From IMG/VR virus record IMGVR_UViG_3300031787_000092, positions 1 to 64,000 of that record: a DNA stretch of 64,000 nucleotides. One strand, 5' to 3'. Shown one piece after another: positions 1 through 64,000 of this stretch. The translations under genes and the position numbers were made by a program. The first letter of the stretch is position 1; each line of letters opens with the position of its first letter. The notes under the pieces are model-generated. The model was not told the DNA's origin, ran no database searches, and was given only the letters and a program-made list of their open reading frames with translations. Source of the stretch: a virus.

Positions 1-1
1 G

Positions 2-415
2 ATTGTACTTGAACTTACTGGTTTCTATCATATTGATGGATATACCATTAAGTTCAAGTACAATCCTATCTTTGATAAAGGTAAGATTGCATCTAAATCT
101 CCTCTTCATCCTGAATCAGGTTTACCACTTGAGTCTCATAGAATGGTATTTATTGATGATAACGATTATGATGGTCAACCTAACATTACTCACGTTTCTC
201 AAAAAGGACGTAGTTTCCGTCACGGAATTGTAGGTGGATTGTCAGAAGCTCCTAAGTCAATTCAGATCATGAATAATGGTGGTAGCATGGAAAGTCAAGT
301 AGCTGTTATGGCTAATGAAGTAGATAAGAGTGCATATCACAGGTTTAAATCAGCAGGTATTCAAATGCTTCGTGCAAGCAAATGCTTTGACTTGCAATGT
401 ATTGCAGGTCTATAA
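2..415 (+). CDS. Major capsid protein, C-terminal part (partial, 5' end outside window)
   Basis: The open frame runs from the window edge to a TAA at 413-415, giving the last 137 residues. The stretch with GLPLES, RMVFID, YDGQPN, the mid-region GR and the closing S/K-C-F-D-L-Q-C pattern matches what I know of the C-terminus of crAss-like major capsid proteins, an HK97-fold shell protein. It would form the icosahedral head. A strong terminator follows at once, and the next structural unit starts 75 bases later. This isolates the gene at the end of a transcript, as expected for the most abundant virion protein. Family assignment is from remembered motifs, not from an alignment. Confidence 0.8.
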   Translation: MVLELTGFYHIDGYTIKFKYNPIFDKGKIASKSPLHPESGLPLESHRMVFIDDNDYDGQPNITHVSQKGRSFRHGIVGGLSEAPKSIQIMNNGGSMESQVAVMANEVDKSAYHRFKSAGIQMLRASKCFDLQCIAGL

Positions 416-424
416 TAAACTAAC

Positions 425-453
425 AAGTAGAGGAGGTAAAATCTCCTCTACTT
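425..453 (+). terminator. Rho-independent terminator after the major capsid gene
   Basis: A perfect 11-bp inverted repeat (AAGTAGAGGAG, 425-435, with CTCCTCTACTT, 443-453) encloses a 7-base loop. It is followed by ATTTTTAATT on the + strand. It starts 10 bases after the capsid stop codon. Confidence 0.85.
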
Positions 454-474
454 ATTTTTAATTAAAACTAAATC

Positions 475-488
475 AAACTAAACTAAAC
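475..488 (+). promoter_or_regulatory. AAACTAAACTAAA leader motif
   Basis: AAACTAAACTAAAC lies just before the ATG at 490. Close versions precede genes at 11983, 38256, 50126 (-) and 62030 (-). There is no Shine-Dalgarno sequence. It may be an A-rich translation-initiation leader or part of a phage promoter; the sequence does not decide which. Confidence 0.4.
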
Positions 489-489
489 A

Positions 490-1467
490 ATGGAAAAGAT
501 AGTATATTTAAAAAGAGCAACACCTTTTGTTCATGAAGCTATGAACTCAGAGGCTATGCAAGAGCAATTAGCTCTAAGTCAAAGAAGTATTGGTAGTTAT
601 CTTACTAGTAAGACAAATAAAAGACCAGCAACAGGATTAACTCCAGCAGAAGAAAGTATATTACTTCCTATTTTATTAGAAGTAAGTGAAAGTAATGCAA
701 CAGAATACAATAAAGCAAAGTTTGATTACTTTAATGATATTGTAACTAAAATTCCTGGAGGTAAAGTAGGCTTACCTTTAAATATTGGTTTACGAGATAA
801 TACTAAACCAGTATGTTCAAAAATTAAAGTTAAACAAGTAACATCAGAAGGTATTGAAACTGAAATAGAGGTAATTAATTTACCTGATAATATAGAACAG
901 TATGTAAGATATAGACATGCTATTAACTTTCCAGATACTGCAAAATCAACAGAAGAAGCTATTGGAAATTCTTTAATTCAGTATTATATAGAAGATCCTG
1001 CTAGAGTTATTCAAAATAACTTTAAGGAACTTGAAATTAAAGATAATGCTTGGACTGAATATGTTAAAGCTAAATCTGATCCTGATAGAGTAAATATGTT
1101 ACTTACAGTATTAAAGACATATATTAGGAAACAACCTGGAAAACCTCCACTTAATATCAATAATCTTGGAGTTGAAGAAAAGATTATTGCATTACGTGAT
1201 CTTGCAACAAATAGACCAGAGAAATTCTATCAATTTGCTATAGATAAAGACTTAAAAAAGAGATATTTTATTGAAGAATGTTTAGCTGTAAATATATTAA
1301 CTAGAATAGGCAATACGTTTGTAGACATTGAAGATAACAATTCAGCTTTAGGTGATACAATTAATGATGTAGTTATGAATCTATGGAATCCTAAAGAAAC
1401 TTCTAGGTTAAATAGATTGAAAGCTAAATATGACGAAAAGAAAGGTAAAAGTAAAGTTCTTGCATAA
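490..1467 (+). CDS. Conserved crAss-type structural protein (325 aa)
   Basis: A soluble, charged protein with no signal peptide or membrane segment, directly downstream of the capsid gene and its terminator. It is the first gene of a three-gene unit closed by the terminator at 3807. Its place matches the block of conserved structural genes that follows the capsid gene in crAss-like phages, but I do not recognise a specific fold or function. The C-terminus is lysine-rich. The ATG at 490 follows the AAACTAAAC leader, and the stop shares one base with the start of the next gene (TAATG), which suggests coupled translation. A head-completion or connector role is inferred from position only. Confidence 0.7.
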   Translation: MEKIVYLKRATPFVHEAMNSEAMQEQLALSQRSIGSYLTSKTNKRPATGLTPAEESILLPILLEVSESNATEYNKAKFDYFNDIVTKIPGGKVGLPLNIGLRDNTKPVCSKIKVKQVTSEGIETEIEVINLPDNIEQYVRYRHAINFPDTAKSTEEAIGNSLIQYYIEDPARVIQNNFKELEIKDNAWTEYVKAKSDPDRVNMLLTVLKTYIRKQPGKPPLNINNLGVEEKIIALRDLATNRPEKFYQFAIDKDLKKRYFIEECLAVNILTRIGNTFVDIEDNNSALGDTINDVVMNLWNPKETSRLNRLKAKYDEKKGKSKVLA

Positions 1468-2513
1468 TGAATAAACTATCTGTATTAGAGAAACATATTT
1501 ATGTAAAACAAGGACTTCAAAGGCAAGGAGCACAAAAGAAAGATAAACAATTGCCTCAAGCAATTGATATAGCTTTAAATAAAGCACAATCTAGAATTAT
1601 CAAAGATAGATTGTTTCCTGATCCTGATGGAGTTCCTTTTAAGTTTCAGATAAATCAAAAACATGTTTCTGATATACAGAGTATTATAATATTTAATAAA
1701 CAACTTACTGTTTTTAAAGATGGAAATAAATCATACGGTGTACTACCGTATGATTTTTCTTATCTTGTAAGTGATACATCTAATGTAATTGAAGATTGTA
1801 AAGATGAGTTTGCAGATTCTAGTGAAAGTAAAACAGAAAGAATATTTATTGTACCTTTTGTTTCAACTAAAACACCTCCTGCTCCTTATTATACTAATAT
1901 AAAAGTAAAAGTATTAGCAACAGAAAGAGTTCTAACTTTTACAGGTTATCAAACCAAAGAAGAAAATGTATCTATTATAAGTAACATTATTAATGAATAT
2001 AGAATCTTAGGTGTTGATGCTTATTGGGAAGAATATAAAGATGTTTACAAACCTAATTGTTTCTTAATTCCATCTCTAGATGTTAATAAAACAGTTAATC
2101 TAAATATAGATGATGTAGGTTATCAAACTATATTATATGAAGATAAAACTGTTAATACTTTTAAATCAGGATTAACAACTATTAATGAAGTATTAAATAG
2201 AGATGTAAAAGCTGATTTTCTATTATCAGCAAATCAATCTTTTTATAATAAAAGTATTCCTATTTCTCCACTCGCCAGCGTTCAAAATGACAGAATTTTA
2301 GTGTTAGGAACAGAAAGATTCCTAGTTAATCAGATTGCCATAAATTACATTAGGACACCTAGAAAAATAAGTTTAGCTTTGAATCAAAGTTCGGAACTAA
2401 ATGGATCGGTACATGAAGAAATATGTGATTTAGCAATACAGTTGTTAAAGAAGCAAATAGAAGATGAATCATATGTTAAAGAAGTACAAGATAATAAAGG
2501 AAGAATAGAATAA
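1467..2513 (+). CDS. Conserved crAss-type structural protein (348 aa)
   Basis: Begins inside the TAATG junction with the preceding gene. It is a mixed alpha/beta soluble protein; the N-terminal 30 residues are basic and glutamine-rich, and the sequence has no membrane segment. I infer from gene order that it belongs to the head/connector block. No catalytic motif is visible. The C-terminal 40 residues look helical and charged. A short stretch at 2270-2400 (LASVQNDRILV onward) uses slightly less AT-biased codons than the rest, without a break in the frame. Function not recognised. Confidence 0.7.
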   Translation: MNKLSVLEKHIYVKQGLQRQGAQKKDKQLPQAIDIALNKAQSRIIKDRLFPDPDGVPFKFQINQKHVSDIQSIIIFNKQLTVFKDGNKSYGVLPYDFSYLVSDTSNVIEDCKDEFADSSESKTERIFIVPFVSTKTPPAPYYTNIKVKVLATERVLTFTGYQTKEENVSIISNIINEYRILGVDAYWEEYKDVYKPNCFLIPSLDVNKTVNLNIDDVGYQTILYEDKTVNTFKSGLTTINEVLNRDVKADFLLSANQSFYNKSIPISPLASVQNDRILVLGTERFLVNQIAINYIRTPRKISLALNQSSELNGSVHEEICDLAIQLLKKQIEDESYVKEVQDNKGRIE

Positions 2514-2545
2514 AAATATTGTAAACATTAAAAACTTAAAATAAT

Positions 2546-3781
2546 ATGCCAGTAAAAAAATTTACACGATACACAAAAGGTCGAAATCAACAAGTTTTCG
2601 TACCTAGAGCTGTAGCTATTTCAGATGATGCAACACTTGCATTATTTATAGCTAACTCTCTAGTAGGAGAAATTGGAGTTTATGATGGTAATAATGCACG
2701 ACATATAGATGCAATTACTGCTAACGAGCAATTTTTTATTGTACAAAAAAGATCAGATGGTAGTATTCGTAAAACTACTCCTGAACTTTGGTCTACTGTA
2801 TCAGTAAGACGTAAGTCTTATGTAGCACCTATTAAAGCTGTAGGATCAATTGGATGGTCTGGAACAGTTGGTAACTTAAACGTTGCAACACCAGCAGCAG
2901 GACAAATTTATGAAATTGCTATCATTGAAACTACAGAAGGTAATCAACCTTTCCCTACTTGGAATTTTGAATATAGACTTGTAACTGGAGATACTCAAGT
3001 TACTGCTATTTCTCAATTAGCAAAGCAAGTAAATGATTTAACTTCTGTTCAATATAGAAATAATAAACCACTTGTTACTGCTAAAGTTAAAGTAAACGGT
3101 ACTTATGCTGCTATGACTTTAACTGGAACTAGTCCTACTCTTACAGCAACTAGAGGATCAAATATACTTACTTTAGGTGGTGGTAGTCCTGTATCAAGTG
3201 CAATAGTTGGAGATTTAATGTCTATTGATGCAGCAGCAGCACCTACAAACTTAGTTGGTGATGTTTATGTTGTAACAGCAGTATCAGCAGGTGTTTCAAT
3301 AACTTTAGATAGACCTTATCAAGGAGCAACTCAAACATTTACACAAGCAGAAGCTCAAGGTACTCGTATTAACAGAATTACCGCAGTTGTAACAGGAGGT
3401 CTTGAATTTACTGCAATCAATAATGATGAACATTTCAGAATTATTGATCGTCAAGGTCTTGCTAATGCAACTCAACAAAACATGACTGCTTATACAAAAG
3501 GTAATGGAGTTGGACAAAGCATTGCTGAACTTGAAAAAGAAGGTAATACTTATACTGGTTTAACTGCTGGTAATACTCAATTTGGTAACTCTGCTTTTGG
3601 TGTAGAAGATTTGTTTGCAGTAGAAACTGATACTTATGATACTTTCAATATCGAAGTAAATCAGTTTGTTAATCAAACTGGTGATTCTACTTCTGATAGA
3701 GCTAAAGAATTTATTACTATTGCAGCACCTAGATCAGCAGGTGGTTTAACTGCTTCACTAAACACATTGTTTGGAACATAG
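2546..3781 (+). CDS. Structural protein, beta-rich (411 aa)
   Basis: Starts with a basic MPVKKFTRYTKGR segment, then a long sequence rich in Gly, Ala, Thr, Val and Ser that predicts beta structure, with GTSPTLTATRGSN and SAGVSITLD-type strands. The composition is that of a capsid decoration, tail-tube or tail-barrel protein, and the less biased codon use suggests high expression. It is followed by tandem TAG stops and a strong terminator at 3807, so it closes the unit 490-3781. The exact virion position cannot be told from sequence; a head-auxiliary or tail-barrel ring protein are the two readings I would test first. Confidence 0.65.
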   Translation: MPVKKFTRYTKGRNQQVFVPRAVAISDDATLALFIANSLVGEIGVYDGNNARHIDAITANEQFFIVQKRSDGSIRKTTPELWSTVSVRRKSYVAPIKAVGSIGWSGTVGNLNVATPAAGQIYEIAIIETTEGNQPFPTWNFEYRLVTGDTQVTAISQLAKQVNDLTSVQYRNNKPLVTAKVKVNGTYAAMTLTGTSPTLTATRGSNILTLGGGSPVSSAIVGDLMSIDAAAAPTNLVGDVYVVTAVSAGVSITLDRPYQGATQTFTQAEAQGTRINRITAVVTGGLEFTAINNDEHFRIIDRQGLANATQQNMTAYTKGNGVGQSIAELEKEGNTYTGLTAGNTQFGNSAFGVEDLFAVETDTYDTFNIEVNQFVNQTGDSTSDRAKEFITIAAPRSAGGLTASLNTLFGT

Positions 3782-3806
3782 TAGTTAGTTTAAATATACA
3801 GGTCAG

Positions 3807-3837
3807 AAAAGGAGGAGAGGAAATTCTCCTCCTTTTT
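3807..3837 (+). terminator. Rho-independent terminator after the 490-3781 unit
   Basis: A perfect 12-bp stem (AAAAGGAGGAGA, 3807-3818, with TCTCCTCCTTTT, 3825-3836) has a 6-base loop and a T-rich tail. It lies between the structural protein ending at 3781 and the gene starting at 3855. Confidence 0.85.
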
Positions 3838-3854
3838 ACTTTAAAACTACTTAT

Positions 3855-4511
3855 ATGTTACTATCTCAAATAGCTGAAATTCTAGCTGAACGTTCTGGTA
3901 AACAATTCACAATTCCTTTTAGGATTATGTGTGAAGATTTAATTGTTATACATAGAGCAAGAATGTTAAGTAATACTTTATCTAAAAATCCTGCACAAAA
4001 GAAATATTATTCTCAATCAATAATTATTGATTTAGAAGAAGTTAGTAAAGAAGAATGTGAAGAACTAGCAGAATGTAATTGTGAAAATGTTCTAAGAACA
4101 GTAAAGGAAATACCTCAAGTCTTAAAAATAGGAGTTAATCCTTTTGATTATTTTGGTTCTGTAGGAGGTAGTCAAGCATATGGATGGACTACATTTGCAG
4201 CAGAACAATATATGCAGACAAGTAAAGTTGTTGGTAAAAGAACAAGATATACAATGCTTAATAATAGAGGGTATATCTTTGGAGAAAAAAATATAGAAAA
4301 AATAAGAATTGAAGATGTTTGGTCTGATCCAAGAAAATTAGCTACTTTTACTTGTTCAGCAACTGATAATGTACCTTGTTATACTGCAACGTCTGATTTT
4401 ATTCAAGATGAAGCTCTTACTCAATTAGTAATAGAAAGTATAATGACTAAAGAATTTAGGATGCAGACAGAGAAAGAAAAGATAGAAATAAAAGAAGATA
4501 AGAATGTTTAA
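3855..4511 (+). CDS. Conserved head-tail region protein (218 aa)
   Basis: A soluble protein with paired cysteines (ECNCEN near residue 75; CSATDNVPC near residue 170) and a conserved-looking segment VWSDPRKLATFTC followed by DEALTQLVIESIM. It is the first gene after the 3807 terminator and overlaps the next gene by 8 nt. Position in the crAss-type connector block suggests a portal-proximal or adaptor protein. The C-terminal 25 residues are almost all Glu/Lys and probably disordered. No enzyme motif seen; function inferred only from context. Confidence 0.65.
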   Translation: MLLSQIAEILAERSGKQFTIPFRIMCEDLIVIHRARMLSNTLSKNPAQKKYYSQSIIIDLEEVSKEECEELAECNCENVLRTVKEIPQVLKIGVNPFDYFGSVGGSQAYGWTTFAAEQYMQTSKVVGKRTRYTMLNNRGYIFGEKNIEKIRIEDVWSDPRKLATFTCSATDNVPCYTATSDFIQDEALTQLVIESIMTKEFRMQTEKEKIEIKEDKNV

Positions 4512-5082
4512 AGTATCTACTACTCCAAAAACATTATCAGTAAGACATTCATATATTGAATATGCTAAAAATTTACTTGAAGAAAATACTTCATTAACTG
4601 GTAAAAGGGCATATACTTTAAAATTTGGACAGATATGTAATGAAGATGGTAGTATATACATAGACTATAAATTATATAAAAAAATACTATCTTTATATTT
4701 TATAAAAGCAGGAGTTAAATTAATAAATGGACATAACTTTAATCTTGGAAGTGGATTAGGTTATTTATTTATAATGAGACAAGGTAGAAATCCTGCAAAT
4801 AAACCTAGATTAAACAAAGGTGAAAGTTTTAAATATAAGAAAGATTTAGAAGCTGCTGGAAAAGAAGTTACTAAAGATAATTGGAAAATATATTATACAG
4901 ATGAAGAATTTGTAAGAACTAATTGGTCTAAAGTAACATATACAAGTAACATATTATTTTATAAATTTTCTCCTGCTAATGGACAACCCGGAAAAGGTTT
5001 TAAACAATTAATGTCAAAGACAATAGCTGGTAATCCTAGTCTATTAGCTTTATATCCTTATATACCTTATAAAGAAAAGTAA
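4504..5082 (+). CDS. Conserved structural protein (192 aa)
   Basis: Overlaps the preceding gene by 8 nt (ATGTTTAA junction) and lies 1 nt before the next start. A basic, tyrosine- and lysine-rich protein containing GSGLGYLFIMRQGRNP and a closing LLALYPYIPYKEK segment. No signal peptide or membrane helix. Gene order places it among the conserved crAss-type tail/connector genes. I do not recognise the fold. Confidence 0.65.
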   Translation: MFKVSTTPKTLSVRHSYIEYAKNLLEENTSLTGKRAYTLKFGQICNEDGSIYIDYKLYKKILSLYFIKAGVKLINGHNFNLGSGLGYLFIMRQGRNPANKPRLNKGESFKYKKDLEAAGKEVTKDNWKIYYTDEEFVRTNWSKVTYTSNILFYKFSPANGQPGKGFKQLMSKTIAGNPSLLALYPYIPYKEK

Positions 5083-5083
5083 C

Positions 5084-5875
5084 ATGGCAGTATATAAAAC
5101 AACATCTATAAAACCATTAATAGCAAGAGTTATTCGTAATACTCGTATTATTGATATGACTTATGCTGATGATATAATGGAATGGATAGGTGAAGCTTTA
5201 GATAGATGCATGATTAGATCAAGACTTGAAAAGACATATAAAGTACTTACTATATCAAATCATTCTGCAAAACTTCCATGTGGATTAGTTAGTTTATCTG
5301 GAGTAATATATAACGGAAGAAGATTGAGAAAAGGAACATCAAGTATAGATGTTAGAATACAAAAAGTTCCAATATCTGAACTAAAAAGTTATTTTGTAAC
5401 TGATACTGAAATACAAGCAGAAGATATTAATTCTCAAAATATAAATCTATTAAGAGGAGGAAATATAGTAAAAGTAGATAGTACTGAATTACAAGATAAC
5501 TTTTATGATTTAAGTTATAACTATATTAAAACTTCATTTAAAGAAGGACAAATAATTGTTTGTTATAAAGTAGCACCTATTGATAGTGAAGGTTATCCTA
5601 TAGCTCCTGATCTTGAAGAATTAAGAGAAGGAGTATTTTGGTATGTATGTAGTAAATTAGTATTTACTGGATATAAACTTCCTAATAGTGATATGACATA
5701 TGCATATTGTGATGCTCAAGCAACTAAATTCTTTAGAAAAGCAAAGAATATAATTAAAGCAGAATCAACTGATGAAAAAGAAAATCAAGTACAATTAAGA
5801 AATAATTTAATACCTCCTGATAACTATTACGAATCATTTTTTACTGGTGGAGAACAACGTAAATTTGTAAGATAA
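5084..5875 (+). CDS. Head-tail connector / tail tubular protein-like (263 aa)
   Basis: The N-terminal 50 residues (SIKPLIARVIRNTRI, then DDIMEWIGEALDRC) fit the helical start of P22 gp4 / T7 gp11-type adaptor proteins annotated at this position in crAss-like phages. A beta-rich middle (KLPCGLVSLSGVIYNGRRLR) follows, and a C-terminal NLIPPDNYYESFFTGG tail may dock on a neighbouring ring. It precedes the large nozzle-like protein, as adaptor genes do in podoviruses, and ends in a TAATG junction with it. The assignment rests on gene order and gross features and should be confirmed by profile comparison. Confidence 0.55.
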   Translation: MAVYKTTSIKPLIARVIRNTRIIDMTYADDIMEWIGEALDRCMIRSRLEKTYKVLTISNHSAKLPCGLVSLSGVIYNGRRLRKGTSSIDVRIQKVPISELKSYFVTDTEIQAEDINSQNINLLRGGNIVKVDSTELQDNFYDLSYNYIKTSFKEGQIIVCYKVAPIDSEGYPIAPDLEELREGVFWYVCSKLVFTGYKLPNSDMTYAYCDAQATKFFRKAKNIIKAESTDEKENQVQLRNNLIPPDNYYESFFTGGEQRKFVR

Positions 5876-8800
5876 TGAATTTAAAAGGAATAAATCAAAA
5901 CGTTAATCCAGAAAGTATTCCTGATGGTTTTATCTATTGGGCAAAAAATGGTGTTAATGGTAGAAAGTATGATACGGCTTTAAATGAAAAAGGTAATGCA
6001 ATAGAAATTGCACTAACTTCTTTAAATATTCAATTTAAAAATGGAGTATGTGTATTAGGTAATAAGATTATTCTATTTTATAAATCAAATACAAATAAAG
6101 ATTGTATAGCTGTAATTGATGAAATTACAAAAACATTTTCTTTAAAGTTAGAAAGAACTGATTTTAATTTTAATATAAATAAACCTATAACAGCAGAAGC
6201 TAAATTAAATTCTAAAAATGAATTAATTGTTACTTTTGTAGATGGTCTTAATACTGATAAATATGTAAATTTAGATACAGTTAATATTAGTGATCCTTTA
6301 AATTTTTATAATTTATTTCCTACTATAAATAATACAACTGATATTCAATTAGAAACTTTAGAATCTGGTTCTGTAACAACAGGTGCATATTTTGTAACAT
6401 TTCAATATATATCAAAAGATCAAAGTAGAACAAGTTTTACTACTATAAGTAATCCTATTTATATAACTAATTTTGATATTACTCAACATCCTTTTACTAG
6501 TAAAGGTGTAAATTCTAATCAAAGTTCTAATAAATCAATAAAAATTACTTTAGTTAATTTAGATACTTCTTATAGTAAAATTGCAATCGCTGTTATATCA
6601 AAAATAAATGGTATTATATCTTCTAGAATAATAAAAGAAGTAGATATAACAAGTTCAACTCTTTTTACAGTTTATAATGGTACAGAATCTTTAAATACTG
6701 TTACTATAGGTGAATTAGTTACAAAAAATATAATATATAAATCTTCTAAACATATAAAATCATTAAATAATCAATTGTTCCTTGCAGAACTAAAATCTCC
6801 AATAATTGAAAATTTCCAATCAATAGCAAATCAAACAATTATAAAATGGAGAAGTAAATTAGCTTTTAATAATGATTTAGAAACAGGCTTATTATCAAAT
6901 TCAAAATATAAAACTGGAAACAAAAAAACTTTTGTTCATGATGAAGTTGTAGCTTTTTATATACAATTTGAATTATTAGATAATGGATCATTTACTGAAT
7001 GGTATCATATTCCCGGAAGGCAATCATTAACAGGTGAAACTAATTTTTCTACTTTACCAACAGGAGGATTATTAATATCAGCAAGAACTCCTAAAAAATT
7101 TGAAATAGAAGATACTTGTATATTTGATGGAGATACTAGTATTCCTTTTGAAAGAAAAGGTACTATGGGATATTGGGAAAATGAAAATGAAACATACCCT
7201 GCAAGTTTTCCTGATTTTCCTAATCAAAAAGTAAGGCATCATAAATTTCCTAGCATAAGATATATGTATGAAAATGTCTGGGGAACACAAACAACTTTTG
7301 GAACTAAAAATTATGGAATAGATCAGTTAGATAATTTAGATATTATAGTTAAAAATGATGCTTATGATGAAACTAAAATAAAAGGATATAGAATAGGTTA
7401 TGCAAAAAAGAATCTCTCTGATATAATAGTTTTAGGTACAGGATTAACTAAATTTTCAGCAAATGGAAATAATGGTTCAGGTACAGATTTACCACTTATA
7501 AATGCTGGAGGAAATGTATTTAATGATTGTATTGATGAAGGAGGAGGAGGTGGTGATAATATTGTAACTAATAAAAATTATTTAAGATTTAATAGTTTTG
7601 ATATATGGCAAGATAGACCTAATATTCAATCTTGCTATTTAAAAAATCATATTAAATATAGATTAAATAAATTAGTTCCTGATGATAAAAATACAATTGC
7701 TGGTGGTAGTTATGGATTAATTGCAGAAGGAAATAATGATTTAAATTTAGTTGCTTATTCATTTAATTATACTTCAATAGGATTAACTACAGGAACTCCC
7801 CCTATAAGAGGAACAACTTCTTCTAATGTAGGTTCCTCAGATATAATAAGAAGATTATCAGATCAAACATATGTACCTAATAATATTAGAGCGCAAGTAG
7901 GAAGTAATATAGTTGATAATAGAGGATCAGAAGAAACAATACATGCAAAAATAGAAGGAAGTAATTTAAATGTTGATGTAAGTGGTAGATTAGTTACAAA
8001 AACAAATGCAAGATTTGCTGATGCTTCAATGTATGAAGAAAGTTATTTATCTTCTTTAGTATTACCAAAAAGTGATTTTTATATAAGTTATAATAATCAA
8101 GAAATAGTATCTAATCCTATAATAATTAGAAACAAATCATTTAATATTATAAATAATATAGGAGATGGTTTTATAGGAGTAAGTTCTTATGTTTCATTAG
8201 CTGGATATGGTTCTGTTAATTATTTAGATTATAATAAATCTGTAGTAGTATTTAATATTCATTTAACTGTTGGTAGACATAATGTTAATCAAAGATATAT
8301 AACATTGGGTGATCCAAGCACATATTTTTTTAGTGATGCTGGATTATTTGGAAAAATTGGATCAGGTAATATATCTAATTACTGGTTTAGTCCTACAATT
8401 AGAAAGAGATCAGAAATTTTTAATAATTTTCAATATTCTAAGGATTTTAGTTCTGTAACAGATTTAGAAGTATATGGAATATTTAATCCTAATAATATAA
8501 ATCAAAATGATTATAAATTTAGAATAATTAGATCAACACAAGGAAATAAAGAAAATAGTATAGATGATGGATGGAGAACATTTAAACCGTTAGATTATTT
8601 TGATACAGTTAGAGATAAAGGAGATATAATAAATCTTGAAGCTTGGGGAACAGATGCATTATTAATACATCATAAGAGAGCATTATATAAAACAAGAGAT
8701 AAAGCAGTATTACAAGCTAATATTATAAATATATCTTTAGGTTCAGAAGATATATTTGAAATAGAACCAAAAGAAGAATCTCCTACAAAGACTGGCACAG

Positions 8801-9669
8801 GAGGTACTCAACATAAATATAGTTGTTTATTAACTGATTTTGGATATTTATCTGTAGATGAAGAAACTAAAATAGTCTACTTATATGATGGAAAAAATCT
8901 TAAAGATTTTGGTGGAGGTTTAAAAAACTTTTTTAGTGATTATCTTAATTGCAAGAAAGATAATCCTTACAATGATCATGGAATTGTTTTTGCATATCAA
9001 AATGAAGAAAGTCGTGTAATACTTTCTCAAAAAGCTGATATAAATTTTACAGTTTCTTATGATTTAATTAAACAACAATGGGTATATGCACATGATTTTG
9101 TACCTGATTTTATGTTTAATACAAGATCAAATCTTTTTTCTTTTAAAAATAATGATTTATATACTCATGGAGTAGGTGATAGAGGTAGATATTATGGAGT
9201 ATTGTATCCTTTTTATATTGATTTTGTAATTAATAATGATCCTGACTCACAAAAAATTTTAGAAGTAGTAAGTTGGATTACTAAATATAAAAATACTACT
9301 ACTTCAATTGATCAAAGAAAAACTATTACTTCTATTACTATTTGGAATGATCAAGGTTGTACTGGAAAAATACCAATTATTACAAATGAAACAGAATCTT
9401 TATTTATAGATGTTAATGCTAAAGTCGTAGATGAAGTTTGGTCTTTTAATGATATTAATGATAATGTTATTGATCCTTCATTACCAATTGTAGATTCTTT
9501 ACTTCTAGATAGTCAAGTTATAGTTTCTAATATTACTACTCCTGTTTGGTATGATTCACAACCATTAAGAGGTAAGTATTTTATTGTGAGGTTAGAATTT
9601 GATAATATTGCAAATAAAGAGTTATATTTACAGAGTTTCAATGCTTCAACCAGAAAATCTAATAGTTAA
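5875..9669 (+). CDS. Large tail nozzle / muzzle (stabilisation)-type protein (1264 aa)
   Basis: The N-terminus (LKGINQNVNPESIPDGF, then NEKGNAIEI near residues 38-46) resembles the start of podovirus tail nozzle and stabilisation proteins (T7 gp12, P22 gp10, crAss muzzle proteins), which wrap the distal tail as beta-propellers. The remainder is beta-rich and asparagine-rich with no membrane segment. A GGGGG stretch lies near residue 557, and a region around residues 960-1120 (YLYDGKNLKDFGGG, DLIKQQWVYAHDF) reads like propeller blades. Start and stop both sit in TAATG junctions, so it is translationally coupled to the adaptor upstream and the cargo-like gene downstream. Nozzle versus muzzle naming is inference. 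Confidence 0.65.
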   Translation: MNLKGINQNVNPESIPDGFIYWAKNGVNGRKYDTALNEKGNAIEIALTSLNIQFKNGVCVLGNKIILFYKSNTNKDCIAVIDEITKTFSLKLERTDFNFNINKPITAEAKLNSKNELIVTFVDGLNTDKYVNLDTVNISDPLNFYNLFPTINNTTDIQLETLESGSVTTGAYFVTFQYISKDQSRTSFTTISNPIYITNFDITQHPFTSKGVNSNQSSNKSIKITLVNLDTSYSKIAIAVISKINGIISSRIIKEVDITSSTLFTVYNGTESLNTVTIGELVTKNIIYKSSKHIKSLNNQLFLAELKSPIIENFQSIANQTIIKWRSKLAFNNDLETGLLSNSKYKTGNKKTFVHDEVVAFYIQFELLDNGSFTEWYHIPGRQSLTGETNFSTLPTGGLLISARTPKKFEIEDTCIFDGDTSIPFERKGTMGYWENENETYPASFPDFPNQKVRHHKFPSIRYMYENVWGTQTTFGTKNYGIDQLDNLDIIVKNDAYDETKIKGYRIGYAKKNLSDIIVLGTGLTKFSANGNNGSGTDLPLINAGGNVFNDCIDEGGGGGDNIVTNKNYLRFNSFDIWQDRPNIQSCYLKNHIKYRLNKLVPDDKNTIAGGSYGLIAEGNNDLNLVAYSFNYTSIGLTTGTPPIRGTTSSNVGSSDIIRRLSDQTYVPNNIRAQVGSNIVDNRGSEETIHAKIEGSNLNVDVSGRLVTKTNARFADASMYEESYLSSLVLPKSDFYISYNNQEIVSNPIIIRNKSFNIINNIGDGFIGVSSYVSLAGYGSVNYLDYNKSVVVFNIHLTVGRHNVNQRYITLGDPSTYFFSDAGLFGKIGSGNISNYWFSPTIRKRSEIFNNFQYSKDFSSVTDLEVYGIFNPNNINQNDYKFRIIRSTQGNKENSIDDGWRTFKPLDYFDTVRDKGDIINLEAWGTDALLIHHKRALYKTRDKAVLQANIINISLGSEDIFEIEPKEESPTKTGTGGTQHKYSCLLTDFGYLSVDEETKIVYLYDGKNLKDFGGGLKNFFSDYLNCKKDNPYNDHGIVFAYQNEESRVILSQKADINFTVSYDLIKQQWVYAHDFVPDFMFNTRSNLFSFKNNDLYTHGVGDRGRYYGVLYPFYIDFVINNDPDSQKILEVVSWITKYKNTTTSIDQRKTITSITIWNDQGCTGKIPIITNETESLFIDVNAKVVDEVWSFNDINDNVIDPSLPIVDSLLLDSQVIVSNITTPVWYDSQPLRGKYFIVRLEFDNIANKELYLQSFNASTRKSNS

Positions 9670-10511
9670 TGAAAAGAACACTAAAAAAATTTAAAGGTGG
9701 AGGTGCAGTTCCTTATGCTCAACTAGGACAAATTGGATCAGATTTAGTTAATAATATTTCTCCTCAAGATGAATTTGGTGTTCAAGATGATTTTGCTGCT
9801 GGAGCTTCTGGGGCTTTAAGTGGAGCTGGAACTGGAGCTGCAATAGGTTCAGTAATTCCTGGAATTGGTACAGCAGTTGGTGCAGCAGCAGGAGGAATTA
9901 TAGGAGGAATAAGTGGAGTATTATCAAATAATAAAGCTAAAGAAGCTAAACAAAAAGAATTAAATAGAAGAAATTATATACAAACTCAAGAAGATAATGC
10001 TAAATTATCTATATATGATACTACTGGATCTAATAATAATCAAATATATGCTAAATATGGAGGTAATATAACTAAATATTTTGATGGAGGTAATCTTAAA
10101 CAATTATCTGATGGATCAGCAGAAGTAGAAGGTGCTTCACATGAAGAAGGAGGAGTAATGTTATCACCAGAAGTTGAAGTTGAAGGAGGAGAAACTTTAC
10201 AAGGATTAGATCAAAATGAACCATTTGTATTTTCAGAAGAATTAGGATTTGCACAACTTCATAAGCCTATTGCTAAAGCAATTGGTAAGATGGAAAAGAA
10301 AGTACCTAATACAATTACAAATAATAGTATTAGACTTCTTAAACAAAAAGAAGAAGCATTAAAGATGCAACAAGAAGAATTTAAAGAACAGTTTGGTTTA
10401 AAAGAATTAGGTGAATATGCATATGGAGGTAGGATTCCACAAAATTCTAAAACTAAAGATTCTTCTAAATTTATTGTAGTAGATAATAGACTAATTAGAA
10501 TAAAGAAATAA
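9669..10511 (+). CDS. Glycine-zipper virion cargo/ejection-type protein (280 aa)
   Basis: Starts with a basic MKRTLKKFKGGG segment. Residues 43-84 form a long Gly/Ala-rich hydrophobic run with GxxxG spacing (GAGTGAAIGSVIPGIG and onward), typical of proteins that insert into or cross membranes during DNA ejection. Around residues 158-180 is a conserved-looking block, SHEEGG then EVEGGE, followed by a VFSEELG segment; I have seen this combination in Bacteroidota phage virion proteins but know no described function. It lies just after the tail protein and ends 1 nt before a second cargo-like gene. A periplasm- or membrane-acting ejection role is inferred. Confidence 0.55.
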   Translation: MKRTLKKFKGGGAVPYAQLGQIGSDLVNNISPQDEFGVQDDFAAGASGALSGAGTGAAIGSVIPGIGTAVGAAAGGIIGGISGVLSNNKAKEAKQKELNRRNYIQTQEDNAKLSIYDTTGSNNNQIYAKYGGNITKYFDGGNLKQLSDGSAEVEGASHEEGGVMLSPEVEVEGGETLQGLDQNEPFVFSEELGFAQLHKPIAKAIGKMEKKVPNTITNNSIRLLKQKEEALKMQQEEFKEQFGLKELGEYAYGGRIPQNSKTKDSSKFIVVDNRLIRIKK

Positions 10512-10512
10512 T

Positions 10513-11952
10513 ATGAACCAAAAAATTAGAAAATATAATAATCCAACTTTTACTGGTGTAAAGTCTAGTGATATAGTATATGCTGAAGGAGGAAATGTAG
10601 GTAAATCATTAAGAGATATTAATTTTACTTCTAGAGCAAATAAATTAAATTTTAAAACTGGTAATATTCAAGCAGGAAAATCTTTATCTGATTTAAATTT
10701 AACTAAATCTGTATCTGGAAAACCATATACTAAGGTAGGTAAATGGCAACCTACTCAAAAAGAAAAAGATTTTCTTGCAAGTAAAGAAGGTAATAATTCA
10801 TTTACTGATGTTGCTGATTCATTAATTCCTTATGCTAGTAATATATCTAATGCTCTTAGGAAGTTACCTAAACCTATTGCATCAAGAGCTGAGTCTACAA
10901 TATCTCCTAATTTAGTAAATTTAGATGCAGCACGTACTAATATAGATAATTCTCAAAGAAATTTAGATAGAGAAACTGATTATAGAGTATCAAATCCAGC
11001 AGTAGCTCAAGCAATTAAAGCTGCTACTTTTGAAAAAACTGTAAATGCTAAAAATCAATTAGCTCAAGAAGAAACTAATCAAAATGCTCAAATTAAAAAT
11101 CAAACTAGTCAATTTAATCAAGGTGTTATAGCTAGAAATATTCAAAGAGAGAATGAGTTTAACACTAATTTAGTTGGTAGAAATATTCAACAACAAAATT
11201 TATTATCTGATAATTTAGCTGATGTTGGAACAAAATTTCAACAACAAAAAGCTGATAACGCTGCAATAGAATTAGAAAGAGAAAAAAATTCTTATCTTCC
11301 TGATTTCTATGAAAAAAATACTTCTGGAACTTCTGTATATGATAGACTTAAAGCAAAAAGAAGTAAAAGAGGATATGCTTTAGGAGGAGAAGTTGATCCT
11401 GATCCTAAGAAAATACCATGGAAAAAATCTAACGAAGTTCTTTTTCCTACTACATTTAAAGAAAACAATATATTAGACTCTGCTAAATACGATGGAGCTA
11501 AATTGTACAAAGCTCAAAAAGCTAAATTAAATAACTATCAAGGAATAAATGGTAAACCGTTATTTACTGGTGTTGCTCCAAATAGAGAAACTCCTATAAA
11601 AGAGTCACTAACTCAAGAAGAAATAGATTTAGTTTTAAATAAACCTTTTAATAGAGGAGCTACAGTAAATAAGAACTTTGCTGGAGATAATGGTTATTTA
11701 GGTGTAAAATTACGTGAATACGATACAGAGAGAGGTACTGAATATGGTGCTGATGAATTTGTATTACGCAGAGATCCAGTTAAATCTGTAGCTAAACCAG
11801 TTCCTGTAAAGGTACTTAAACCTCATGATATAATGGGAAAAGAAACTAATGATCAAGGTCAATTTGCAACTCAAAGACCTATATCAGTTAGAAATAGTTC
11901 TACTCCTAAAATGAAAATTAAAAGACTTGGTGGAAAATTAAAGAGATGTTAA
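10513..11952 (+). CDS. Cargo/ejection-type virion protein with repeated GG motifs (479 aa)
   Basis: A basic, glutamine- and asparagine-rich protein. Residues 135-260 look like a long coiled coil. Short aromatic or basic plus GG motifs recur (VYAEGGNVG near residue 23, YALGGEVD near 291, and RLGGKLKRC at the very end) and resemble those in the preceding protein (YAYGGRIP, KYGGNI). Shared motifs and adjacency suggest the two are packaged together. The C-terminus is strongly basic. No enzymatic motif recognised; the cargo assignment is from context and composition. Confidence 0.5.
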   Translation: MNQKIRKYNNPTFTGVKSSDIVYAEGGNVGKSLRDINFTSRANKLNFKTGNIQAGKSLSDLNLTKSVSGKPYTKVGKWQPTQKEKDFLASKEGNNSFTDVADSLIPYASNISNALRKLPKPIASRAESTISPNLVNLDAARTNIDNSQRNLDRETDYRVSNPAVAQAIKAATFEKTVNAKNQLAQEETNQNAQIKNQTSQFNQGVIARNIQRENEFNTNLVGRNIQQQNLLSDNLADVGTKFQQQKADNAAIELEREKNSYLPDFYEKNTSGTSVYDRLKAKRSKRGYALGGEVDPDPKKIPWKKSNEVLFPTTFKENNILDSAKYDGAKLYKAQKAKLNNYQGINGKPLFTGVAPNRETPIKESLTQEEIDLVLNKPFNRGATVNKNFAGDNGYLGVKLREYDTERGTEYGADEFVLRRDPVKSVAKPVPVKVLKPHDIMGKETNDQGQFATQRPISVRNSSTPKMKIKRLGGKLKRC

Positions 11953-11982
11953 TAAATATAATAAACTTAAATAAACTAAATT

Positions 11983-12279
11983 ATGCTTACACAAGAAATG
12001 TTACCAGAAAAAACTTTTACTTATAATAAGGAAAAGTACACAGTTATTCAAGGTTTCTTAGGAATAGGAGACATGAGTGATGAATTAAATCCTATTTTTA
12101 ATAGTAATGGTATTTATAGGTCATTTGTAATAAACAATGAAAAAAGAGGAGAAACTCCCTTAAAAGATTTATTTAATAATGTTAATATAGAACAAGATAC
12201 TGTATTAGCTGAATTCAAATCTACTAATGTTCAAGAAATTTCTAATTGGATAGATTTTGTTAATAAAACTTACAATTAA
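11983..12279 (+). CDS. Small hypothetical protein (98 aa)
   Basis: A soluble, acidic-to-neutral protein preceded by an A/T-rich leader containing AAACTAAA (11973-11980). It lies between the two cargo-like genes and the giant virion proteins. No motif or membrane segment recognised. The frame is open from an ATG with normal codon use for this genome. Confidence 0.55.
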   Translation: MLTQEMLPEKTFTYNKEKYTVIQGFLGIGDMSDELNPIFNSNGIYRSFVINNEKRGETPLKDLFNNVNIEQDTVLAEFKSTNVQEISNWIDFVNKTYN

Positions 12280-12289
12280 AATTTATAAT

Positions 12290-12520
12290 ATGTTAAAATT
12301 AAAAGAAAAAATTTTTAATCATAGTTTCTTTTGGTCATACCAAGTTAAGTATATAGAAAATCAAATTCAAATTGTTTGGTCTAATAAATTTCTAAATGAA
12401 ATATCAACATTTAATTATAAAGGTTTGACTAAAGAAAAATCTTTTATGGAGTTACAAGAACGTAGATTTCACAATGGTTTACCAATGGAAAGTTTTAGAA
12501 TGGTAATTATAAATGAATAA
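12290..12520 (+). CDS. Small hypothetical protein (76 aa)
   Basis: An upstream in-frame ATG at 12257 would overlap the previous gene by 23 nt. The ATG at 12290 sits after an AT-rich spacer ending TATAATATG like other starts here, so I chose it. The protein is basic and aromatic, with no recognised motif. It ends 2 nt before the 592-aa virion protein gene, implying co-translation. Confidence 0.5.
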   Translation: MLKLKEKIFNHSFFWSYQVKYIENQIQIVWSNKFLNEISTFNYKGLTKEKSFMELQERRFHNGLPMESFRMVIINE

Positions 12521-12522
12521 TT

Positions 12523-14301
12523 ATGGCAGAATTATATGATCAAGTAAGACAAAGTAATTCAAAATATGTACCTCAATTTGTGGGTAGTAATTTTGATACT
12601 TTAAAAAGTCTAGGTGATACTTTACAAGATCGCTATAATAAGAATTTAGATATATCTAATGCATTAGCTATTCAAATGGCTAATGATCAATATTTAGAAC
12701 AAGATCAAGCTATTGGAGAAAAGCATTATAATCAATTTTCAAAAGCTATTGACGAAATAGCTGGTTCAGATGATAGTTTTGAAAACTCATCTAACATAGT
12801 ATCTCAATTAGTAAAGAACTACGGATCAGATAGAGATAGAATTGCTGCATTAGATAATAAAAAAATATACGAACAATATATTTCAGAGAAACAAAGGCTT
12901 GGAGAAAAAGCATTAGATTTTACAAGACCAGAAAACTTTAAAGGTACAGTAAATGAAGATGGTACTTATAATCGTTTTAGTTATGATGTACAAGAAAGAT
13001 TAGATTATGATAAACCTAAAGAAGCATTATTTAATCAAATAGAAGCTAGTTATAATGAAGGTGAATTATCTCAAGATAAAAATAATCCTGAGTTCTTACA
13101 AAGTATAACTAGAGGAGGTATATCTTCACAAGATATTAAAAACAAATATTTAAATCCTGCAATTCAGAGATATAGAGGAACTAATGAGTATAGACAAGAA
13201 AAAAGAAAGTTACAAGAACTTGATGGTCTTACATCAGAACAAGCAGATAAAGAAATTGAAAAATCTATACTTGCTACTGGATTAGAAAAAGTATATGGCT
13301 TCTCAAAAAGAGATAGCCAGAGACATAGTGAGTTTTATTTATCTAATCAAGGAAAAGTATTAACTGATAATGATGGAAGTAAATATGAATTATCACAAAG
13401 TGTAGAAACAAAAATTCCTATTATTAGTAAAACAAAACTAGGTTCTGATCCTGTACAAACACAAGCAAATAATAATATTATAGGAGGACTTGCACCTATA
13501 AATAGTAGAAGTGCTCAAACATCTGGTAAAGCATTTAATGCAGAAAAAGCATATACTAATTTAGATGCTAATGAGAAAACTAAGTTTGATAGAATATTAA
13601 AAACATTTAGTCCAGAAACTAAACCTAATTCTAAGGAAGCATTTAAGATAGTAAATGATTATATTAAGCAAGTAGAAACAAAAGAAGCAGATGAAAATAC
13701 ACCTATTATAAAAGCTGCTCCTGATACATATAAACCTGGATTTGATTATACAGCAGTTGGAGCATCAGGTAAAAGTTTAGGACAGAAAGCTACAGATGAT
13801 TTAAAAATATCATTTAATAATAGAGTATTTTATAACCCAACTACAGGAGAAAAAATATCTGGTTCTGATCCTAAGTTCCTAAAAAAGATAAACGAGCAAT
13901 TTGATACTGATTTTGATACAGTAAAAGATTTTCAAAATGCAATAGATATTAAAGGTGAGTATTCTCCTAAGAATAGATTTACTGTAATAGCTGGAAATGA
14001 AGCTTTTGCAAATCCTTATGCTGCTGTTTTAAATGGTAAAGATTTAGCAGTAACAAGAGAAGCTAGTTACTACAATAGTTCTGATGCTCAAAAATCAGCA
14101 TTAGTAAATAAAGCTTACAATGCTATGAAAGAACTTCCTGGAATTGTAAACAATGTAGATATTGCAGGTATTAACTTTGAGATACAAGAAACTCCAGAAG
14201 GTAGAGTTATTTTAAGGACAGACAATCCTGATTTTGTAAAAGAACATGGAAAAGAAGTATCTCTAGATGATGTTACTCAGATAGCTTTATTTTTTAAATA
14301 A
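12523..14301 (+). CDS. Virion cargo protein candidate (592 aa)
   Basis: A highly hydrophilic, helix-rich protein with no membrane segment. It is first of three consecutive genes for very large proteins that end with the virion RNA polymerase. In crAss-like phages the genes at this position encode proteins packed in the capsid or tail and delivered with DNA; the function here is inferred from that order. Residues 1-90 are coiled-coil-like, and the C-terminal 100 residues look more globular. Its stop overlaps the start of the next gene by one base (TAATG). Confidence 0.55.
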   Translation: MAELYDQVRQSNSKYVPQFVGSNFDTLKSLGDTLQDRYNKNLDISNALAIQMANDQYLEQDQAIGEKHYNQFSKAIDEIAGSDDSFENSSNIVSQLVKNYGSDRDRIAALDNKKIYEQYISEKQRLGEKALDFTRPENFKGTVNEDGTYNRFSYDVQERLDYDKPKEALFNQIEASYNEGELSQDKNNPEFLQSITRGGISSQDIKNKYLNPAIQRYRGTNEYRQEKRKLQELDGLTSEQADKEIEKSILATGLEKVYGFSKRDSQRHSEFYLSNQGKVLTDNDGSKYELSQSVETKIPIISKTKLGSDPVQTQANNNIIGGLAPINSRSAQTSGKAFNAEKAYTNLDANEKTKFDRILKTFSPETKPNSKEAFKIVNDYIKQVETKEADENTPIIKAAPDTYKPGFDYTAVGASGKSLGQKATDDLKISFNNRVFYNPTTGEKISGSDPKFLKKINEQFDTDFDTVKDFQNAIDIKGEYSPKNRFTVIAGNEAFANPYAAVLNGKDLAVTREASYYNSSDAQKSALVNKAYNAMKELPGIVNNVDIAGINFEIQETPEGRVILRTDNPDFVKEHGKEVSLDDVTQIALFFK

Positions 14302-17300
14302 TGGGAAAAAAGTTAAGTTTAAAAAGTAAGGCAGAACTACAATCAACATTTAATCAAGATGTTGATCCACTATTAGCTACTTCTGAAAAAGTAGGTAATA
14401 CTCAATCTATATATGAAAAAACTCAATATGATAAAGGTTATTTACCTGCATATGGAGATTTAGATGGATATAAAGCTAGACAACAACCTGCTATAGATCA
14501 AGTAGGTAATACTTTACTTAGAATAGTTCCTGCTATTGGATTAGATATATTAGAAACTACAGGAGATATAGTAGAATTATTTGATAGAGATGACACTAAA
14601 GAATATACTAATGCTATTACAGAATTAGCAAAAGAAGGTAAAAAGAAATTAGATAAAGATTTTCTTGGAGGACTAAAAAATTATCAAGAAACTCCATCAA
14701 ATGAATTTGCACCTTTATCTGATTCTGGATGGTGGGTTAATCATGCAGAAGGATTAATAACATCTATTGCTTCTTTTGGTTTAACTGGAGCAGGTATAGG
14801 AGGTGCTTTAGGTAAAGGAGCAAAATTATTAAATGGAACTATTCAAAATATTATAAAAACAACTAAAGGAGCAGAAGCTATTGCAAAAACTACACAAGGT
14901 TTAGCTCAATTAGGTACAGCAGCAGGTTTGACTCATGCAGAAGCAGTTAGATCAGGAGCAGATGTGTATAGTAAATTAAAAGATGATATTATAAATAATG
15001 GATATGATTATGGTGATGGAATTAAAGTTCCTGTACCAGAACAAGAAGCTATAAGACTTGCATCAGAAGGTGCTGCAAATACTTATAATTTTAGTTTTAA
15101 TACTAATTTACTTCTTAATATTACATCTTTAAATCCTGTTTTTAAATCATATAGTAATTTAAGTCAATCTGCAAAATCTCAATTAATAAGAGGTAATAAA
15201 GAAAATCTTAGTGATTATGTTAAAAGATTAACTTTGTTAGAAAAAGAATTACCTAAACAAGCAAGTACATTAGGTAAATTAGCTAGAGAATCTGGGCAAG
15301 AATATCTAGAAGAAACTAATACTTTAGTTGGTGAAAAAATAGGTTTAGAACAAACTAAAGGAGCTAAAAGAAAAAGTAATAGTGATATATATTTAAATAC
15401 ATTAGCATCAGAAGAAGGAGCTATAACAGGTATATTAGGAGCTATAGGAGGTATAGGACAAACTGCTGGATTAGAGTTTGTTCCATATAAAACTTATGAA
15501 GATGAAAATGGTAAAACTCAAAGAGTATCTGCTTATCAATTAGAGGGAATAGAAAAACAGAAATATCATAAAGAAACTATATCTACTTTAAAAACAGATA
15601 TAGAATATCTTAGAAAGAATCAAGAAGATTTAAATACAGCAATTAAAAATGATGATAGAGTAGGTGCAGAAGTAGCTAGAAATAATCTATTTAATATTGC
15701 AGCACTTAAATCTATAAGAACTGAAACATCAGAAGAACTAAGTAAAGAAATTGCAAGTATTGCATCTGTAGATAATACTATAATTAGAGAGAATGGAAAA
15801 ACAGATGCTCAAAATCAAGGTCTTGCAGATAATGTAGATGATAATCAATATAAAGAAACAGCAGCTAAAAAAGCAATTGATCTTAGACAATTAAATAAAG
15901 AGTTTAGAGATTTAAATGCTATTATACAAGACCCTCATGTAGCATCAGAAGCATTTAGAAGAAGATTAGATGTATATTCACTAGAATCAACATTAACAGA
16001 TTTAACAAAAGCTTCTCAAAATAAGGAGCTAAATCTTAATGTTAATTTTCCAATTAATCAAATAGATGCTGCAAAATACAAAGCAGAAACCTTAGCATAT
16101 CAAAGTGCAGTACTTTATCAAGAAGCAAAAGGTGATAAAAAATCTGCTGATCTTCTTAGATCGGAAAGTCAAATAGTAACATCTCTTTATAGTGATTTAG
16201 TAAAAGAGAATCCTAATTTAGATAAAGAACTAGAATCTAAGATTGGTGTACTTGCTCCATTAGCAAAAGATTATGCAAATCAACTTGTTGCTAAACAAGA
16301 AATTAATAAAGCAAAAGATAATTATTCTAAGATATTAAACGATCCAAAGAAGTTTAAAAAAGAAGTAATTGATCCTGCTATCAAAGAGTTAACAAAAGAG
16401 AAAGAAAGAAAAGAGAAAGAGCAAAAAGAAGCAGAAGTCAAAGCTAAGAAAAAAGCAGATTATGAAGAAGCTAAATTAAAAGCAGATCAAGAGAAAAGAA
16501 CTAAATTAAGTGAACAAATAAATAATGTTCAAACTGAAAAAGATTTAGATGCTTTTTTAGAAGAATCAGATAAAAATAATTTAACTACTCCAGAAATTAT
16601 TGATCAAATTTCTAAAAAAAGAGAAGAACTTAATAAACAAAACAATGAAGAAAATACTCAGAAAGTTGACAATGTTATTGAAGAAGTTCAAAAAGATGCA
16701 GAAGTACAAGATAAAACGTTAGCAGTAGATCAGCTTTCTAATCTTACTCCTATATCTGAAATCTATGTACCTCCTACTGAAAAAGAAAAACAAGAACAAG
16801 AAAATATTATAAACGAACAATTAAATAAACAAGAAACTCTAACTACAGAAATTTATGGTAACCACAACAAACTTGCTTACGAAGCTCAAGAACAAGATCA
16901 AGAAGGAAACACTATTGATAGTACCATTATTAATGATAATTACAAAATATTACATGATAATACCATCTCCGTTGGTACAGAGTTAACTCTTAAAATTGAT
17001 ACAGATTCTCCTTTCTATGAAGCAAATAAAGATGATATAAACACAGTACCAATAGGAGTTTATTATAAAGAAAAACTTATAGGTTATTTACCAACTTATA
17101 GAGGACAAAATAAACAACTAGTATTTGCAAGAAATTTTATCTTTAAAAATAAAGAAGTTAAAGATACAGTTGGTAGAAAAACAGCAGGAGTTTTAAATAT
17201 AGGAGAAAAAGCTTTAGTTGCAGATAACTTTTCTTTTACTCCTGATTTTCTAATAGGAAGAAATGAACAGTTTGAAGATAGTTTAAATAGTATTTATGAC

Positions 17301-18215
17301 AAAGAAGAATTATTAAATAAACAAGGTTCAAGATCAGGTTATCTATATACAATGACTCCAACTCCTGATGGTAAGCAAATAGCTTTACCTGTTGATATTG
17401 ATAGAGTTGATTCTGAGATAGTAGATTCATTGATGAAAGCTTTTAATTTATTCTTTAAAAAAGGAAAGAAAGGACAAGAATCTAAATTGACAGAAGAAGA
17501 ACAACAACTAGTTGTTAAAATTCAAAATGAATACGATCAAGATATAACTACTCCACAAGGATTATCTTGGTATTTTAATCAATGGTTTACAGCAACAGAC
17601 TTATCAAGTACTGATAAAGGAGAAGCTAATGTTGAAAGAATTAACCAAGATTTAAGAAGTAATAACAACTATCTTGAATTAGTATCTGGAGGACTAAAAA
17701 TATTATCTAATCCATCTGTACAGAATGGACAAAGTGGTAAACCTTTATTTTATGGAGCTAATGATATTACTAATGAAGGTAAAAGAAATAGAGTTATTGC
17801 TTTATTAAATAATACTTTCTATAGAGCAGATTTAACTAAGATAAATAGTAAAAGAGAATTTAAAGTTCCTATATTAAATACAAAAGATAATAATGTAATT
17901 GAATATAAAAAGAAAAGTTATAATGAGCACTTATCTTCTATATCAAGAACTAATGTAATAGCTGTTAACATAGGTAATAATAAACAAACAGTATTTGTAC
18001 AACCTACAATTAACTTAAACTTTGATTTCTTGAAAGAGTCACAGTCAAAAGAAAATTTGGATTTTACAACTGAAAATGGACAAAAATTTGTATCTTTAAC
18101 CACAAATAAAAAAAGTGGTCTTAATACTTTAGATGAATTTGAAGCTGATGAATTTCAATCTGAAAATCCTACAGAAGAAGAATCTAAAGAATATAAAGAT
18201 AGATGTAAACCTTAA
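14301..18215 (+). CDS. Giant virion protein, candidate ejection/cargo protein (1304 aa)
   Basis: Two glycine-rich hydrophobic stretches are visible, at about residues 142-178 (GLITSIASFGLTGAGIGG and onward) and 372-392 (GAITGILGAIGGIG), suited to membrane insertion. A long Lys/Glu-rich coiled coil spans about residues 690-830, and the C-terminal third looks globular. It lies between the 592-aa cargo candidate and the RNA polymerase, 9 nt upstream of the latter, so the three are surely co-expressed. The closing segment is acidic (EADEFQSENPTEEESKE). It could be a split-off partner of the polymerase polypeptide, since crAss-like phages differ in how this region is divided into genes. Confidence 0.6.
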   Translation: MGKKLSLKSKAELQSTFNQDVDPLLATSEKVGNTQSIYEKTQYDKGYLPAYGDLDGYKARQQPAIDQVGNTLLRIVPAIGLDILETTGDIVELFDRDDTKEYTNAITELAKEGKKKLDKDFLGGLKNYQETPSNEFAPLSDSGWWVNHAEGLITSIASFGLTGAGIGGALGKGAKLLNGTIQNIIKTTKGAEAIAKTTQGLAQLGTAAGLTHAEAVRSGADVYSKLKDDIINNGYDYGDGIKVPVPEQEAIRLASEGAANTYNFSFNTNLLLNITSLNPVFKSYSNLSQSAKSQLIRGNKENLSDYVKRLTLLEKELPKQASTLGKLARESGQEYLEETNTLVGEKIGLEQTKGAKRKSNSDIYLNTLASEEGAITGILGAIGGIGQTAGLEFVPYKTYEDENGKTQRVSAYQLEGIEKQKYHKETISTLKTDIEYLRKNQEDLNTAIKNDDRVGAEVARNNLFNIAALKSIRTETSEELSKEIASIASVDNTIIRENGKTDAQNQGLADNVDDNQYKETAAKKAIDLRQLNKEFRDLNAIIQDPHVASEAFRRRLDVYSLESTLTDLTKASQNKELNLNVNFPINQIDAAKYKAETLAYQSAVLYQEAKGDKKSADLLRSESQIVTSLYSDLVKENPNLDKELESKIGVLAPLAKDYANQLVAKQEINKAKDNYSKILNDPKKFKKEVIDPAIKELTKEKERKEKEQKEAEVKAKKKADYEEAKLKADQEKRTKLSEQINNVQTEKDLDAFLEESDKNNLTTPEIIDQISKKREELNKQNNEENTQKVDNVIEEVQKDAEVQDKTLAVDQLSNLTPISEIYVPPTEKEKQEQENIINEQLNKQETLTTEIYGNHNKLAYEAQEQDQEGNTIDSTIINDNYKILHDNTISVGTELTLKIDTDSPFYEANKDDINTVPIGVYYKEKLIGYLPTYRGQNKQLVFARNFIFKNKEVKDTVGRKTAGVLNIGEKALVADNFSFTPDFLIGRNEQFEDSLNSIYDKEELLNKQGSRSGYLYTMTPTPDGKQIALPVDIDRVDSEIVDSLMKAFNLFFKKGKKGQESKLTEEEQQLVVKIQNEYDQDITTPQGLSWYFNQWFTATDLSSTDKGEANVERINQDLRSNNNYLELVSGGLKILSNPSVQNGQSGKPLFYGANDITNEGKRNRVIALLNNTFYRADLTKINSKREFKVPILNTKDNNVIEYKKKSYNEHLSSISRTNVIAVNIGNNKQTVFVQPTINLNFDFLKESQSKENLDFTTENGQKFVSLTTNKKSGLNTLDEFEADEFQSENPTEEESKEYKDRCKP

Positions 18216-18224
18216 TCTACATTA

Positions 18225-21200
18225 ATGAAAGCTTGTCCTAATACTAATTCTCTAGAATGGAAGTTATTAGAAAAGAAAGCAGGATTGTATGATGCTGCTT
18301 TTGATCTTTTTATACAAAATGGAGAAGAAACTCCTTCTATTGAACAAATAGAAGAATATTTTAAAGGTAAGGAACTTATACCTACTGATAAAGAAGGTTT
18401 AATTACTTATCTTAAATCTAAGAAAGCTCCTAATGGAGCTAATCTTTTTAGAGAAGAAGAAGGACAACTAAAAATTGTAAATAAGAAAGGATCAGACTAT
18501 AATCTATCTAATGCTTACAAAGTACTAGGTAGTATCAATTCTCAATTTCCTGGAAAAGTAAAATTATCTAAAGATAGATTTGGTAAAATAGTTGTATCTG
18601 TTATAGAAGGTCAATTACCTTTATTTGATCTACCATCTACTAACACTACAAACAATCTATTACTTCCAGGATTTAAATCTTTCTATCAACAAAAAGAAGT
18701 AGTAGATGTTTTATCTAGTAGTGTTTTAGCTTACTATAGAGATAACAAACAAGAGAAATTATTGTATAGTAAAGCTATTGAATCAATTAAACAGAATATA
18801 ACAGATATAAACAAATCTGATCCTAGAGAAGTTTATCAATTAATACTTAATAATTTAGATGCTTTATCTTTAGAAGTTAGAGATAAGCTACAAGCATTAA
18901 GATTAATAGCAAAACCTAAATTAGAAGGAACATCTTTAGATAAATCTACGGAAGTTACAGAAGATGAAGAAGGAGTTGAAGGAGCAGAAGTAGTAGGTTC
19001 ACAAGGTCAAGATGAATGGGTATTTCAATATGACTCAAAAGATAATGCATTAGAAGCTATTAAAAAGTTTTTAGCATTTATTCCTAAAACAGTTTATAAC
19101 AAATCAGATGATAGTTTTAAACTTGTTGAAAGTATAATTCCTAAGCAACCAGTCTTTTTATCATACGATGAAGTATATGAACAATTAAAATCTGTACTTG
19201 CTGGAGTAGATAATACTTGGGAAGCTATGGAAGAAGAATTAAGGTTAAATGCAAAAGGTAAACCTTTTATTAACACCTTATTGAAAAAGATAAACAATTA
19301 TAAAGAAGATAAAGAACAACTAAAACGTCAATTTGTATCTACCATGAGTTCTTCTTATGGTAACTTTAAAACTATAATTGTAAAAGATAGAACAGATAGA
19401 GAAGGAAATATACTTGGTCAATATTTTAATGTAATAGATACTGATAGAACTTCTATTGAAAAAACTATTATATCTAAATGGCAAGGAGATTTCAAAAGAT
19501 CAAATCTATTTGATGAAGTAGATGGAGATTTGATTTTATCAAAAGAGAAGGTAGAAGAATATCGTAAGAGATTAAAAGAAATTAAAGAAGAACCTACATT
19601 AGAAAATGTAAAAGAAGTATTAGAAAAGATAGGTATTACTATTTCAGATAATACTTTAGATAGATTAGTAAATGGAGTTGTAAATAGATTATCAATTAAT
19701 CAACAATTTACTTCTGATTCAGGTTTATTTAAATTAATTGATCTTAGATTAGGAGCTAAAGAAGTAAAAGAAGGAGAAGATGAATTTAACGAATTAGATG
19801 AAGAAACAATTGTTAATGATCCTACTGTAAACAATTCAGCAATAAGAGCATTAGCAAAATTAGATTCTTATAATAACGAAAGCTATTACTCTAATACATT
19901 TAAAGATGGAGAAGGTAATACAGTTTATTCCTATACATTTAATAAATTCTTAACTAAAGAATTTAACAAGATACTTAATGATGATAATCATGTAAAATCA
20001 TTATTAGATATTACTTTTAACAAACCGATATTTAACGGAGAAACTCCTATATATGATACTTGGTTATATTTAAGAGATACTAAACCAGAATTATTTAAAG
20101 AGATATTTACTATTTCACCTTTAGATACTTTAAAAGTAGGTAAAGATGGAACTAAGTTAAGTTCTATGTCAGACTTAGACTTAGAAATAACTCAACTTGC
20201 TTTAATGCAAAATTCTGGAAGTAGAAAGAAAGGTCTTGGAGGAGAAGATACAAAAGGAACTAGAATCATAAAATATCTTATAACTGTTCCTGATAAAACT
20301 ACATCTTATGTAGTACAAGGAACTGGAATAGATGTTAAATTATTTTTTGATAAAGAAGGATATAGAATAGGAAAGAGAACAATAGATGCGTTATATTCTG
20401 TAGTAGCATCTGAGCACAATCGAATACTTTCTCAACAAGCAAGAAAAAGTGAAAACAAAGCATACAATAAAGGTTCTAATTTTTTCTTTTTCTTTCCTAC
20501 ATTAAATGATCTAATATTTAATAAAGATGAAAATGGTAAAAAAACTACAGTTAAATTACCTACTGATAAAATAGGAGATAAGACAGTAGAACAAATCATA
20601 AAAGAAGAATTAAATCGCATCATAAAAAATGATGTATCTAACAAATTACAACAATGGAAAGAATTAGGTATTAGTTCTCAAACATTAAAGTTAGTAGATT
20701 ATAATTACTTACAAAAGATACTTGCTTCTCAAACAGATGATCAAAATAATCAATTAACATTAGCTGCTGCTGATTATATTGTTAATAGTATATTAGCTAA
20801 ATTTAATTCTCATCAAACTTTTATTGATGATCCTGCTGTTTATTTCAAAACTGATGTAGCTACAACTTGGGATAACGTTGGTAAAAGATTAACTAATCTT
20901 ATCGCACCTTTTAAAGAAGGTATGATAGATTCAACTAATAAATATTTTTTATCTGTAAAATTAGCTGATATAGAATCATCTGCATTAAACAATGCACAAC
21001 TAGCTGCAAGATTGTCAAAATATTATGAAGATAATAATATTGGACTTCCTTACGATGCTATTAAAGGAACAGATGCTCAAGAATATATTACTTTAACTGA
21101 AAAATTAAAAGTAATGTATATGTATGGAGAAATCTCTACTAAATTATATAATGATCTATTAGAGAAAATCAAAACTCAAGGAAATAATTTAGTACTTACA

Positions 21201-24200
21201 AAAGATGAATTAGAAAAAATATTATTTAGTTCTGATAAACCTGTATATTCTTCAAGAATAGTCTCTAAAGAAGATGATACAATATATAGAGAATATATTA
21301 AATCTTCATCATTACCATTAATTCCTCAATTTACTCAAGGTTTAGAAATAGATAAACTTAGAGTAGCTATGGAGAAATTACAAAATTCTTCTAGTAAATC
21401 TGTACGTGCTGCATTTAATACTGCTACTAAATTAGGAGGTAAGCAAAGTATTAATATCTGGAATACAGATGGAACTATAAAAGATGATTTAGATTTAACA
21501 TCTTATGCAGTAGAACTTGATAGAAGTAACTTTGGTATTCAACAAGAAATACCTTATGATGAAACTAAAGATGAAACTGTAAGATCAACTCAAGTACTTA
21601 AATTATTATTTGATAGTATTGAAGAAGTATCTGGTTTTAGATATGATAATAAAGTATATAGTGGACAAGAATTAAAGAAAATATATGATGATTTACAAAA
21701 TCAAATATATGAAGATGGTTTGAAATCTATTGAAAAAAGAATAGTAAAGAATGGACAACTTAATAAACCAGAACTAATAAAGCTATTAAAAGGAGAAGGT
21801 ATTAAAAGAAATTATTCTCCTGCTCAAATAAGTTTCTTAATAAGTAACTTAGAAAATACAGATTTTGAAATACCTTTTTGGGCACACACAAATAATGATA
21901 AAGAGCAATCAATGCTTACTTCTATCTGGACTAACAAAGTCTTGAAGCAAAAGATGCCTGGAGGTTCTTATGTACTTGTATCAGAAGAAGGTATGCAAGG
22001 AAAATCAGTAGGCGCTTTATATTCTCAATCTTATGATCCTGCTACTGGTTTAAAACCTATGAGGATTGTTTATAAAAAAGATACTGAACAATTAGAAGAA
22101 GAAGAATATAAAAAATTATCTAAAGCTGATAGAGAAGGATATAGAGAAATTGTAAAACCTGCTCAAGTTATAATGTCTTGGAACTTGAGAGATCAGAATG
22201 GAAAGTTATTAAATCAAAATGATTATATCACAACAGATGAACAAGGTAATAAATTCCTAGATACTAAAAAAATACCTAAAGAATTATTAAATCAATTTGG
22301 ATTTAGAATACCAAATCAAGGACATAATTCTATGTCATTGATAGAAATAGTTGGATTCTTACCAGATATATATCAAGGTGTAGTAATTGCAAGTAGAAAT
22401 TTTGTAACTCAAATGGGTTCAGATTTCGATGTTGACAAGCTATATGTATATAACTATTATTTAAATGCAGATAAAGAAGGTAATCTTTCTAAACAAGATG
22501 ATGCAAAAAATAAATTAGTTGATATACATAAATCAGTATTATATAACAAATCAGTATTTGAATCAGTAGTTAAACCTCTTGATTTAGGAAAAATTAGTTA
22601 TGAAACTGCTGATGGCAAGAAAGGTGGTATAGCTGAAAAGATAAAAAAACAAGAGAATACTAATAAAGAAAATTATCTTAATCCTGATTATTCTAAAAAC
22701 AAATATTTACAATCAGTAGATGGTAAAGCTATGGTTGGTATTACTTCTGTAAGTAATACATTTAGTACGCTATTACAAGGAAAAGAAATATCCTTACAAA
22801 AAGTAGTAGTTATAAATGATGAAAAACAATATGTACCAAATTATATAATTTTTGAGGTAGACGGTAAAATAAAAGAATTTTCAGATTTAAGTTCTGCATT
22901 TACATATTCTGGAAGAAAGAAAAATGAACTTCATCAATCAATTCAATCTGCATCTGTAGATAATGGTAACAATCCTATATTATCTTATATTAACGTAAAT
23001 CCTGCAACATCATCTGCATTAACATTAATGCTTGATTTAGGATTAGAAGAAGATGAGATATATGGATTACTTGCTCAACCAATACTTAAAGAATATACAA
23101 AAAGAGTAAAATTAAGTAAAAGTAAGTTACAAGATGAAATAAAAAGAGAAGAAGATACATTACTTGATCTTATAAAAGAAAATAGTGTACTATACAACGA
23201 ATTAAGTACTAAACTTAAAATGGATGATCTAGAAAATTATCCATTATCTAAAAATCATTTTAATCAAGTTTTATTTAATGAAGGTAAAACTGACTTAACT
23301 AATGAAGAAATTCAAGTACTAGTTTTACAAAAGTTTGCACAACTTAAAGAAATAGGAGATAAGTTATCAAGATTTCAGAATCTATTAAATATAGAATCTA
23401 AAGGAGTCGGTAAAAGTTTATTAGATTTATCTGATAGAAGAACTTCTATTGATAAATTATTTAACTCAATTCAGTTTAAAAATATAAACAAATTAGTTGG
23501 TGAATTTGATGAAGGAGAATTGACTCCTAATACTATTACTGGTTATGCACTTACAAATTCAATATTTGCTGCTGATGATGTAATTAAGAACTCTAACTTA
23601 ATGCCTTACTCAACAGAGGAATTTAAAAAGTTACTAAAACAATACGAGAGTATTACAAACAAAGAACCTAATACTGATCAAAAATATGAAGTATGGAAAG
23701 CTATAAAAGCTTTTATATTCTCTAACTACTTTGATCCTACTGAAAGAACTAGAATATTCTTTGATGGTAAAGATAACAAATCATTAAATACAAGAATAAA
23801 TGCTTTAAGAAAAACTAAACTTAAAAATAATCAATTTATTTTAAGATTAGATTTATCTAAAGTAGATTTAAGTGGAAAAAATCCTTCTTATGTATTTTAT
23901 AATTCTTCAAAAGAAGCTGATATAGAAGAATTAAATACTTACAAGAGTTTCTATGAATTAGTATATAATGAAGATCCAGAGATAGTATCAATAGGACAAG
24001 ATTTAATTAGATATTTTTATCTTAATGGAGGTATAACTAACTCGAAAGATTGGGGTAGATTTATAGATGCTTCTATGCTTACCAACATAGGATTATCAGA
24101 ATTTGCAAAAACAGTAAACTTTTCTATACCAGAAACTTATGGTTATAAACCAGAAATTTCTGATGTACTATTACAATTATTTCAACACAAACCTTATTTA

Positions 24201-27200
24201 ACAGTTAGATTAAATAATACTGCTGATGTTAAAATAAAAGACGGAGTAATAACTATTAATAAAGAAAAAATACCTAGAGAATTAATATCTGCTAGTTCTA
24301 CAAAACCTGTAGTTGTATTTAATTTAAATAAGAAATTATATAAACTAGATAATAGAGATGAAGATGGTAATTATATCTATCGTTCTATTCCAACTTTAGG
24401 TAAGAAATTCTTTAATGAATATCAACAAGACAAAGTAGATAATCCTGTAGATTTTCAAATAAGAGAAACTGTTAATAATCCACAGACTTATCCTAATCCT
24501 TTTGTAGAAGATGAGTTTGATGGTATATTAGATGTTACTGTATCAGAAGCATTATCTAATATAAACAATAATAAATATCATAAAGAACTAGTTAATCTAT
24601 TTAAGAAATTAGAAGGTATTATAGGAAATATTAAAATAGAATCTACAGAAGAAGTAGGTTACTTTGGTAGATGGGATCAAAAGACTATCGGAGTAAGTTT
24701 AAAAGAATTAGAAGATAAAGGAAGATTAAATAGAGAAACTGTAGAATCTACAATATTAAAAGAGATTGTACATGTTCTTAATACAAAACTATTTAGATCA
24801 GAATTTACTCCTACACCAGAGCAAATACAAGCTAGAGCAGCTATAAATACTTTATACAATTCTATAAGAGAAAGAGTATTATCTGGAGAACTTACTCAAT
24901 GGAATAGTGCTGATTTTATTAAATACGAAAGTATATTAGCAAAACTTAGAAGTAAAAAAGGAGTAACAGATCAAGAGAATGAATTTTTACTTACTAATAA
25001 AGCAAAGTTTTATGGCTTAACTAATGTAGAAGATTTCTTACATGATGCTTTATTACAAGAAGAATTTAGAGATTTATTAAATTCTATACCTTATGATGCT
25101 GATAAATCTTTACTTGATAGATTTATAGATTTAATATCTGAGATACTTAATAAGTTTGGTAAATTAGTTAATATTAATAAAGGATCAGCTCTTGAAGAAG
25201 CATTTGTTCAGTTAATTAAGTTAACAAATGAAACAAATCAACAGTCAGATAATACAACTCAAGATGAACAAATTTTCTATGATTTAGCAGAAAAGAAAAT
25301 CAAGAAAGAAGAACAAAAGAATTATGAAAAAGTAATTAAAGATTTTGAAGTAAGAGAAAAAAGAATTAGTGAAGATATAACTAAAGCAAATGCAAACAAA
25401 GATAAAGTTTTAGCTACTACACTTACTAATAGATTAAAAGAAATAAGATTAGAAAAAGAAGAACTAATTGCAGATAACACTTTAGAAACTTTAATTAAGT
25501 TTGCTAATAATGATTTTAAATATATAGAATCTATTTTAGCAAAACCAGAGTTAAATGAAAGTGAATTAGAAAGAAGTTCTTTATACTTAGGTACTTGGTC
25601 TAATATAGATAACATAGATATTTATAAAATTTTATCTAGTTATGATGTTAGAACTGAATCACCTAAAGCAATTATATTTAAAGAAATAGCTGAAAAAGCT
25701 AAAAGATTAAATACAAGAATTGAAGAAGCAAAAATAGAAGTAGAAATACAATTAGTGCAAGATTTATTAAAAAGAAATGTATCAAGAGATCAATTAACTG
25801 TACATTCTGATGTAGGATATACTCAATCAAAAACTAGAGATATATCTACATCTAATAATGTAATTCTTGATGTAGTAGATCAATTAATTCGTACTGCTGA
25901 TTTTGCAACAACTACAGAATTAAATAAACTAATTAAACGAGTAGAAGATTTAACTGAAAAATTATCTAAATTAAACATTACTTCAAGAGAGGATTTTGCT
26001 AGAGTATTTGGTCAAGTAGATGAAGATGGACAACTAACAGGTTCAGTAGTAAGTGCTTTATCTTATGAATATTTTAGAGTTAGAGATTTACTATTAGAGA
26101 ACATAAAAGATGCACCTAATCCTGGAGCTAAGAAAAAAGCATCAGAAAAGTATTATAATTGGATAAAAGAAAATCATATTATAGTTGATCCAAACAAATT
26201 GTATCAAGAAGATAATGATGGTATATTTATCTATAAACCAGATGCAAAATATCTACAAGCATTAGAAAAAGAATTAGGTGAAGATTATCAAAAAGTAATT
26301 AAAGAAGCAAAAGAAAAGACAGAAGAATATAATGATTTGTTAAGATTGCAAATAGAAGCTACTAAAGATAATCCTGATGCAGCTAGAATATTAGAAACAT
26401 GGAAACTAGAAAATAGTCCATTAATCTACATTGATAACTTAGTAAATGGATTAACTATTAGAAAGAGTGAAGGAAAAATTATATATAATCATGGATGGCA
26501 ATTTATATCTAAAAGAGCTAAATCTCAATGGGAAGATTCTAAATATAATGAACTTCAAAAAAATGATGATTTAAAAGAATATTACGATTGGTATGTATCT
26601 ACAATGAAAGAGTTGAATGAATACTTACCGTATAATGTTAGAAAGAATCTTAAATCAACTGATATTCCTTCAATAAGCAAGAAGTTACTTGAGGAGTTAC
26701 ATGATACTGGTATAAACAAATATGCAAATAGAACTTGGAGTGCTTTATTAGAAGAACTTAGTGTTAAGAAAAATGAAGTACAAAAACTTGTAAATCCAGA
26801 GACAGGTAAAGAAGAAAAACAATTTAGTTTTCAATACTTAGAAGAATTAGATCCAAAAGATAAATCTTATAATCTTACTCAAGTAATTAAATTATTTGCA
26901 GCACAAGCAATTGGATATAAACATAAATCTCAAATTGAAGATAAGATAAGACTTTCTCAATCTATATTAGATAATGCTTTAGAAACTGATAAAGTTGGTA
27001 AAACTACAACTACAAAAGGATTAGCTAATTTAAGAAGTCAACTTAATTATGCAATAGATGCAGGTTTATATGGAATAAAGAAAGATAATAAAGAAGGTAG
27101 ATCAAATATTCAATTTATAACATCAGCAGATAAAGAAAAATTAGCAAGAGAAATACAAAAAATTGAAGCATCTGATATGACAGATGTAAAGAAAGCAAAT

Positions 27201-28496
27201 GCTATAAGTAAAGCTACAGAAAAATATACTAGAGTTTTAACTTGGTCAAAAGTAGGTGATACTTTATTACAATATACTCAACTTAAAGGTATGGGTTGGA
27301 ATATATTTGGTGGAGTAAACAATGCTTTATTTGGTCAATTAGCTAATGCTAACTGGGCAGCAACTGGAGTTGATTATTCAGATGATGATTTACAAAAAGC
27401 AATTGGTACAATGCTAATTGCTCAATCTCCAAATGATTCTTCTACAAGAAAAAAGGTTGAATCTTTAATGATTAAATTTAATACAGTAAAACAACTTAGA
27501 GATAAAATATATAGTGCTACAACTAACTATAACAAAGCTAGAAAAGGACTTCAAAAATTATCTCCATATGAGTTATATGCACAAGGTGAATATTTTGTAC
27601 AAGGTCAAGTTATGGTGGCATTACTTAATGCTACTAAAGTAAAAGTAACAGAAGATGGAGTAGAAAAAGAAATAAGCTTATTTGAAGCATTTGATGAAAA
27701 TGGTAATTGGAATACTGAAAAATTTGGAGAAAATTCAGAGTATTCAGAGTTAGGAGCTAACACTTTAAAATTCAAGTTCAAGTTAGATAGCTTATTGAAA
27801 AAGATACATGGTAACTACGATCCTAATGCTAATATAGCTATTAATGAGAAGTTTGTAGGTCGTGCTTTAATTCAATTTAGAAGATGGATTCCAGAAGGTG
27901 TTGCTCAAAGATTTGATGGAGAAAAGTATGATAACTATCTAGAAAGAACAACTAAAGGTAGATACTTAACATATTACGATTTAGGTTGGAAAAATTCACT
28001 AAAAACTTTATTGAAATTAGCTATTACTAGAGGTAAAGATTCTTCTTTTAAAGATTTAAATCTAGAAGAAGATAATCTAAATATAGTAAAAGAAAACATG
28101 AAGAAGAATCTTAGAGAGATTTATTTCAAACTTTCTATGATGGGTATGTTCATGTTATTATCTGGACTAGACGATGATGATGAATGGACTAGAAGAGCTA
28201 AAAACTATAGTCTTAACACAATACTTAGATTACAAGATGATATTGAGTTTTATTATAGTCCTATGGCTTTTGATAATATAACTAGATCAGCACTTCCTGT
28301 ATCAAGTATAATTGTAGATTTTGCTAAATTTAGTGACAGTTTTGTAGATACATTAGAAGGTAATGGAGAATATAAATCTGGTAAACATTCTGGTGATAGT
28401 AAGTTGTTATGGAAAGGAGCTAAGTTGTTACCTCTTACAACAGCAGTTACTAACTTAATTAATAAAGGAGAAGCTCAAGAAAGTTTTAGAAAATAA
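18225..28496 (+). CDS. Giant virion RNA polymerase polypeptide (3423 aa)
   Basis: Residues 1400-1404 read DFDVD within the context QMGSDFDVDKLYVY. This fits the metal-binding DxDxD loop of the two-barrel RNA polymerase in crAss-like phages, where the enzyme is carried in the virion and injected to transcribe early genes. The N-terminus (KACPNTNSLEWKLL) resembles starts of homologous giant proteins. Near residues 2160-2190 a segment like a zincin metallopeptidase occurs, but its HExxH is KEIVH (K2179, H2183). Coiled-coil stretches lie around residues 2350-2650, and a hydrophobic segment is near residue 3305. The domain calls are from motifs only; no alignment was made. Confidence 0.8.
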   Translation: MKACPNTNSLEWKLLEKKAGLYDAAFDLFIQNGEETPSIEQIEEYFKGKELIPTDKEGLITYLKSKKAPNGANLFREEEGQLKIVNKKGSDYNLSNAYKVLGSINSQFPGKVKLSKDRFGKIVVSVIEGQLPLFDLPSTNTTNNLLLPGFKSFYQQKEVVDVLSSSVLAYYRDNKQEKLLYSKAIESIKQNITDINKSDPREVYQLILNNLDALSLEVRDKLQALRLIAKPKLEGTSLDKSTEVTEDEEGVEGAEVVGSQGQDEWVFQYDSKDNALEAIKKFLAFIPKTVYNKSDDSFKLVESIIPKQPVFLSYDEVYEQLKSVLAGVDNTWEAMEEELRLNAKGKPFINTLLKKINNYKEDKEQLKRQFVSTMSSSYGNFKTIIVKDRTDREGNILGQYFNVIDTDRTSIEKTIISKWQGDFKRSNLFDEVDGDLILSKEKVEEYRKRLKEIKEEPTLENVKEVLEKIGITISDNTLDRLVNGVVNRLSINQQFTSDSGLFKLIDLRLGAKEVKEGEDEFNELDEETIVNDPTVNNSAIRALAKLDSYNNESYYSNTFKDGEGNTVYSYTFNKFLTKEFNKILNDDNHVKSLLDITFNKPIFNGETPIYDTWLYLRDTKPELFKEIFTISPLDTLKVGKDGTKLSSMSDLDLEITQLALMQNSGSRKKGLGGEDTKGTRIIKYLITVPDKTTSYVVQGTGIDVKLFFDKEGYRIGKRTIDALYSVVASEHNRILSQQARKSENKAYNKGSNFFFFFPTLNDLIFNKDENGKKTTVKLPTDKIGDKTVEQIIKEELNRIIKNDVSNKLQQWKELGISSQTLKLVDYNYLQKILASQTDDQNNQLTLAAADYIVNSILAKFNSHQTFIDDPAVYFKTDVATTWDNVGKRLTNLIAPFKEGMIDSTNKYFLSVKLADIESSALNNAQLAARLSKYYEDNNIGLPYDAIKGTDAQEYITLTEKLKVMYMYGEISTKLYNDLLEKIKTQGNNLVLTKDELEKILFSSDKPVYSSRIVSKEDDTIYREYIKSSSLPLIPQFTQGLEIDKLRVAMEKLQNSSSKSVRAAFNTATKLGGKQSINIWNTDGTIKDDLDLTSYAVELDRSNFGIQQEIPYDETKDETVRSTQVLKLLFDSIEEVSGFRYDNKVYSGQELKKIYDDLQNQIYEDGLKSIEKRIVKNGQLNKPELIKLLKGEGIKRNYSPAQISFLISNLENTDFEIPFWAHTNNDKEQSMLTSIWTNKVLKQKMPGGSYVLVSEEGMQGKSVGALYSQSYDPATGLKPMRIVYKKDTEQLEEEEYKKLSKADREGYREIVKPAQVIMSWNLRDQNGKLLNQNDYITTDEQGNKFLDTKKIPKELLNQFGFRIPNQGHNSMSLIEIVGFLPDIYQGVVIASRNFVTQMGSDFDVDKLYVYNYYLNADKEGNLSKQDDAKNKLVDIHKSVLYNKSVFESVVKPLDLGKISYETADGKKGGIAEKIKKQENTNKENYLNPDYSKNKYLQSVDGKAMVGITSVSNTFSTLLQGKEISLQKVVVINDEKQYVPNYIIFEVDGKIKEFSDLSSAFTYSGRKKNELHQSIQSASVDNGNNPILSYINVNPATSSALTLMLDLGLEEDEIYGLLAQPILKEYTKRVKLSKSKLQDEIKREEDTLLDLIKENSVLYNELSTKLKMDDLENYPLSKNHFNQVLFNEGKTDLTNEEIQVLVLQKFAQLKEIGDKLSRFQNLLNIESKGVGKSLLDLSDRRTSIDKLFNSIQFKNINKLVGEFDEGELTPNTITGYALTNSIFAADDVIKNSNLMPYSTEEFKKLLKQYESITNKEPNTDQKYEVWKAIKAFIFSNYFDPTERTRIFFDGKDNKSLNTRINALRKTKLKNNQFILRLDLSKVDLSGKNPSYVFYNSSKEADIEELNTYKSFYELVYNEDPEIVSIGQDLIRYFYLNGGITNSKDWGRFIDASMLTNIGLSEFAKTVNFSIPETYGYKPEISDVLLQLFQHKPYLTVRLNNTADVKIKDGVITINKEKIPRELISASSTKPVVVFNLNKKLYKLDNRDEDGNYIYRSIPTLGKKFFNEYQQDKVDNPVDFQIRETVNNPQTYPNPFVEDEFDGILDVTVSEALSNINNNKYHKELVNLFKKLEGIIGNIKIESTEEVGYFGRWDQKTIGVSLKELEDKGRLNRETVESTILKEIVHVLNTKLFRSEFTPTPEQIQARAAINTLYNSIRERVLSGELTQWNSADFIKYESILAKLRSKKGVTDQENEFLLTNKAKFYGLTNVEDFLHDALLQEEFRDLLNSIPYDADKSLLDRFIDLISEILNKFGKLVNINKGSALEEAFVQLIKLTNETNQQSDNTTQDEQIFYDLAEKKIKKEEQKNYEKVIKDFEVREKRISEDITKANANKDKVLATTLTNRLKEIRLEKEELIADNTLETLIKFANNDFKYIESILAKPELNESELERSSLYLGTWSNIDNIDIYKILSSYDVRTESPKAIIFKEIAEKAKRLNTRIEEAKIEVEIQLVQDLLKRNVSRDQLTVHSDVGYTQSKTRDISTSNNVILDVVDQLIRTADFATTTELNKLIKRVEDLTEKLSKLNITSREDFARVFGQVDEDGQLTGSVVSALSYEYFRVRDLLLENIKDAPNPGAKKKASEKYYNWIKENHIIVDPNKLYQEDNDGIFIYKPDAKYLQALEKELGEDYQKVIKEAKEKTEEYNDLLRLQIEATKDNPDAARILETWKLENSPLIYIDNLVNGLTIRKSEGKIIYNHGWQFISKRAKSQWEDSKYNELQKNDDLKEYYDWYVSTMKELNEYLPYNVRKNLKSTDIPSISKKLLEELHDTGINKYANRTWSALLEELSVKKNEVQKLVNPETGKEEKQFSFQYLEELDPKDKSYNLTQVIKLFAAQAIGYKHKSQIEDKIRLSQSILDNALETDKVGKTTTTKGLANLRSQLNYAIDAGLYGIKKDNKEGRSNIQFITSADKEKLAREIQKIEASDMTDVKKANAISKATEKYTRVLTWSKVGDTLLQYTQLKGMGWNIFGGVNNALFGQLANANWAATGVDYSDDDLQKAIGTMLIAQSPNDSSTRKKVESLMIKFNTVKQLRDKIYSATTNYNKARKGLQKLSPYELYAQGEYFVQGQVMVALLNATKVKVTEDGVEKEISLFEAFDENGNWNTEKFGENSEYSELGANTLKFKFKLDSLLKKIHGNYDPNANIAINEKFVGRALIQFRRWIPEGVAQRFDGEKYDNYLERTTKGRYLTYYDLGWKNSLKTLLKLAITRGKDSSFKDLNLEEDNLNIVKENMKKNLREIYFKLSMMGMFMLLSGLDDDDEWTRRAKNYSLNTILRLQDDIEFYYSPMAFDNITRSALPVSSIIVDFAKFSDSFVDTLEGNGEYKSGKHSGDSKLLWKGAKLLPLTTAVTNLINKGEAQESFRK

Positions 28497-28545
28497 TTAC
28501 TAGCGATCTTTTTAACGCCTATTGCCCAAACAACGCTTTTTAACT

Positions 28546-28562
28546 ATATTTTCAGAAAATAT
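28546..28562. promoter_or_regulatory. Short dyad-symmetric site before the tail-fibre region
   Basis: In the 71-base gap after the polymerase gene, ATATTTTC-A-GAAAATAT forms a 17-bp near-perfect dyad six bases before the ATG at 28568. The same gap holds two copies of CTTTTTAAC 28 bases apart. The dyad has no room for an RNA loop, so a protein-binding or promoter element is more likely. In AT-rich DNA this could be chance. Confidence 0.25.
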
Positions 28563-28567
28563 GAAAT

Positions 28568-29275
28568 ATGGCATTGACAAGAATTTGGGGAATAACAAAA
28601 ACAACAGTAGATATTTCTCAAGCTGTTTTTGTTGATAGTACTGTATATGGTACACCAGAGTTAAATAGAAATCAAGAAGCTCATTATGTACTAATAGCTA
28701 AAATGGATGAAAATCAAGTATTATCATTCATTTCTGGAATTGACAATTCTGCACCTTTAACAGCAACTAATTATAGTTTTGCAAATTCTGTAGATGGAGC
28801 ATATCGTATGTTTCAATTTAATCCTCCTTTTTATTCTGGTACAGGAACATATACTAAAGAAGTATCTTCTGGAGGTGTAGTATCTGTATATGCTGATATT
28901 GTTTGGCATCCTGGAACTGCAAAATTCTATAAAGCAATAGCTACTAGTTTTACAGCAATAGAACCTGGAGTTACTGTTGGATGGGCAACATCTTGGCAAG
29001 CTGATCCTGACTTTACATTAGAAGTATCTAATACTAAGACTAATACTTTTATTAAAGATGATATTATAACATTTAGATATGAAGATTGTCTTGTAGAATA
29101 TATTGATGAAACTACTGATGATATATTATGTGGATTATGTACAAGTTGGGATAAACTATTTCCAACATTATCTGCACAATTATTATTAGATGGAGCTAAT
29201 TCTAATAATTGGCAAAACAAACAAACTAGATCAGAAATTATAATTAAAGCTGCAACTAAACAATTCTGCTGCTAA
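28568..29275 (+). CDS. Tail-region hypothetical protein, beta-rich (235 aa)
   Basis: A beta-rich protein with four cysteines near the C-terminus (DDILCGLC and the closing FCC). It begins the host-range block after the RNA polymerase and is coupled by a TAATG junction to the collagen-containing fibre gene. It could be a fibre adaptor that fixes the fibres to the tail. Nothing in the sequence proves this. Confidence 0.55.
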   Translation: MALTRIWGITKTTVDISQAVFVDSTVYGTPELNRNQEAHYVLIAKMDENQVLSFISGIDNSAPLTATNYSFANSVDGAYRMFQFNPPFYSGTGTYTKEVSSGGVVSVYADIVWHPGTAKFYKAIATSFTAIEPGVTVGWATSWQADPDFTLEVSNTKTNTFIKDDIITFRYEDCLVEYIDETTDDILCGLCTSWDKLFPTLSAQLLLDGANSNNWQNKQTRSEIIIKAATKQFCC

Positions 29276-30975
29276 TGCTTGATCCTAACTTACAAAGTAT
29301 TATATCAAAAGCTTATGCAAAAATAGGAGATATTTCCTATGCAATAGCTTTAAAGATGAAAATAGGTAAAAATACATTACCTGCTCAAAGAGCTTTGTTT
29401 GAACAAGGAATAAAAATGTCTATAATATTAAAGATATTAACTAGACAGATTAAATTTGATCCTGTCACTAATATACCTACATTATATAGACTTACAGAGT
29501 TACAAGTAAATAGATTAGTAAGATGTTTAGTTCAATTAGGAGAATTAAATAAATATCCTGTTGTTCCTTCTTTATTACCTAACGTAACTCCTGTAATACT
29601 AAATCAAGGACTACAAGGAAATCCTGGATCATCAATTACTGGACCAAAAGGTGATCCTGGAGTTGCTACTGATTTTTCTGTAATAAATGCAAATACAACT
29701 GTAATAGTTGATTCTTTTTTACTCACAGATGCAAAAGCTGCTAAATGGGAATACTTTATATTAAGTAATACAGGAAAACAAAGAGCTAGTACAGTAATAG
29801 GACATTGGAAAGCTGATGGAAGTTTAGCAACATCATCTGATTTTGGAGCAGAAGATTTAACTGGAGATACAACAGGTTTAGTAGAATTTGATATAAATAT
29901 AAGTGGATCAAATGTTCAATTAGTAGCAACTATAAGTAGTGAAACATGGGCAATAACTGGTTCAAGAGAATTTATTCCTAGAAATGGTAATGGTACAGGA
30001 GTAGTAAACAATGTATTACCTTTAGGTCAATTTTATATAGGTAATGTATCTAATCAAGCTCAAGCATTTGCTATAACAGGAGATGTAACATTTAGTCCTA
30101 CAGGAGTTGCTTCAATTACAGCAAATTCTATTATAGATGCAGATATTAATGCAACAGCTAATATAGCATTAACTAAATTAGCTTCTTTAAATAACAATAT
30201 AGTTCCAATAACAAATGGGTCTGGTAAACTAATATCATCAACTCTTAATCCTACAACATTAGGATATGTAGATATTGATTCTTCTTTAACTGGATTATTA
30301 GCAAGTAAGTTAACAAGTCCTCTTACAACATTAGGAGATTTACTTGTTCATAATGGTACAATTCCAATTAGATTAGGTATAGGTACAAACAATCAAGTAT
30401 TAACAGTAGTTGGAGGAAGTGCTACTTGGCAAAATGTTCCTGCTGGAATAAGTGGTTTATCAACAAATTATTTACCAAAAGCAAGTTCTTCTACAACACT
30501 AACTAATAGTATTATTTCAGAATTTACTCCTGGAGAAATTCTAGTATCAGGAAATTTAAGTGCAGTTGCTGCAATTAAAACTAATACTACAGGAGAATTT
30601 CCATTAGGATTTAGAACAGAATCTTCTGGAAGCTACATAAGATATAAAATAGTTGACTTTGGTGTTAACTTAGATATGCAAGAAAATGTTGCTATTAATC
30701 ATGGACTTAACTACCAAAAAATTTTAAGTTATGATGGATTTGTCTATGATAATACTAGAACACTAAAAAATAAAATAGGAGGTAGAAAAAACTTTTATAG
30801 TACAACTTCTACGGACTCTACAGATATAGCGTTTTTAGATTACAATGGCGGTATACAAGGGTTAGATTCTTCATATATAATTGTCTGTAGGAGACCAGCA
30901 TCTATTGGTGGTAGTTATGATGATCCCGGTTACAGTAATGCGTTAATTAGATTAATTATTTGGTATGAAGCTTAA
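29275..30975 (+). CDS. Tail fibre protein with short collagen-like segment (566 aa)
   Basis: Residues 1-105 are helical and probably the tail-attachment part. Around residues 115-130 is a short collagen-like Gly-X-Y run (GNPGSSITGPKGDPG), a feature of phage trimeric fibres. A repeat module starts near residue 251 (GQFYIGNVSNQAQAF, then ITGDVTF) and is paralogous to one near residue 54 of the next protein. The last ~100 residues have fewer repeats and may be the receptor-binding tip. It starts in a TAATG junction with the 235-aa gene. Confidence 0.7.
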   Translation: MLDPNLQSIISKAYAKIGDISYAIALKMKIGKNTLPAQRALFEQGIKMSIILKILTRQIKFDPVTNIPTLYRLTELQVNRLVRCLVQLGELNKYPVVPSLLPNVTPVILNQGLQGNPGSSITGPKGDPGVATDFSVINANTTVIVDSFLLTDAKAAKWEYFILSNTGKQRASTVIGHWKADGSLATSSDFGAEDLTGDTTGLVEFDINISGSNVQLVATISSETWAITGSREFIPRNGNGTGVVNNVLPLGQFYIGNVSNQAQAFAITGDVTFSPTGVASITANSIIDADINATANIALTKLASLNNNIVPITNGSGKLISSTLNPTTLGYVDIDSSLTGLLASKLTSPLTTLGDLLVHNGTIPIRLGIGTNNQVLTVVGGSATWQNVPAGISGLSTNYLPKASSSTTLTNSIISEFTPGEILVSGNLSAVAAIKTNTTGEFPLGFRTESSGSYIRYKIVDFGVNLDMQENVAINHGLNYQKILSYDGFVYDNTRTLKNKIGGRKNFYSTTSTDSTDIAFLDYNGGIQGLDSSYIIVCRRPASIGGSYDDPGYSNALIRLIIWYEA

Positions 30976-30992
30976 TAGCTTAAATAATAAAA

Positions 30993-33900
30993 ATGGCAAA
31001 TAGATTAGTAATACGAGGTGGTCAAAAGTTACTTGGAACAGTTGGTTCTGGTACTGGCGATCCTATATTAACAAGAGATGCTACAACCAAAGAAGTTGGT
31101 GAAATTCCAGCTATTGATCCTTCTGTATATTTAAGTACAGGACTTAATTCTGGACAATTATTTGTAGGTAATGCTTCTAACTTAGCTCAAGCTAGAACAA
31201 TTACAGGAGCAATATCTTTTAATAATACAGGAGTAGCTTTGTTAGGTTTAGATATAATTACTGACGCTAATATCTTTAGCGGAGCAGGTATATCTTACAG
31301 TAAATTAAATTTGGCAAATCAAATAGTTAATAATGATATTTCATTATTTGCTAGTATTACTAGAACTAAATTAGCTTCTGGTAACATTAACAGGATACTT
31401 ATTAATAACGGTGCTGGAGTATTTTCAGAACAAGCTGCAATTACAGGAAATAGATTACTCATATCAGATGCTAATGGATTACCAATAGCTTCTAGTATTA
31501 CAGATACAACAGCAGCTTTTCTTGATCCAACTTCTTCTGTTCAAACACAATTAAATAATAGACTTTTATTTAGTTCAACAATAACTCCTGTTGAAGGAGA
31601 TTTAGTATATTATAACGGCTCAACTTGGAATAGATTACCAAGAGGTACAAGTGGACAGTATTTAGCTGCTACTGCAAGTACTATAAACTGGGTAACTGTT
31701 CCTAATGGTATGCCTGTTGGAGGTACTACTAATCAATATTTAAAGAAAAATTCTGGAACAGATTTTGACACTTCATGGGATACTTTATCAATAAGCGATA
31801 TAACCGACATAACAGCTAGTGCTGCTCAAATTAACGTATTAGCAAGTGGATTTTATGATGCTACATCTTCTGTTCAAACTCAAATTAATTTAAAACAAAA
31901 TGCTTCATTATCATTAGGCTCTATTTGGGTTGGTAATTCATTAGGATTAGCTGATCAATTAACACCTGCTACAAATGGACAAGTACTTACTTTAGTAGGT
32001 GGTGTTCCTGTTTGGCAAACTATATCTGGTACAGGTACAGTAACAGCTATTAGTGGTAGTGGAGGAACTACAGGATTAACATTAACTCCTGGAGTTGGTA
32101 CACCTATTACATCTTCTGGGACACTCAGTTTAGGAGGTACATTGATAGCAGCTAATGGAGGTACTGGATTTGCTTCTTACGGAGTAGGTGATATACTATA
32201 TGCTAATACAACAACTACTTTAGCTAAACTAGCTGCTGGAACTAATACCCATATATTAACACTAGCTGGTGGTGTGCCAACATGGTCTGCTCCTATCACT
32301 CAAATCTCTGGACTCACCTCTGGTAGAGTAACGTTTGCAACGTCTGCAACTACGATAGGAGATGACGCTAACCTTGTTTGGGATGGGGCTAACAAACGAC
32401 TTGATCTGCGGACAGCTTCCAGAATAAGGTTTCAACGAAATGACAATTTGTTGAATTTTGAAATGGGGGTGATCGACCCAATAGCTACAAATGATTTCAT
32501 TATCAACGCAGTTACTTCTCCAACTGGTTTTCAATTTCAACAAGCAGGCACTACAACCTTTGGAATCACCAACCTTCAAAGATTTAACTTTAACAATAAA
32601 GTATTTTTCAACACCTTCACCGGATCGGCTCTTGCTGATTTTCAAAGCACCAATCAGGGTCTAGTATTGCCGAGGGCTTTAAGATCGGCAATTACAACGC
32701 CCGAAAATGGTATGTTGACGGTAGATACCAACGTGCCTTATTTCCATAACGGTACAAGTTGGATTAATTTATTAGGTGGTGGTGGAGGTATAACTAATAC
32801 AGCAGCTACCAATGAAATACCAAAAAGTAATGGCACTAATATAGTTCCAAGTGGAATATTTACAACTACATCAGGAATCATTACTACCGGAATTTGGAAT
32901 GGAACCGCTATTAATCCTAATTATGGTGGAACAGGTCTTACTGGATTAGGATTACCTCTACAACAAATTAGAGTAAATGGAGCAGGTACAGCATTTGAAT
33001 ACTTTAGTCCGCCAGCAGGGACGAGTTTATCTGCTCTTACATCGGGTACATCAAATAACTCATTTGATAATGGTGGAGCAACACACACTTGGTCATGGAA
33101 CTCATTGACCAACACAAAAGGATTCCTAATAAGCTCTAACTCTCCAAACGCATCAGTAAATGCACAAAGATTATTCAATGTTGAATTAAGTGGAGCAAAC
33201 TTTAATAGTTCAGAGATAACCTATGCAGCAAGTGTATCTAATACACACACTGGTACTTCCTCAACAAACGTAGCCCTTAATTTATTAGCAAGTGGAGGAA
33301 CTGTAAATAGAGCTTTGAATATTGCTGCTGGTGAGATTGCTCTTAATGAATCAGCAGGAACTAGCGGTCAGGTTTTAACAAGTCAGGGAGCTAACGCTAC
33401 TCCTATATGGGCTACACCTTCTGGTGGAGTATCTGGACTAACTTCTGGTAGAGTAACCTTTGCAACTTCTGGGACAACGATAGGTGATGACGCAGCATTT
33501 ACTGTTGATGCCACAATAGGGAGGTTAAATGTAATAAAATCCCAAAGCTCGGGAACTAACATAGTATTAGCAAACACCTCAACAGCTAGTTCCTCTAGTG
33601 CAACATTTGTTGCGGCAAACGATGCTGGTCTCCTAAACGTTCTTCAATTTGGTGTTTTAGGGATAAACTCTCCAACATCAGGTATATTTGCGCCAGATAT
33701 ATCGTTAGTTCGATCTACTGTATTAGGCGGTCTAAACATAGGCTCTACAAATAGCGCTCAAGTATCTTTTTACACAAATAATGTAAGACGCGGTGGTTTT
33801 TTAGCAGGTGGAAATTTTGACTTTGTAAACTCCGTTTCTGTTAATGGGAGTACAGCCATAGGCGCAAGCACTGCTTTAGATATACAAGGCACAACAAAAG

Positions 33901-34823
33901 CTTTAAAAATTGGATCAGCTACTATAGCGTCAATTGTTACGCCTCTTTCTGGTCACATTACAAACGACACCAACGTTCCATACTTTCATAACGGTACAAG
34001 TTGGAATGCAATAGTCACCCTTAACACGAATGGTGATTTAAGTTTAAACGGAAACATAACAGCAACAGGAACAATTAATTCTTTTGGAAGTTCAGTTAAT
34101 AATCAAAGTTATTTAAATATTATTAATCCAAATAGCGGATCAAGTGCAGCTAATGGATTGCTTATAGGGAATGACATATCTAACAATAGTGGGGGTCTTG
34201 TTTTTACATCTTCTACTAATAACACTCTTTTAGGAACCCCCGGCGCAAATTCATTAACATTATATACACTTTCTGCTGGTCAAAAACTAGCCTTTGCTAC
34301 TGTTACTAATGTAAGACAAATAATAGAAGCTAATGGTAACATTAGTCTATTCAGACCTTATTCACCAGAATCTTATGGAGGCGGTGTAAAAACATTGTAC
34401 TTTGATCATGCAACAACTAATCCATCAACATCTGTAACAGGTGGTGGAGTAATGTTTGTAAAATCAAGTGATAGTAAACCGTACTGGTGGACAGGAACTA
34501 CCGAGTATGCAATGACTGGTGGTGGTGGTGCATCTAACTCATCTGTATCAACAGTAAGTACAAGTACTGCATTAACAATAACAGGTATTGACCAAATAGT
34601 AAGAGGAAATTTATCTGCGAATATAACCACAACTTTGCCTACAGCAGTTGGAAATAGTGGCTATAAAATATGGTTTAAGCGAGTAGATGCAACAGCATTT
34701 ACTTGGACAATAGACGCGGAAGGTTCAGAAACAATAGATGGATTTTTAAATTTTATAATATCTGGACAATGGACAATGTTTGGAATATATAGTAATGGAA
34801 CAAATTGGGAAGTATTAAATTAA
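30993..34823 (+). CDS. Large repeat-containing tail fibre protein (1276 aa)
   Basis: A Gly/Thr/Ser/Asn-rich beta fibre built from modules of the GTSGQVL / SGLTSGRVTFATS type. A 21-residue block occurs twice nearly unchanged (residues 439-459 and 814-834), as does VPYFHNGTSW (from residues 581 and 995). The first 120 residues share a module with the previous fibre. The C-terminal region (STALTITGIDQIVRGN and onward) looks like a globular tip. From about 32280 to 32770 and again after 33400 the DNA uses CTG, CGG, CGA, TCG and CCG codons that are rare elsewhere, consistent with recombination among fibre genes. Confidence 0.75.
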   Translation: MANRLVIRGGQKLLGTVGSGTGDPILTRDATTKEVGEIPAIDPSVYLSTGLNSGQLFVGNASNLAQARTITGAISFNNTGVALLGLDIITDANIFSGAGISYSKLNLANQIVNNDISLFASITRTKLASGNINRILINNGAGVFSEQAAITGNRLLISDANGLPIASSITDTTAAFLDPTSSVQTQLNNRLLFSSTITPVEGDLVYYNGSTWNRLPRGTSGQYLAATASTINWVTVPNGMPVGGTTNQYLKKNSGTDFDTSWDTLSISDITDITASAAQINVLASGFYDATSSVQTQINLKQNASLSLGSIWVGNSLGLADQLTPATNGQVLTLVGGVPVWQTISGTGTVTAISGSGGTTGLTLTPGVGTPITSSGTLSLGGTLIAANGGTGFASYGVGDILYANTTTTLAKLAAGTNTHILTLAGGVPTWSAPITQISGLTSGRVTFATSATTIGDDANLVWDGANKRLDLRTASRIRFQRNDNLLNFEMGVIDPIATNDFIINAVTSPTGFQFQQAGTTTFGITNLQRFNFNNKVFFNTFTGSALADFQSTNQGLVLPRALRSAITTPENGMLTVDTNVPYFHNGTSWINLLGGGGGITNTAATNEIPKSNGTNIVPSGIFTTTSGIITTGIWNGTAINPNYGGTGLTGLGLPLQQIRVNGAGTAFEYFSPPAGTSLSALTSGTSNNSFDNGGATHTWSWNSLTNTKGFLISSNSPNASVNAQRLFNVELSGANFNSSEITYAASVSNTHTGTSSTNVALNLLASGGTVNRALNIAAGEIALNESAGTSGQVLTSQGANATPIWATPSGGVSGLTSGRVTFATSGTTIGDDAAFTVDATIGRLNVIKSQSSGTNIVLANTSTASSSSATFVAANDAGLLNVLQFGVLGINSPTSGIFAPDISLVRSTVLGGLNIGSTNSAQVSFYTNNVRRGGFLAGGNFDFVNSVSVNGSTAIGASTALDIQGTTKALKIGSATIASIVTPLSGHITNDTNVPYFHNGTSWNAIVTLNTNGDLSLNGNITATGTINSFGSSVNNQSYLNIINPNSGSSAANGLLIGNDISNNSGGLVFTSSTNNTLLGTPGANSLTLYTLSAGQKLAFATVTNVRQIIEANGNISLFRPYSPESYGGGVKTLYFDHATTNPSTSVTGGGVMFVKSSDSKPYWWTGTTEYAMTGGGGASNSSVSTVSTSTALTITGIDQIVRGNLSANITTTLPTAVGNSGYKIWFKRVDATAFTWTIDAEGSETIDGFLNFIISGQWTMFGIYSNGTNWEVLN
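32307..32369 (+). repeat. Fibre repeat copy 1 (21 codons)
   Basis: Encodes SGLTSGRVTFATSATTIGDD plus Ala. The second copy at 33432-33494 differs at one residue (S-A-T versus S-G-T). It lies within the 1276-aa fibre gene, 1125 bp (375 codons) from its partner. Confidence 0.8.
33432..33494 (+). repeat. Fibre repeat copy 2 (21 codons)
   Basis: Near-identical at the protein level to 32307-32369, with several synonymous differences. This suggests an old or recombined duplication held under selection for the protein sequence. Confidence 0.8.
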
Positions 34824-34835
34824 AAAATTGAAATT

Positions 34836-36983
34836 ATGAATGGATATGTGCCAAATGCAATACAAACAATACAGAGTGATTTTGCCCCACAAATAGCACC
34901 GAGTGGTAATATTACACCTGTACCATTAAGGCAAGACCCTGATGGTAACTTACTAGTAAGAAGTACATCTTTAACTGATGAAGGTTCAATTAGAGCTAAT
35001 TTTGCTAACACTTCTATAGCAGTTAGTGTAGGAACTATTACACTAACAAATAATTCTAATGTACTAACAGGTACAAACTTTGCGCAATATGATCTCCATG
35101 TAGGAGATCATGTAAAGTTAGATGCTGACTCAGAAAGTGCTTGGGCTCAAATTGATTATTTTGAAACTGCTAGTAGAGCAATACTTGTAAGTAATTATAC
35201 AGGAACAGGTGGAACATCAGCAGGATCAAGAGCTTATTTCAGACCCACTACTGGTTCAGGTGGCAGTATATCAGTAGCCTCTGGTCAATTAACAATAGCT
35301 AGTGGTGGAACATCAGCAGCTATTACAGGTGTTGAAAGAGTAATAGATTATTCTCCTCTAATATTTAGAAGTCGTGTTTCTATCTCACAAAGAGTAGCAA
35401 ATCAGCAGATACGAATGGGATTAAAAGACCCTTCTGCCACAGTAAAATATTTTTCTAGGTTTGTTGCAAGCGGTACAACGAACACGGTAATAGATTGTGT
35501 TACTGCCAGAAATCCAACTACCACACCTTCAGGATCTGAAACACAAACAACTACTGTAACCTTGCCAAGAGGCGTGACTACAGCAGTATTGAATGATTAT
35601 AGAATTGAACAGCTTGTAGAAGTCTGTAGATTCTTTATAAATGGTGTATTGGTTGCATCTCATTTTAATGTATTACCACAACAATATGATGAACTAGAAG
35701 CTCATATTGAGGTAGAAAATACTGGTGCGGCAAGTAATACAAACATTGTAGTAGATTACATTGTGGTTAAAAACCATAATAAACAAGAAGTAGCAATTTT
35801 AAGTGAGGCTGATTCTATTGTTGCTAACCAACCAACTCTTGAAATAGCTAACTTTACACAAACGGGAGTAATTGCTATTAATACAGATATTCAAATAATT
35901 GATTGTAGGCAATTACGATCAGTAAATGTTCAAATAACTTCTATTGGTACTACTGGTAGAATAGATTTCTTTTTAACAAATGATTTATCCGTTGTAGGAA
36001 CAGCTATACTAGCTTATCCTATTGGTGGAGCAGCCGCAGTTATAACTACTTTAGCAGCAGGTATGTGGAATATTTCTACTAACGGAGGAGGATATTTACG
36101 TGTAAGAATGGGTGTTGCTACCACAGCAGGTACTACTACTGTATTTATCACAGGTTCTCAAATGCCCGTACCAATATCAGCACCAACTACTCAATCAGTA
36201 TCAGGTACAGTTGCAGTAACAAGCACTACTTTATCAGGTGGTCAAACTGCTCATAGTACTGCTGCTACTGGTAATCCATTAAGAACTGGTGGTAAAGTAC
36301 AACCAACTACAATAGCAGCACAAGATACAACTTTAGTTACAAATGATACGTCAGATACTTTTGTTTCATCATCAGGACAAGCAATAATAAAACCTTTTGG
36401 TACTTCTGAATTAGATTATTATCATGCTGTATTACCCGTAGTAACAACAACTACTCCACAAAGTATTGTAGCAGCAGCAGGAACGGCTTTAATTAGAAAT
36501 TACATCACACAATTAACAGTTCAAACAGATACTTTAGGAGTAGCAGGTAATATGTTTATCTTAGATAATCAAGGTGCAATAGGTACTTCTGTAACAATAG
36601 CTACTCCGGGTGTATTTACAAGTACAGCACATGATTTAAGAATTGGTGATTGTATAATTTTTACAGCTATTGGCACTATTACTGGTATTTCAATTAATAC
36701 AATGTATTTTGTAACAGCAGCAAACTTAGCAACTACAACATTTTCGATAGCATTAACTCCAGGGGGTACAGCAATACAGATAACAGGTGCTACTTCAGCA
36801 TTTACATTCTACAGAGTTTTTTATATGTTTAGATTAAATACAGCAGCTTTAGCAACTCCTGTTACAATTATGCCAGTTAACCCGTATAAAGGAATTGCAA
36901 ACTCTAATCTAAACGTTTATTTCCCCGCTTCTTTACTTACTGGAGTAGTATATCTGAACATAAATGGTTATAGAGGATTTTAA
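34836..36983 (+). CDS. Receptor-binding / tail spike candidate (715 aa)
   Basis: A beta-rich Thr/Ala/Gly protein following the large fibre. The N-terminus (VPNAIQTIQSDFAPQIAPSG) may be an attachment peptide. Residues 120-310 read like a jelly-roll or lectin-type domain (RVIDYSPLIFRSRVSI, then FFINGVLVASHFNVL and HIEVENTG). The middle contains Thr/Ser-rich linkers, and the C-terminal 200 residues contain strands such as HDLRIGDCIIFTAIG. Codons are less AT-biased than in the replication genes. Role in host binding is inferred from position in the fibre block and composition. Confidence 0.6.
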   Translation: MNGYVPNAIQTIQSDFAPQIAPSGNITPVPLRQDPDGNLLVRSTSLTDEGSIRANFANTSIAVSVGTITLTNNSNVLTGTNFAQYDLHVGDHVKLDADSESAWAQIDYFETASRAILVSNYTGTGGTSAGSRAYFRPTTGSGGSISVASGQLTIASGGTSAAITGVERVIDYSPLIFRSRVSISQRVANQQIRMGLKDPSATVKYFSRFVASGTTNTVIDCVTARNPTTTPSGSETQTTTVTLPRGVTTAVLNDYRIEQLVEVCRFFINGVLVASHFNVLPQQYDELEAHIEVENTGAASNTNIVVDYIVVKNHNKQEVAILSEADSIVANQPTLEIANFTQTGVIAINTDIQIIDCRQLRSVNVQITSIGTTGRIDFFLTNDLSVVGTAILAYPIGGAAAVITTLAAGMWNISTNGGGYLRVRMGVATTAGTTTVFITGSQMPVPISAPTTQSVSGTVAVTSTTLSGGQTAHSTAATGNPLRTGGKVQPTTIAAQDTTLVTNDTSDTFVSSSGQAIIKPFGTSELDYYHAVLPVVTTTTPQSIVAAAGTALIRNYITQLTVQTDTLGVAGNMFILDNQGAIGTSVTIATPGVFTSTAHDLRIGDCIIFTAIGTITGISINTMYFVTAANLATTTFSIALTPGGTAIQITGATSAFTFYRVFYMFRLNTAALATPVTIMPVNPYKGIANSNLNVYFPASLLTGVVYLNINGYRGF

Positions 36984-36997
36984 ACAATTAATACAAT

Positions 36998-37279
36998 ATG
37001 GCACAATTAAGAATTAACATTAAGAACAATGTTTTGGATGAAACATTAGATTATCTAATTTATCATTTTACTAACGGAGGTAGTTATAAAGCTACTATAC
37101 CTGATGTAAATAGTAGTATTGAAAATCCTTTACCTGATGTAGCTAATCCTGTTAGTAAACAAGATACTGCTGAACAACATCTTTCAGATTTTATACGTGC
37201 TATTTATAACACACAAGATAAACGCGTAAAAGTTAAAAATTTTGAACAAAATGTTGTTAACACTAATCCTATAGGTTAA
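36998..37279 (+). CDS. Small hypothetical protein (93 aa)
   Basis: A soluble protein between the spike candidate and the putative endolysin, 14 nt after the former. The sequence IKNNVLDETLDYLIYHF followed by an Asp/Pro-rich middle shows no recognised motif. It could be a fibre chaperone or minor tail component; this is context only. Confidence 0.5.
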   Translation: MAQLRINIKNNVLDETLDYLIYHFTNGGSYKATIPDVNSSIENPLPDVANPVSKQDTAEQHLSDFIRAIYNTQDKRVKVKNFEQNVVNTNPIG

Positions 37280-37284
37280 ATAAT

Positions 37285-37839
37285 ATGAAAAATTATACAA
37301 TACAAGAAATAAAAAGTAGATTTAATACATTCGGATTTAAATGGTTTCCATTTCATATTGTAGGTATTAGATCAACAGCAGATAAACCTAATGAATTTGA
37401 TGATAAGATTTATCTTGTTATAGGAGATATTCTATTTGAATATCCTGCTACAACAAATCCTGGAACATTTTATCTAATGGTAAAGAATTGGTTAAATCCT
37501 AAAGGAGCTTTTATACTAAAATCTAATGAACAATATGTAGATTGTTGGACTTTTGGAAAACATAGAGGTAAATATGATGCTTTAGTTCAATGTAAAGATT
37601 TAAAAGGCTACAGAGATAATGATAATGATAATAAATCAGAAGAACTAGGACAATTACTTATAGCTCCTCCAAGTACAGGAATTAATATTCATAGAGCCGC
37701 AGAAAGTGTTAGAACTTGGTGGATAAATAATTATAGTGCAGGTTGTCAAGTAATAGCTGACAAGTGGATAGATTTTATTACAAGATGCCAAAATTCTAGA
37801 CGTAATTTCTTTACATACACTTTATTAAATGAATTTTAA
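37285..37839 (+). CDS. Putative endolysin, L,D-transpeptidase/YkuD-like (184 aa)
   Basis: Residues 132-155 contain GINIHRA (H136) followed 15 residues later by SAGCQV (S151, C154), the His and Ser-x-Gly-Cys arrangement of the YkuD/L,D-transpeptidase catalytic site. Upstream segments VGIRSTADKPNEFDDKIYLV, TTNPGTFYL and GKHRGKYDALVQ recur in phage lysis proteins I know as an endolysin family; YRDNDNDNK adds a possible cation-binding loop. There is no signal peptide, so a holin would be required. It starts the lysis region and is followed by membrane and spanin-like genes. Peptidoglycan cleavage is inferred. Confidence 0.6.
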   Translation: MKNYTIQEIKSRFNTFGFKWFPFHIVGIRSTADKPNEFDDKIYLVIGDILFEYPATTNPGTFYLMVKNWLNPKGAFILKSNEQYVDCWTFGKHRGKYDALVQCKDLKGYRDNDNDNKSEELGQLLIAPPSTGINIHRAAESVRTWWINNYSAGCQVIADKWIDFITRCQNSRRNFFTYTLLNEF

Positions 37840-37840
37840 T

Positions 37841-38215
37841 ATGGATAAAGTTTTAAAACTAGAGCAAGAAATGGAAAAACTAAATGATTCTTTAGTTAGT
37901 ATTGAAGATATTCTTGCTAAACTTAATGAAAATATTAAAAAACTTAATATAGGTATATATGGTGATAAAGAAAATGACCATATAGGAGTTATAGAAAGAC
38001 AAAGACAATTGGAAGATAGAATATTTCAATTAGAAAAAAAGTTACAAAATCAAGAAGATAATAATAGAAAAGAACAAGCAATAAGTATTGCAAAAAAAGA
38101 TTTAAAAGTTAATTGGTGGAATATTATTAAATGGATAGCTGGATTTATAAGTCAAGGAGCTATATGGTATTTAATTTTTAAAGGAATTTTACAACCTAGT
38201 GATCGTTTGAAGTAA
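37841..38215 (+). CDS. Coiled-coil plus C-terminal TM protein, holin/haemolysin-like (124 aa)
   Basis: The start at 37841 gives a 1-nt gap to the previous stop; an upstream ATG at 37829 would overlap it. Residues 1-85 form a charged coiled coil, followed by one membrane segment (WWNIIKWIAGFISQGAIWYL). This layout is like XhlA-type lysis accessory proteins. It follows the putative endolysin gene directly, which supports a lysis role. Confidence 0.5.
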   Translation: MDKVLKLEQEMEKLNDSLVSIEDILAKLNENIKKLNIGIYGDKENDHIGVIERQRQLEDRIFQLEKKLQNQEDNNRKEQAISIAKKDLKVNWWNIIKWIAGFISQGAIWYLIFKGILQPSDRLK

Positions 38216-38223
38216 ATTTTTCT

Positions 38224-38231
38224 TATATTTG
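38224..38231 (+). promoter_or_regulatory. Candidate Bacteroidota promoter -7 element
   Basis: TATATTTG fits the TAnnTTTG -7 consensus of the main Bacteroidota sigma factor, 24 bases before the ATG at 38256 in one of the few + strand gaps. A TTTG lies at 38206-38209, but the spacing is shorter than the usual 19-21 bases. TAnnTTTG occurs by chance roughly once per kilobase and strand at this base composition, so support is weak. Confidence 0.25.
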
Positions 38232-38255
38232 ATTAAATTTAAACTAAACTAAAAT

Positions 38256-38741
38256 ATGGAAACTAAAAAATTGCAAATTAGTAAAATTCAAAAAGTTAAT
38301 GCAGCTATTAATCTAATAAAAGATAATACTGATTTAGATTCAAAAATCTCATATAGATTAGGAAGAATGGGAGATTCTGCTGAAAATGTTTTGAATAGAT
38401 TACAAAAAGCTCAAACAAAATTAATTAATGAGTATAATAAACAAAGATTAGCTTTAATAGGAAAAACTAAACAAGAAGATTTAGAACAAGAAGTTATTGA
38501 TAAGATTACTGAATTAAGCAACAAATTAAATGAAGATGTAGCTAATCTTAAAGATGAAGAAGATGAAATTAATGTAGTTGAACTTAAATTATCAGATTTT
38601 GTTGCTAAAGAAGATATTAAAAAGTTTGTAGAAGTAACTGATGGAGATAAAACTAAAACTGAGACAAAAATTATTAAAAAAGATTCTAACTTAGTTTCTA
38701 TTGAATTTTTTAAACTGATGGGAGATTTAATTACTGAATAA
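38256..38741 (+). CDS. Coiled-coil hypothetical protein (161 aa)
   Basis: A very hydrophilic Lys/Glu/Asp-rich protein predicted to be mostly helix, with coiled-coil potential over residues 45-110. It is preceded by an AAACTAAACTAAA leader (38241-38253) and a possible promoter. It ends in a TAATG junction with the membrane protein downstream, so it is part of the lysis-region transcript. No known family recognised. Confidence 0.5.
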   Translation: METKKLQISKIQKVNAAINLIKDNTDLDSKISYRLGRMGDSAENVLNRLQKAQTKLINEYNKQRLALIGKTKQEDLEQEVIDKITELSNKLNEDVANLKDEEDEINVVELKLSDFVAKEDIKKFVEVTDGDKTKTETKIIKKDSNLVSIEFFKLMGDLITE

Positions 38742-39151
38742 TGAAAGAATCTATAATTAAATTTTTTACTAGCTTATTTGTTAATTATCCAGAAGGTATG
38801 TTTTTATATACTGGAGGAATAATTACAATAACTGTAATCAATTTAGTTTATAGAAAAGAATGGGATAGAGGAGCTAAAGGTAAAAACTTATTATGGGATA
38901 TGCCAGAACAAATGTTTGTCATATATGTAAGATGGGTATTACCTAATATGTTTGTAGCTTCCTATTCTCTTCCTCAAGTTGTAACAGTAACAGATTCACT
39001 TCTAGTCTTTGGATCAGGATTTGCATTATATGCTCTTACTGGAAGATGGGGATTAGAATGGCTAGAAAGACTTAGAACAGGTAAAAATGAAACTATTAAG
39101 TCAAGTGAAACAGTAACAATAGAAAAGAAAGATGAAACAGTTTCTAACTGA
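38741..39151 (+). CDS. Membrane protein, holin candidate (136 aa)
   Basis: Two or three membrane segments are visible: about residues 19-38 (GMFLYTGGIITITVINLVY), 57-75 and 80-102 (SLLVFGSGFALYALTG). A charged C-terminal tail of about 30 residues rich in Lys/Glu/Thr follows. Size, topology and position between the putative endolysin and spanin-like genes suit a holin. It is translationally coupled to the gene before it (TAATG) and overlaps the next by 20 nt. Confidence 0.5.
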   Translation: MKESIIKFFTSLFVNYPEGMFLYTGGIITITVINLVYRKEWDRGAKGKNLLWDMPEQMFVIYVRWVLPNMFVASYSLPQVVTVTDSLLVFGSGFALYALTGRWGLEWLERLRTGKNETIKSSETVTIEKKDETVSN

Positions 39152-39500
39152 AAATTTTAAATGGATACTACTAGTAGTTACTCTATTAGTAGTATCTAAT
39201 TTATTAACTGGTATAAGAGTTGATGGCTTATCAAAGAAAGATGATAGGATAATTAGAAACAAACTAGATAGTTTAAACTCAAGATATAAAGAGCTTGAGT
39301 TTTTACATTTAGTAGAAGTAGAGAAAAGACGGAAAATTTTTTTGGAAGATAGTCTACTAAAAGTAGAATATACTAAAAAATCTCAACAAGATAATATTCT
39401 AATAAAAAAGCAGCAATCTGCTATCAACAAATATAAGAATCTCACATCTAAAGTAGGTTTAGCAAAATTAGATTCAGCATACAATGCAGAAAATCATTAA
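39132..39500 (+). CDS. Inner-membrane spanin-like protein (122 aa)
   Basis: One N-terminal membrane anchor (FKWILLVVTLLVVSNLL) is followed by a long charged helical region with coiled-coil character, the layout of Rz-type i-spanins that span the periplasm. It overlaps the previous gene by 20 nt and the next, also exported, gene by 17 nt, as spanin pairs often do. Sequence similarity to known spanins is not claimed. Confidence 0.5.
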   Translation: MKQFLTENFKWILLVVTLLVVSNLLTGIRVDGLSKKDDRIIRNKLDSLNSRYKELEFLHLVEVEKRRKIFLEDSLLKVEYTKKSQQDNILIKKQQSAINKYKNLTSKVGLAKLDSAYNAENH

Positions 39501-39891
39501 AGTCACCCTATTACTCATACTTTTTCAACAAGCTGTCTGTTACGCACAAACAGATTCACTTGTATTAGTTAGACTATCTAGAGTAAATTATTGTAATGGA
39601 AAGATTTATGAGGTAAAAATACTCAATAATAGAGTTCTTGTAAAAGATGAATTAATAATCAATCTTAATCAACAAATCTCAAAGAAACAAGAAGAAATAG
39701 ATTCATATCTTGTAGATATTGATGTTTTTAAGAAACAACTTCTAAATAGAAATTCTGGACTAGAAATATATAAGCAACAAGACCTACACCAAAAAACCGA
39801 AATCAAACAACTTCGGAAAAAAAATGTGGTGCTAAAAATAGGTCTTGTTGTTATATCTGGAATTACTGTTTGGTCGCTTTCAAAACAGTAA
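39484..39891 (+). CDS. Exported coiled-coil protein with C-terminal TM, spanin partner candidate (135 aa)
   Basis: An N-terminal signal sequence (IIKVTLLLILFQQAVCYAQ) is followed by a coiled-coil body and a C-terminal hydrophobic segment (LKIGLVVISGITVWSL). If C19 were lipidated, the protein would have the outer-membrane lipoprotein plus inner-membrane anchor layout of a unimolecular spanin; however, the lipobox is poor (A-V-C). Signal peptidase I cleavage after CYA is the simpler reading. It is last of the + strand block and its end overlaps the convergent minus gene by 29 nt. Confidence 0.5.
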   Translation: MQKIIKVTLLLILFQQAVCYAQTDSLVLVRLSRVNYCNGKIYEVKILNNRVLVKDELIINLNQQISKKQEEIDSYLVDIDVFKKQLLNRNSGLEIYKQQDLHQKTEIKQLRKKNVVLKIGLVVISGITVWSLSKQ

Positions 39892-40153
39892 AATAGTGAT
39901 CTGTTGGAAAATTTACAAATTGTTGAAGATAATATAATAAAGTAACATCTATTATTAAATTACCAGTTTGATCAAACCAAGTATAATAAGTATAATACTT
40001 TCCTCCTTCTTTTTTAATAGGACGACTATATATTATAACATCAATAGTACCTATATATCTTTTTTCTATTTTAATTAATCCAAAAAGATAAGTTTCTTGT
40101 ACTAAAAGAGAAATTCTACCTCCTTCTAAATCATCAATTTTTAGCAGTTTCAT
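39863..40153 (-). CDS. Hypothetical protein at the convergence point (96 aa)
   Basis: The last gene of the minus-strand block. It overlaps the MazG-like gene start-to-end by 20 nt and the convergent + strand gene tail-to-tail by 29 nt. It is a beta-rich, aromatic protein (GGRISLLVQETYLFG, then KYYTYYTWFDQ). No family recognised. Confidence 0.5.
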   Translation of the reverse strand: MKLLKIDDLEGGRISLLVQETYLFGLIKIEKRYIGTIDVIIYSRPIKKEGGKYYTYYTWFDQTGNLIIDVTLLYYLQQFVNFPTDHYFTVLKATKQ

Positions 40154-40829
40154 CTTCCAATATTTTTCTTTCAGCTTCTACATCTCTATTAATAGCTGCT
40201 TCTGATGTAAACTTTTCTGGATAACGATTTCTAAGTTTAATTATTACCTTATCCATATACTCATTTAAATCTACTTTAGTACTTACAGCTATATTATTAA
40301 TAGCTCCTATAAGATATTCAACTCTTTTTAGATACACATCTTTATTCATAGGTTTGTTATATGCATATAATTTCTTAACTTGATCTAAAAGTTTAGATTC
40401 ATTATATATCATAGCATTAAACCAATAATTTAAAGTACTTCCTTGAAGTGGAGAATCAGTTGCTTTAAGAGTTCCATCAAATTTAGTAGATATAAGAGTG
40501 TCAAAATCTACATGATCTATATAACCAGCTTTTAACATAGTATTTAAATCATTACATAGATACCAAAGTTTATCTGTTAATTCTTCTCCTACTCCTACAG
40601 AATCTTTTTTAGCAATAGCATCCATCAACTCATCTGTCTCTGAAAGTATTCCAATTCTAGCATGTACTAAATCTAAAATACCATAACTTGGTTGAGTAGT
40701 TTCAATATTATTACCATAATATAATCTACCTAAAGTCAGTAGATTATTATTATGATCTAGATTGTGATATATACTATTTAATGAAGGAAAAGTTCTTTCT
40801 GCTTGTTTTTGAAATTCTTTTAGTGTCAT
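40134..40829 (-). CDS. MazG-like nucleotide pyrophosphohydrolase (231 aa)
   Basis: Shows the metal-binding pattern of the all-alpha NTP pyrophosphatase family: E64-x-x-E67 in RIGILSETDELMDA and E83-x-x-D86 in GEELTDKLWYL. The C-terminal half (KLRNRYPEKFTSEAAINRD, then EAERKIL) also occurs in phage MazG-like proteins. The enzyme would hydrolyse (d)NTPs to monophosphates, in nucleotide-pool cleansing or alarmone and host-signal control. It sits at the distal end of the replication block. Substrate cannot be told from sequence. Confidence 0.75.
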   Translation of the reverse strand: MTLKEFQKQAERTFPSLNSIYHNLDHNNNLLTLGRLYYGNNIETTQPSYGILDLVHARIGILSETDELMDAIAKKDSVGVGEELTDKLWYLCNDLNTMLKAGYIDHVDFDTLISTKFDGTLKATDSPLQGSTLNYWFNAMIYNESKLLDQVKKLYAYNKPMNKDVYLKRVEYLIGAINNIAVSTKVDLNEYMDKVIIKLRNRYPEKFTSEAAINRDVEAERKILEDETAKN

Positions 40830-40832
40830 ATT

Positions 40833-41042
40833 TTATTTAAAATTTTCAAATCCTTTACTAGATACTTGAGTTATTAGAGTATCAAGTTGATCTTTTAGTT
40901 CTTTAGTCTTTTGTAGATATAAACTTAAATTATCAACTCCAACTGCTTCAACTTGATCTTTATCTATTACAAATCTATCGTATCTATCTGTATTGATATA
41001 TACAATTGTGTCACTTTCTTTTAATACAGCTTTTATAAACAT
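40833..41042 (-). CDS. Small hypothetical protein (69 aa)
   Basis: Lies 3 nt upstream of the MazG-like gene on the minus strand. The first half is beta-rich (KAVLKESDTIVYINTDRYDR), the second a helix (LSLYLQKTKELKDQLDTL). No known motif. Tight spacing supports a real gene. Confidence 0.5.
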   Translation of the reverse strand: MFIKAVLKESDTIVYINTDRYDRFVIDKDQVEAVGVDNLSLYLQKTKELKDQLDTLITQVSSKGFENFK

Positions 41043-41044
41043 AA

Positions 41045-41278
41045 TTATAATTTATCAATTAATTGATTTATATATACCTTAAAAAAAGATTTATTTGCAA
41101 AAACTTCACTAACAAGTCTTCTCGTACCTTGATATTCTGGAAAATTATTATCAGATAACATATAATATTCTACAGTATTATCTTTTAATATTCTTCTATC
41201 TTTAACTTTTCCTTTAGTTGGTACATTATCAAAATAATATAATATATCTCCTATTTCATGAACTTCTATAACTTGCAT
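41045..41278 (-). CDS. Small beta-rich hypothetical protein (77 aa)
   Basis: The N-terminal part (IGDILYYFDNVPTKGKVKDRRI) resembles small SH3/KOW-like barrels found in many phage accessory proteins, but the match is only by eye. Packed 2-3 nt from both neighbours. Confidence 0.5.
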   Translation of the reverse strand: MQVIEVHEIGDILYYFDNVPTKGKVKDRRILKDNTVEYYMLSDNNFPEYQGTRRLVSEVFANKSFFKVYINQLIDKL

Positions 41279-41281
41279 AAC

Positions 41282-41536
41282 TTAAACTTTTGTTAAATAT
41301 CTTAAAGGAACTTCTCTAAAATCTATACCTTCTTTACCTTGAAATATAGCCTTTGTTTCTACAAGTGCTCTTGGTTCTCCATAAGGTTCACCATGATAAT
41401 CTTCAAAAATAGGATAATAAGCTATTTTCCAATGTTTACCTCTTTCTCCTTCCATTCTATATAAATCACCAATTTGATGATTTACCCATAATGGATTAGA
41501 TAAAGCTTCATTTAGTATTTCTCTAGTTACTACCAT
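41282..41536 (-). CDS. Small hypothetical protein (84 aa)
   Basis: Starts within the last bases of the UDG gene (7-nt overlap, ATGGTAG junction). It contains aromatic and proline-rich segments (YYPIFEDYHGEPYGEPR). No family recognised. Confidence 0.5.
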   Translation of the reverse strand: MVVTREILNEALSNPLWVNHQIGDLYRMEGERGKHWKIAYYPIFEDYHGEPYGEPRALVETKAIFQGKEGIDFREVPLRYLTKV

Positions 41537-42777
41537 ATTATAGGTTTACGTTTATTCTTTACTAAGAAACTATTAGCTTGAGAAAAATGAGCATTTCCTC
41601 CAAATGTATTAGGAAAATTAGGTTCAGTAGTACCAAATTGATTTGCACTATAAAGATCAGATGCAGGATGTTTTGCTTTTAATACAAGATGAATAAATGA
41701 AAACTTACTAAAATCAAATCCATCAACTTTAGATATTTTATCAAATACCTCTTGAAATAAAGCTTGAGCATCATTACCCCAAAGCATAAATACTTTAGGA
41801 TTCTCATCTTTGATTAACTCATATAGAATTATCTTTACAAATCTTTGCCAACCTAATCCTTCATGAGATTTAGTTTTATATCTTTCTACAGTAAGAATTG
41901 TATTAAGAAGTAAAACACCTTGCTCTGCCCAATCATCTAAACTTTCATCAAAATCTAAATGAAATCCTTTATACATGTCTCTTTCAACTTCTTTAAGAAT
42001 TACATCTAGAGATTTAGGAGTTTTCTTTACTGTTACTCCATTTTTTGTTTCAGTTCTAACTTTAAATCCAAAAGCTAACCCATTAGCTGATCCATCGACA
42101 TATGGATCTTGTCCTAGAACTACAACCTTTACTTGCTTAAAATGAGTAAGTTTTAAAGCTCTAAATACATTAGCTTCATCAGGATATACAATAGTTTCTG
42201 TTCTTCTATGTCTAATCCAGTTTCCTATTTTAGACATATATTCAGAGTTAATAGTATCTTTTAGTAATTCATACCAAGTATCTCCAAATAAATTCCTTCT
42301 TCTTTGTTCTGTTGGATCAATTAATATTCTTCTTTTATCCCAATAGATAATTGGTACATATATCTTCTTTTCTGTTCCAGAAAATTTAAATACTTGACCA
42401 AATTCTTCTGCTCTTACTTTAGGAATAACATAAGAATATTTTAGACTTTCATATATAATTAAATCAACTTGTTCAAATATTGTATAATTAATTGACCAAG
42501 CTTGAGTTTTTTGAAAGATATTTGCTTCATCTTCGTATTTTTTATAGTAGAGGAGATTTCTCTCCCCTACTAATATAAATCCTAAACAAATATCTTGTCT
42601 GGAATCTTTTTTTCTAAAGTATATTCTATCTTCTTCTCCTATAGAAAAAACACTTCCATCTTCATCAACAGCACTTTTAAGCTTCTTCAGCCTCTCCTTG
42701 TGGCTCTGCTTTAACTTTTTTAGGTTTGAAGGCTGTTTTGATAAGTCGTACTCCTGAAAGTTTTTTGTCATCTCCAT
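41530..42777 (-). CDS. Uracil-DNA glycosylase with N-terminal extension (415 aa)
   Basis: Contains the family 1 UDG water-activating loop at residues 222-226 (GQDPY, catalytic D224) in VKVVVLGQDPYVDGSANGLAFG, and a C-terminal KHPASDLYS in place of the usual HPSPLS loop. It removes uracil from DNA. The catalytic domain begins near residue 155; about 150 residues before it form an unrecognised domain (QDICLGFILVGERNLLYYKK and onward), making it much longer than the usual 220-250 aa. The only plausible ATG (42777, or 42771) lies 101 nt inside the preceding gene, so the N-terminus is uncertain. Confidence 0.8.
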   Translation of the reverse strand: MEMTKNFQEYDLSKQPSNLKKLKQSHKERLKKLKSAVDEDGSVFSIGEEDRIYFRKKDSRQDICLGFILVGERNLLYYKKYEDEANIFQKTQAWSINYTIFEQVDLIIYESLKYSYVIPKVRAEEFGQVFKFSGTEKKIYVPIIYWDKRRILIDPTEQRRRNLFGDTWYELLKDTINSEYMSKIGNWIRHRRTETIVYPDEANVFRALKLTHFKQVKVVVLGQDPYVDGSANGLAFGFKVRTETKNGVTVKKTPKSLDVILKEVERDMYKGFHLDFDESLDDWAEQGVLLLNTILTVERYKTKSHEGLGWQRFVKIILYELIKDENPKVFMLWGNDAQALFQEVFDKISKVDGFDFSKFSFIHLVLKAKHPASDLYSANQFGTTEPNFPNTFGGNAHFSQANSFLVKNKRKPIIW

Positions 42778-42991
42778 AAGTTCTTGAAATTCTAATATCT
42801 TCTCCTTCTTTTAAGTTAATCAATGACCTAATTTTTGCAATTAGACCTAATGATGGAACTTCTGAGTTTAATACTGGAATTGATTTACCTATAGCAATTG
42901 TATCAAACAATTGAGCTACTTCTTTGTAAACTTCTTCATTCTTTCCAACTTTTGCTGGAGCATCTTCTACTACTAAATTTAATTTTCCCAT
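42677..42991 (-). CDS. Hypothetical protein overlapping UDG (104 aa)
   Basis: A soluble protein with a globular body and a Lys/Pro/Glu C-terminal tail (FKPKKVKAEPQGEAEEA). It overlaps the UDG reading frame by 101 nt, far more than any other pair here. UDG is in the +1 frame relative to it. Codon use and a clear start upstream support it as real. The tail resembles the disordered tail of DNA-binding accessory proteins, without a specific match. Confidence 0.55.
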   Translation of the reverse strand: MGKLNLVVEDAPAKVGKNEEVYKEVAQLFDTIAIGKSIPVLNSEVPSLGLIAKIRSLINLKEGEDIRISRTYGDDKKLSGVRLIKTAFKPKKVKAEPQGEAEEA

Positions 42992-43001
42992 ATTATTTAT
43001 T

Positions 43002-43343
43002 TTAATTGTTTACTTGATCCTTTTTTATTTTAAGAGTAGCTTTTTTATAAAGATTAGAAGTTTTAGTTGAAACTTTATTTACTTCTAAAACATTATAATT
43101 AGTTACATTATTTACTTTTGTAATATCTACTTGAGTAGAAGATAAATCATTAATATTAGTAACTCTATAACTTTGTTGAAACTTATTATCTACTACTTTA
43201 TCAACAATATAAGTTTTTAGTAACTCAACTCCTTTAGTAGATGTAACTTGTTGTGCATATCCACTTAGAGATATAAACAACAATAAGTATAGTAACATAA
43301 ACAACAATATGTATAGTAACTTTATGTATAGTAACTTTTTCAT
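43002..43343 (-). CDS. Exported small protein with repeat-expanded signal peptide (113 aa)
   Basis: Begins MKKLLYIKLLYILLF and continues hydrophobic to residue 28, with likely cleavage after GYAQ. The mature part is short, hydrophilic and Val/Thr/Lys-rich. The hydrophobic core is made of tandem repeats at DNA level (KLLYI twice; then an 8-residue LLY[IL]LLF[MI] unit twice). An envelope location is inferred. Function unknown; superinfection exclusion is one possibility for an exported phage protein in an early region. Confidence 0.55.
   Translation of the reverse strand: MKKLLYIKLLYILLFMLLYLLLFISLSGYAQQVTSTKGVELLKTYIVDKVVDNKFQQSYRVTNINDLSSTQVDITKVNNVTNYNVLEVNKVSTKTSNLYKKATLKIKKDQVNN
43272..43337 (-). 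repeat. Nested tandem repeats in a signal-peptide core
   Basis: On the minus strand, AAGTTACTATACATA occurs twice in a row. The unit TTACTATAC[AT]TATTGTTG followed by TTTAT then also occurs twice. Both keep the reading frame and encode only hydrophobic residues plus Lys. Confidence 0.75.
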
Positions 43344-43624
43344 TTTATTAATTTAAAACGTTTAACTATTTCTCCTTGATTGTTTTTAACTTCATCTTGC
43401 CATCTTGTTTCATGTGTTGCAAAAGGTTGTTGTACTTTAACTTCTCCTTTTTCATCTCTAATAGATTGATATACTCCATTTATATCTACTTGTTGATATA
43501 TTATGAGATATATATTTTGACTATCATGTAGAAATGCAATATTTAATATTTGGTAGTAATTACCTTTGTAATGCTTGTAAATTCCACCTATTTTATATTC
43601 TCCAAATGAAGTTTTTCTAATCAT
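43340..43624 (-). CDS. DUF1653-like small protein (94 aa)
   Basis: The N-terminal part (KIGGIYKHYKGNYYQILNIA, then LIIYQQV) matches the pattern of the DUF1653 family (GxYRHYKGxxYxVxxxA ... VVYxxL), a small domain common in bacteria and phages with no settled function. It overlaps the next gene by 4 nt (ATGA-type junction). Family call is by eye. Confidence 0.55.
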   Translation of the reverse strand: MIRKTSFGEYKIGGIYKHYKGNYYQILNIAFLHDSQNIYLIIYQQVDINGVYQSIRDEKGEVKVQQPFATHETRWQDEVKNNQGEIVKRFKLIK

Positions 43625-43625
43625 A

Positions 43626-44159
43626 TTAATACCAGTAAATACTTAATAATACAGTTGCTAAAATAAATAAAGCTAGTTTCCAAGTTATATACCAAGTTGG
43701 AAATAAGTCCATCATAGTCATTGAATTTCTATTTATCCATCTTACAATTTTGTCATGAATAGCTTTTTCTCCTATATAAAATGGATAATCATCTCTATAA
43801 TGATTGTATAATAACTCAAAGAATACATAAAATACTGTATATGCATAAAAAGCTAGAAGTAAATTATAATAATTACCACTTTGAATTGCTAGTATAGCAG
43901 GAAAAAAAGTTAATAATACACCTCTAAATGCTAGTCTAGAAAGATGTTTTGTAAATATCTTACTTGAATCATAATATGCTAAATCCATAGCATAGAAAAA
44001 TGAACTAACTAATATTACTCCATTTATAACTATATCTCCTAACATTCCATGTATAATACCATAATCTTCATTAGCTCTAGTAGTTAGAGATATACAGGTA
44101 GCAGATAAAAAGAAAGTTATAAATATTTTAAATTCTGTTGATTTTAAAAATTGTTTCAT
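43626..44159 (-). CDS. Multi-pass membrane protein (177 aa)
   Basis: Four or five hydrophobic segments are visible, including residues 10-26, 40-60, 78-96, 98-118 and 158-176. There is no signal-peptide cleavage site. It lies among small accessory genes. A role at the host membrane, such as superinfection exclusion, can only be guessed. Confidence 0.55.
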   Translation of the reverse strand: MKQFLKSTEFKIFITFFLSATCISLTTRANEDYGIIHGMLGDIVINGVILVSSFFYAMDLAYYDSSKIFTKHLSRLAFRGVLLTFFPAILAIQSGNYYNLLLAFYAYTVFYVFFELLYNHYRDDYPFYIGEKAIHDKIVRWINRNSMTMMDLFPTWYITWKLALFILATVLLSIYWY

Positions 44160-44162
44160 AAC

Positions 44163-44543
44163 TTAAAAGTTTGTATCTTTTACTTCTATTACATCTCCTG
44201 ATGGAGGAAGATCAACACTTTCTTTTATTTTCATTGTCTCTTTTTCAACTACAATAGCTTGCATAAGAACTAAATAATTAATTAAATCTTTAATTCTTTC
44301 AGATATAGGTTCACTTTCTGATTGACCATTAGTTTTTACATAATTAGTAATAGCTTGATAATGCTTATTCATAAAAATCCAACAAACTTTAATTGGATCA
44401 ATATCTATATCTTTACCTCCTTCTTTAAAATTAGCTAATGCATCATTTGATCCTTTAGTATAATCATTTCCTTTAACTTTTGCAATATTTCTAGCATCGT
44501 TAAACATTCGATCCATCAATGTATAAAATTCTGAATTTGTCAT
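44163..44543 (-). CDS. Phage-conserved helical protein, Nmad1/DUF1599-like (126 aa)
   Basis: The pattern KGNDYTKGSNDALANFKEGG, a central FMNKHYQAI and EPISERIKDLINYLVLM recurs in a phage protein family that I associate with nucleotide-modification-associated or MazG-like all-alpha proteins. The acidic and basic residues at conserved spots suggest nucleotide binding. The assignment is tentative and by eye. Confidence 0.45.
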   Translation of the reverse strand: MTNSEFYTLMDRMFNDARNIAKVKGNDYTKGSNDALANFKEGGKDIDIDPIKVCWIFMNKHYQAITNYVKTNGQSESEPISERIKDLINYLVLMQAIVVEKETMKIKESVDLPPSGDVIEVKDTNF

Positions 44544-44728
44544 TTCTTTTCGTTTTTAATTTCTTGTAAAATTACTTCTTTATTCTCTATACAGTAATCC
44601 ATAACATTACCTCTTGATCCATTTTCCAGATACCATAATAAGTAACTAGCTGGAACATCTATCATCTTAACTCCTTTGTATTTACCAAATGGCATAAGAT
44701 CAATATCTTCTAATTTCTTTTGTGACAT
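44540..44728 (-). CDS. DUF3820-like small protein (62 aa)
   Basis: The segment MPFGKYKGVKMIDVPASYLLWYLENG is the core of the DUF3820 family (PFGKxKGxxLxDVPxxYLxWL), a small domain often fused to or near exonucleases in phages. It overlaps the next gene by 4 nt. It lies three genes downstream of a resolvase and nuclease pair, consistent with a DNA-processing accessory. Confidence 0.65.
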   Translation of the reverse strand: MSQKKLEDIDLMPFGKYKGVKMIDVPASYLLWYLENGSRGNVMDYCIENKEVILQEIKNEKK

Positions 44729-44730
44729 AT

Positions 44731-44928
44731 CTATACTTTATAAAGTTTTTCAATACAATAAATACCTTTAGGTAGCTTAATTAATTCTTTTTCAGCTTCT
44801 TCAAGGTTTTTTAACTTCTTGGCATGTTTAATAAAGCAAGTAAATGTAAGAGTTGGATCGCGTTTAACATCTAAATCCATCCAATACAACTCTTTCTCTA
44901 CATCTCTGATAACAAATCTACTTATCAT
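44731..44928 (-). CDS. Small hypothetical protein (65 aa)
   Basis: Overlaps the end of the nuclease gene by 11 nt and lies 2 nt before the DUF3820-like gene. Charged, with one aromatic patch (ELYWMDLDV) and a Lys/Glu helix. No family recognised. Confidence 0.5.
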   Translation of the reverse strand: MISRFVIRDVEKELYWMDLDVKRDPTLTFTCFIKHAKKLKNLEEAEKELIKLPKGIYCIEKLYKV

Positions 44929-46078
44929 CTGGTATAAGATTTATAATACCTTTACCTAAGAAATTTTCCATACTTTGATTCCAAACATTAAAATCAATAT
45001 GATATTTTAATCTATTAAGTAAAGAAACTACTTCTTCTCTACCTTTATCTAAATATTGATCAACATTAAATATCTGACATTCAAAGTTTTCAGTAGTTTC
45101 TACAGCTATAATTTGACATTTAACTTCAAAATCTTTTAATTGAATATTTTCAAGTACTGTACCTTCACCTAAAAGATTTAAGTTTAATAAATGATACAAT
45201 GCTCTTTTATAAAAAGCTATTTGTCTGTAATATCTATAATATTCAAAGCTTTCTTTAAATAAAGATAAAGGTTTTGAAGTAGTTTTCAAATCATTTAAGT
45301 AAATAATTTTGTTTTCTAAATCAACATAAATATTATCTAACTTAGCTTTACATTTAATACCTAAAACTTCAAAATATACATCTAACTCTTTGTATATTAA
45401 ATTAGATTCAAATAAACCACTTAAATTGAAATACTTATTTGCTAATTCATTAGCTCTTAATGATGCAATAACTTTTTCAATTACTTCTTGAGTAGATTTA
45501 GTAAGAGGTATTTTACCTTGTAATTGATCTAATTCGTTAATATATAAAATACAATCAGATATAAATTTATTTATAAGAGTTTCTTCTTTATAGCTCTTAT
45601 AAACTTCTGTTCTAATTCTGGATAATCTAAATAATCTAATTGTATCTTCTACAGGTTTATCAACAAGTGATGCTAGTTTTTCAAATGCTGCAAGAGTTAA
45701 TTTATTTTCAGATTCTCTACCTTTTTCTGTCTTTAGATCACTAACAATAGTTATTCCAACATTATTCAAATCTTCAATAGATGATAAGTTGTTTTTAAGT
45801 TTATAAAACTCATCAGCCATACTTGCTATCATTCCATCTGGTCTAGGAACATTAGCTACTGCAAACTCTTGAGGTTTTTCAGCATATAAATGAACAAGTT
45901 TACCATTCTCTAAAGATTTGTTTTCTTCAATTTCAACTTGTTTATCAAAGAATGATAGAAACTTTTGTATAGAACCTCCTTGTTCTGGTTGTAGATAAGA
46001 TAAAGATGAGTTACTTACAACTATATCTTCTCTTGATCCTACGCTATAATAGTCTTTTTTAATTAATTCTTTCTCCAT
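44918..46078 (-). CDS. PD-(D/E)XK (RecB-type) nuclease (386 aa)
   Basis: The catalytic pattern D248 ... D263-L-K265 lies in GIKCKAKLDNIYVD ... YLNDLKTTSKPL and is followed by YRYYRQIAFYKRAL, the QxxxY-type helix of RecB/Cas4-like nucleases. The N-terminal part (NSSLSYLQPEQGGS) fits the entry helix with conserved Ser. It probably degrades or trims DNA ends in phage recombination or host DNA breakdown. It starts inside the resolvase-like gene (20-nt overlap), so the two are likely co-translated. Confidence 0.75.
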   Translation of the reverse strand: MEKELIKKDYYSVGSREDIVVSNSSLSYLQPEQGGSIQKFLSFFDKQVEIEENKSLENGKLVHLYAEKPQEFAVANVPRPDGMIASMADEFYKLKNNLSSIEDLNNVGITIVSDLKTEKGRESENKLTLAAFEKLASLVDKPVEDTIRLFRLSRIRTEVYKSYKEETLINKFISDCILYINELDQLQGKIPLTKSTQEVIEKVIASLRANELANKYFNLSGLFESNLIYKELDVYFEVLGIKCKAKLDNIYVDLENKIIYLNDLKTTSKPLSLFKESFEYYRYYRQIAFYKRALYHLLNLNLLGEGTVLENIQLKDFEVKCQIIAVETTENFECQIFNVDQYLDKGREEVVSLLNRLKYHIDFNVWNQSMENFLGKGIINLIPDDK

Positions 46079-46754
46079 GATGTTTTTTATATAAATAATT
46101 ATTTACAATACAAGGTCTATTATCTTTGTATATTTTAACTACTAACTTTCTATCTTCTATATCTGGTACAGGTACAAATATTGCATGAGGAGGTTCTGTA
46201 ATATAATATCTATTATCTTCTGGAATTTTATGTTGTTTTTTTAGTTCATCAGCAAAAGATTTACCATAAGGAAAAAATCTATTATCTAAATCCCAATCTT
46301 GTCCATTAGAAAAATGATCATCAATTATAGTATCAAAGAGATATACATCTATTCTAATAGGAAATCTTGTAATAGGTGATAAAGATTGAATTTCTTTACG
46401 AAAACTATCTTTAATTTGACCTATCATGTTATTTCTATCTTGTCTTTGTATATTTCCATTATAGATACCTTGACCATTAATGTTTATTCTTTTTTCAGTT
46501 CCAACTAGATGAGGATTGGATATGATCTTATTTCCAGAAGCCTTATCCACTAGAAAATCTACATTAACTTTTTTACCATCCTCTATTACAGAAAATGCTC
46601 TCCATGCATATAAGTCTTGTTGTTTAGAAAATTTAGTAGGTATAACATCTCCTTTTCGATAATATTTAGCACGTATACTCTTACTCTTTACATATTCTCG
46701 AATATATAAAGGAATTGTTAGTTCAACTATTAATTCTTTAGTCTCATTGTTCAT
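46059..46754 (-). CDS. RusA-like Holliday-junction resolvase candidate (231 aa)
   Basis: Residues 135-195 contain IRIDVYLFDT followed by D155-L-D157-N158 and K165 in DWDLDNRFFPYGKSFADEL, then IPEDNRYYI. RusA-type resolvases carry D-x-D-N, a Lys and a final Asp pair in this order; the spacing between N158 and K165 is 4 residues longer than in E. coli RusA. It would cut branched DNA before packaging. It is adjacent to the RecB-type nuclease, which supports a DNA-processing role. Confidence 0.5.
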   Translation of the reverse strand: MNNETKELIVELTIPLYIREYVKSKSIRAKYYRKGDVIPTKFSKQQDLYAWRAFSVIEDGKKVNVDFLVDKASGNKIISNPHLVGTEKRININGQGIYNGNIQRQDRNNMIGQIKDSFRKEIQSLSPITRFPIRIDVYLFDTIIDDHFSNGQDWDLDNRFFPYGKSFADELKKQHKIPEDNRYYITEPPHAIFVPVPDIEDRKLVVKIYKDNRPCIVNNYLYKKHHGERIN

Positions 46755-46948
46755 TAGACATAAATTATTTCAATGTTTTCACCATAAGTTTTTTTAAATC
46801 TATTAATAACTTTGTCTTTATCTTCATCATTAGGATGTTGTAACCAAGTTAAAGAATTAACAAAACTATCTTTTGTTCTTTTCTCTTTTAACTTAATTGT
46901 ATCTTTACTTATTTCAATATAAGTTCTATCTATTAGATCTTGTGTCAT
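46754..46948 (-). CDS. Small hypothetical protein (64 aa)
   Basis: A charged protein with no motif recognised. It overlaps the upstream gene by 23 nt and touches the resolvase-like start by one base (TAATG-type junction on the minus strand). Confidence 0.45.
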   Translation of the reverse strand: MTQDLIDRTYIEISKDTIKLKEKRTKDSFVNSLTWLQHPNDEDKDKVINRFKKTYGENIEIIYV

Positions 46949-47324
46949 TTATATTTGGTTTATTATCATACTCTGACATATCTAAAAATATCATTCTAGA
47001 ATTTTCTAAAAAATCGTAATTTGGAGGTATTAAATATTGATCATCTGTTTTTAACTTACCATCAAATATTTCATTATGTTGCATTGATAGTGTTAATAAA
47101 CCTCTAATACTTTTTAATGGAACTTTTTGAGGATTTTCTATAGTTCCAGAACATTTATATAATAAAATACTTCCTCTTCTAGCAACTAATAATTGTCCTG
47201 CATTACCTTGATTAAGTGCATAGTATACAAATTTTCTAAGATCAGAAAATTTATAATGAAAGTAAGTAGTTCCATTTAACTTAGCAGTAGAATCCCACTT
47301 AATACTATATCTTACTGGTGTCAT
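46926..47324 (-). CDS. Hypothetical protein (132 aa)
   Basis: An alpha/beta protein (SIKWDSTAKLNGTTYFHYKF, then GQLLVARRGSILLY) lying between the primase and the resolvase-like gene. It overlaps both neighbours by about 20 nt. No family recognised; a small replication accessory role is possible from location only. Confidence 0.5.
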   Translation of the reverse strand: MTPVRYSIKWDSTAKLNGTTYFHYKFSDLRKFVYYALNQGNAGQLLVARRGSILLYKCSGTIENPQKVPLKSIRGLLTLSMQHNEIFDGKLKTDDQYLIPPNYDFLENSRMIFLDMSEYDNKPNINDTRSNR

Positions 47325-47511
47325 AAGGCTTTACTAAATATTCATATGGAGCATGATAAAATCCAATAGTTATTATCTGTAATAATAATTTGTACCACTT
47401 TCTTTTTGGATCAGTTAATACTATAAGTTCTTGACTACCTGTATATAATATCCAATCTTTTTTCATCCAATTTTCTTTAAGTGTAATTTTAAAAGATGTT
47501 CCTCCCATCAT
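47305..47511 (-). CDS. Small hypothetical protein (68 aa)
   Basis: Contains LTDPKRKWYKLLLQIITIGFY followed by an APYEYLVKP end, a pattern I have seen in short conserved Bacteroidota phage proteins without a function. The upstream ATGs (47511, 47508) overlap the primase by 23 nt; an internal Met at residue 16 (47466) would remove the overlap, so the start is uncertain. Confidence 0.45.
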   Translation of the reverse strand: MMGGTSFKITLKENWMKKDWILYTGSQELIVLTDPKRKWYKLLLQIITIGFYHAPYEYLVKPYDTSKI

Positions 47512-48529
47512 ATTCTTTTTTACTTATAAATCTTTCAATTAATCTCTTTGTTTCATCTACTCCTTTAATTTTTAAGTGATCTGCAAAATCTTTAATTGGT
47601 TCTTTACCAAATAACCTACTTCTAAATTCCATACCAAACATATATGGTTGTAATTTATATGCTTCTTTATATCTTTGCATCAATCTTATTCCTGCACGAT
47701 CAAAATCAAATAAAGTACCTTGATTGTCAAATCTATTATATAAGTCAGTAAATACATCTTTATTTACAACTACTGTTTCACTCATTGGTGCAACTGAATA
47801 TAAATCAAATTCTTGTGAGAAATTATCTATACACATAACGTCCTTAAAACTCTTAGTGTAAAGAAGATTATCTCCTGTCTGTGGCAATTGAGAATAACCT
47901 TGTATAATAGTACTATTAGCATGTAGAAATTTACCTATTGTTCTTAATGGAAAATATAATTTATATTCATAACCTCCAAAATGATAAGCATAACAAGGAT
48001 CAGATTCCTTATAGAAATAAGATGGAACTAATATATTATCTTCTCTAGCTATCCAAGATTGTTGTACTGGAGATACAGAGAAAAATTCTAGTCTTTCTGG
48101 AGAAATATGATAATCTCTCCAGAAAGCGTAATCTTTTTTAGTCCAACTTCTTCTTTTAATTCTTAATTGAGCAGCTTTTCTTTTAACTTTTTGTTTAGAA
48201 CTTATGTATAAAGTAGATTGATTACCTTCTATTATACCAAAGTCAATAGCTATTCTAATTAATGCTTCTTTAAATCCTAAGTTATAGTTATACTCAACAA
48301 CATTAAAACAATCCCAATTATATTTAGCAGCTACATCATGAAATTTCCAATAACCTCTAGCATCTATATAAAAGCTACAACCAGGATTTGAATCAGTAGT
48401 CCGTAATGGATTTACAAATTGACCTCTATCTGTTGGTTCAAACCCTAGATATTTTAGAAAGATTTGTTCTTGAGAAACTTTTGAAAGTATATATTCTTTT
48501 GTAATAATTGTTGTAACATTATTAAACAT
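47489..48529 (-). CDS. DnaG-like primase (346 aa)
   Basis: The N-terminal region (NPLRTTDSNPGCSFYIDARG, then WKFHDVA and GFKEALIRIAIDFGI) matches DnaG-type primases at the zinc-finger/CHC2 position but lacks the zinc-binding Cys/His set. A TOPRIM-like core follows, with LLYTKSFKDV and D275-F-D277-R-A-G as the acidic metal site. It makes RNA primers for the phage polymerase. It lies in the replication block near helicase and polymerase genes and is shorter than bacterial DnaG because no helicase-binding C-terminal domain is evident. Confidence 0.7.
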   Translation of the reverse strand: MFNNVTTIITKEYILSKVSQEQIFLKYLGFEPTDRGQFVNPLRTTDSNPGCSFYIDARGYWKFHDVAAKYNWDCFNVVEYNYNLGFKEALIRIAIDFGIIEGNQSTLYISSKQKVKRKAAQLRIKRRSWTKKDYAFWRDYHISPERLEFFSVSPVQQSWIAREDNILVPSYFYKESDPCYAYHFGGYEYKLYFPLRTIGKFLHANSTIIQGYSQLPQTGDNLLYTKSFKDVMCIDNFSQEFDLYSVAPMSETVVVNKDVFTDLYNRFDNQGTLFDFDRAGIRLMQRYKEAYKLQPYMFGMEFRSRLFGKEPIKDFADHLKIKGVDETKRLIERFISKKEYDGRNIF

Positions 48530-48532
48530 TTA

Positions 48533-48730
48533 TTAAGTATATCTTTTATATTTTTCTTTTCCTGTTAATTTTAATTGCTGTCTAAAAGTAGGATGAATTT
48601 TAATAGCTTTTCGATAAAATGCTATAATCAGATTATCTATTCTTGTAAAATCACCTCTTTTATAAATATAGATATTATCAAATACATATCTATGTAACTT
48701 TTCTAGTATAATAGCTATGATTAGCTTCAT
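48533..48730 (-). CDS. Small basic hypothetical protein (65 aa)
   Basis: A strongly basic protein with a hydrophobic N-terminus (MKLIIAIILEKLHRY), possibly membrane-associated or nucleic-acid binding. It starts just after the terminator at 48738-48757 and lies 3 nt before the primase. No family recognised. Confidence 0.5.
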   Translation of the reverse strand: MKLIIAIILEKLHRYVFDNIYIYKRGDFTRIDNLIIAFYRKAIKIHPTFRQQLKLTGKEKYKRYT

Positions 48731-48737
48731 AAATAAA

Positions 48738-48757
48738 AGAGGAGGTTTCCCTCCTCT
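48738..48757 (-). terminator. Terminator after the 227-aa abundant-protein gene
   Basis: An 8-bp GC-rich stem (48738-48745 with 48750-48757; AGAGGAGG/CCTCCTCT) has a 4-base loop. On the minus strand it is followed by TTTTATTT. It separates 48764-49447 from the primase operon. Confidence 0.7.
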
Positions 48758-48763
48758 ATTTAA

Positions 48764-49447
48764 TTAAAATCCACTAGCATGTTCTGCTGGTGCAGAACTA
48801 AAGTCTCCTGTTGGAGCTTGTGCTCCAAATCCGTTAGTTCCAGTTCCTGCTGTAAATCCACCTCCAGCAGGTGCTTCTGCATCTGGTTGAATAGCAGATA
48901 ATACATACTTATCATATTGAGGATTAGTACTGAATTGCTTAGGATGATTTGCTGTACTGATAAATGGTGCAACTTTAGGAAGTGCAGAATATTTACCATT
49001 ATATACAACTTTCAATGCACATTCAATACCTTTAGCTTTTTGAGGTACACCTGTAGCATCTACTTGAAGTGCTGCACCTGTCATTGCAATATAATCATCC
49101 CACATCTTGTCAATATTTGCAAGACCTGAATCTGCAATTTTAATCTTCTCAAATGTAGCTTCATCAAGAAAAGCTCTAGTAATATGAGCAACTCTTGAAT
49201 GTGCTAACGTAATGTTTTTCTTAAAATTATCATCATCTAATGTCTTTCCTGCAATTACTCTATTAGGAGCAAACTCTCTATGAGCTAATTCTGCTCCTGT
49301 AGATTTTTGCTTAAAAGAGAATGTTACAGAACGATAAGATTTAGAATTTGGATCTTTATCTCTGCTTAGTTTCACTAATTCACAACCTTCTACTCTTTCA
49401 GCAGGTTTAATTACAGAAATATCAGATACTTTACTATTATCAAACAT
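48764..49447 (-). CDS. Abundant DNA-binding protein candidate with Gly-rich tail (227 aa)
   Basis: Its codon use is richer in GC-ending codons than its neighbours, and it has terminators on both sides (49477 upstream, 48738 downstream), so it is probably strongly and separately expressed. The body looks alpha/beta. The last 40 residues are a Gly/Ala/Phe-rich disordered tail (GGGFTAGTGTNGFGA and onward) ending in Gly-Phe, which recalls single-stranded DNA-binding protein tails that recruit partners. It sits between the primase and the Sak4-like ATPase. SSB function is inference; no OB-fold match was established. Confidence 0.5.
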   Translation of the reverse strand: MFDNSKVSDISVIKPAERVEGCELVKLSRDKDPNSKSYRSVTFSFKQKSTGAELAHREFAPNRVIAGKTLDDDNFKKNITLAHSRVAHITRAFLDEATFEKIKIADSGLANIDKMWDDYIAMTGAALQVDATGVPQKAKGIECALKVVYNGKYSALPKVAPFISTANHPKQFSTNPQYDKYVLSAIQPDAEAPAGGGFTAGTGTNGFGAQAPTGDFSSAPAEHASGF

Positions 49448-49476
49448 ATATTATTATTTTAAAGTTAAAAAAGATA

Positions 49477-49509
49477 GGGTAGAATAGTATTCTTACCTAC
49501 TATCTACCC
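49477..49509 (-). terminator. Terminator after the 195-aa acidic-tail gene
   Basis: GGGTAGAATAGTA (49477-49489) pairs with TACTATCTACCC (49498-49509) with one bulged base. On the minus strand the stem is followed by a TATCTTTTTT tract. Confidence 0.7.
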
Positions 49510-49538
49510 TTGTAAAGTCCACAAACTTTACTTAAATA

Positions 49539-50126
49539 TTAGCTCCAATCATCAGCAGCAACTACAGGAGCAGCAACTTTAGGTTGTTCAGCTACAGGAG
49601 CAGCTTCAATTTTTTCAACTGGAGTAACTGCTTTAGGTTTTGCAGCACCAACTGAAAGTTTAAATGCTTCAATTACAGGAACACCTTTGATTGTTACATT
49701 AGTTCCTACTGATTCAAGATCAAGAAATTGATTCTCTCCTACTTTTTTAGTATCAATAAGACCTAGAGCTTCAATTGCAAGCTCAAATTTAGGAGATTTG
49801 AAGTTCTTAACTTTCTTACCATCTTTGCTTTTCTTAGATAGTTTAAGAATAGATGCATTTTCATCAGATACAAGTGCAAGAATAGTAGTTCCATCTGGTG
49901 CTGTAAATTGACGTAAGCCATTTACATCAAGATTCATAGTGTTCCAACGAGAATTGGAGATATAGAAACGTCCTTCAATCGTTTCACTTACTGTTCCATC
50001 TTCCATCTTTTGCTTCTTAACTGCCCTACGGTATTTAAGATTGTCAAATGATTGCTCTCTTAGAAGAGTGTACCCACCTTTTCTTTCGTGAGAATTGTCT
50101 ACTGATTCAAATTGTGAAAAATCCAT
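49539..50126 (-). CDS. Abundant protein candidate with Ala/Pro linker and acidic tip (195 aa)
   Basis: Residues 1-150 form a globular, Lys-rich body (GRFYISNSRWNTMNLDVNG and nearby strands). A disordered Ala/Pro/Val linker follows, and the protein ends ADDWS, an acidic-aromatic tip like that of SSB proteins. The gene has its own 78-base upstream gap with a TAAACTAAAC leader (50131-50140) and its own terminator. It is probably a DNA-binding or recombination accessory next to the Sak4-like ATPase, but the family is not recognised. Confidence 0.5.
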   Translation of the reverse strand: MDFSQFESVDNSHERKGGYTLLREQSFDNLKYRRAVKKQKMEDGTVSETIEGRFYISNSRWNTMNLDVNGLRQFTAPDGTTILALVSDENASILKLSKKSKDGKKVKNFKSPKFELAIEALGLIDTKKVGENQFLDLESVGTNVTIKGVPVIEAFKLSVGAAKPKAVTPVEKIEAAPVAEQPKVAAPVVAADDWS

Positions 50127-50130
50127 AATT

Positions 50131-50140
50131 GTTTAGTTTA
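50131..50140 (-). promoter_or_regulatory. TAAACTAAAC leader motif (minus strand)
   Basis: On the minus strand, TAAACTAAAC lies 4 bases before the ATG at 50126. The arrangement matches that before the + strand gene at 490. Confidence 0.35.
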
Positions 50141-50204
50141 GATTGTTTAAAATTTTTAGTTGATTATTCCATAAAGATAAGCCTTGTTCAGAACTTTTCC
50201 AAAA

Positions 50205-50855
50205 TTACTTACTAAATTCTGTAATTTTTTCTAAAACTAAATTGCAATCATTATCAATTACACTTACGTTTTGTCCAAAAATATCAGGAGGAGTCTTAGC
50301 TGAATTTATGCCATCGGCTTGTAAAGTGAAAAAATGTTTGGCTTTTGTCTCACCAAATTCAACTTTAGATTCTGCATAGATAACAATAGTATAGTCTTTT
50401 TCTATAAAACCTGACCACTCATTACCTTTTACTTTAGCACGTTTCTTCTTCATTCCTCCAACTTCATCAGTTAGAACTTCATAATGAGCAACTACAAATA
50501 CAGGTTTTTGTACTTTCTTAATATAATCATTAAGTTTTCCTATTTGCTCATTATAATAACTCCAAATTTCAAAACCAGTTTTAGTAGCTCTAGCTTGTAA
50601 TAGAAGTAAATCTATATAAGCTGAGAAACTATCTAATATGATACAATCTATGTTTGGATTACTACTTCCTTTTTGTAAAAATGTAAGTACATCTTGAGGT
50701 GTACTAGGAATAGCTGTATTTTCAAAAGAACCTTTAAATGGAAGTGGTTTATTTTCTACATTTATAAATAATGTAGTCTTTCTATTCATGTTTCTAAATG
50801 AATAAGTTTTACCTCCACCAGATTCTCCTATTAATAATATTTTATAATGATACAT
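50205..50855 (-). CDS. Sak4-like RecA-fold ATPase (216 aa)
   Basis: A Walker A motif GESGGGKT (K16) starts close to the N-terminus, followed by a Walker B-like CIILDSFSAY and a VFVVAHYEVL segment. The short RecA core without extra domains is typical of Sak4-type phage recombination ATPases (AAA_24). It would act with a single-strand annealing or binding protein in recombination or replication restart. It lies 2 nt from the DnaB-like helicase gene, consistent with a joint transcript. Confidence 0.7.
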   Translation of the reverse strand: MYHYKILLIGESGGGKTYSFRNMNRKTTLFINVENKPLPFKGSFENTAIPSTPQDVLTFLQKGSSNPNIDCIILDSFSAYIDLLLLQARATKTGFEIWSYYNEQIGKLNDYIKKVQKPVFVVAHYEVLTDEVGGMKKKRAKVKGNEWSGFIEKDYTIVIYAESKVEFGETKAKHFFTLQADGINSAKTPPDIFGQNVSVIDNDCNLVLEKITEFSK

Positions 50856-50857
50856 AT

Positions 50858-51898
50858 TTACCAGTTATTTTCAAGTGTATTTGATTCATTAATTTGCTTA
50901 TTTACTGCTTCATTCATAGGTGTTAGACCAGTTGGTTTGTTTTGATTAAAATCATAATCATATATTCTATTATGAGCAAGATTATGTTTCATAGCAATAT
51001 TACCTGTCCAACCATCTCTATTCTTTATAATACATTCAAGTAACAAATCATCAGGTTTAGATGGGTTATTTTTATCTATACCAGTTGGAATTTTTTCAAA
51101 TGTTTCTAATCCATACATTCCAGGTCTATGAAGTGCCATAACTATGTCACTACATTGACCTATAGAATCTGAACCAAATAAGTCAGATAAAACCGGAGTA
51201 GATGTACCTAGTTGATTTCTAGAAACTCCAGTTTCAATTGATCTGTTCATTTGTGATAAGAATATATTGATCATATCAAATCTATTCTTTATTCTAATTC
51301 CTGCCAACATAAGACCACTTATTAATTCTTCTTCTTTAGATTCATTTTCTTTTAAAACTAATCTAACATGGTCAAATATATTAACTATAGTATATCCAGG
51401 ATATTGACCTTGAATTTGTTCTTTTTTAGCTTCCCAATTTTTAACAGTTGTTGGTCTTGTATTAATAAAAATAGGTAATCCTTTAAATGTATCAGCAATA
51501 GCTTTTAATTGATTAACTCGTTCTTCTGAAAGTTTTCTTTTATAATCTAGTATATTCTTAACTTCAATTTCTCCTTGTCTACTTATAAATCTAAGCATAT
51601 TAGAAGTTTCAGTCATTTCCCAACTATCATATAAGATAATTATCTTATTTACATAATGAGAATTTAAACTAGGATTACAAAAGTCATACATATCAGAGAT
51701 TATTTTTGCAGTTTTACCTACACCTAATCTTGCAGCTATTGTAATTTGGTTAGATGGAAAATACCCCATCAGATGTTCTTGTTCTTTCTTAGAAGAAGTA
51801 ATTAAAGGTTTTAACTCTCCACTTCTGTATTGATCTATTTTTCTCTTAGTATCTTCAACTACAGTAGATATATGTTTATAATCTTCGATTTTTATCAT
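50858..51898 (-). CDS. DnaB-like replicative helicase (346 aa)
   Basis: A Walker A motif ARLGVGKT (K62) lies in the segment HLMGYFPSNQITIAARLG, followed by a Walker B-like VNIFDHV near residue 167 and a FLSQMNRSIE motif with Gln and Arg, as in the DnaB/gp41 RecA-like domain. The N-terminal DnaB domain is absent; only about 40 residues precede the core. It unwinds the fork ahead of the phage polymerase. The gene overlaps the DnaD-like gene by 4 nt, as expected for a helicase and its loader. Confidence 0.8.
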   Translation of the reverse strand: MIKIEDYKHISTVVEDTKRKIDQYRSGELKPLITSSKKEQEHLMGYFPSNQITIAARLGVGKTAKIISDMYDFCNPSLNSHYVNKIIILYDSWEMTETSNMLRFISRQGEIEVKNILDYKRKLSEERVNQLKAIADTFKGLPIFINTRPTTVKNWEAKKEQIQGQYPGYTIVNIFDHVRLVLKENESKEEELISGLMLAGIRIKNRFDMINIFLSQMNRSIETGVSRNQLGTSTPVLSDLFGSDSIGQCSDIVMALHRPGMYGLETFEKIPTGIDKNNPSKPDDLLLECIIKNRDGWTGNIAMKHNLAHNRIYDYDFNQNKPTGLTPMNEAVNKQINESNTLENNW

Positions 51899-52485
51899 AC
51901 TAATTTAGATACTTTAACATCTTCTACATTTTCCCATTGTCTAGAACCAATATACTTTTCAATACCCATAAAAGCATATCTATTAACAGACTTATGTATT
52001 TCTAATTTACTAAGTACTTCTTTATGTCTCCTTTTACTGTTCTTGATTAGACGAATATACTTTTCTTTTAATTCTTCATAATCTCCAGTTTTAGATGGAT
52101 ATTCTATACCATTAATATACATCATCTTAGGATATGCTTGCCACAACTCTTCAAACATATCTCCTTCTTCATCTAAAAATCCTTCTTTAAACTTGTCATT
52201 AACAATGTAGTTATCTAAAGAATATTCATCTCTCTTGTCTACAAAAACATGAGTTATAAATCCTCTATCAATAAGATCGTCAAGTTCAGTTTTAAATAAC
52301 TTTTTACCTACTGAATTAACACCTTTATGGATTAAATAGTTTCCTATTACACCTATTTCTTCATTAATTCTGATAATAGTAGCAGTATCTTTCTTATATA
52401 TAAGAAGACAAATAGCGAACTGATTAAATGTTATCTTGTGCTTGCATAAAAAGTCTATTGTTTCTTTGTCTATTTCGTATAACAT
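51895..52485 (-). CDS. DnaD-like replication/loader protein candidate (196 aa)
   Basis: The N-terminal half (TFNQFAICLLIYKKD, then LIDRGFI) reads like a winged helix. The C-terminal helical segment (YAFMGIEKYIGSRQWENVED) resembles the end of DnaD-type domains that bind DNA and load helicase. Its end overlaps the helicase start by 4 nt. The loader role is inferred from this arrangement. Confidence 0.45.
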   Translation of the reverse strand: MLYEIDKETIDFLCKHKITFNQFAICLLIYKKDTATIIRINEEIGVIGNYLIHKGVNSVGKKLFKTELDDLIDRGFITHVFVDKRDEYSLDNYIVNDKFKEGFLDEEGDMFEELWQAYPKMMYINGIEYPSKTGDYEELKEKYIRLIKNSKRRHKEVLSKLEIHKSVNRYAFMGIEKYIGSRQWENVEDVKVSKLV

Positions 52486-52659
52486 TTATATTCCATTTAT
52501 GTGATCATCGGGATATACCAATAATTCTTCTTGAACTTGTTGACCTAGCAACAACTCCAAACTATTTTGTATCTCTATTTTTTCATAATCATGATTAAAG
52601 GTTTCTTTTAATTGTTGTTTATAAAAATCTATATCACTAAAATCTGGAATTAAATCCAT
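52486..52659 (-). CDS. Small acidic hypothetical protein (57 aa)
   Basis: A longer frame from 52731 would overlap the SF2 helicase by 71 nt. The Met at 52659 lies immediately after the helicase TAG stop and is preferred. The product is acidic (MDLIPDFSDIDFYK start) and ends next to the DnaD-like gene. No family recognised. Confidence 0.5.
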   Translation of the reverse strand: MDLIPDFSDIDFYKQQLKETFNHDYEKIEIQNSLELLLGQQVQEELLVYPDDHINGI

Positions 52660-52660
52660 A

Positions 52661-54214
52661 CTAACTATCAATCCTGCTAACTCCAGATTCAATGTTTGAT
52701 TGTTCAATAATAATCTCTTCGTCTGGCTCATAATTTGTTTTGAGTTGTATTGTTTGATTTATATTTATATCATTTATTGATGATACATTTATAACTGTCT
52801 TACCTTCTTGACTAGATCGTAACCACTTCTCTTCTTGAGTACCTTCCATATATAAACATATATTTAAAGCTCTCTTATTTGGATTCTCATAATCTAATCT
52901 TCCACTTCTTCCATTTCTTTGAGTACCTTGTCTAGCTTTAGAACTATATGCACATTGTAAAGTCATAGATACATTTGGTATATCTACTCCTTCATCCATA
53001 GCTCTTACAGTTGATATTGCTCTTGTAGGATCATTAGGATCAATAAATCGTTTTAATGCTAAATTTTTACGTTTAGCAGTACCTAGTATAGTATATCCAT
53101 CTGCTACTAATTTCTTTTTATGAACAGCATCAGTAACTTCAATCTCTTGTCCATCTTTAATACCTATAGTTTTTAAATTAGTATGGTAAGATACACAAAT
53201 TTCTGGAATTAAACTAGTTAATTTGTCTGCAAATGCAGAAGTTTCTGAGAAAACAATGGTTTGTAACGGAAACTTTTTAATAATATCTACAGCATATTTC
53301 AACTTAGAAGGAAAATTCTGCCACATGTTCTTACGTTCATGTATAACAGCCATACATTGAGCAGCATTTCTAGCTATATTAGTTGGAGAATATGGATGCT
53401 TAGGATTTCCATCATAATTATTTACTCTTGCTAATTCAGCTATCCATTCAGTAGAAGTTTTCTTACCAAGATAAGTACCATTTCTAAGTTTAACAGACAT
53501 TTTAACACCTTTTCCAGCATTACATGCTTTAACTAGATCAAATTCATGTTGAAATCTACCAAAATAATACTTAAACTTCTCATTTATCTTAGTATTAAAT
53601 TCTTGATCTTCAACTGATAAAGGAATGGCTAAGTTATAAATAGAACTAGGAGCTACATAACCATTAACTTGAGCATCTCTTTCTGTAACTGTATAAACAA
53701 TAGGTATATTAAGTGATGCTAGGAAGTCCTTCTCCTTTTTCGATAAGGTAGCAGAACAGCCCATGAAAAACTTAAATTTAGTTATAGACAATACAGTAGA
53801 AAAAAATTGAGAATCTGTATTGCAAATTCTGTGCAATTCATCTACACATAATAAATCACATTCCCAATTTTTATGTTTTACAAATGTATTAATTACAAAT
53901 ACTCTAAGATTTTTTAGATTATGTTTCTGAATATGACCTTCAATAAATATTTTATTACCATTATCATCTTCATGGTAATATCCTATCCAATCTTGTAATA
54001 ATTTTGTTGTTGGAACTATAACAATTGCATGTCTGTCATTATATCTACTATTCATGAATTTAATAGCAAGTATAATAACGTATGTTTTACCCCATCCAGT
54101 TACACATTCAAGAGCACCTATAGCAGGTCTAAGTATTCCATTTATTTCCTTACCTTTTCTCCAAGCTTCAAATGCAGATTGTTGACTTGCAAGTCTTATA
54201 GGATCAAGTTTCAT
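52661..54214 (-). CDS. SF2 DNA/RNA helicase (517 aa)
   Basis: Walker A is VTGWGKT (K43), the DEAH-type box is DELH (125-128), motif III is SAT (154-156), and motif VI is QRNGRSGR near residue 440. The order is that of UvsW/RAD25-like superfamily 2 helicases. An insertion of roughly 100 residues lies between the two RecA lobes. Probable roles are fork regression, recombination or origin transition, as for T4 UvsW. It overlaps the macro-domain gene by 4 nt. Confidence 0.8.
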   Translation of the reverse strand: MKLDPIRLASQQSAFEAWRKGKEINGILRPAIGALECVTGWGKTYVIILAIKFMNSRYNDRHAIVIVPTTKLLQDWIGYYHEDDNGNKIFIEGHIQKHNLKNLRVFVINTFVKHKNWECDLLCVDELHRICNTDSQFFSTVLSITKFKFFMGCSATLSKKEKDFLASLNIPIVYTVTERDAQVNGYVAPSSIYNLAIPLSVEDQEFNTKINEKFKYYFGRFQHEFDLVKACNAGKGVKMSVKLRNGTYLGKKTSTEWIAELARVNNYDGNPKHPYSPTNIARNAAQCMAVIHERKNMWQNFPSKLKYAVDIIKKFPLQTIVFSETSAFADKLTSLIPEICVSYHTNLKTIGIKDGQEIEVTDAVHKKKLVADGYTILGTAKRKNLALKRFIDPNDPTRAISTVRAMDEGVDIPNVSMTLQCAYSSKARQGTQRNGRSGRLDYENPNKRALNICLYMEGTQEEKWLRSSQEGKTVINVSSINDININQTIQLKTNYEPDEEIIIEQSNIESGVSRIDS

Positions 54215-54663
54215 TTTTTATAATTAACAATTGTAGTATTATATTTACCTAAATGCTTTTCTATAACTTTATAAATATCATCCCAATTACCTCCTCCTAT
54301 ACCAGCACCAATATAAGGTAAACCAATTCTATGAGTAGTAAGTTGATTGTTATGTACAAATTTTCTAAGACTTAAATCTAAAGCAGATAATTCAAAATTA
54401 TTTCCAGGAGCATGTTGAGTATATAAATTAATAATAGTTGTACAAGATTCTTTGTTAAAAGCAAAAGTATAACTTCCAAGTTTCATTATACTACCTAATA
54501 CTGTCTTTTTATCAACTATATAAGCTTCTGGAAATTTATTTTTAATTTGTAAAGCTATACCTGCACCCATAGTACAAAAACAATTACAACCATGCATTAT
54601 ATAATCAAAGTAACCCTCTGAAGTAAGCTTCAGAAGGTCACCATTAATTGTTTTTAAACTCAT
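54211..54663 (-). CDS. Macro-domain (ADP-ribose binding/hydrolase) protein (150 aa)
   Basis: Shows the macro-domain signature: INGDLLKL near residue 6, HGCNCFCTMGAGIALQI at about residues 25-41, and IGLPYIGAGIGGGNWDDI near residue 112 (the phosphate loop). It resembles Poa1-type proteins that bind or hydrolyse ADP-ribose-1''-phosphate or remove ADP-ribose. In a phage it may reverse ADP-ribosylation or clear NAD-derived defence signals. It is tightly packed between the SF2 helicase and the amidoligase-like gene (4-nt overlaps on both sides). Confidence 0.75.
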   Translation of the reverse strand: MSLKTINGDLLKLTSEGYFDYIMHGCNCFCTMGAGIALQIKNKFPEAYIVDKKTVLGSIMKLGSYTFAFNKESCTTIINLYTQHAPGNNFELSALDLSLRKFVHNNQLTTHRIGLPYIGAGIGGGNWDDIYKVIEKHLGKYNTTIVNYKK

Positions 54664-55484
54664 ATAAATTTCTTTACTCGTGATTTAATTGTAATAGTAG
54701 CAGTAGAATAGTCAGTAGAAACAACATCAAAAGCTTTTAGATTTTTCTCTAGTTCTTTTACTGCACTTCTCATAGTTTCTATTTTAGTTTCTAATTGAGT
54801 TAAATTAGATATTTTAAGATGTAATAGAATTTTAGAAGTGTCAATAGGTTGAAAATGATCTTTTAGATGTTCAGTTACAAAACTTTCTCCTAATTCTATT
54901 TGTTTTAATTTTTTTACTATTCTATTACCATCTAATATGCGTTTAATTATAGTTGAATAATCAAAAGTCATTTCACCTATTCTTATTTCAATAGTATAAA
55001 ATTCAGTTGAAAAATGACACCAACATCTAATTAAATCGCATTTAGCATCATTAGATGTAGTATCTTTTGCAGTTTCCCAACGAGCTAAATCATCTATTAT
55101 CCAATTATTATTCCTATTAATTACTTGTTTAGTATGTAATTTCTTTGAAGTTTCTGTACAGTCAATATGATAGTGTATTCCGCTTCCAAGATTTAAACTA
55201 CAATATTTAGGTAATTCTTGACAAATATTATATAAACAAATAATTCCTCTTAGTCCATTAGGTATTCTAAATCTTTTTTCACAAGAATCACAATTAACTG
55301 CCATAATATCAGGAATCTTTTCAAATATACTTTCATCAAAATTATCTAATGAATTGCATTCTATTTCTATTCCTGTTGAATATGGCAGTTGATTGTTTAT
55401 AAAGTCTATAGAATTTTTATCTTTAATAGCTAATAGTACTATTGGATTATTATTTATTAAATCTAATAAAAATTCTTTATCCAT
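54660..55484 (-). CDS. Amidoligase-like protein (COOH-NH2 ligase fold candidate, 274 aa)
   Basis: Three motifs occur in the order expected for the Amidoligase_2 family: GIEIE with E40 and E42, GIHYHID with H104, H106 and D108, and TIEIRIGEMTFD with E166 and R168. Members have a glutamine-synthetase-like fold and are thought to form amide or peptide bonds with ATP. A CDSCEKRFRIPNG segment near residue 65 is an added Cys pair. The phage substrate is unknown; options include modification of a host protein or the cell wall. The assignment is from motif pattern only. Confidence 0.5.
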   Translation of the reverse strand: MDKEFLLDLINNNPIVLLAIKDKNSIDFINNQLPYSTGIEIECNSLDNFDESIFEKIPDIMAVNCDSCEKRFRIPNGLRGIICLYNICQELPKYCSLNLGSGIHYHIDCTETSKKLHTKQVINRNNNWIIDDLARWETAKDTTSNDAKCDLIRCWCHFSTEFYTIEIRIGEMTFDYSTIIKRILDGNRIVKKLKQIELGESFVTEHLKDHFQPIDTSKILLHLKISNLTQLETKIETMRSAVKELEKNLKAFDVVSTDYSTATITIKSRVKKFI

Positions 55485-55921
55485 TAATTGTATTTTTCAC
55501 CATTCCAAACTTTTCCAGTTACAGGATGAACATACCCTACATATCTTGAATATCTGGTAAGTTCTTGTACTTGGACTAATTGCTCTTGTTTAACTTCTTC
55601 TTTCTGTTCAACAATTTTCTCAACAGCCTGAACTACATTAGTAATTGCTTCACTTTTTTCTGTAATTTCTTTTTTAGCATTTTTTTCTTTATTCTTTAAC
55701 TGCTTTTTAACAACAAGTAATTCTTGTTTAGCTTTTTCTTCTTTAGGTTTAAGTAAAGAAAGAATTTTCTTCAATCTATTTTGAGAATTTTTTAAATTGT
55801 AAGCAGATATTTCCTTTTTGATTAGGGTTCTAGCCTCTGAATCCGGTTTAATAGTGTACTTTTTCTTATCTACTATTGCAGTAAAATAAGCACCTGCTGA
55901 TTGTGATTTAATTTGCGACAT
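55484..55921 (-). CDS. Coiled-coil hypothetical protein (145 aa)
   Basis: A Lys/Glu/Gln-rich helix covers about residues 45-115. A short C-terminal globular end follows (RYSRYVGYVHPVTGKVWNGE), which resembles a small conserved tail motif. It overlaps the GHKL gene by 14 nt and the amidoligase-like gene by 1 nt, so it is probably a partner or adaptor of one of them. Confidence 0.5.
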   Translation of the reverse strand: MSQIKSQSAGAYFTAIVDKKKYTIKPDSEARTLIKKEISAYNLKNSQNRLKKILSLLKPKEEKAKQELLVVKKQLKNKEKNAKKEITEKSEAITNVVQAVEKIVEQKEEVKQEQLVQVQELTRYSRYVGYVHPVTGKVWNGEKYN

Positions 55922-58385
55922 ATTGTTTATAATTTAGTAATCCTTGAAATTGTTTAGTTATTTTTGTAATTTGAGAAAGATGTTTAACTTTAATATCATT
56001 AGTTTTTGAATTTTTAGAAGTTCTTCTATTACTTTTGTGATCATAAAAAGAATCTCCTTTACCTAAGAATCTTTTATCTTCATATACACTACAAAGATAT
56101 ATCATCTTTTCTAATGATTCTTTAATTAGATCAAGTTCGTATTGTTCTTGTGAATTCCAAATAGAATCTACTTTTTTGCCTTTCAGCTTTAAATATTCTA
56201 CAAGATAAGGAATTACTTCTTCTTTACAAACTATATAATTAATTAAATCTAAACCTTTAACGTACCTCTCTAACTTTAGATGAGCATCATACATCTCTTT
56301 ATCATAAAGATTATATTCTTTAGCAACATTTACCATATCTTTAAAGAACTCTTTTGATAACTTATTATCTACAGAAGTGTAAGCTGTTTTTCCATAATCA
56401 TCACAAGCAGCTTCTAAATCTTTTAAAGTTTGAGATACTGGAGGGAATATGTTTTCCATAACTGTTACAAAATCTCCTTCTTGAGAAGTTCTATAACCTT
56501 TTAAAGAAAGAGCTTTACTTTCTTCTTGAATCCATGCTGTTGTTGCAAATCTTTTAAATATTCTATTATTTCCCATAAATGTTTCTATATGTGATGCGTT
56601 CTTTATTACACCTATAAAGTATTTCTGATTACGTTCAGCTATTTTATAAAGTCTACACATCTTTGAATTTATTGTATTTGTAGAACTACCATATTTACTA
56701 TTTATAAGTAAATTACGAAAATTTCTTATTAAATCTTCGTTTTCTTCAAATCCATATATAATAAATCCTGTAAACTTTTGAAGTTGATCAACTGTTATAT
56801 ATTCTTTTTCAGCTAAAGTATGACCACCATAATTATAAACAAGAAAACTATTTTCTTCTTTGTTTACTTTTACTTTGTTAGCTAAGTTATACTTTTTTAA
56901 CCAATCTTCATCTATATGAATATCATCAGCATTATATGTAAGTCTTTTAATTTCTTTACTTACATAATCTCTAAATAGTTTTAATTGTTGAGTTGCATTA
57001 GTTTTAGAATAGTCATATTTACTTGATTCAATAGGTATCTCTAGATAATTTAGTGTTTGTCTTAAATTTCTATTAGAACTATGATCAAACAAATAAAATG
57101 TATGAGCATCAGTAAGGTCAAAAGCTTTATCATATAAGTAAGCTAACTTCTTTGTATTAAATTTACCTGATTTAGGTGGACTTAATGTAAAAGAAGTTTC
57201 TAGATTATTATAGTTTAAATTAGCATGACTATTTGCAACTTTTTTATTTCTTACATAACGTTGAGTATATGAATATTCATAAAATAAATTAGTTGGAATT
57301 TTACCAACAAAATCTTGTAATGGACTAAATATTCCTTTTGGTTTTTTAATTAAAGAACTAACATCTAATCTAATATTTTCATCTAAAGTTACATAACATC
57401 TATTATCTTGTTCATATCTTAAATAATCAGGATAATAATCAAATATGTTATCTATATTCTTATCATGTAAAGATTCTATTTCTTCTTTAAAATCTTGTAT
57501 CTTTTTAAGAATTATTTCTTTAGTAGATTCTGTAGTTCCATCTTCTTTAATAACATCTACATATCTAATACTCTCTCTTTCAGGTGTTACTTGTAAATCA
57601 CCTATTTCAAATTTAAGTCCACATGGTATATTTATTGGACTTAAACCTATTTCATCCCATGATATTGGATATGGAACTTTTCCAATAATTAAATGAAGTT
57701 GATTGCTATATTTTGTATCATCTCTATATTTGAAAGTTTTATATTCTAAAATATTATACTCGTTATTAAATTTATAATAACTATTAAAATAAACATTATC
57801 AAAATATATCAATTCACTTTTGCAAGCAGATACAAATGAAGAAACGTCAGCAGTATTTTTAATATAAATTTTTACTTCTGTACCATTTCTTTCATCTGTA
57901 TCATCTTCTATTAATAAATCTATTCTAGGTGTTTTCTTTCCATTATGAATTTGATATTCATATTTCTTACCATTATAATTAGTAGTTAAGTAGAATAAAT
58001 CTGTGTATGATAAAGGACTTTTTGAACCCAAACCAAACATTCCAATTTGGTCATTACTTCCTCTTTTAGTTGAAGAAAAGTATTTAGAATAAGTTTTACT
58101 CATTCTTTCTGGACTCATACCAACTCCTATATCTTTAAAACAGATATAATCACCACCTTCATCATGTTTCATTATAACTACTACTGGATCATCAATTTTT
58201 GCTTCTATATGACTATCAAAACAATTTGATGTAATTTCACGAACAATAGAATTTATTGGTCGTCTATACATTTGTTTTGATACAATATCAAATAGAAACC
58301 CTAGATTACTTTCATCAATACTTGCATCTACTCCTTCAAAATCATCACCATCTATTTCACTTTGTTTATAATTTTGAACTATCAT
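55908..58385 (-). CDS. GHKL-type ATPase, rIIA-like (825 aa)
   Basis: The N-terminal 130 residues carry the Bergerat ATP-binding fold: N box REITSNCFDSH (E50, N54), G1 box KDIGVGMS (D85, G87, G89) and G2 box GMFGLGSKS (115-123). Architecture and size are close to T4 rIIA-type proteins found in many large phages, linked to lysis inhibition and exclusion resistance. A long C-terminal region is not recognised. The gene starts 3 nt after the ligase gene. No rIIB partner was found in this window. Confidence 0.7.
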   Translation of the reverse strand: MIVQNYKQSEIDGDDFEGVDASIDESNLGFLFDIVSKQMYRRPINSIVREITSNCFDSHIEAKIDDPVVVIMKHDEGGDYICFKDIGVGMSPERMSKTYSKYFSSTKRGSNDQIGMFGLGSKSPLSYTDLFYLTTNYNGKKYEYQIHNGKKTPRIDLLIEDDTDERNGTEVKIYIKNTADVSSFVSACKSELIYFDNVYFNSYYKFNNEYNILEYKTFKYRDDTKYSNQLHLIIGKVPYPISWDEIGLSPINIPCGLKFEIGDLQVTPERESIRYVDVIKEDGTTESTKEIILKKIQDFKEEIESLHDKNIDNIFDYYPDYLRYEQDNRCYVTLDENIRLDVSSLIKKPKGIFSPLQDFVGKIPTNLFYEYSYTQRYVRNKKVANSHANLNYNNLETSFTLSPPKSGKFNTKKLAYLYDKAFDLTDAHTFYLFDHSSNRNLRQTLNYLEIPIESSKYDYSKTNATQQLKLFRDYVSKEIKRLTYNADDIHIDEDWLKKYNLANKVKVNKEENSFLVYNYGGHTLAEKEYITVDQLQKFTGFIIYGFEENEDLIRNFRNLLINSKYGSSTNTINSKMCRLYKIAERNQKYFIGVIKNASHIETFMGNNRIFKRFATTAWIQEESKALSLKGYRTSQEGDFVTVMENIFPPVSQTLKDLEAACDDYGKTAYTSVDNKLSKEFFKDMVNVAKEYNLYDKEMYDAHLKLERYVKGLDLINYIVCKEEVIPYLVEYLKLKGKKVDSIWNSQEQYELDLIKESLEKMIYLCSVYEDKRFLGKGDSFYDHKSNRRTSKNSKTNDIKVKHLSQITKITKQFQGLLNYKQYVAN

Positions 58386-58388
58386 AAT

Positions 58389-59609
58389 TTACTCATAATC
58401 TCGAATTGCTTCAATTAATAATGGACTATCTTTATGTCTAACATGAGCTTGATGTGGTAAACCATCTTCTGTACGTTCTTGAAATCTGATAGTAGCTTTT
58501 TTACCAATATATTTATCAATATTTTGTCTCCAAATATCTTTTTCTTCAAGTGTACCAGTAGGTCTTGCTTTAAATCTTAAATTTATTCCTTCAACATCAG
58601 ATATTAAATTATTTTTTAAGATAAATACGAAACTTTCAATACCTTTATTTGGATCAATTTCACAACCTACAATTTCAAATTCTTCATCTTGAAATTCTTT
58701 TACTTTTAATAAACAAGAATCTCTAAATCCAAATTGATAATATGCATTAGGATCACGAACAATAGCACCTTCGTATCCTTGTTCTACACAAGTATTATGA
58801 AGTGATTCAACGTCTTTTTCTGATAGTGTAGGTATTGTAACTAAAACTTTAATAGGATTAATATTACAAAGATTTGTAAAATTAGATAAGATTTTAAATC
58901 TTTCTTCTTGTTTTACTTTTTCGATAGCTAAATCATATATCCAATATTGAATAGGTAACTTTCTACTAAACTGAGCTTCATCTTCTAAAGTACATATACC
59001 TACAATTTTCTGTAATGGCATACCATGATTATATAGTTCACCGTCAAGTTGAATGTTTGGATTGCTTATAAAGAAAGGGAGGAGTGCTGATTGAATATGT
59101 GGCATGATATAGTAACCTCCACCTCTACTTAATAAAAGTACTTTACCATCTTTATATAAAGCAATACAACGTACTCCATTTAATTTAGGTTGTACAAGTA
59201 CAGGATATTTAACTTTAGATTTTTTATCTTTCCACTTATCAGCTAACATACATAATGGTAACCAATCTTTATTAGTATTGTAAGTTATACCTATTGCTTT
59301 ATAAATATCTTCTATAAAGTGTTTACCTGCATTTGTAAAAGGTTCACCTAATTTAGCAAGAAGATGTTCTTCTGACTTATAACCCTCATTATACTTTTCA
59401 TTCAATAAAGATGCAAACTCAAACTCTGCTTGTTCATGTATTGATCTTTTCTGTTTACCTTTAGTAATATTTAATTGTTTTTCAGTAAGTTGACCATCAA
59501 TTAAACCTGTCCAAGTAGTTACTACTGACAAAGTATTTGTAACTTTACCTACTTCACCTTTAAATACTCTAATCTTACCTTTTTTATCTAAACTATATAA
59601 AGTTGTCAT
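58389..59609 (-). CDS. ATP-dependent DNA ligase (406 aa)
   Basis: The nucleotidyltransferase motifs are present in order: motif I K142-L-N144-G145 in VQPKLNGVR, motif III LDGELY, motif IV EGAIVRDP and motif V LLKVKEF. Motif I normally reads KxDG; Asn at the third position is unusual but the lysine is kept. A C-terminal OB-like domain begins at EFEIVG, and about 120 residues precede the catalytic domain. It seals nicks during replication. It starts inside the last bases of the 64-aa gene. Confidence 0.8.
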   Translation of the reverse strand: MTTLYSLDKKGKIRVFKGEVGKVTNTLSVVTTWTGLIDGQLTEKQLNITKGKQKRSIHEQAEFEFASLLNEKYNEGYKSEEHLLAKLGEPFTNAGKHFIEDIYKAIGITYNTNKDWLPLCMLADKWKDKKSKVKYPVLVQPKLNGVRCIALYKDGKVLLLSRGGGYYIMPHIQSALLPFFISNPNIQLDGELYNHGMPLQKIVGICTLEDEAQFSRKLPIQYWIYDLAIEKVKQEERFKILSNFTNLCNINPIKVLVTIPTLSEKDVESLHNTCVEQGYEGAIVRDPNAYYQFGFRDSCLLKVKEFQDEEFEIVGCEIDPNKGIESFVFILKNNLISDVEGINLRFKARPTGTLEEKDIWRQNIDKYIGKKATIRFQERTEDGLPHQAHVRHKDSPLLIEAIRDYE

Positions 59610-59800
59610 TCTATATCTCCTAATTTAGTTAGTGCATCAAAATCATCATCATTTAAAAATTCTTTTTTAGATTTAGATACTACAGGAATTAATGCTTCAA
59701 CATCTTTTATAAAATCATCAATTTCTACAGTAAGTAGATAATCTTCAATTACTGTTTGAGGTTTATTAACTAGTTCTTTTAAATCTGTCATATCTTCCAA
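59606..59800 (-). CDS. Small acidic hypothetical protein (64 aa)
   Basis: An acidic, helical protein (DDFIKDVEALIPVV, then DDDFDALTKLGDIE) between the zinc protein and the ligase, overlapping both by 4 and 13 nt. It could be a peptide-like partner of ligase or polymerase. No family recognised. Confidence 0.5.
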   Translation of the reverse strand: MEDMTDLKELVNKPQTVIEDYLLTVEIDDFIKDVEALIPVVSKSKKEFLNDDDFDALTKLGDIE

Positions 59801-60060
59801 AATGTTTTAATTTCTTTAATTTTTTCTTCATCTGTTTGTTGATTTATCCAGTCTGCTACAAGTTGCCAAGATGATGATTCATATCGTGTATGTCTAAGAG
59901 TTTCTTCTCCACAACTACAACCTGGGTCATGTTTAACTGTATGTTCATCAATAAATAGAAACTTAATAGGATAGTCACATGTAGCACAATGATCTGCTGT
60001 CCAACTTGTGATCTTATTTCGATAAGCATATTCTATTAGTTGCACTGCCGTTATCTTCAT
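59788..60060 (-). CDS. Small zinc-binding protein (90 aa)
   Basis: Two Cys pairs, CATC (near residues 26-29) and CSC (near residue 48), flank a beta hairpin (YPIKFLFIDEHTVKHDPG), suggesting a zinc ribbon. It overlaps the DNA polymerase start codon region by 4 nt, so it may be a replication accessory protein. Similar short Cys proteins occur next to polymerase genes in related phages as I recall them. Confidence 0.55.
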   Translation of the reverse strand: MKITAVQLIEYAYRNKITSWTADHCATCDYPIKFLFIDEHTVKHDPGCSCGEETLRHTRYESSSWQLVADWINQQTDEEKIKEIKTFWKI

Positions 60061-62030
60061 ATAAATTTTTCTTGTATGTTAAAATCCTTCATATTATTTA
60101 TTATACTATATACTTTGCTTATATAATAATCATAATTTATATTATAATTATCAGAATCAAAGTATCTATTAAATAGTGTAACATGATAACCTGCTTCTAC
60201 TTGATGTTCTCTAACTCCTATATCTAAGTTACCAAATATGTCGTATTGCATCTTTGGTTTCTTTTTAGGATTAGGTTTCATACGTTTTAATAGAATATCT
60301 TTACTATTAGATATATAGTATCTACAAGTTTTCTGTTGTTTAGTATAATCTAATCCATTTAAAGTATATAAGCTCATTGTGCTATCAGCTCGAACTGCAC
60401 AACAAAAGTCAAATATATCTTTATGGGCTCTTATATACTCCTCAGGTAGAATATTATCTACATAATAAGCTTTAAGAGCTAAAGGAACTATTCTTCTACT
60501 TTTGTTTTTATGTAATAGCTTATCTATCTCAAAATCACCTTTATATTTTAATGATCCATCTAACTTAACAGCTAAATAATCATTAACACTAGCTTGAATA
60601 AGAGATTTATAATCAGCAAATTCTAATTTACCATAAACAGTAGAATTAGTCTTTACTTCCCATTCTTTACATATCTTATTATACAGTTCTTCTTTAGATT
60701 TATCAAATAAAGATACTATACCATCAGTATTACTAGAAACAACAGATATTCCATTAAGCTCTAGATCTTCTATCAACATTAAGATTTCTAATTGACAACC
60801 AATAGTTACAGAATACATAATTTCCATATCATATTGCCAATTAGTAACTTCTCCTAACTTACCATAACCGCCACCGTTATTAGCTAATTTATAAGCTTCA
60901 CTCCAAGATGCAGCAGATTTATTAGTTTTAGCTAATGGTTTTAGTTTTGATCTCTCATTAATATTATTCTTTATTTGCTCATTCCAGATAGGTGATAAGT
61001 GTTTAGGATATAATCCTCTTTTAACTATTGCAGATGGATATTGTCCACCTACATCTGCATCACGTAATATCTGATTTGGTTTAATTACTATTTTTCTAAA
61101 GCTTTCATTTGAATGTATACCACCTAAACCCATATTATGAGTGCTATGTCCTATAGTTACTGATTCTTTAAAAGTATCATTACCTATATTAATAGAAGTA
61201 GCTTTAATACGATTCAGAAGATTAGTTAATATCTCTGTTTTAAATGTAATATAAGGAGGAATAGTGTTTTTAAGATAGATTAATTGTTGATAAGCTTCTC
61301 GTTTATCATGATATAGTTCATCTTTAGATTTACCTGTAGCTTTTGTATAATTTATAAAGTTAAATTGTTCACCTATCTTTACATCATTCCAATTTATTAC
61401 TGATTTACCTATTAATTTACCAATATCTTTCCTTAATTGTATCTGATCTTTACCTTTATATTCAGAGTTTTCAGTTAATCCTTTAGTTATATTATAAAAG
61501 TTTTCTGTAGAATCTACATCATTATGACAATAATCTATTAGATTAGCCAATTCTTCTTGAGTAGATATACCTACATTATGATCTACATTCATTTCAACTA
61601 AATTCTTCCAATTCATACCAAATTGAAGCCATTTCAAAGAAGTTCTCTTTGCCTCATTATCGTAATGATTAATGAGAAAGGGATCGCATTGAGGTATATA
61701 AAGCTTCCACTCTGGAAAATCTAAAAACTGCCTGTTATTTGACTTCTCTATAACTTGGGTGGCATACTGGTGTATTTCATAAGTAATTTGATCTGTGGGC
61801 AAAAGAATCAGTCTCTTAACATTATCTATAATCCATTGCTGAACCTGTGCGTCAAATTTTACGCAATTATAACCTATTTCACCTTTGACATTAGACAAGA
61901 AGTTGACATAGGCTAACAGGTCGTTTCTTTCTTTATAAATGACAAAATCATACCATTGATTTGTGTCTTTAACCTTAAAACTTGATAGAAAACAGTTTTT
62001 TAAAGTTTCTTTATCGTAAAAAACATACAT
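60057..62030 (-). CDS. Family B DNA polymerase with 3'-5' exonuclease (657 aa)
   Basis: The exonuclease domain shows Exo I D6-x-E8, an Exo II-like GYNCVKFD near residue 54, and Exo III YCHNDVD near residue 170. The polymerase core has motif A D324-A-D326-V-G-G-Q-Y-P-S, motif B KLANNGGGYG near residue 383 and motif C SNTDG (D436). This is the replicative polymerase, smaller than T4 gp43 but complete. It starts after a leader with TTTAAACTAAA and heads the replication block. The 69-base gap upstream is shared with a divergent + strand unit. Confidence 0.85.
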   Translation of the reverse strand: MYVFYDKETLKNCFLSSFKVKDTNQWYDFVIYKERNDLLAYVNFLSNVKGEIGYNCVKFDAQVQQWIIDNVKRLILLPTDQITYEIHQYATQVIEKSNNRQFLDFPEWKLYIPQCDPFLINHYDNEAKRTSLKWLQFGMNWKNLVEMNVDHNVGISTQEELANLIDYCHNDVDSTENFYNITKGLTENSEYKGKDQIQLRKDIGKLIGKSVINWNDVKIGEQFNFINYTKATGKSKDELYHDKREAYQQLIYLKNTIPPYITFKTEILTNLLNRIKATSINIGNDTFKESVTIGHSTHNMGLGGIHSNESFRKIVIKPNQILRDADVGGQYPSAIVKRGLYPKHLSPIWNEQIKNNINERSKLKPLAKTNKSAASWSEAYKLANNGGGYGKLGEVTNWQYDMEIMYSVTIGCQLEILMLIEDLELNGISVVSSNTDGIVSLFDKSKEELYNKICKEWEVKTNSTVYGKLEFADYKSLIQASVNDYLAVKLDGSLKYKGDFEIDKLLHKNKSRRIVPLALKAYYVDNILPEEYIRAHKDIFDFCCAVRADSTMSLYTLNGLDYTKQQKTCRYYISNSKDILLKRMKPNPKKKPKMQYDIFGNLDIGVREHQVEAGYHVTLFNRYFDSDNYNINYDYYISKVYSIINNMKDFNIQEKFI

Positions 62031-62036
62031 ATATAT

Positions 62037-62048
62037 TTTAGTTTAAAC
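62037..62048 (-). promoter_or_regulatory. TTTAAACTAAAA leader motif before DNA polymerase
   Basis: The minus-strand leader TTTAAACTAAAA lies 6 bases before the polymerase ATG at 62030. It is similar to the leaders before 490, 38256 and 50126. Confidence 0.35.
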
Positions 62049-62070
62049 TTTTTTATTCCAATTTCGTTCG

Positions 62071-62078
62071 TATCTTTG
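62071..62078 (+). promoter_or_regulatory. Bacteroidota promoter -7 element for opposite-strand unit
   Basis: TATCTTTG matches the TAnnTTTG -7 consensus and is followed by a purine/A-rich leader up to the ATG at 62100. A convincing TTTG -33 element was not seen at the usual distance. Its placement in a divergent gap with a terminator-like hairpin 150 bases downstream makes it more convincing than a random match. Confidence 0.4.
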
Positions 62079-62099
62079 TGTCAACAAAACAACAATAAT

Positions 62100-62255
62100 A
62101 TGAAAAACGGACAAACACCTATCGAACAGCCAAAATTAGCTGTATTAGGCTCCGTAAATGAAACAAAGCCTAATAAAACTAAAGGTCTTGAGCAAATTCA
62201 AGATGCTTTGCAATTTATATCTAAAGGATTAATCAAGAATATTTACTTGTTCTAA
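62100..62255 (+). CDS. Small opposite-strand ORF / possible structured RNA (51 aa)
   Basis: A 51-codon ORF (MKNGQTPIEQPKLAVLG start, KGLIKNIYLF end) runs against all surrounding genes. The coding DNA is also rich in inverted repeats: a 9-bp stem at 62143-62151/62167-62175, a 6-bp stem at 62186-62191/62198-62203, and a 10-bp stem spanning the stop codon. A promoter-like TATCTTTG precedes it and a T-tract follows. It may be a small early protein, a non-coding RNA, or both. Its 3' end overlaps the convergent 115-aa gene by 27 nt, so antisense control of that gene is possible. No homologous family recognised. Confidence 0.45.
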   Translation: MKNGQTPIEQPKLAVLGSVNETKPNKTKGLEQIQDALQFISKGLIKNIYLF

Positions 62256-62270
62256 TCCTTTATAATTTTT
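62222..62270 (+). terminator. Terminator-like hairpin of the opposite-strand unit
   Basis: TAAAGGATTA (62222-62231) pairs with TAATCCTTTA (62253-62262). An inner CAAG/CTTG stem is present, and ATAATTTTT follows on the + strand. The minus strand lacks a T-tract after the stem, so termination would favour the + direction. Confidence 0.5.
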
Positions 62271-62576
62271 CATAAGCGGTTGTCTGATTGCTAAAACTGG
62301 TACAACCGCTTTTGTTTTTCTAATGTTACAGAAATAATTTCCCCATTTCTTTGAAGGATGAGCTTCATCTGGAAAACTTAATTCAATCTTTCTTAATTTT
62401 GCTACTTCTTCTAGTTGATCACGTTTATCTGAAAAGAATCCAGATAGTTCATGATATTTAAATTCTTTGATACAAGCATGAGTATGTGCATATTGCAGAT
62501 GTTTTTCATCCATCTGCATCATGTCTAATTCTACTCCATTTATATCTTTCCATATATAATTATTAGTTGGTGTCAT
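62229..62576 (-). CDS. Phage-conserved hypothetical protein (115 aa)
   Basis: The N-terminal segment IWKDINGVELDMMQMDEKHLQYA fits a pattern I know from many phage proteins (W-x-x-x-x-G-x5-10-M-D-x-x-H-L-x-x-A), whose function is unsettled. The C-terminal half is basic. It has a terminator 40 bases upstream that ends the previous gene, and it converges with the + strand ORF at 62100-62255. Confidence 0.55.
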   Translation of the reverse strand: MTPTNNYIWKDINGVELDMMQMDEKHLQYAHTHACIKEFKYHELSGFFSDKRDQLEEVAKLRKIELSFPDEAHPSKKWGNYFCNIRKTKAVVPVLAIRQPLMKNYKGLEQVNILD

Positions 62577-62616
62577 AGATTATTTATTTAAAGTTTTATT
62601 ATACTAAAAAATTAAA

Positions 62617-62644
62617 AAAGAGTAGCTATTTCTAGCTACTCTTT
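62617..62644 (-). terminator. Terminator after the 154-aa gene
   Basis: A perfect 12-bp stem (AAAGAGTAGCTA, 62617-62628, with TAGCTACTCTTT, 62633-62644) has a 4-base loop. On the minus strand it runs into TTTAATTTTTT. Confidence 0.85.
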
Positions 62645-62654
62645 AAGTTACATC

Positions 62655-63119
62655 TTACTTTGCAAAATCAATTACAGCTTCTGCATCTTTCTCAGTCAAG
62701 CGAGTTGCAAGAACAGCTTTTGGTTGCTTTTTACCAATAAGTTCACCTGTTTCTTCATCCAAAATTGGATGATTTGCAGCAGCAAATACTGCTTCAACTT
62801 TTTCATCAGCAAAAACAATAGCTGTATAGCTATCTACTTTAGTCTCACGAATCTCGTAAGATTCAACTTTGCGAGATACAATCTCAGCTTGTACTAATTC
62901 ACCAGCTTTCATGGCATCCATAAAATCTTTATGAGTACCACGTTTCCAAACTTTTTCATCTGTAGGAAAACCAGTTCCTGAATCACGTTTAAATTCTTCC
63001 CAAATTAAACGAGTTACTTCTTTCTGACCAATGCCAGCAGAAAAACCTACTTGAAAATACTGACGACCATCAGAAGCTGTCTTTACATTACCTACTGAAC
63101 GAATTTTTAAATTTCCCAT
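62655..63119 (-). CDS. Abundant small protein, OB-fold/SSB-type candidate (154 aa)
   Basis: Less AT-biased codons, a 103-base upstream gap and an immediate strong terminator indicate a separately and highly expressed gene. The sequence (KIRSVGNVKTASDGRQYFQV, then ELVQAEIVSRKVESYEI) alternates strands in a way that suits a small beta barrel. The C-terminus (RLTEKDAEAVIDFAK) is a helix. It is a third candidate for a DNA-binding protein in the replication half. No family recognised with confidence. Confidence 0.5.
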   Translation of the reverse strand: MGNLKIRSVGNVKTASDGRQYFQVGFSAGIGQKEVTRLIWEEFKRDSGTGFPTDEKVWKRGTHKDFMDAMKAGELVQAEIVSRKVESYEIRETKVDSYTAIVFADEKVEAVFAAANHPILDEETGELIGKKQPKAVLATRLTEKDAEAVIDFAK

Positions 63120-63222
63120 TTGATTTACTCTTTACGAGTGTTTAATTGTTTTTACTTTATTTTACGTTTCTACTCCCAAATCGGATTGGTTACCGTCTAT
63201 TTATTAATTTAGCTAATTAATT
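63120..63222. other. Intergenic region, probable promoter for the 154-aa gene
   Basis: A 103-base gap. On the minus strand it contains TTTGGGAGTAGAAACG followed by an A-rich leader to the ATG at 63119. No full TAnnTTTG match was found. A weak palindrome around TTAGCTAA lies near the 63223 gene end. Confidence 0.3.
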
Positions 63223-63420
63223 CTATTTTTTATCTGTAAGTACTGTCATGAAAAACAGAATACTTATTATATAATATACAGTTGCTCCTGTTGTACTCCA
63301 TGATGCTGCTGCAAAGTTAGCTTCTGCAATAGAAGTAACTATATAGAAAGCACACATAAGAAGTACAATAAAAATTAACTTTATCATATATCTTTTTAAT
63401 AAAACCTCATTGTCATTCAT
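63223..63420 (-). CDS. Small membrane protein with two TM segments (65 aa)
   Basis: Hydrophobic segments at about residues 12-31 (MIKLIFIVLLMCAFYIVTS) and 44-60 (TVYYIISILFFMTVL), with charged ends. No signal cleavage site. Function unknown; small two-TM proteins in early phage regions may act on the host membrane. Confidence 0.5.
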   Translation of the reverse strand: MNDNEVLLKRYMIKLIFIVLLMCAFYIVTSIAEANFAAASWSTTGATVYYIISILFFMTVLTDKK

Positions 63421-63483
63421 ATTATTTTAAATAAAAAGAACGAGATATTGCTATCCAGTTCTTAACCCTAAACAAATTGTGCT

Positions 63484-63690
63484 ATGACCTACAACTTATT
63501 GTCTTTAATCGCTTGTACTCCTACTCCCACTCCTACTCCTACTCCCACTCCAACTCCCACTCCTACTCCCACTCCTACTCCCACTCCTACTCCTACTCCC
63601 ACTCCAACTCCCACTCCTACTCCCACTCCTACTCCCACTCCAACTCCCACTCCCACTCCAACTCCCACTCCTACTATTTTCGTATCCTAA
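63484..63690 (+). CDS. Pro-Thr repeat ORF (68 aa)
   Basis: The frame opens [11 protein letters not shown] and continues as 26 Pro-Thr pairs, ending IFVS. All 27 Thr codons are ACT, and the only variation is at the third base of the Pro codons (12 CCC, 10 CCT, 4 CCA), so the protein sequence is exactly constant in this frame alone. LIAC before the repeats fits a lipobox, but the preceding segment is short and lacks a positive charge. No promoter is evident and both neighbours are on the other strand. It could be a surface or cell-wall-spanning peptide, or a repeat that happens to be open. Confidence 0.4.
63517..63675. repeat. CCNACT hexamer tandem array
   Basis: Twenty-six CCNACT units (N = C, T or A, never G) follow an initial ACT, 159 bp in all. 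Units 1-20 follow a 9-unit (54-bp) higher-order period; for example 63532-63585 is identical to 63586-63639. The complementary strand is GGNAGT-repetitive and could form two-tetrad G-quadruplexes. Confidence 0.9.
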
Positions 63691-63710
63691 TCTTAATAAT
63701 GCAGCATTCA

Positions 63711-64000
63711 TTATTTTCTAGTTTTAGGTAAATCAGTTAGCCATTCAGTTGCATCAATTATACCACCTCTACCTACAATAACATCTCTTTGAAACATTTC
63801 AACTTCATTAAGTTTTCCATCTTTAAGAGCATCTGTAAATAAACCTGTATCAGCAACCCAACAAGCATCTGATAATAATAATTCTTTATCAGTTACTTTT
63901 TTAAGTTTACCTAATTGAATCATTGTAACTGTTCTAATTAGATAATTTTTACCGATTTCCCATAATGATTCTTCTCCATTAAGTTCAATTACTTTTGATA
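63711..64000 (-). CDS. Conserved hypothetical protein (partial, 5' end outside window)
   Basis: The minus frame is open to the window edge (first full codon at 63998), so the ATG at 63923 is probably internal. The sequence (LWEIGKNYLIRTVTMIQLGK, later LLSDACWVADTGLFTDAL) belongs to a small family I have seen in Bacteroidota genomes and their phages, where a G-K-x-Y-L-I/V-R-T-V-T core is followed by DASWVAET-like strands. Function unknown; a beta-barrel fold is likely. It reads toward the CCNACT array. Confidence 0.6.
   Translation of the reverse strand, partial: SKVIELNGEESLWEIGKNYLIRTVTMIQLGKLKKVTDKELLLSDACWVADTGLFTDALKDGKLNEVEMFQRDVIVGRGGIIDATEWLTDLPKTRK

What the first reader, a model, noticed from the sequence alone, without database searches (positions are those of the whole stretch)
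62071..62270. Opposite-strand mini-unit with promoter element, hairpins and terminator next to the DNA polymerase gene
In 200 bases there is a TATCTTTG promoter-type element, an A-rich leader, a 51-codon ORF, three inverted repeats (9 bp at 62143/62167, 6 bp at 62186/62198, 10 bp at 62222/62253) and a T-tract. It runs against the whole replication block and overlaps the end of the 115-aa gene. The density of stems is unusual for coding DNA here and suggests a structured small RNA, a small early protein, or a dual-function transcript.
Basis: partly seen in the sequence, partly recalled or inferred. Interest (0 to 1): 0.68.

Follow-up and report, generated by a model that had tools for sequence, protein, structure and literature searches.

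The report
Small opposite-strand phage gene unit
Next to its DNA polymerase gene, this probable phage of Bacteroidota-type bacteria carries a tiny self-contained unit on the opposite strand (host-type promoter element, 51-residue reading frame, terminator) that looks like a small accessory gene, with more RNA structure than such a gene needs and no known relatives.

Summary
This combination is unique among 302 ATG-ORFs of at least 40 aa in the genome; promoter plus leader together never occurred in 20 simulated genomes. The stems exceed chance: fold z is about -5.5 to -6.4 on the + strand, and the fold is stronger than in synonymously permuted versions (0.25% as strong). The minus strand folds at least as well, so folding does not say which strand uses the structure. 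No homologue of the ORF, the RNA or the 115-aa neighbour was found in phages, IMG/VR, GTDB genomes, Rfam or protein-family libraries. The closest relatives (PolB at most 46% identical) lack the unit, so covariation and frame conservation could not be tested. Most likely it is a moron-like ORFan: an autonomous small-protein gene read by host RNA polymerase. A dual-function or antisense RNA is possible but unproven. Interest is modest.

The parts
62071..62078 (+). TATCTTTG, match to the Bacteroidota primary-sigma -7 element TAnnTTTG; -33 element weak (TTTT where TTTG is expected)
   Evidence: consensus from PMC7366714
62079..62099 (+). A-rich leader with A at -3, -6, -12 and -13 (Bacteroidota Kozak-like context); transcription start inferred near 62084
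   Evidence: PMC6847099; a similar promoter-leader stretch precedes an unrelated small ORF in L088
62100..62255 (+). 51-codon ORF MKNGQTPIEQPKLAVLGSVNETKPNKTKGLEQIQDALQFISKGLIKNIYLF, an ORFan
   Evidence: codon score inconclusive; one predicted C-terminal helix at low confidence
62186..62203 (+). hairpin 2, 6-bp core TCTTGA/TCAAGA
62222..62262 (+). hairpin 3, 10-bp perfect arms, spanning the stop codons of both the ORF and the 115-aa gene
62274..62319 (+). intrinsic terminator AAGCGGTTGT...ACAACCGCTT + TTGTTTTT, inside the 3' end of the 115-aa gene
   Evidence: -15.3 kcal/mol; the same stem with a T-run follows a stop codon in two IMG/VR phage contigs
62229..62576 (-). convergent 115-aa gene of unknown function, overlapped by the unit
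60057..62030 (-). family B-type DNA polymerase gene, divergent from the unit

Best explanation
It is a moron-like autonomous transcription unit: a small accessory gene lodged between two replication genes and pointing the other way. Host RNA polymerase with the primary Bacteroidota sigma factor would start near 62084 from TATCTTTG. Ribosomes would start at the ATG at 62100 through the A-rich, Kozak-like leader. The transcript would end at the intrinsic terminator at 62274-62319. The product is a 51-aa ORFan protein with a flexible N-terminal half and a C-terminal helix, most simply a small modulator of host or phage processes made independently of the phage's own transcription programme. Shown: the sequence elements, the rarity of their combination, the excess structure, the absence of homologues in the collections searched. 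Inferred: transcription, translation, early timing, protein function, acquisition as an insert.
For: Only this one of 302 ATG-ORFs of at least 40 aa has TAnnTTTG at 15-40 nt, A at all four leader positions and a terminator within 120 nt; promoter plus leader occurred in none of 20 simulated genomes. Terminator polarity is +, and the same stem is a terminator in other phage contigs. The - strand has no ORF longer than 23 aa in the gap. The start region is as open as for other genes when folded locally. The ORF has atypical GC3 (0.27 against a mean of 0.11; 4% of gene pieces as high), as foreign genes often do. The genes next to polB in the closest relatives are different and the unit is absent.
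Against: The codon score does not separate the ORF from non-coding: 10th percentile of gene pieces, exceeded by 36% of out-of-frame runs. No homologue, so no proof of selection on the frame. In the full-length fold the start codon is often paired (mean probability 0.69). The structure exceeds what the peptide needs, which a plain small gene does not explain. The criteria were chosen after seeing the sequence.
Confidence: 0.58

Rival explanations
1. The unit makes a structured small RNA, alone or with the peptide (dual function). Its hairpins act in trans, or its 3' part pairs with the 3' end of the 115-aa mRNA and with read-through transcripts into polB as a cis-antisense regulator.
For: Fold z -5.5 to -6.4. 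The fold exceeds synonymous permutations (0.25% as strong). A promoter element and a terminator, features typical of canonical sRNAs (PMC7366714), bracket about 236 nt. The last ~90 nt are complementary to the 115-aa gene.
Against: No Rfam match. The opposite strand folds at least as well, so the signal is palindromic content rather than strand-specific RNA. A full ORF with a good start context is present. No covariation data are possible.
Confidence: 0.25
2. The structured element belongs to the minus strand or to the DNA itself: a structured leader of polB or an end of the 115-aa transcript, or a palindrome cluster serving replication. The + ORF would then be fortuitous.
For: The - strand window is first of 3188 in GC-corrected energy; z -7.6 over 62078-62325. 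It fills the gap between the 115-aa gene and polB. A - strand hairpin at 62154-62108 is followed by TTTTTCATATT.
Against: Promoter, leader and the canonical terminator all have + polarity. Much of the - strand's extra stability comes with its composition (shuffle mean -43.8 against -36.8); with the shorter window the - strand is not the stronger by z.
Confidence: 0.12
3. Nothing functional: chance promoter, ORF and stems in a 28% GC genome.
For: TAnnTTTG occurs 56 times per strand in the window; low-GC genomes have random antisense promoters (PMC7366714).
Against: The conjunction is not reproduced in simulated genomes, and structure is in the top 1% or so of windows.
Confidence: 0.05

Closest known systems
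Phage morons, e.g. pid of phage P22 (PMC3573128)
   Same: Small ORFan gene transcribed against its neighbours, isolated with its own promoter and terminator, inside a conserved gene block
   Different: Here in the replication block of a Bacteroidota-type phage; insertion relative to close relatives could not be shown; the product is untested; unusually strong RNA structure; terminator embedded in the neighbouring gene
Cis-antisense and intergenic sRNAs of Bacteroides (PMC7366714)
   Same: TAnnTTTG promoter element, about 100-250 nt, intrinsic terminator, partly antisense to a gene
   Different: Contains a complete ORF with translation context; no expression evidence; no sequence relation
Type I toxin-antitoxin loci (architecture only, from general knowledge)
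   Same: ORF under 60 aa in a structured transcript with possible antisense overlap
   Different: The peptide is hydrophilic over most of its length with no obvious membrane segment, and no dedicated antitoxin RNA was identified

Membership tests
Phage moron | Own promoter | tested here: met
   TATCTTTG 21 nt before the ATG; consensus only, not transcription
Phage moron | Own terminator | tested here: met
   Intrinsic terminator 62274-62319 on +
Phage moron | Absent at the same site in close relatives (insertion) | tested here: inconclusive
   Absent next to polB in relatives with 39-46% PolB identity, but their neighbouring genes differ too; no close relative available
Phage moron | Atypical base composition | tested here: inconclusive
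   GC 0.314 against 0.283; GC3 0.27 against 0.11, reached by 4% of gene pieces
Structured or dual-function small RNA | Stable structure beyond composition and beyond the encoded peptide | tested here: met
   but met on both strands
Structured or dual-function small RNA | Compensatory base changes in relatives | not testable with these tools
   No homologues found
Structured or dual-function small RNA | Match to a described RNA family | tested here: not met
   Rfam; the weak L20-leader hit is only the terminator
Protein-coding gene | Codon usage typical of the genome | tested here: inconclusive
   10th percentile of gene pieces; 36% of out-of-frame runs score higher
Protein-coding gene | Reading frame conserved in homologues | not testable with these tools
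   No homologues found

The most novel reading that the evidence does not exclude
A dual-function phage transcript in which the same ~236 nt encode a 51-aa protein and a structured, partly antisense RNA that controls the neighbouring replication genes, with codons chosen for structure as well as for protein.
Probability: 0.12. Interest if true: 0.6.

Novelty: new member of a known kind. Interest (0 to 1): 0.3.

Why it matters
Small opposite-strand units like this are easily missed by gene callers. If expressed, it would be a compact host-readable cargo gene in a phage lineage with almost no characterised members. Its excess structure would also make it a testable case of protein coding and RNA structure sharing the same bases. 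As it stands it is a well-formed but ordinary small-gene candidate.

Tried and rejected
Rfam: no match for the unit. Close relatives for covariation: PolB alignments against IMG/VR gave at best 46% PolB identity; searches with the ORF, the 115-aa protein and a promoter-leader pattern gave no homologue; GTDB contigs with the PolB alignment gave nothing. Opposite-strand unit upstream of polB in L010, L014 and L092-L094: none. Another copy in this genome: only chance matches of up to 17 nt. DNA matches to other phage contigs: only short AT-rich ones; the best (38 nt, 84%, L071) covers the last bases of the 115-aa gene and the ATGAAAAAT start of another gene, taken as chance. The MKN and KGLEQ resemblance between the ORF and the tail of the 115-aa protein follows from the inverted repeats and was not taken as homology. 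AlphaFold of the ORF alone: one helix, pLDDT 68.6, pTM 0.29, too weak for a fold search. A genome-wide z-score scan timed out and was replaced by 300 random windows. tRNA, retron and type III toxin-antitoxin readings were dropped: no tRNA in the window, no reverse transcriptase among the gene families searched, and no tandem repeat in the unit.

Full report
Setting. The window is bases 1-64000 of a 67,920-bp virus record. Structural genes run on the + strand, replication genes on the - strand from about 40 kb on. The 657-aa polymerase (60057-62030, -) matches PHROG 1252, DNA polymerase. Its best-listed annotated phage relative is Maribacter phage Panino at 32.5%, and the best IMG/VR contigs are 43-46%. 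A Bacteroidota host is inferred from such relatives and from the promoter and leader style. polB is preceded by a 198-bp gap with no - strand ORF longer than 23 aa, then by the 115-aa gene (62229-62576, -), for which no relative was found beyond one marginal PHROG hit of unknown function.

The observation. All listed elements exist at the stated places. Downstream of its right boundary a 10-bp stem AAGCGGTTGT/ACAACCGCTT followed by TTGTTTTT forms a canonical + strand intrinsic terminator; the simple scanner overlooked it because the loop is long. The same stem with a T-run directly follows a stop codon in two IMG/VR contigs.

Is the unit more than chance? TAnnTTTG alone is not: it occurs 56 times per strand in the window. 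The combination is rare. Among 302 ATG-initiated ORFs of at least 40 codons (nested starts counted) only this one has the -7 element at 15-40 nt, A at -3, -6, -12 and -13, and a terminator within 120 nt. First-order Markov genomes of the same size gave 1.1 ORFs each with the -7 element, and none in 20 with both promoter and leader. [quoted passage not shown] johnsoniae, so its weakness here is no strong objection. The leader positions are from PMC6847099. The criteria were set after seeing the sequence, so this is strong support and not a formal probability.

Is the structure more than chance? Yes. For 62078-62325 the + strand gives z -5.5 and -5.6, the - strand -7.6. A 240-nt window gives -6.4 and -5.8, where 300 random windows have mean -0.9, sd 1.3 and 1st percentile -5.0. 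Permuting synonymous codons while keeping peptide and flanks weakens the + fold from -59.4 to a mean of -48.0 and the - fold from -70.4 to -54.6, with 0.25% of permutations as strong in either case. Palindromes fold on both strands, so this shows inverted-repeat content beyond what the peptide needs, not which strand uses it.

Is the ORF coding? Composition does not decide. Its codon score is at the 10th percentile of gene pieces and is exceeded by 36% of out-of-frame runs; neighbouring genes score similarly (115-aa gene 0.18, 90-aa gene 0.09, ORF 0.14). GC3 is high, 0.27 against a mean of 0.11. Folded locally, the start region is as open as for other genes, but in the full-length fold the start codon is often paired (0.69). 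A single-sequence model has one helix, residues 28-50, at low confidence. No family or homologue was found.

Comparative evidence. Well over 100 PolB-bearing contigs were fetched. Their flanks hold no protein homologue of the ORF or the 115-aa gene and only short AT-rich DNA matches to the unit. In the closest relatives the genes directly upstream of polB differ and lie on the polB strand. Records very near the window may have been left out of the collections, so absence is not proof.

Interpretation. The simplest account is a moron-like small gene: transcriptionally isolated, opposite in direction, with its own promoter and terminator, orphan in sequence and slightly atypical in composition. 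P22 pid, an 86-aa ORFan transcribed against its neighbours (PMC3573128), is the closest analogue in kind; PMC2147016 describes morons as often carrying their own promoters and terminators. The insertion criterion could not be tested, so it works like a moron but membership is not proven. A regulatory or dual-function RNA remains possible because of the structure at synonymous sites, and the geometry makes the last ~90 nt antisense to the 115-aa gene, but neither effect has specific support. Transcription and translation are inferred throughout.

Noticed in passing
L002:9340-9729, minus strand (record 67339-67728; outside the window): The phage encodes a tmRNA (Rfam RF00023, 75.6 bits, E 1.4e-28), not called by ARAGORN; Maribacter phage Panino also has an annotated tmRNA.
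   Followed up: partly
Upstream of genes at 490, 11983, 38256 (+) and 50126, 62030 (-): A shared leader motif TAAACTAAA / TTTAAACT lies 10-18 nt before the ATG of genes that mostly follow an intergenic gap, perhaps a phage-specific promoter or translation signal; the mini-unit's leader differs from it.
   Followed up: partly
63484-63711: A long short-unit repeat tract encodes Pro-Thr repeats (+) or Gly-Val / Ser-Gly repeats (-), depending on frame.
   Followed up: no
39121-39360 (+), 42506-42745 (-), 48681-48920, 3601-3840 (+): Other windows fold about as strongly as the target (z about -5.8 to -7.6). Those at 3601 and 48681 contain intergenic terminators with GGAGGAG-type stems.
   Followed up: no
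L002:8183-8634 (record 66182-66633; outside the window): A stretch of about 450 bp without a convincing ORF, ending in a + strand terminator-like hairpin (record 66597-66643); possibly another non-coding unit.
   Followed up: no
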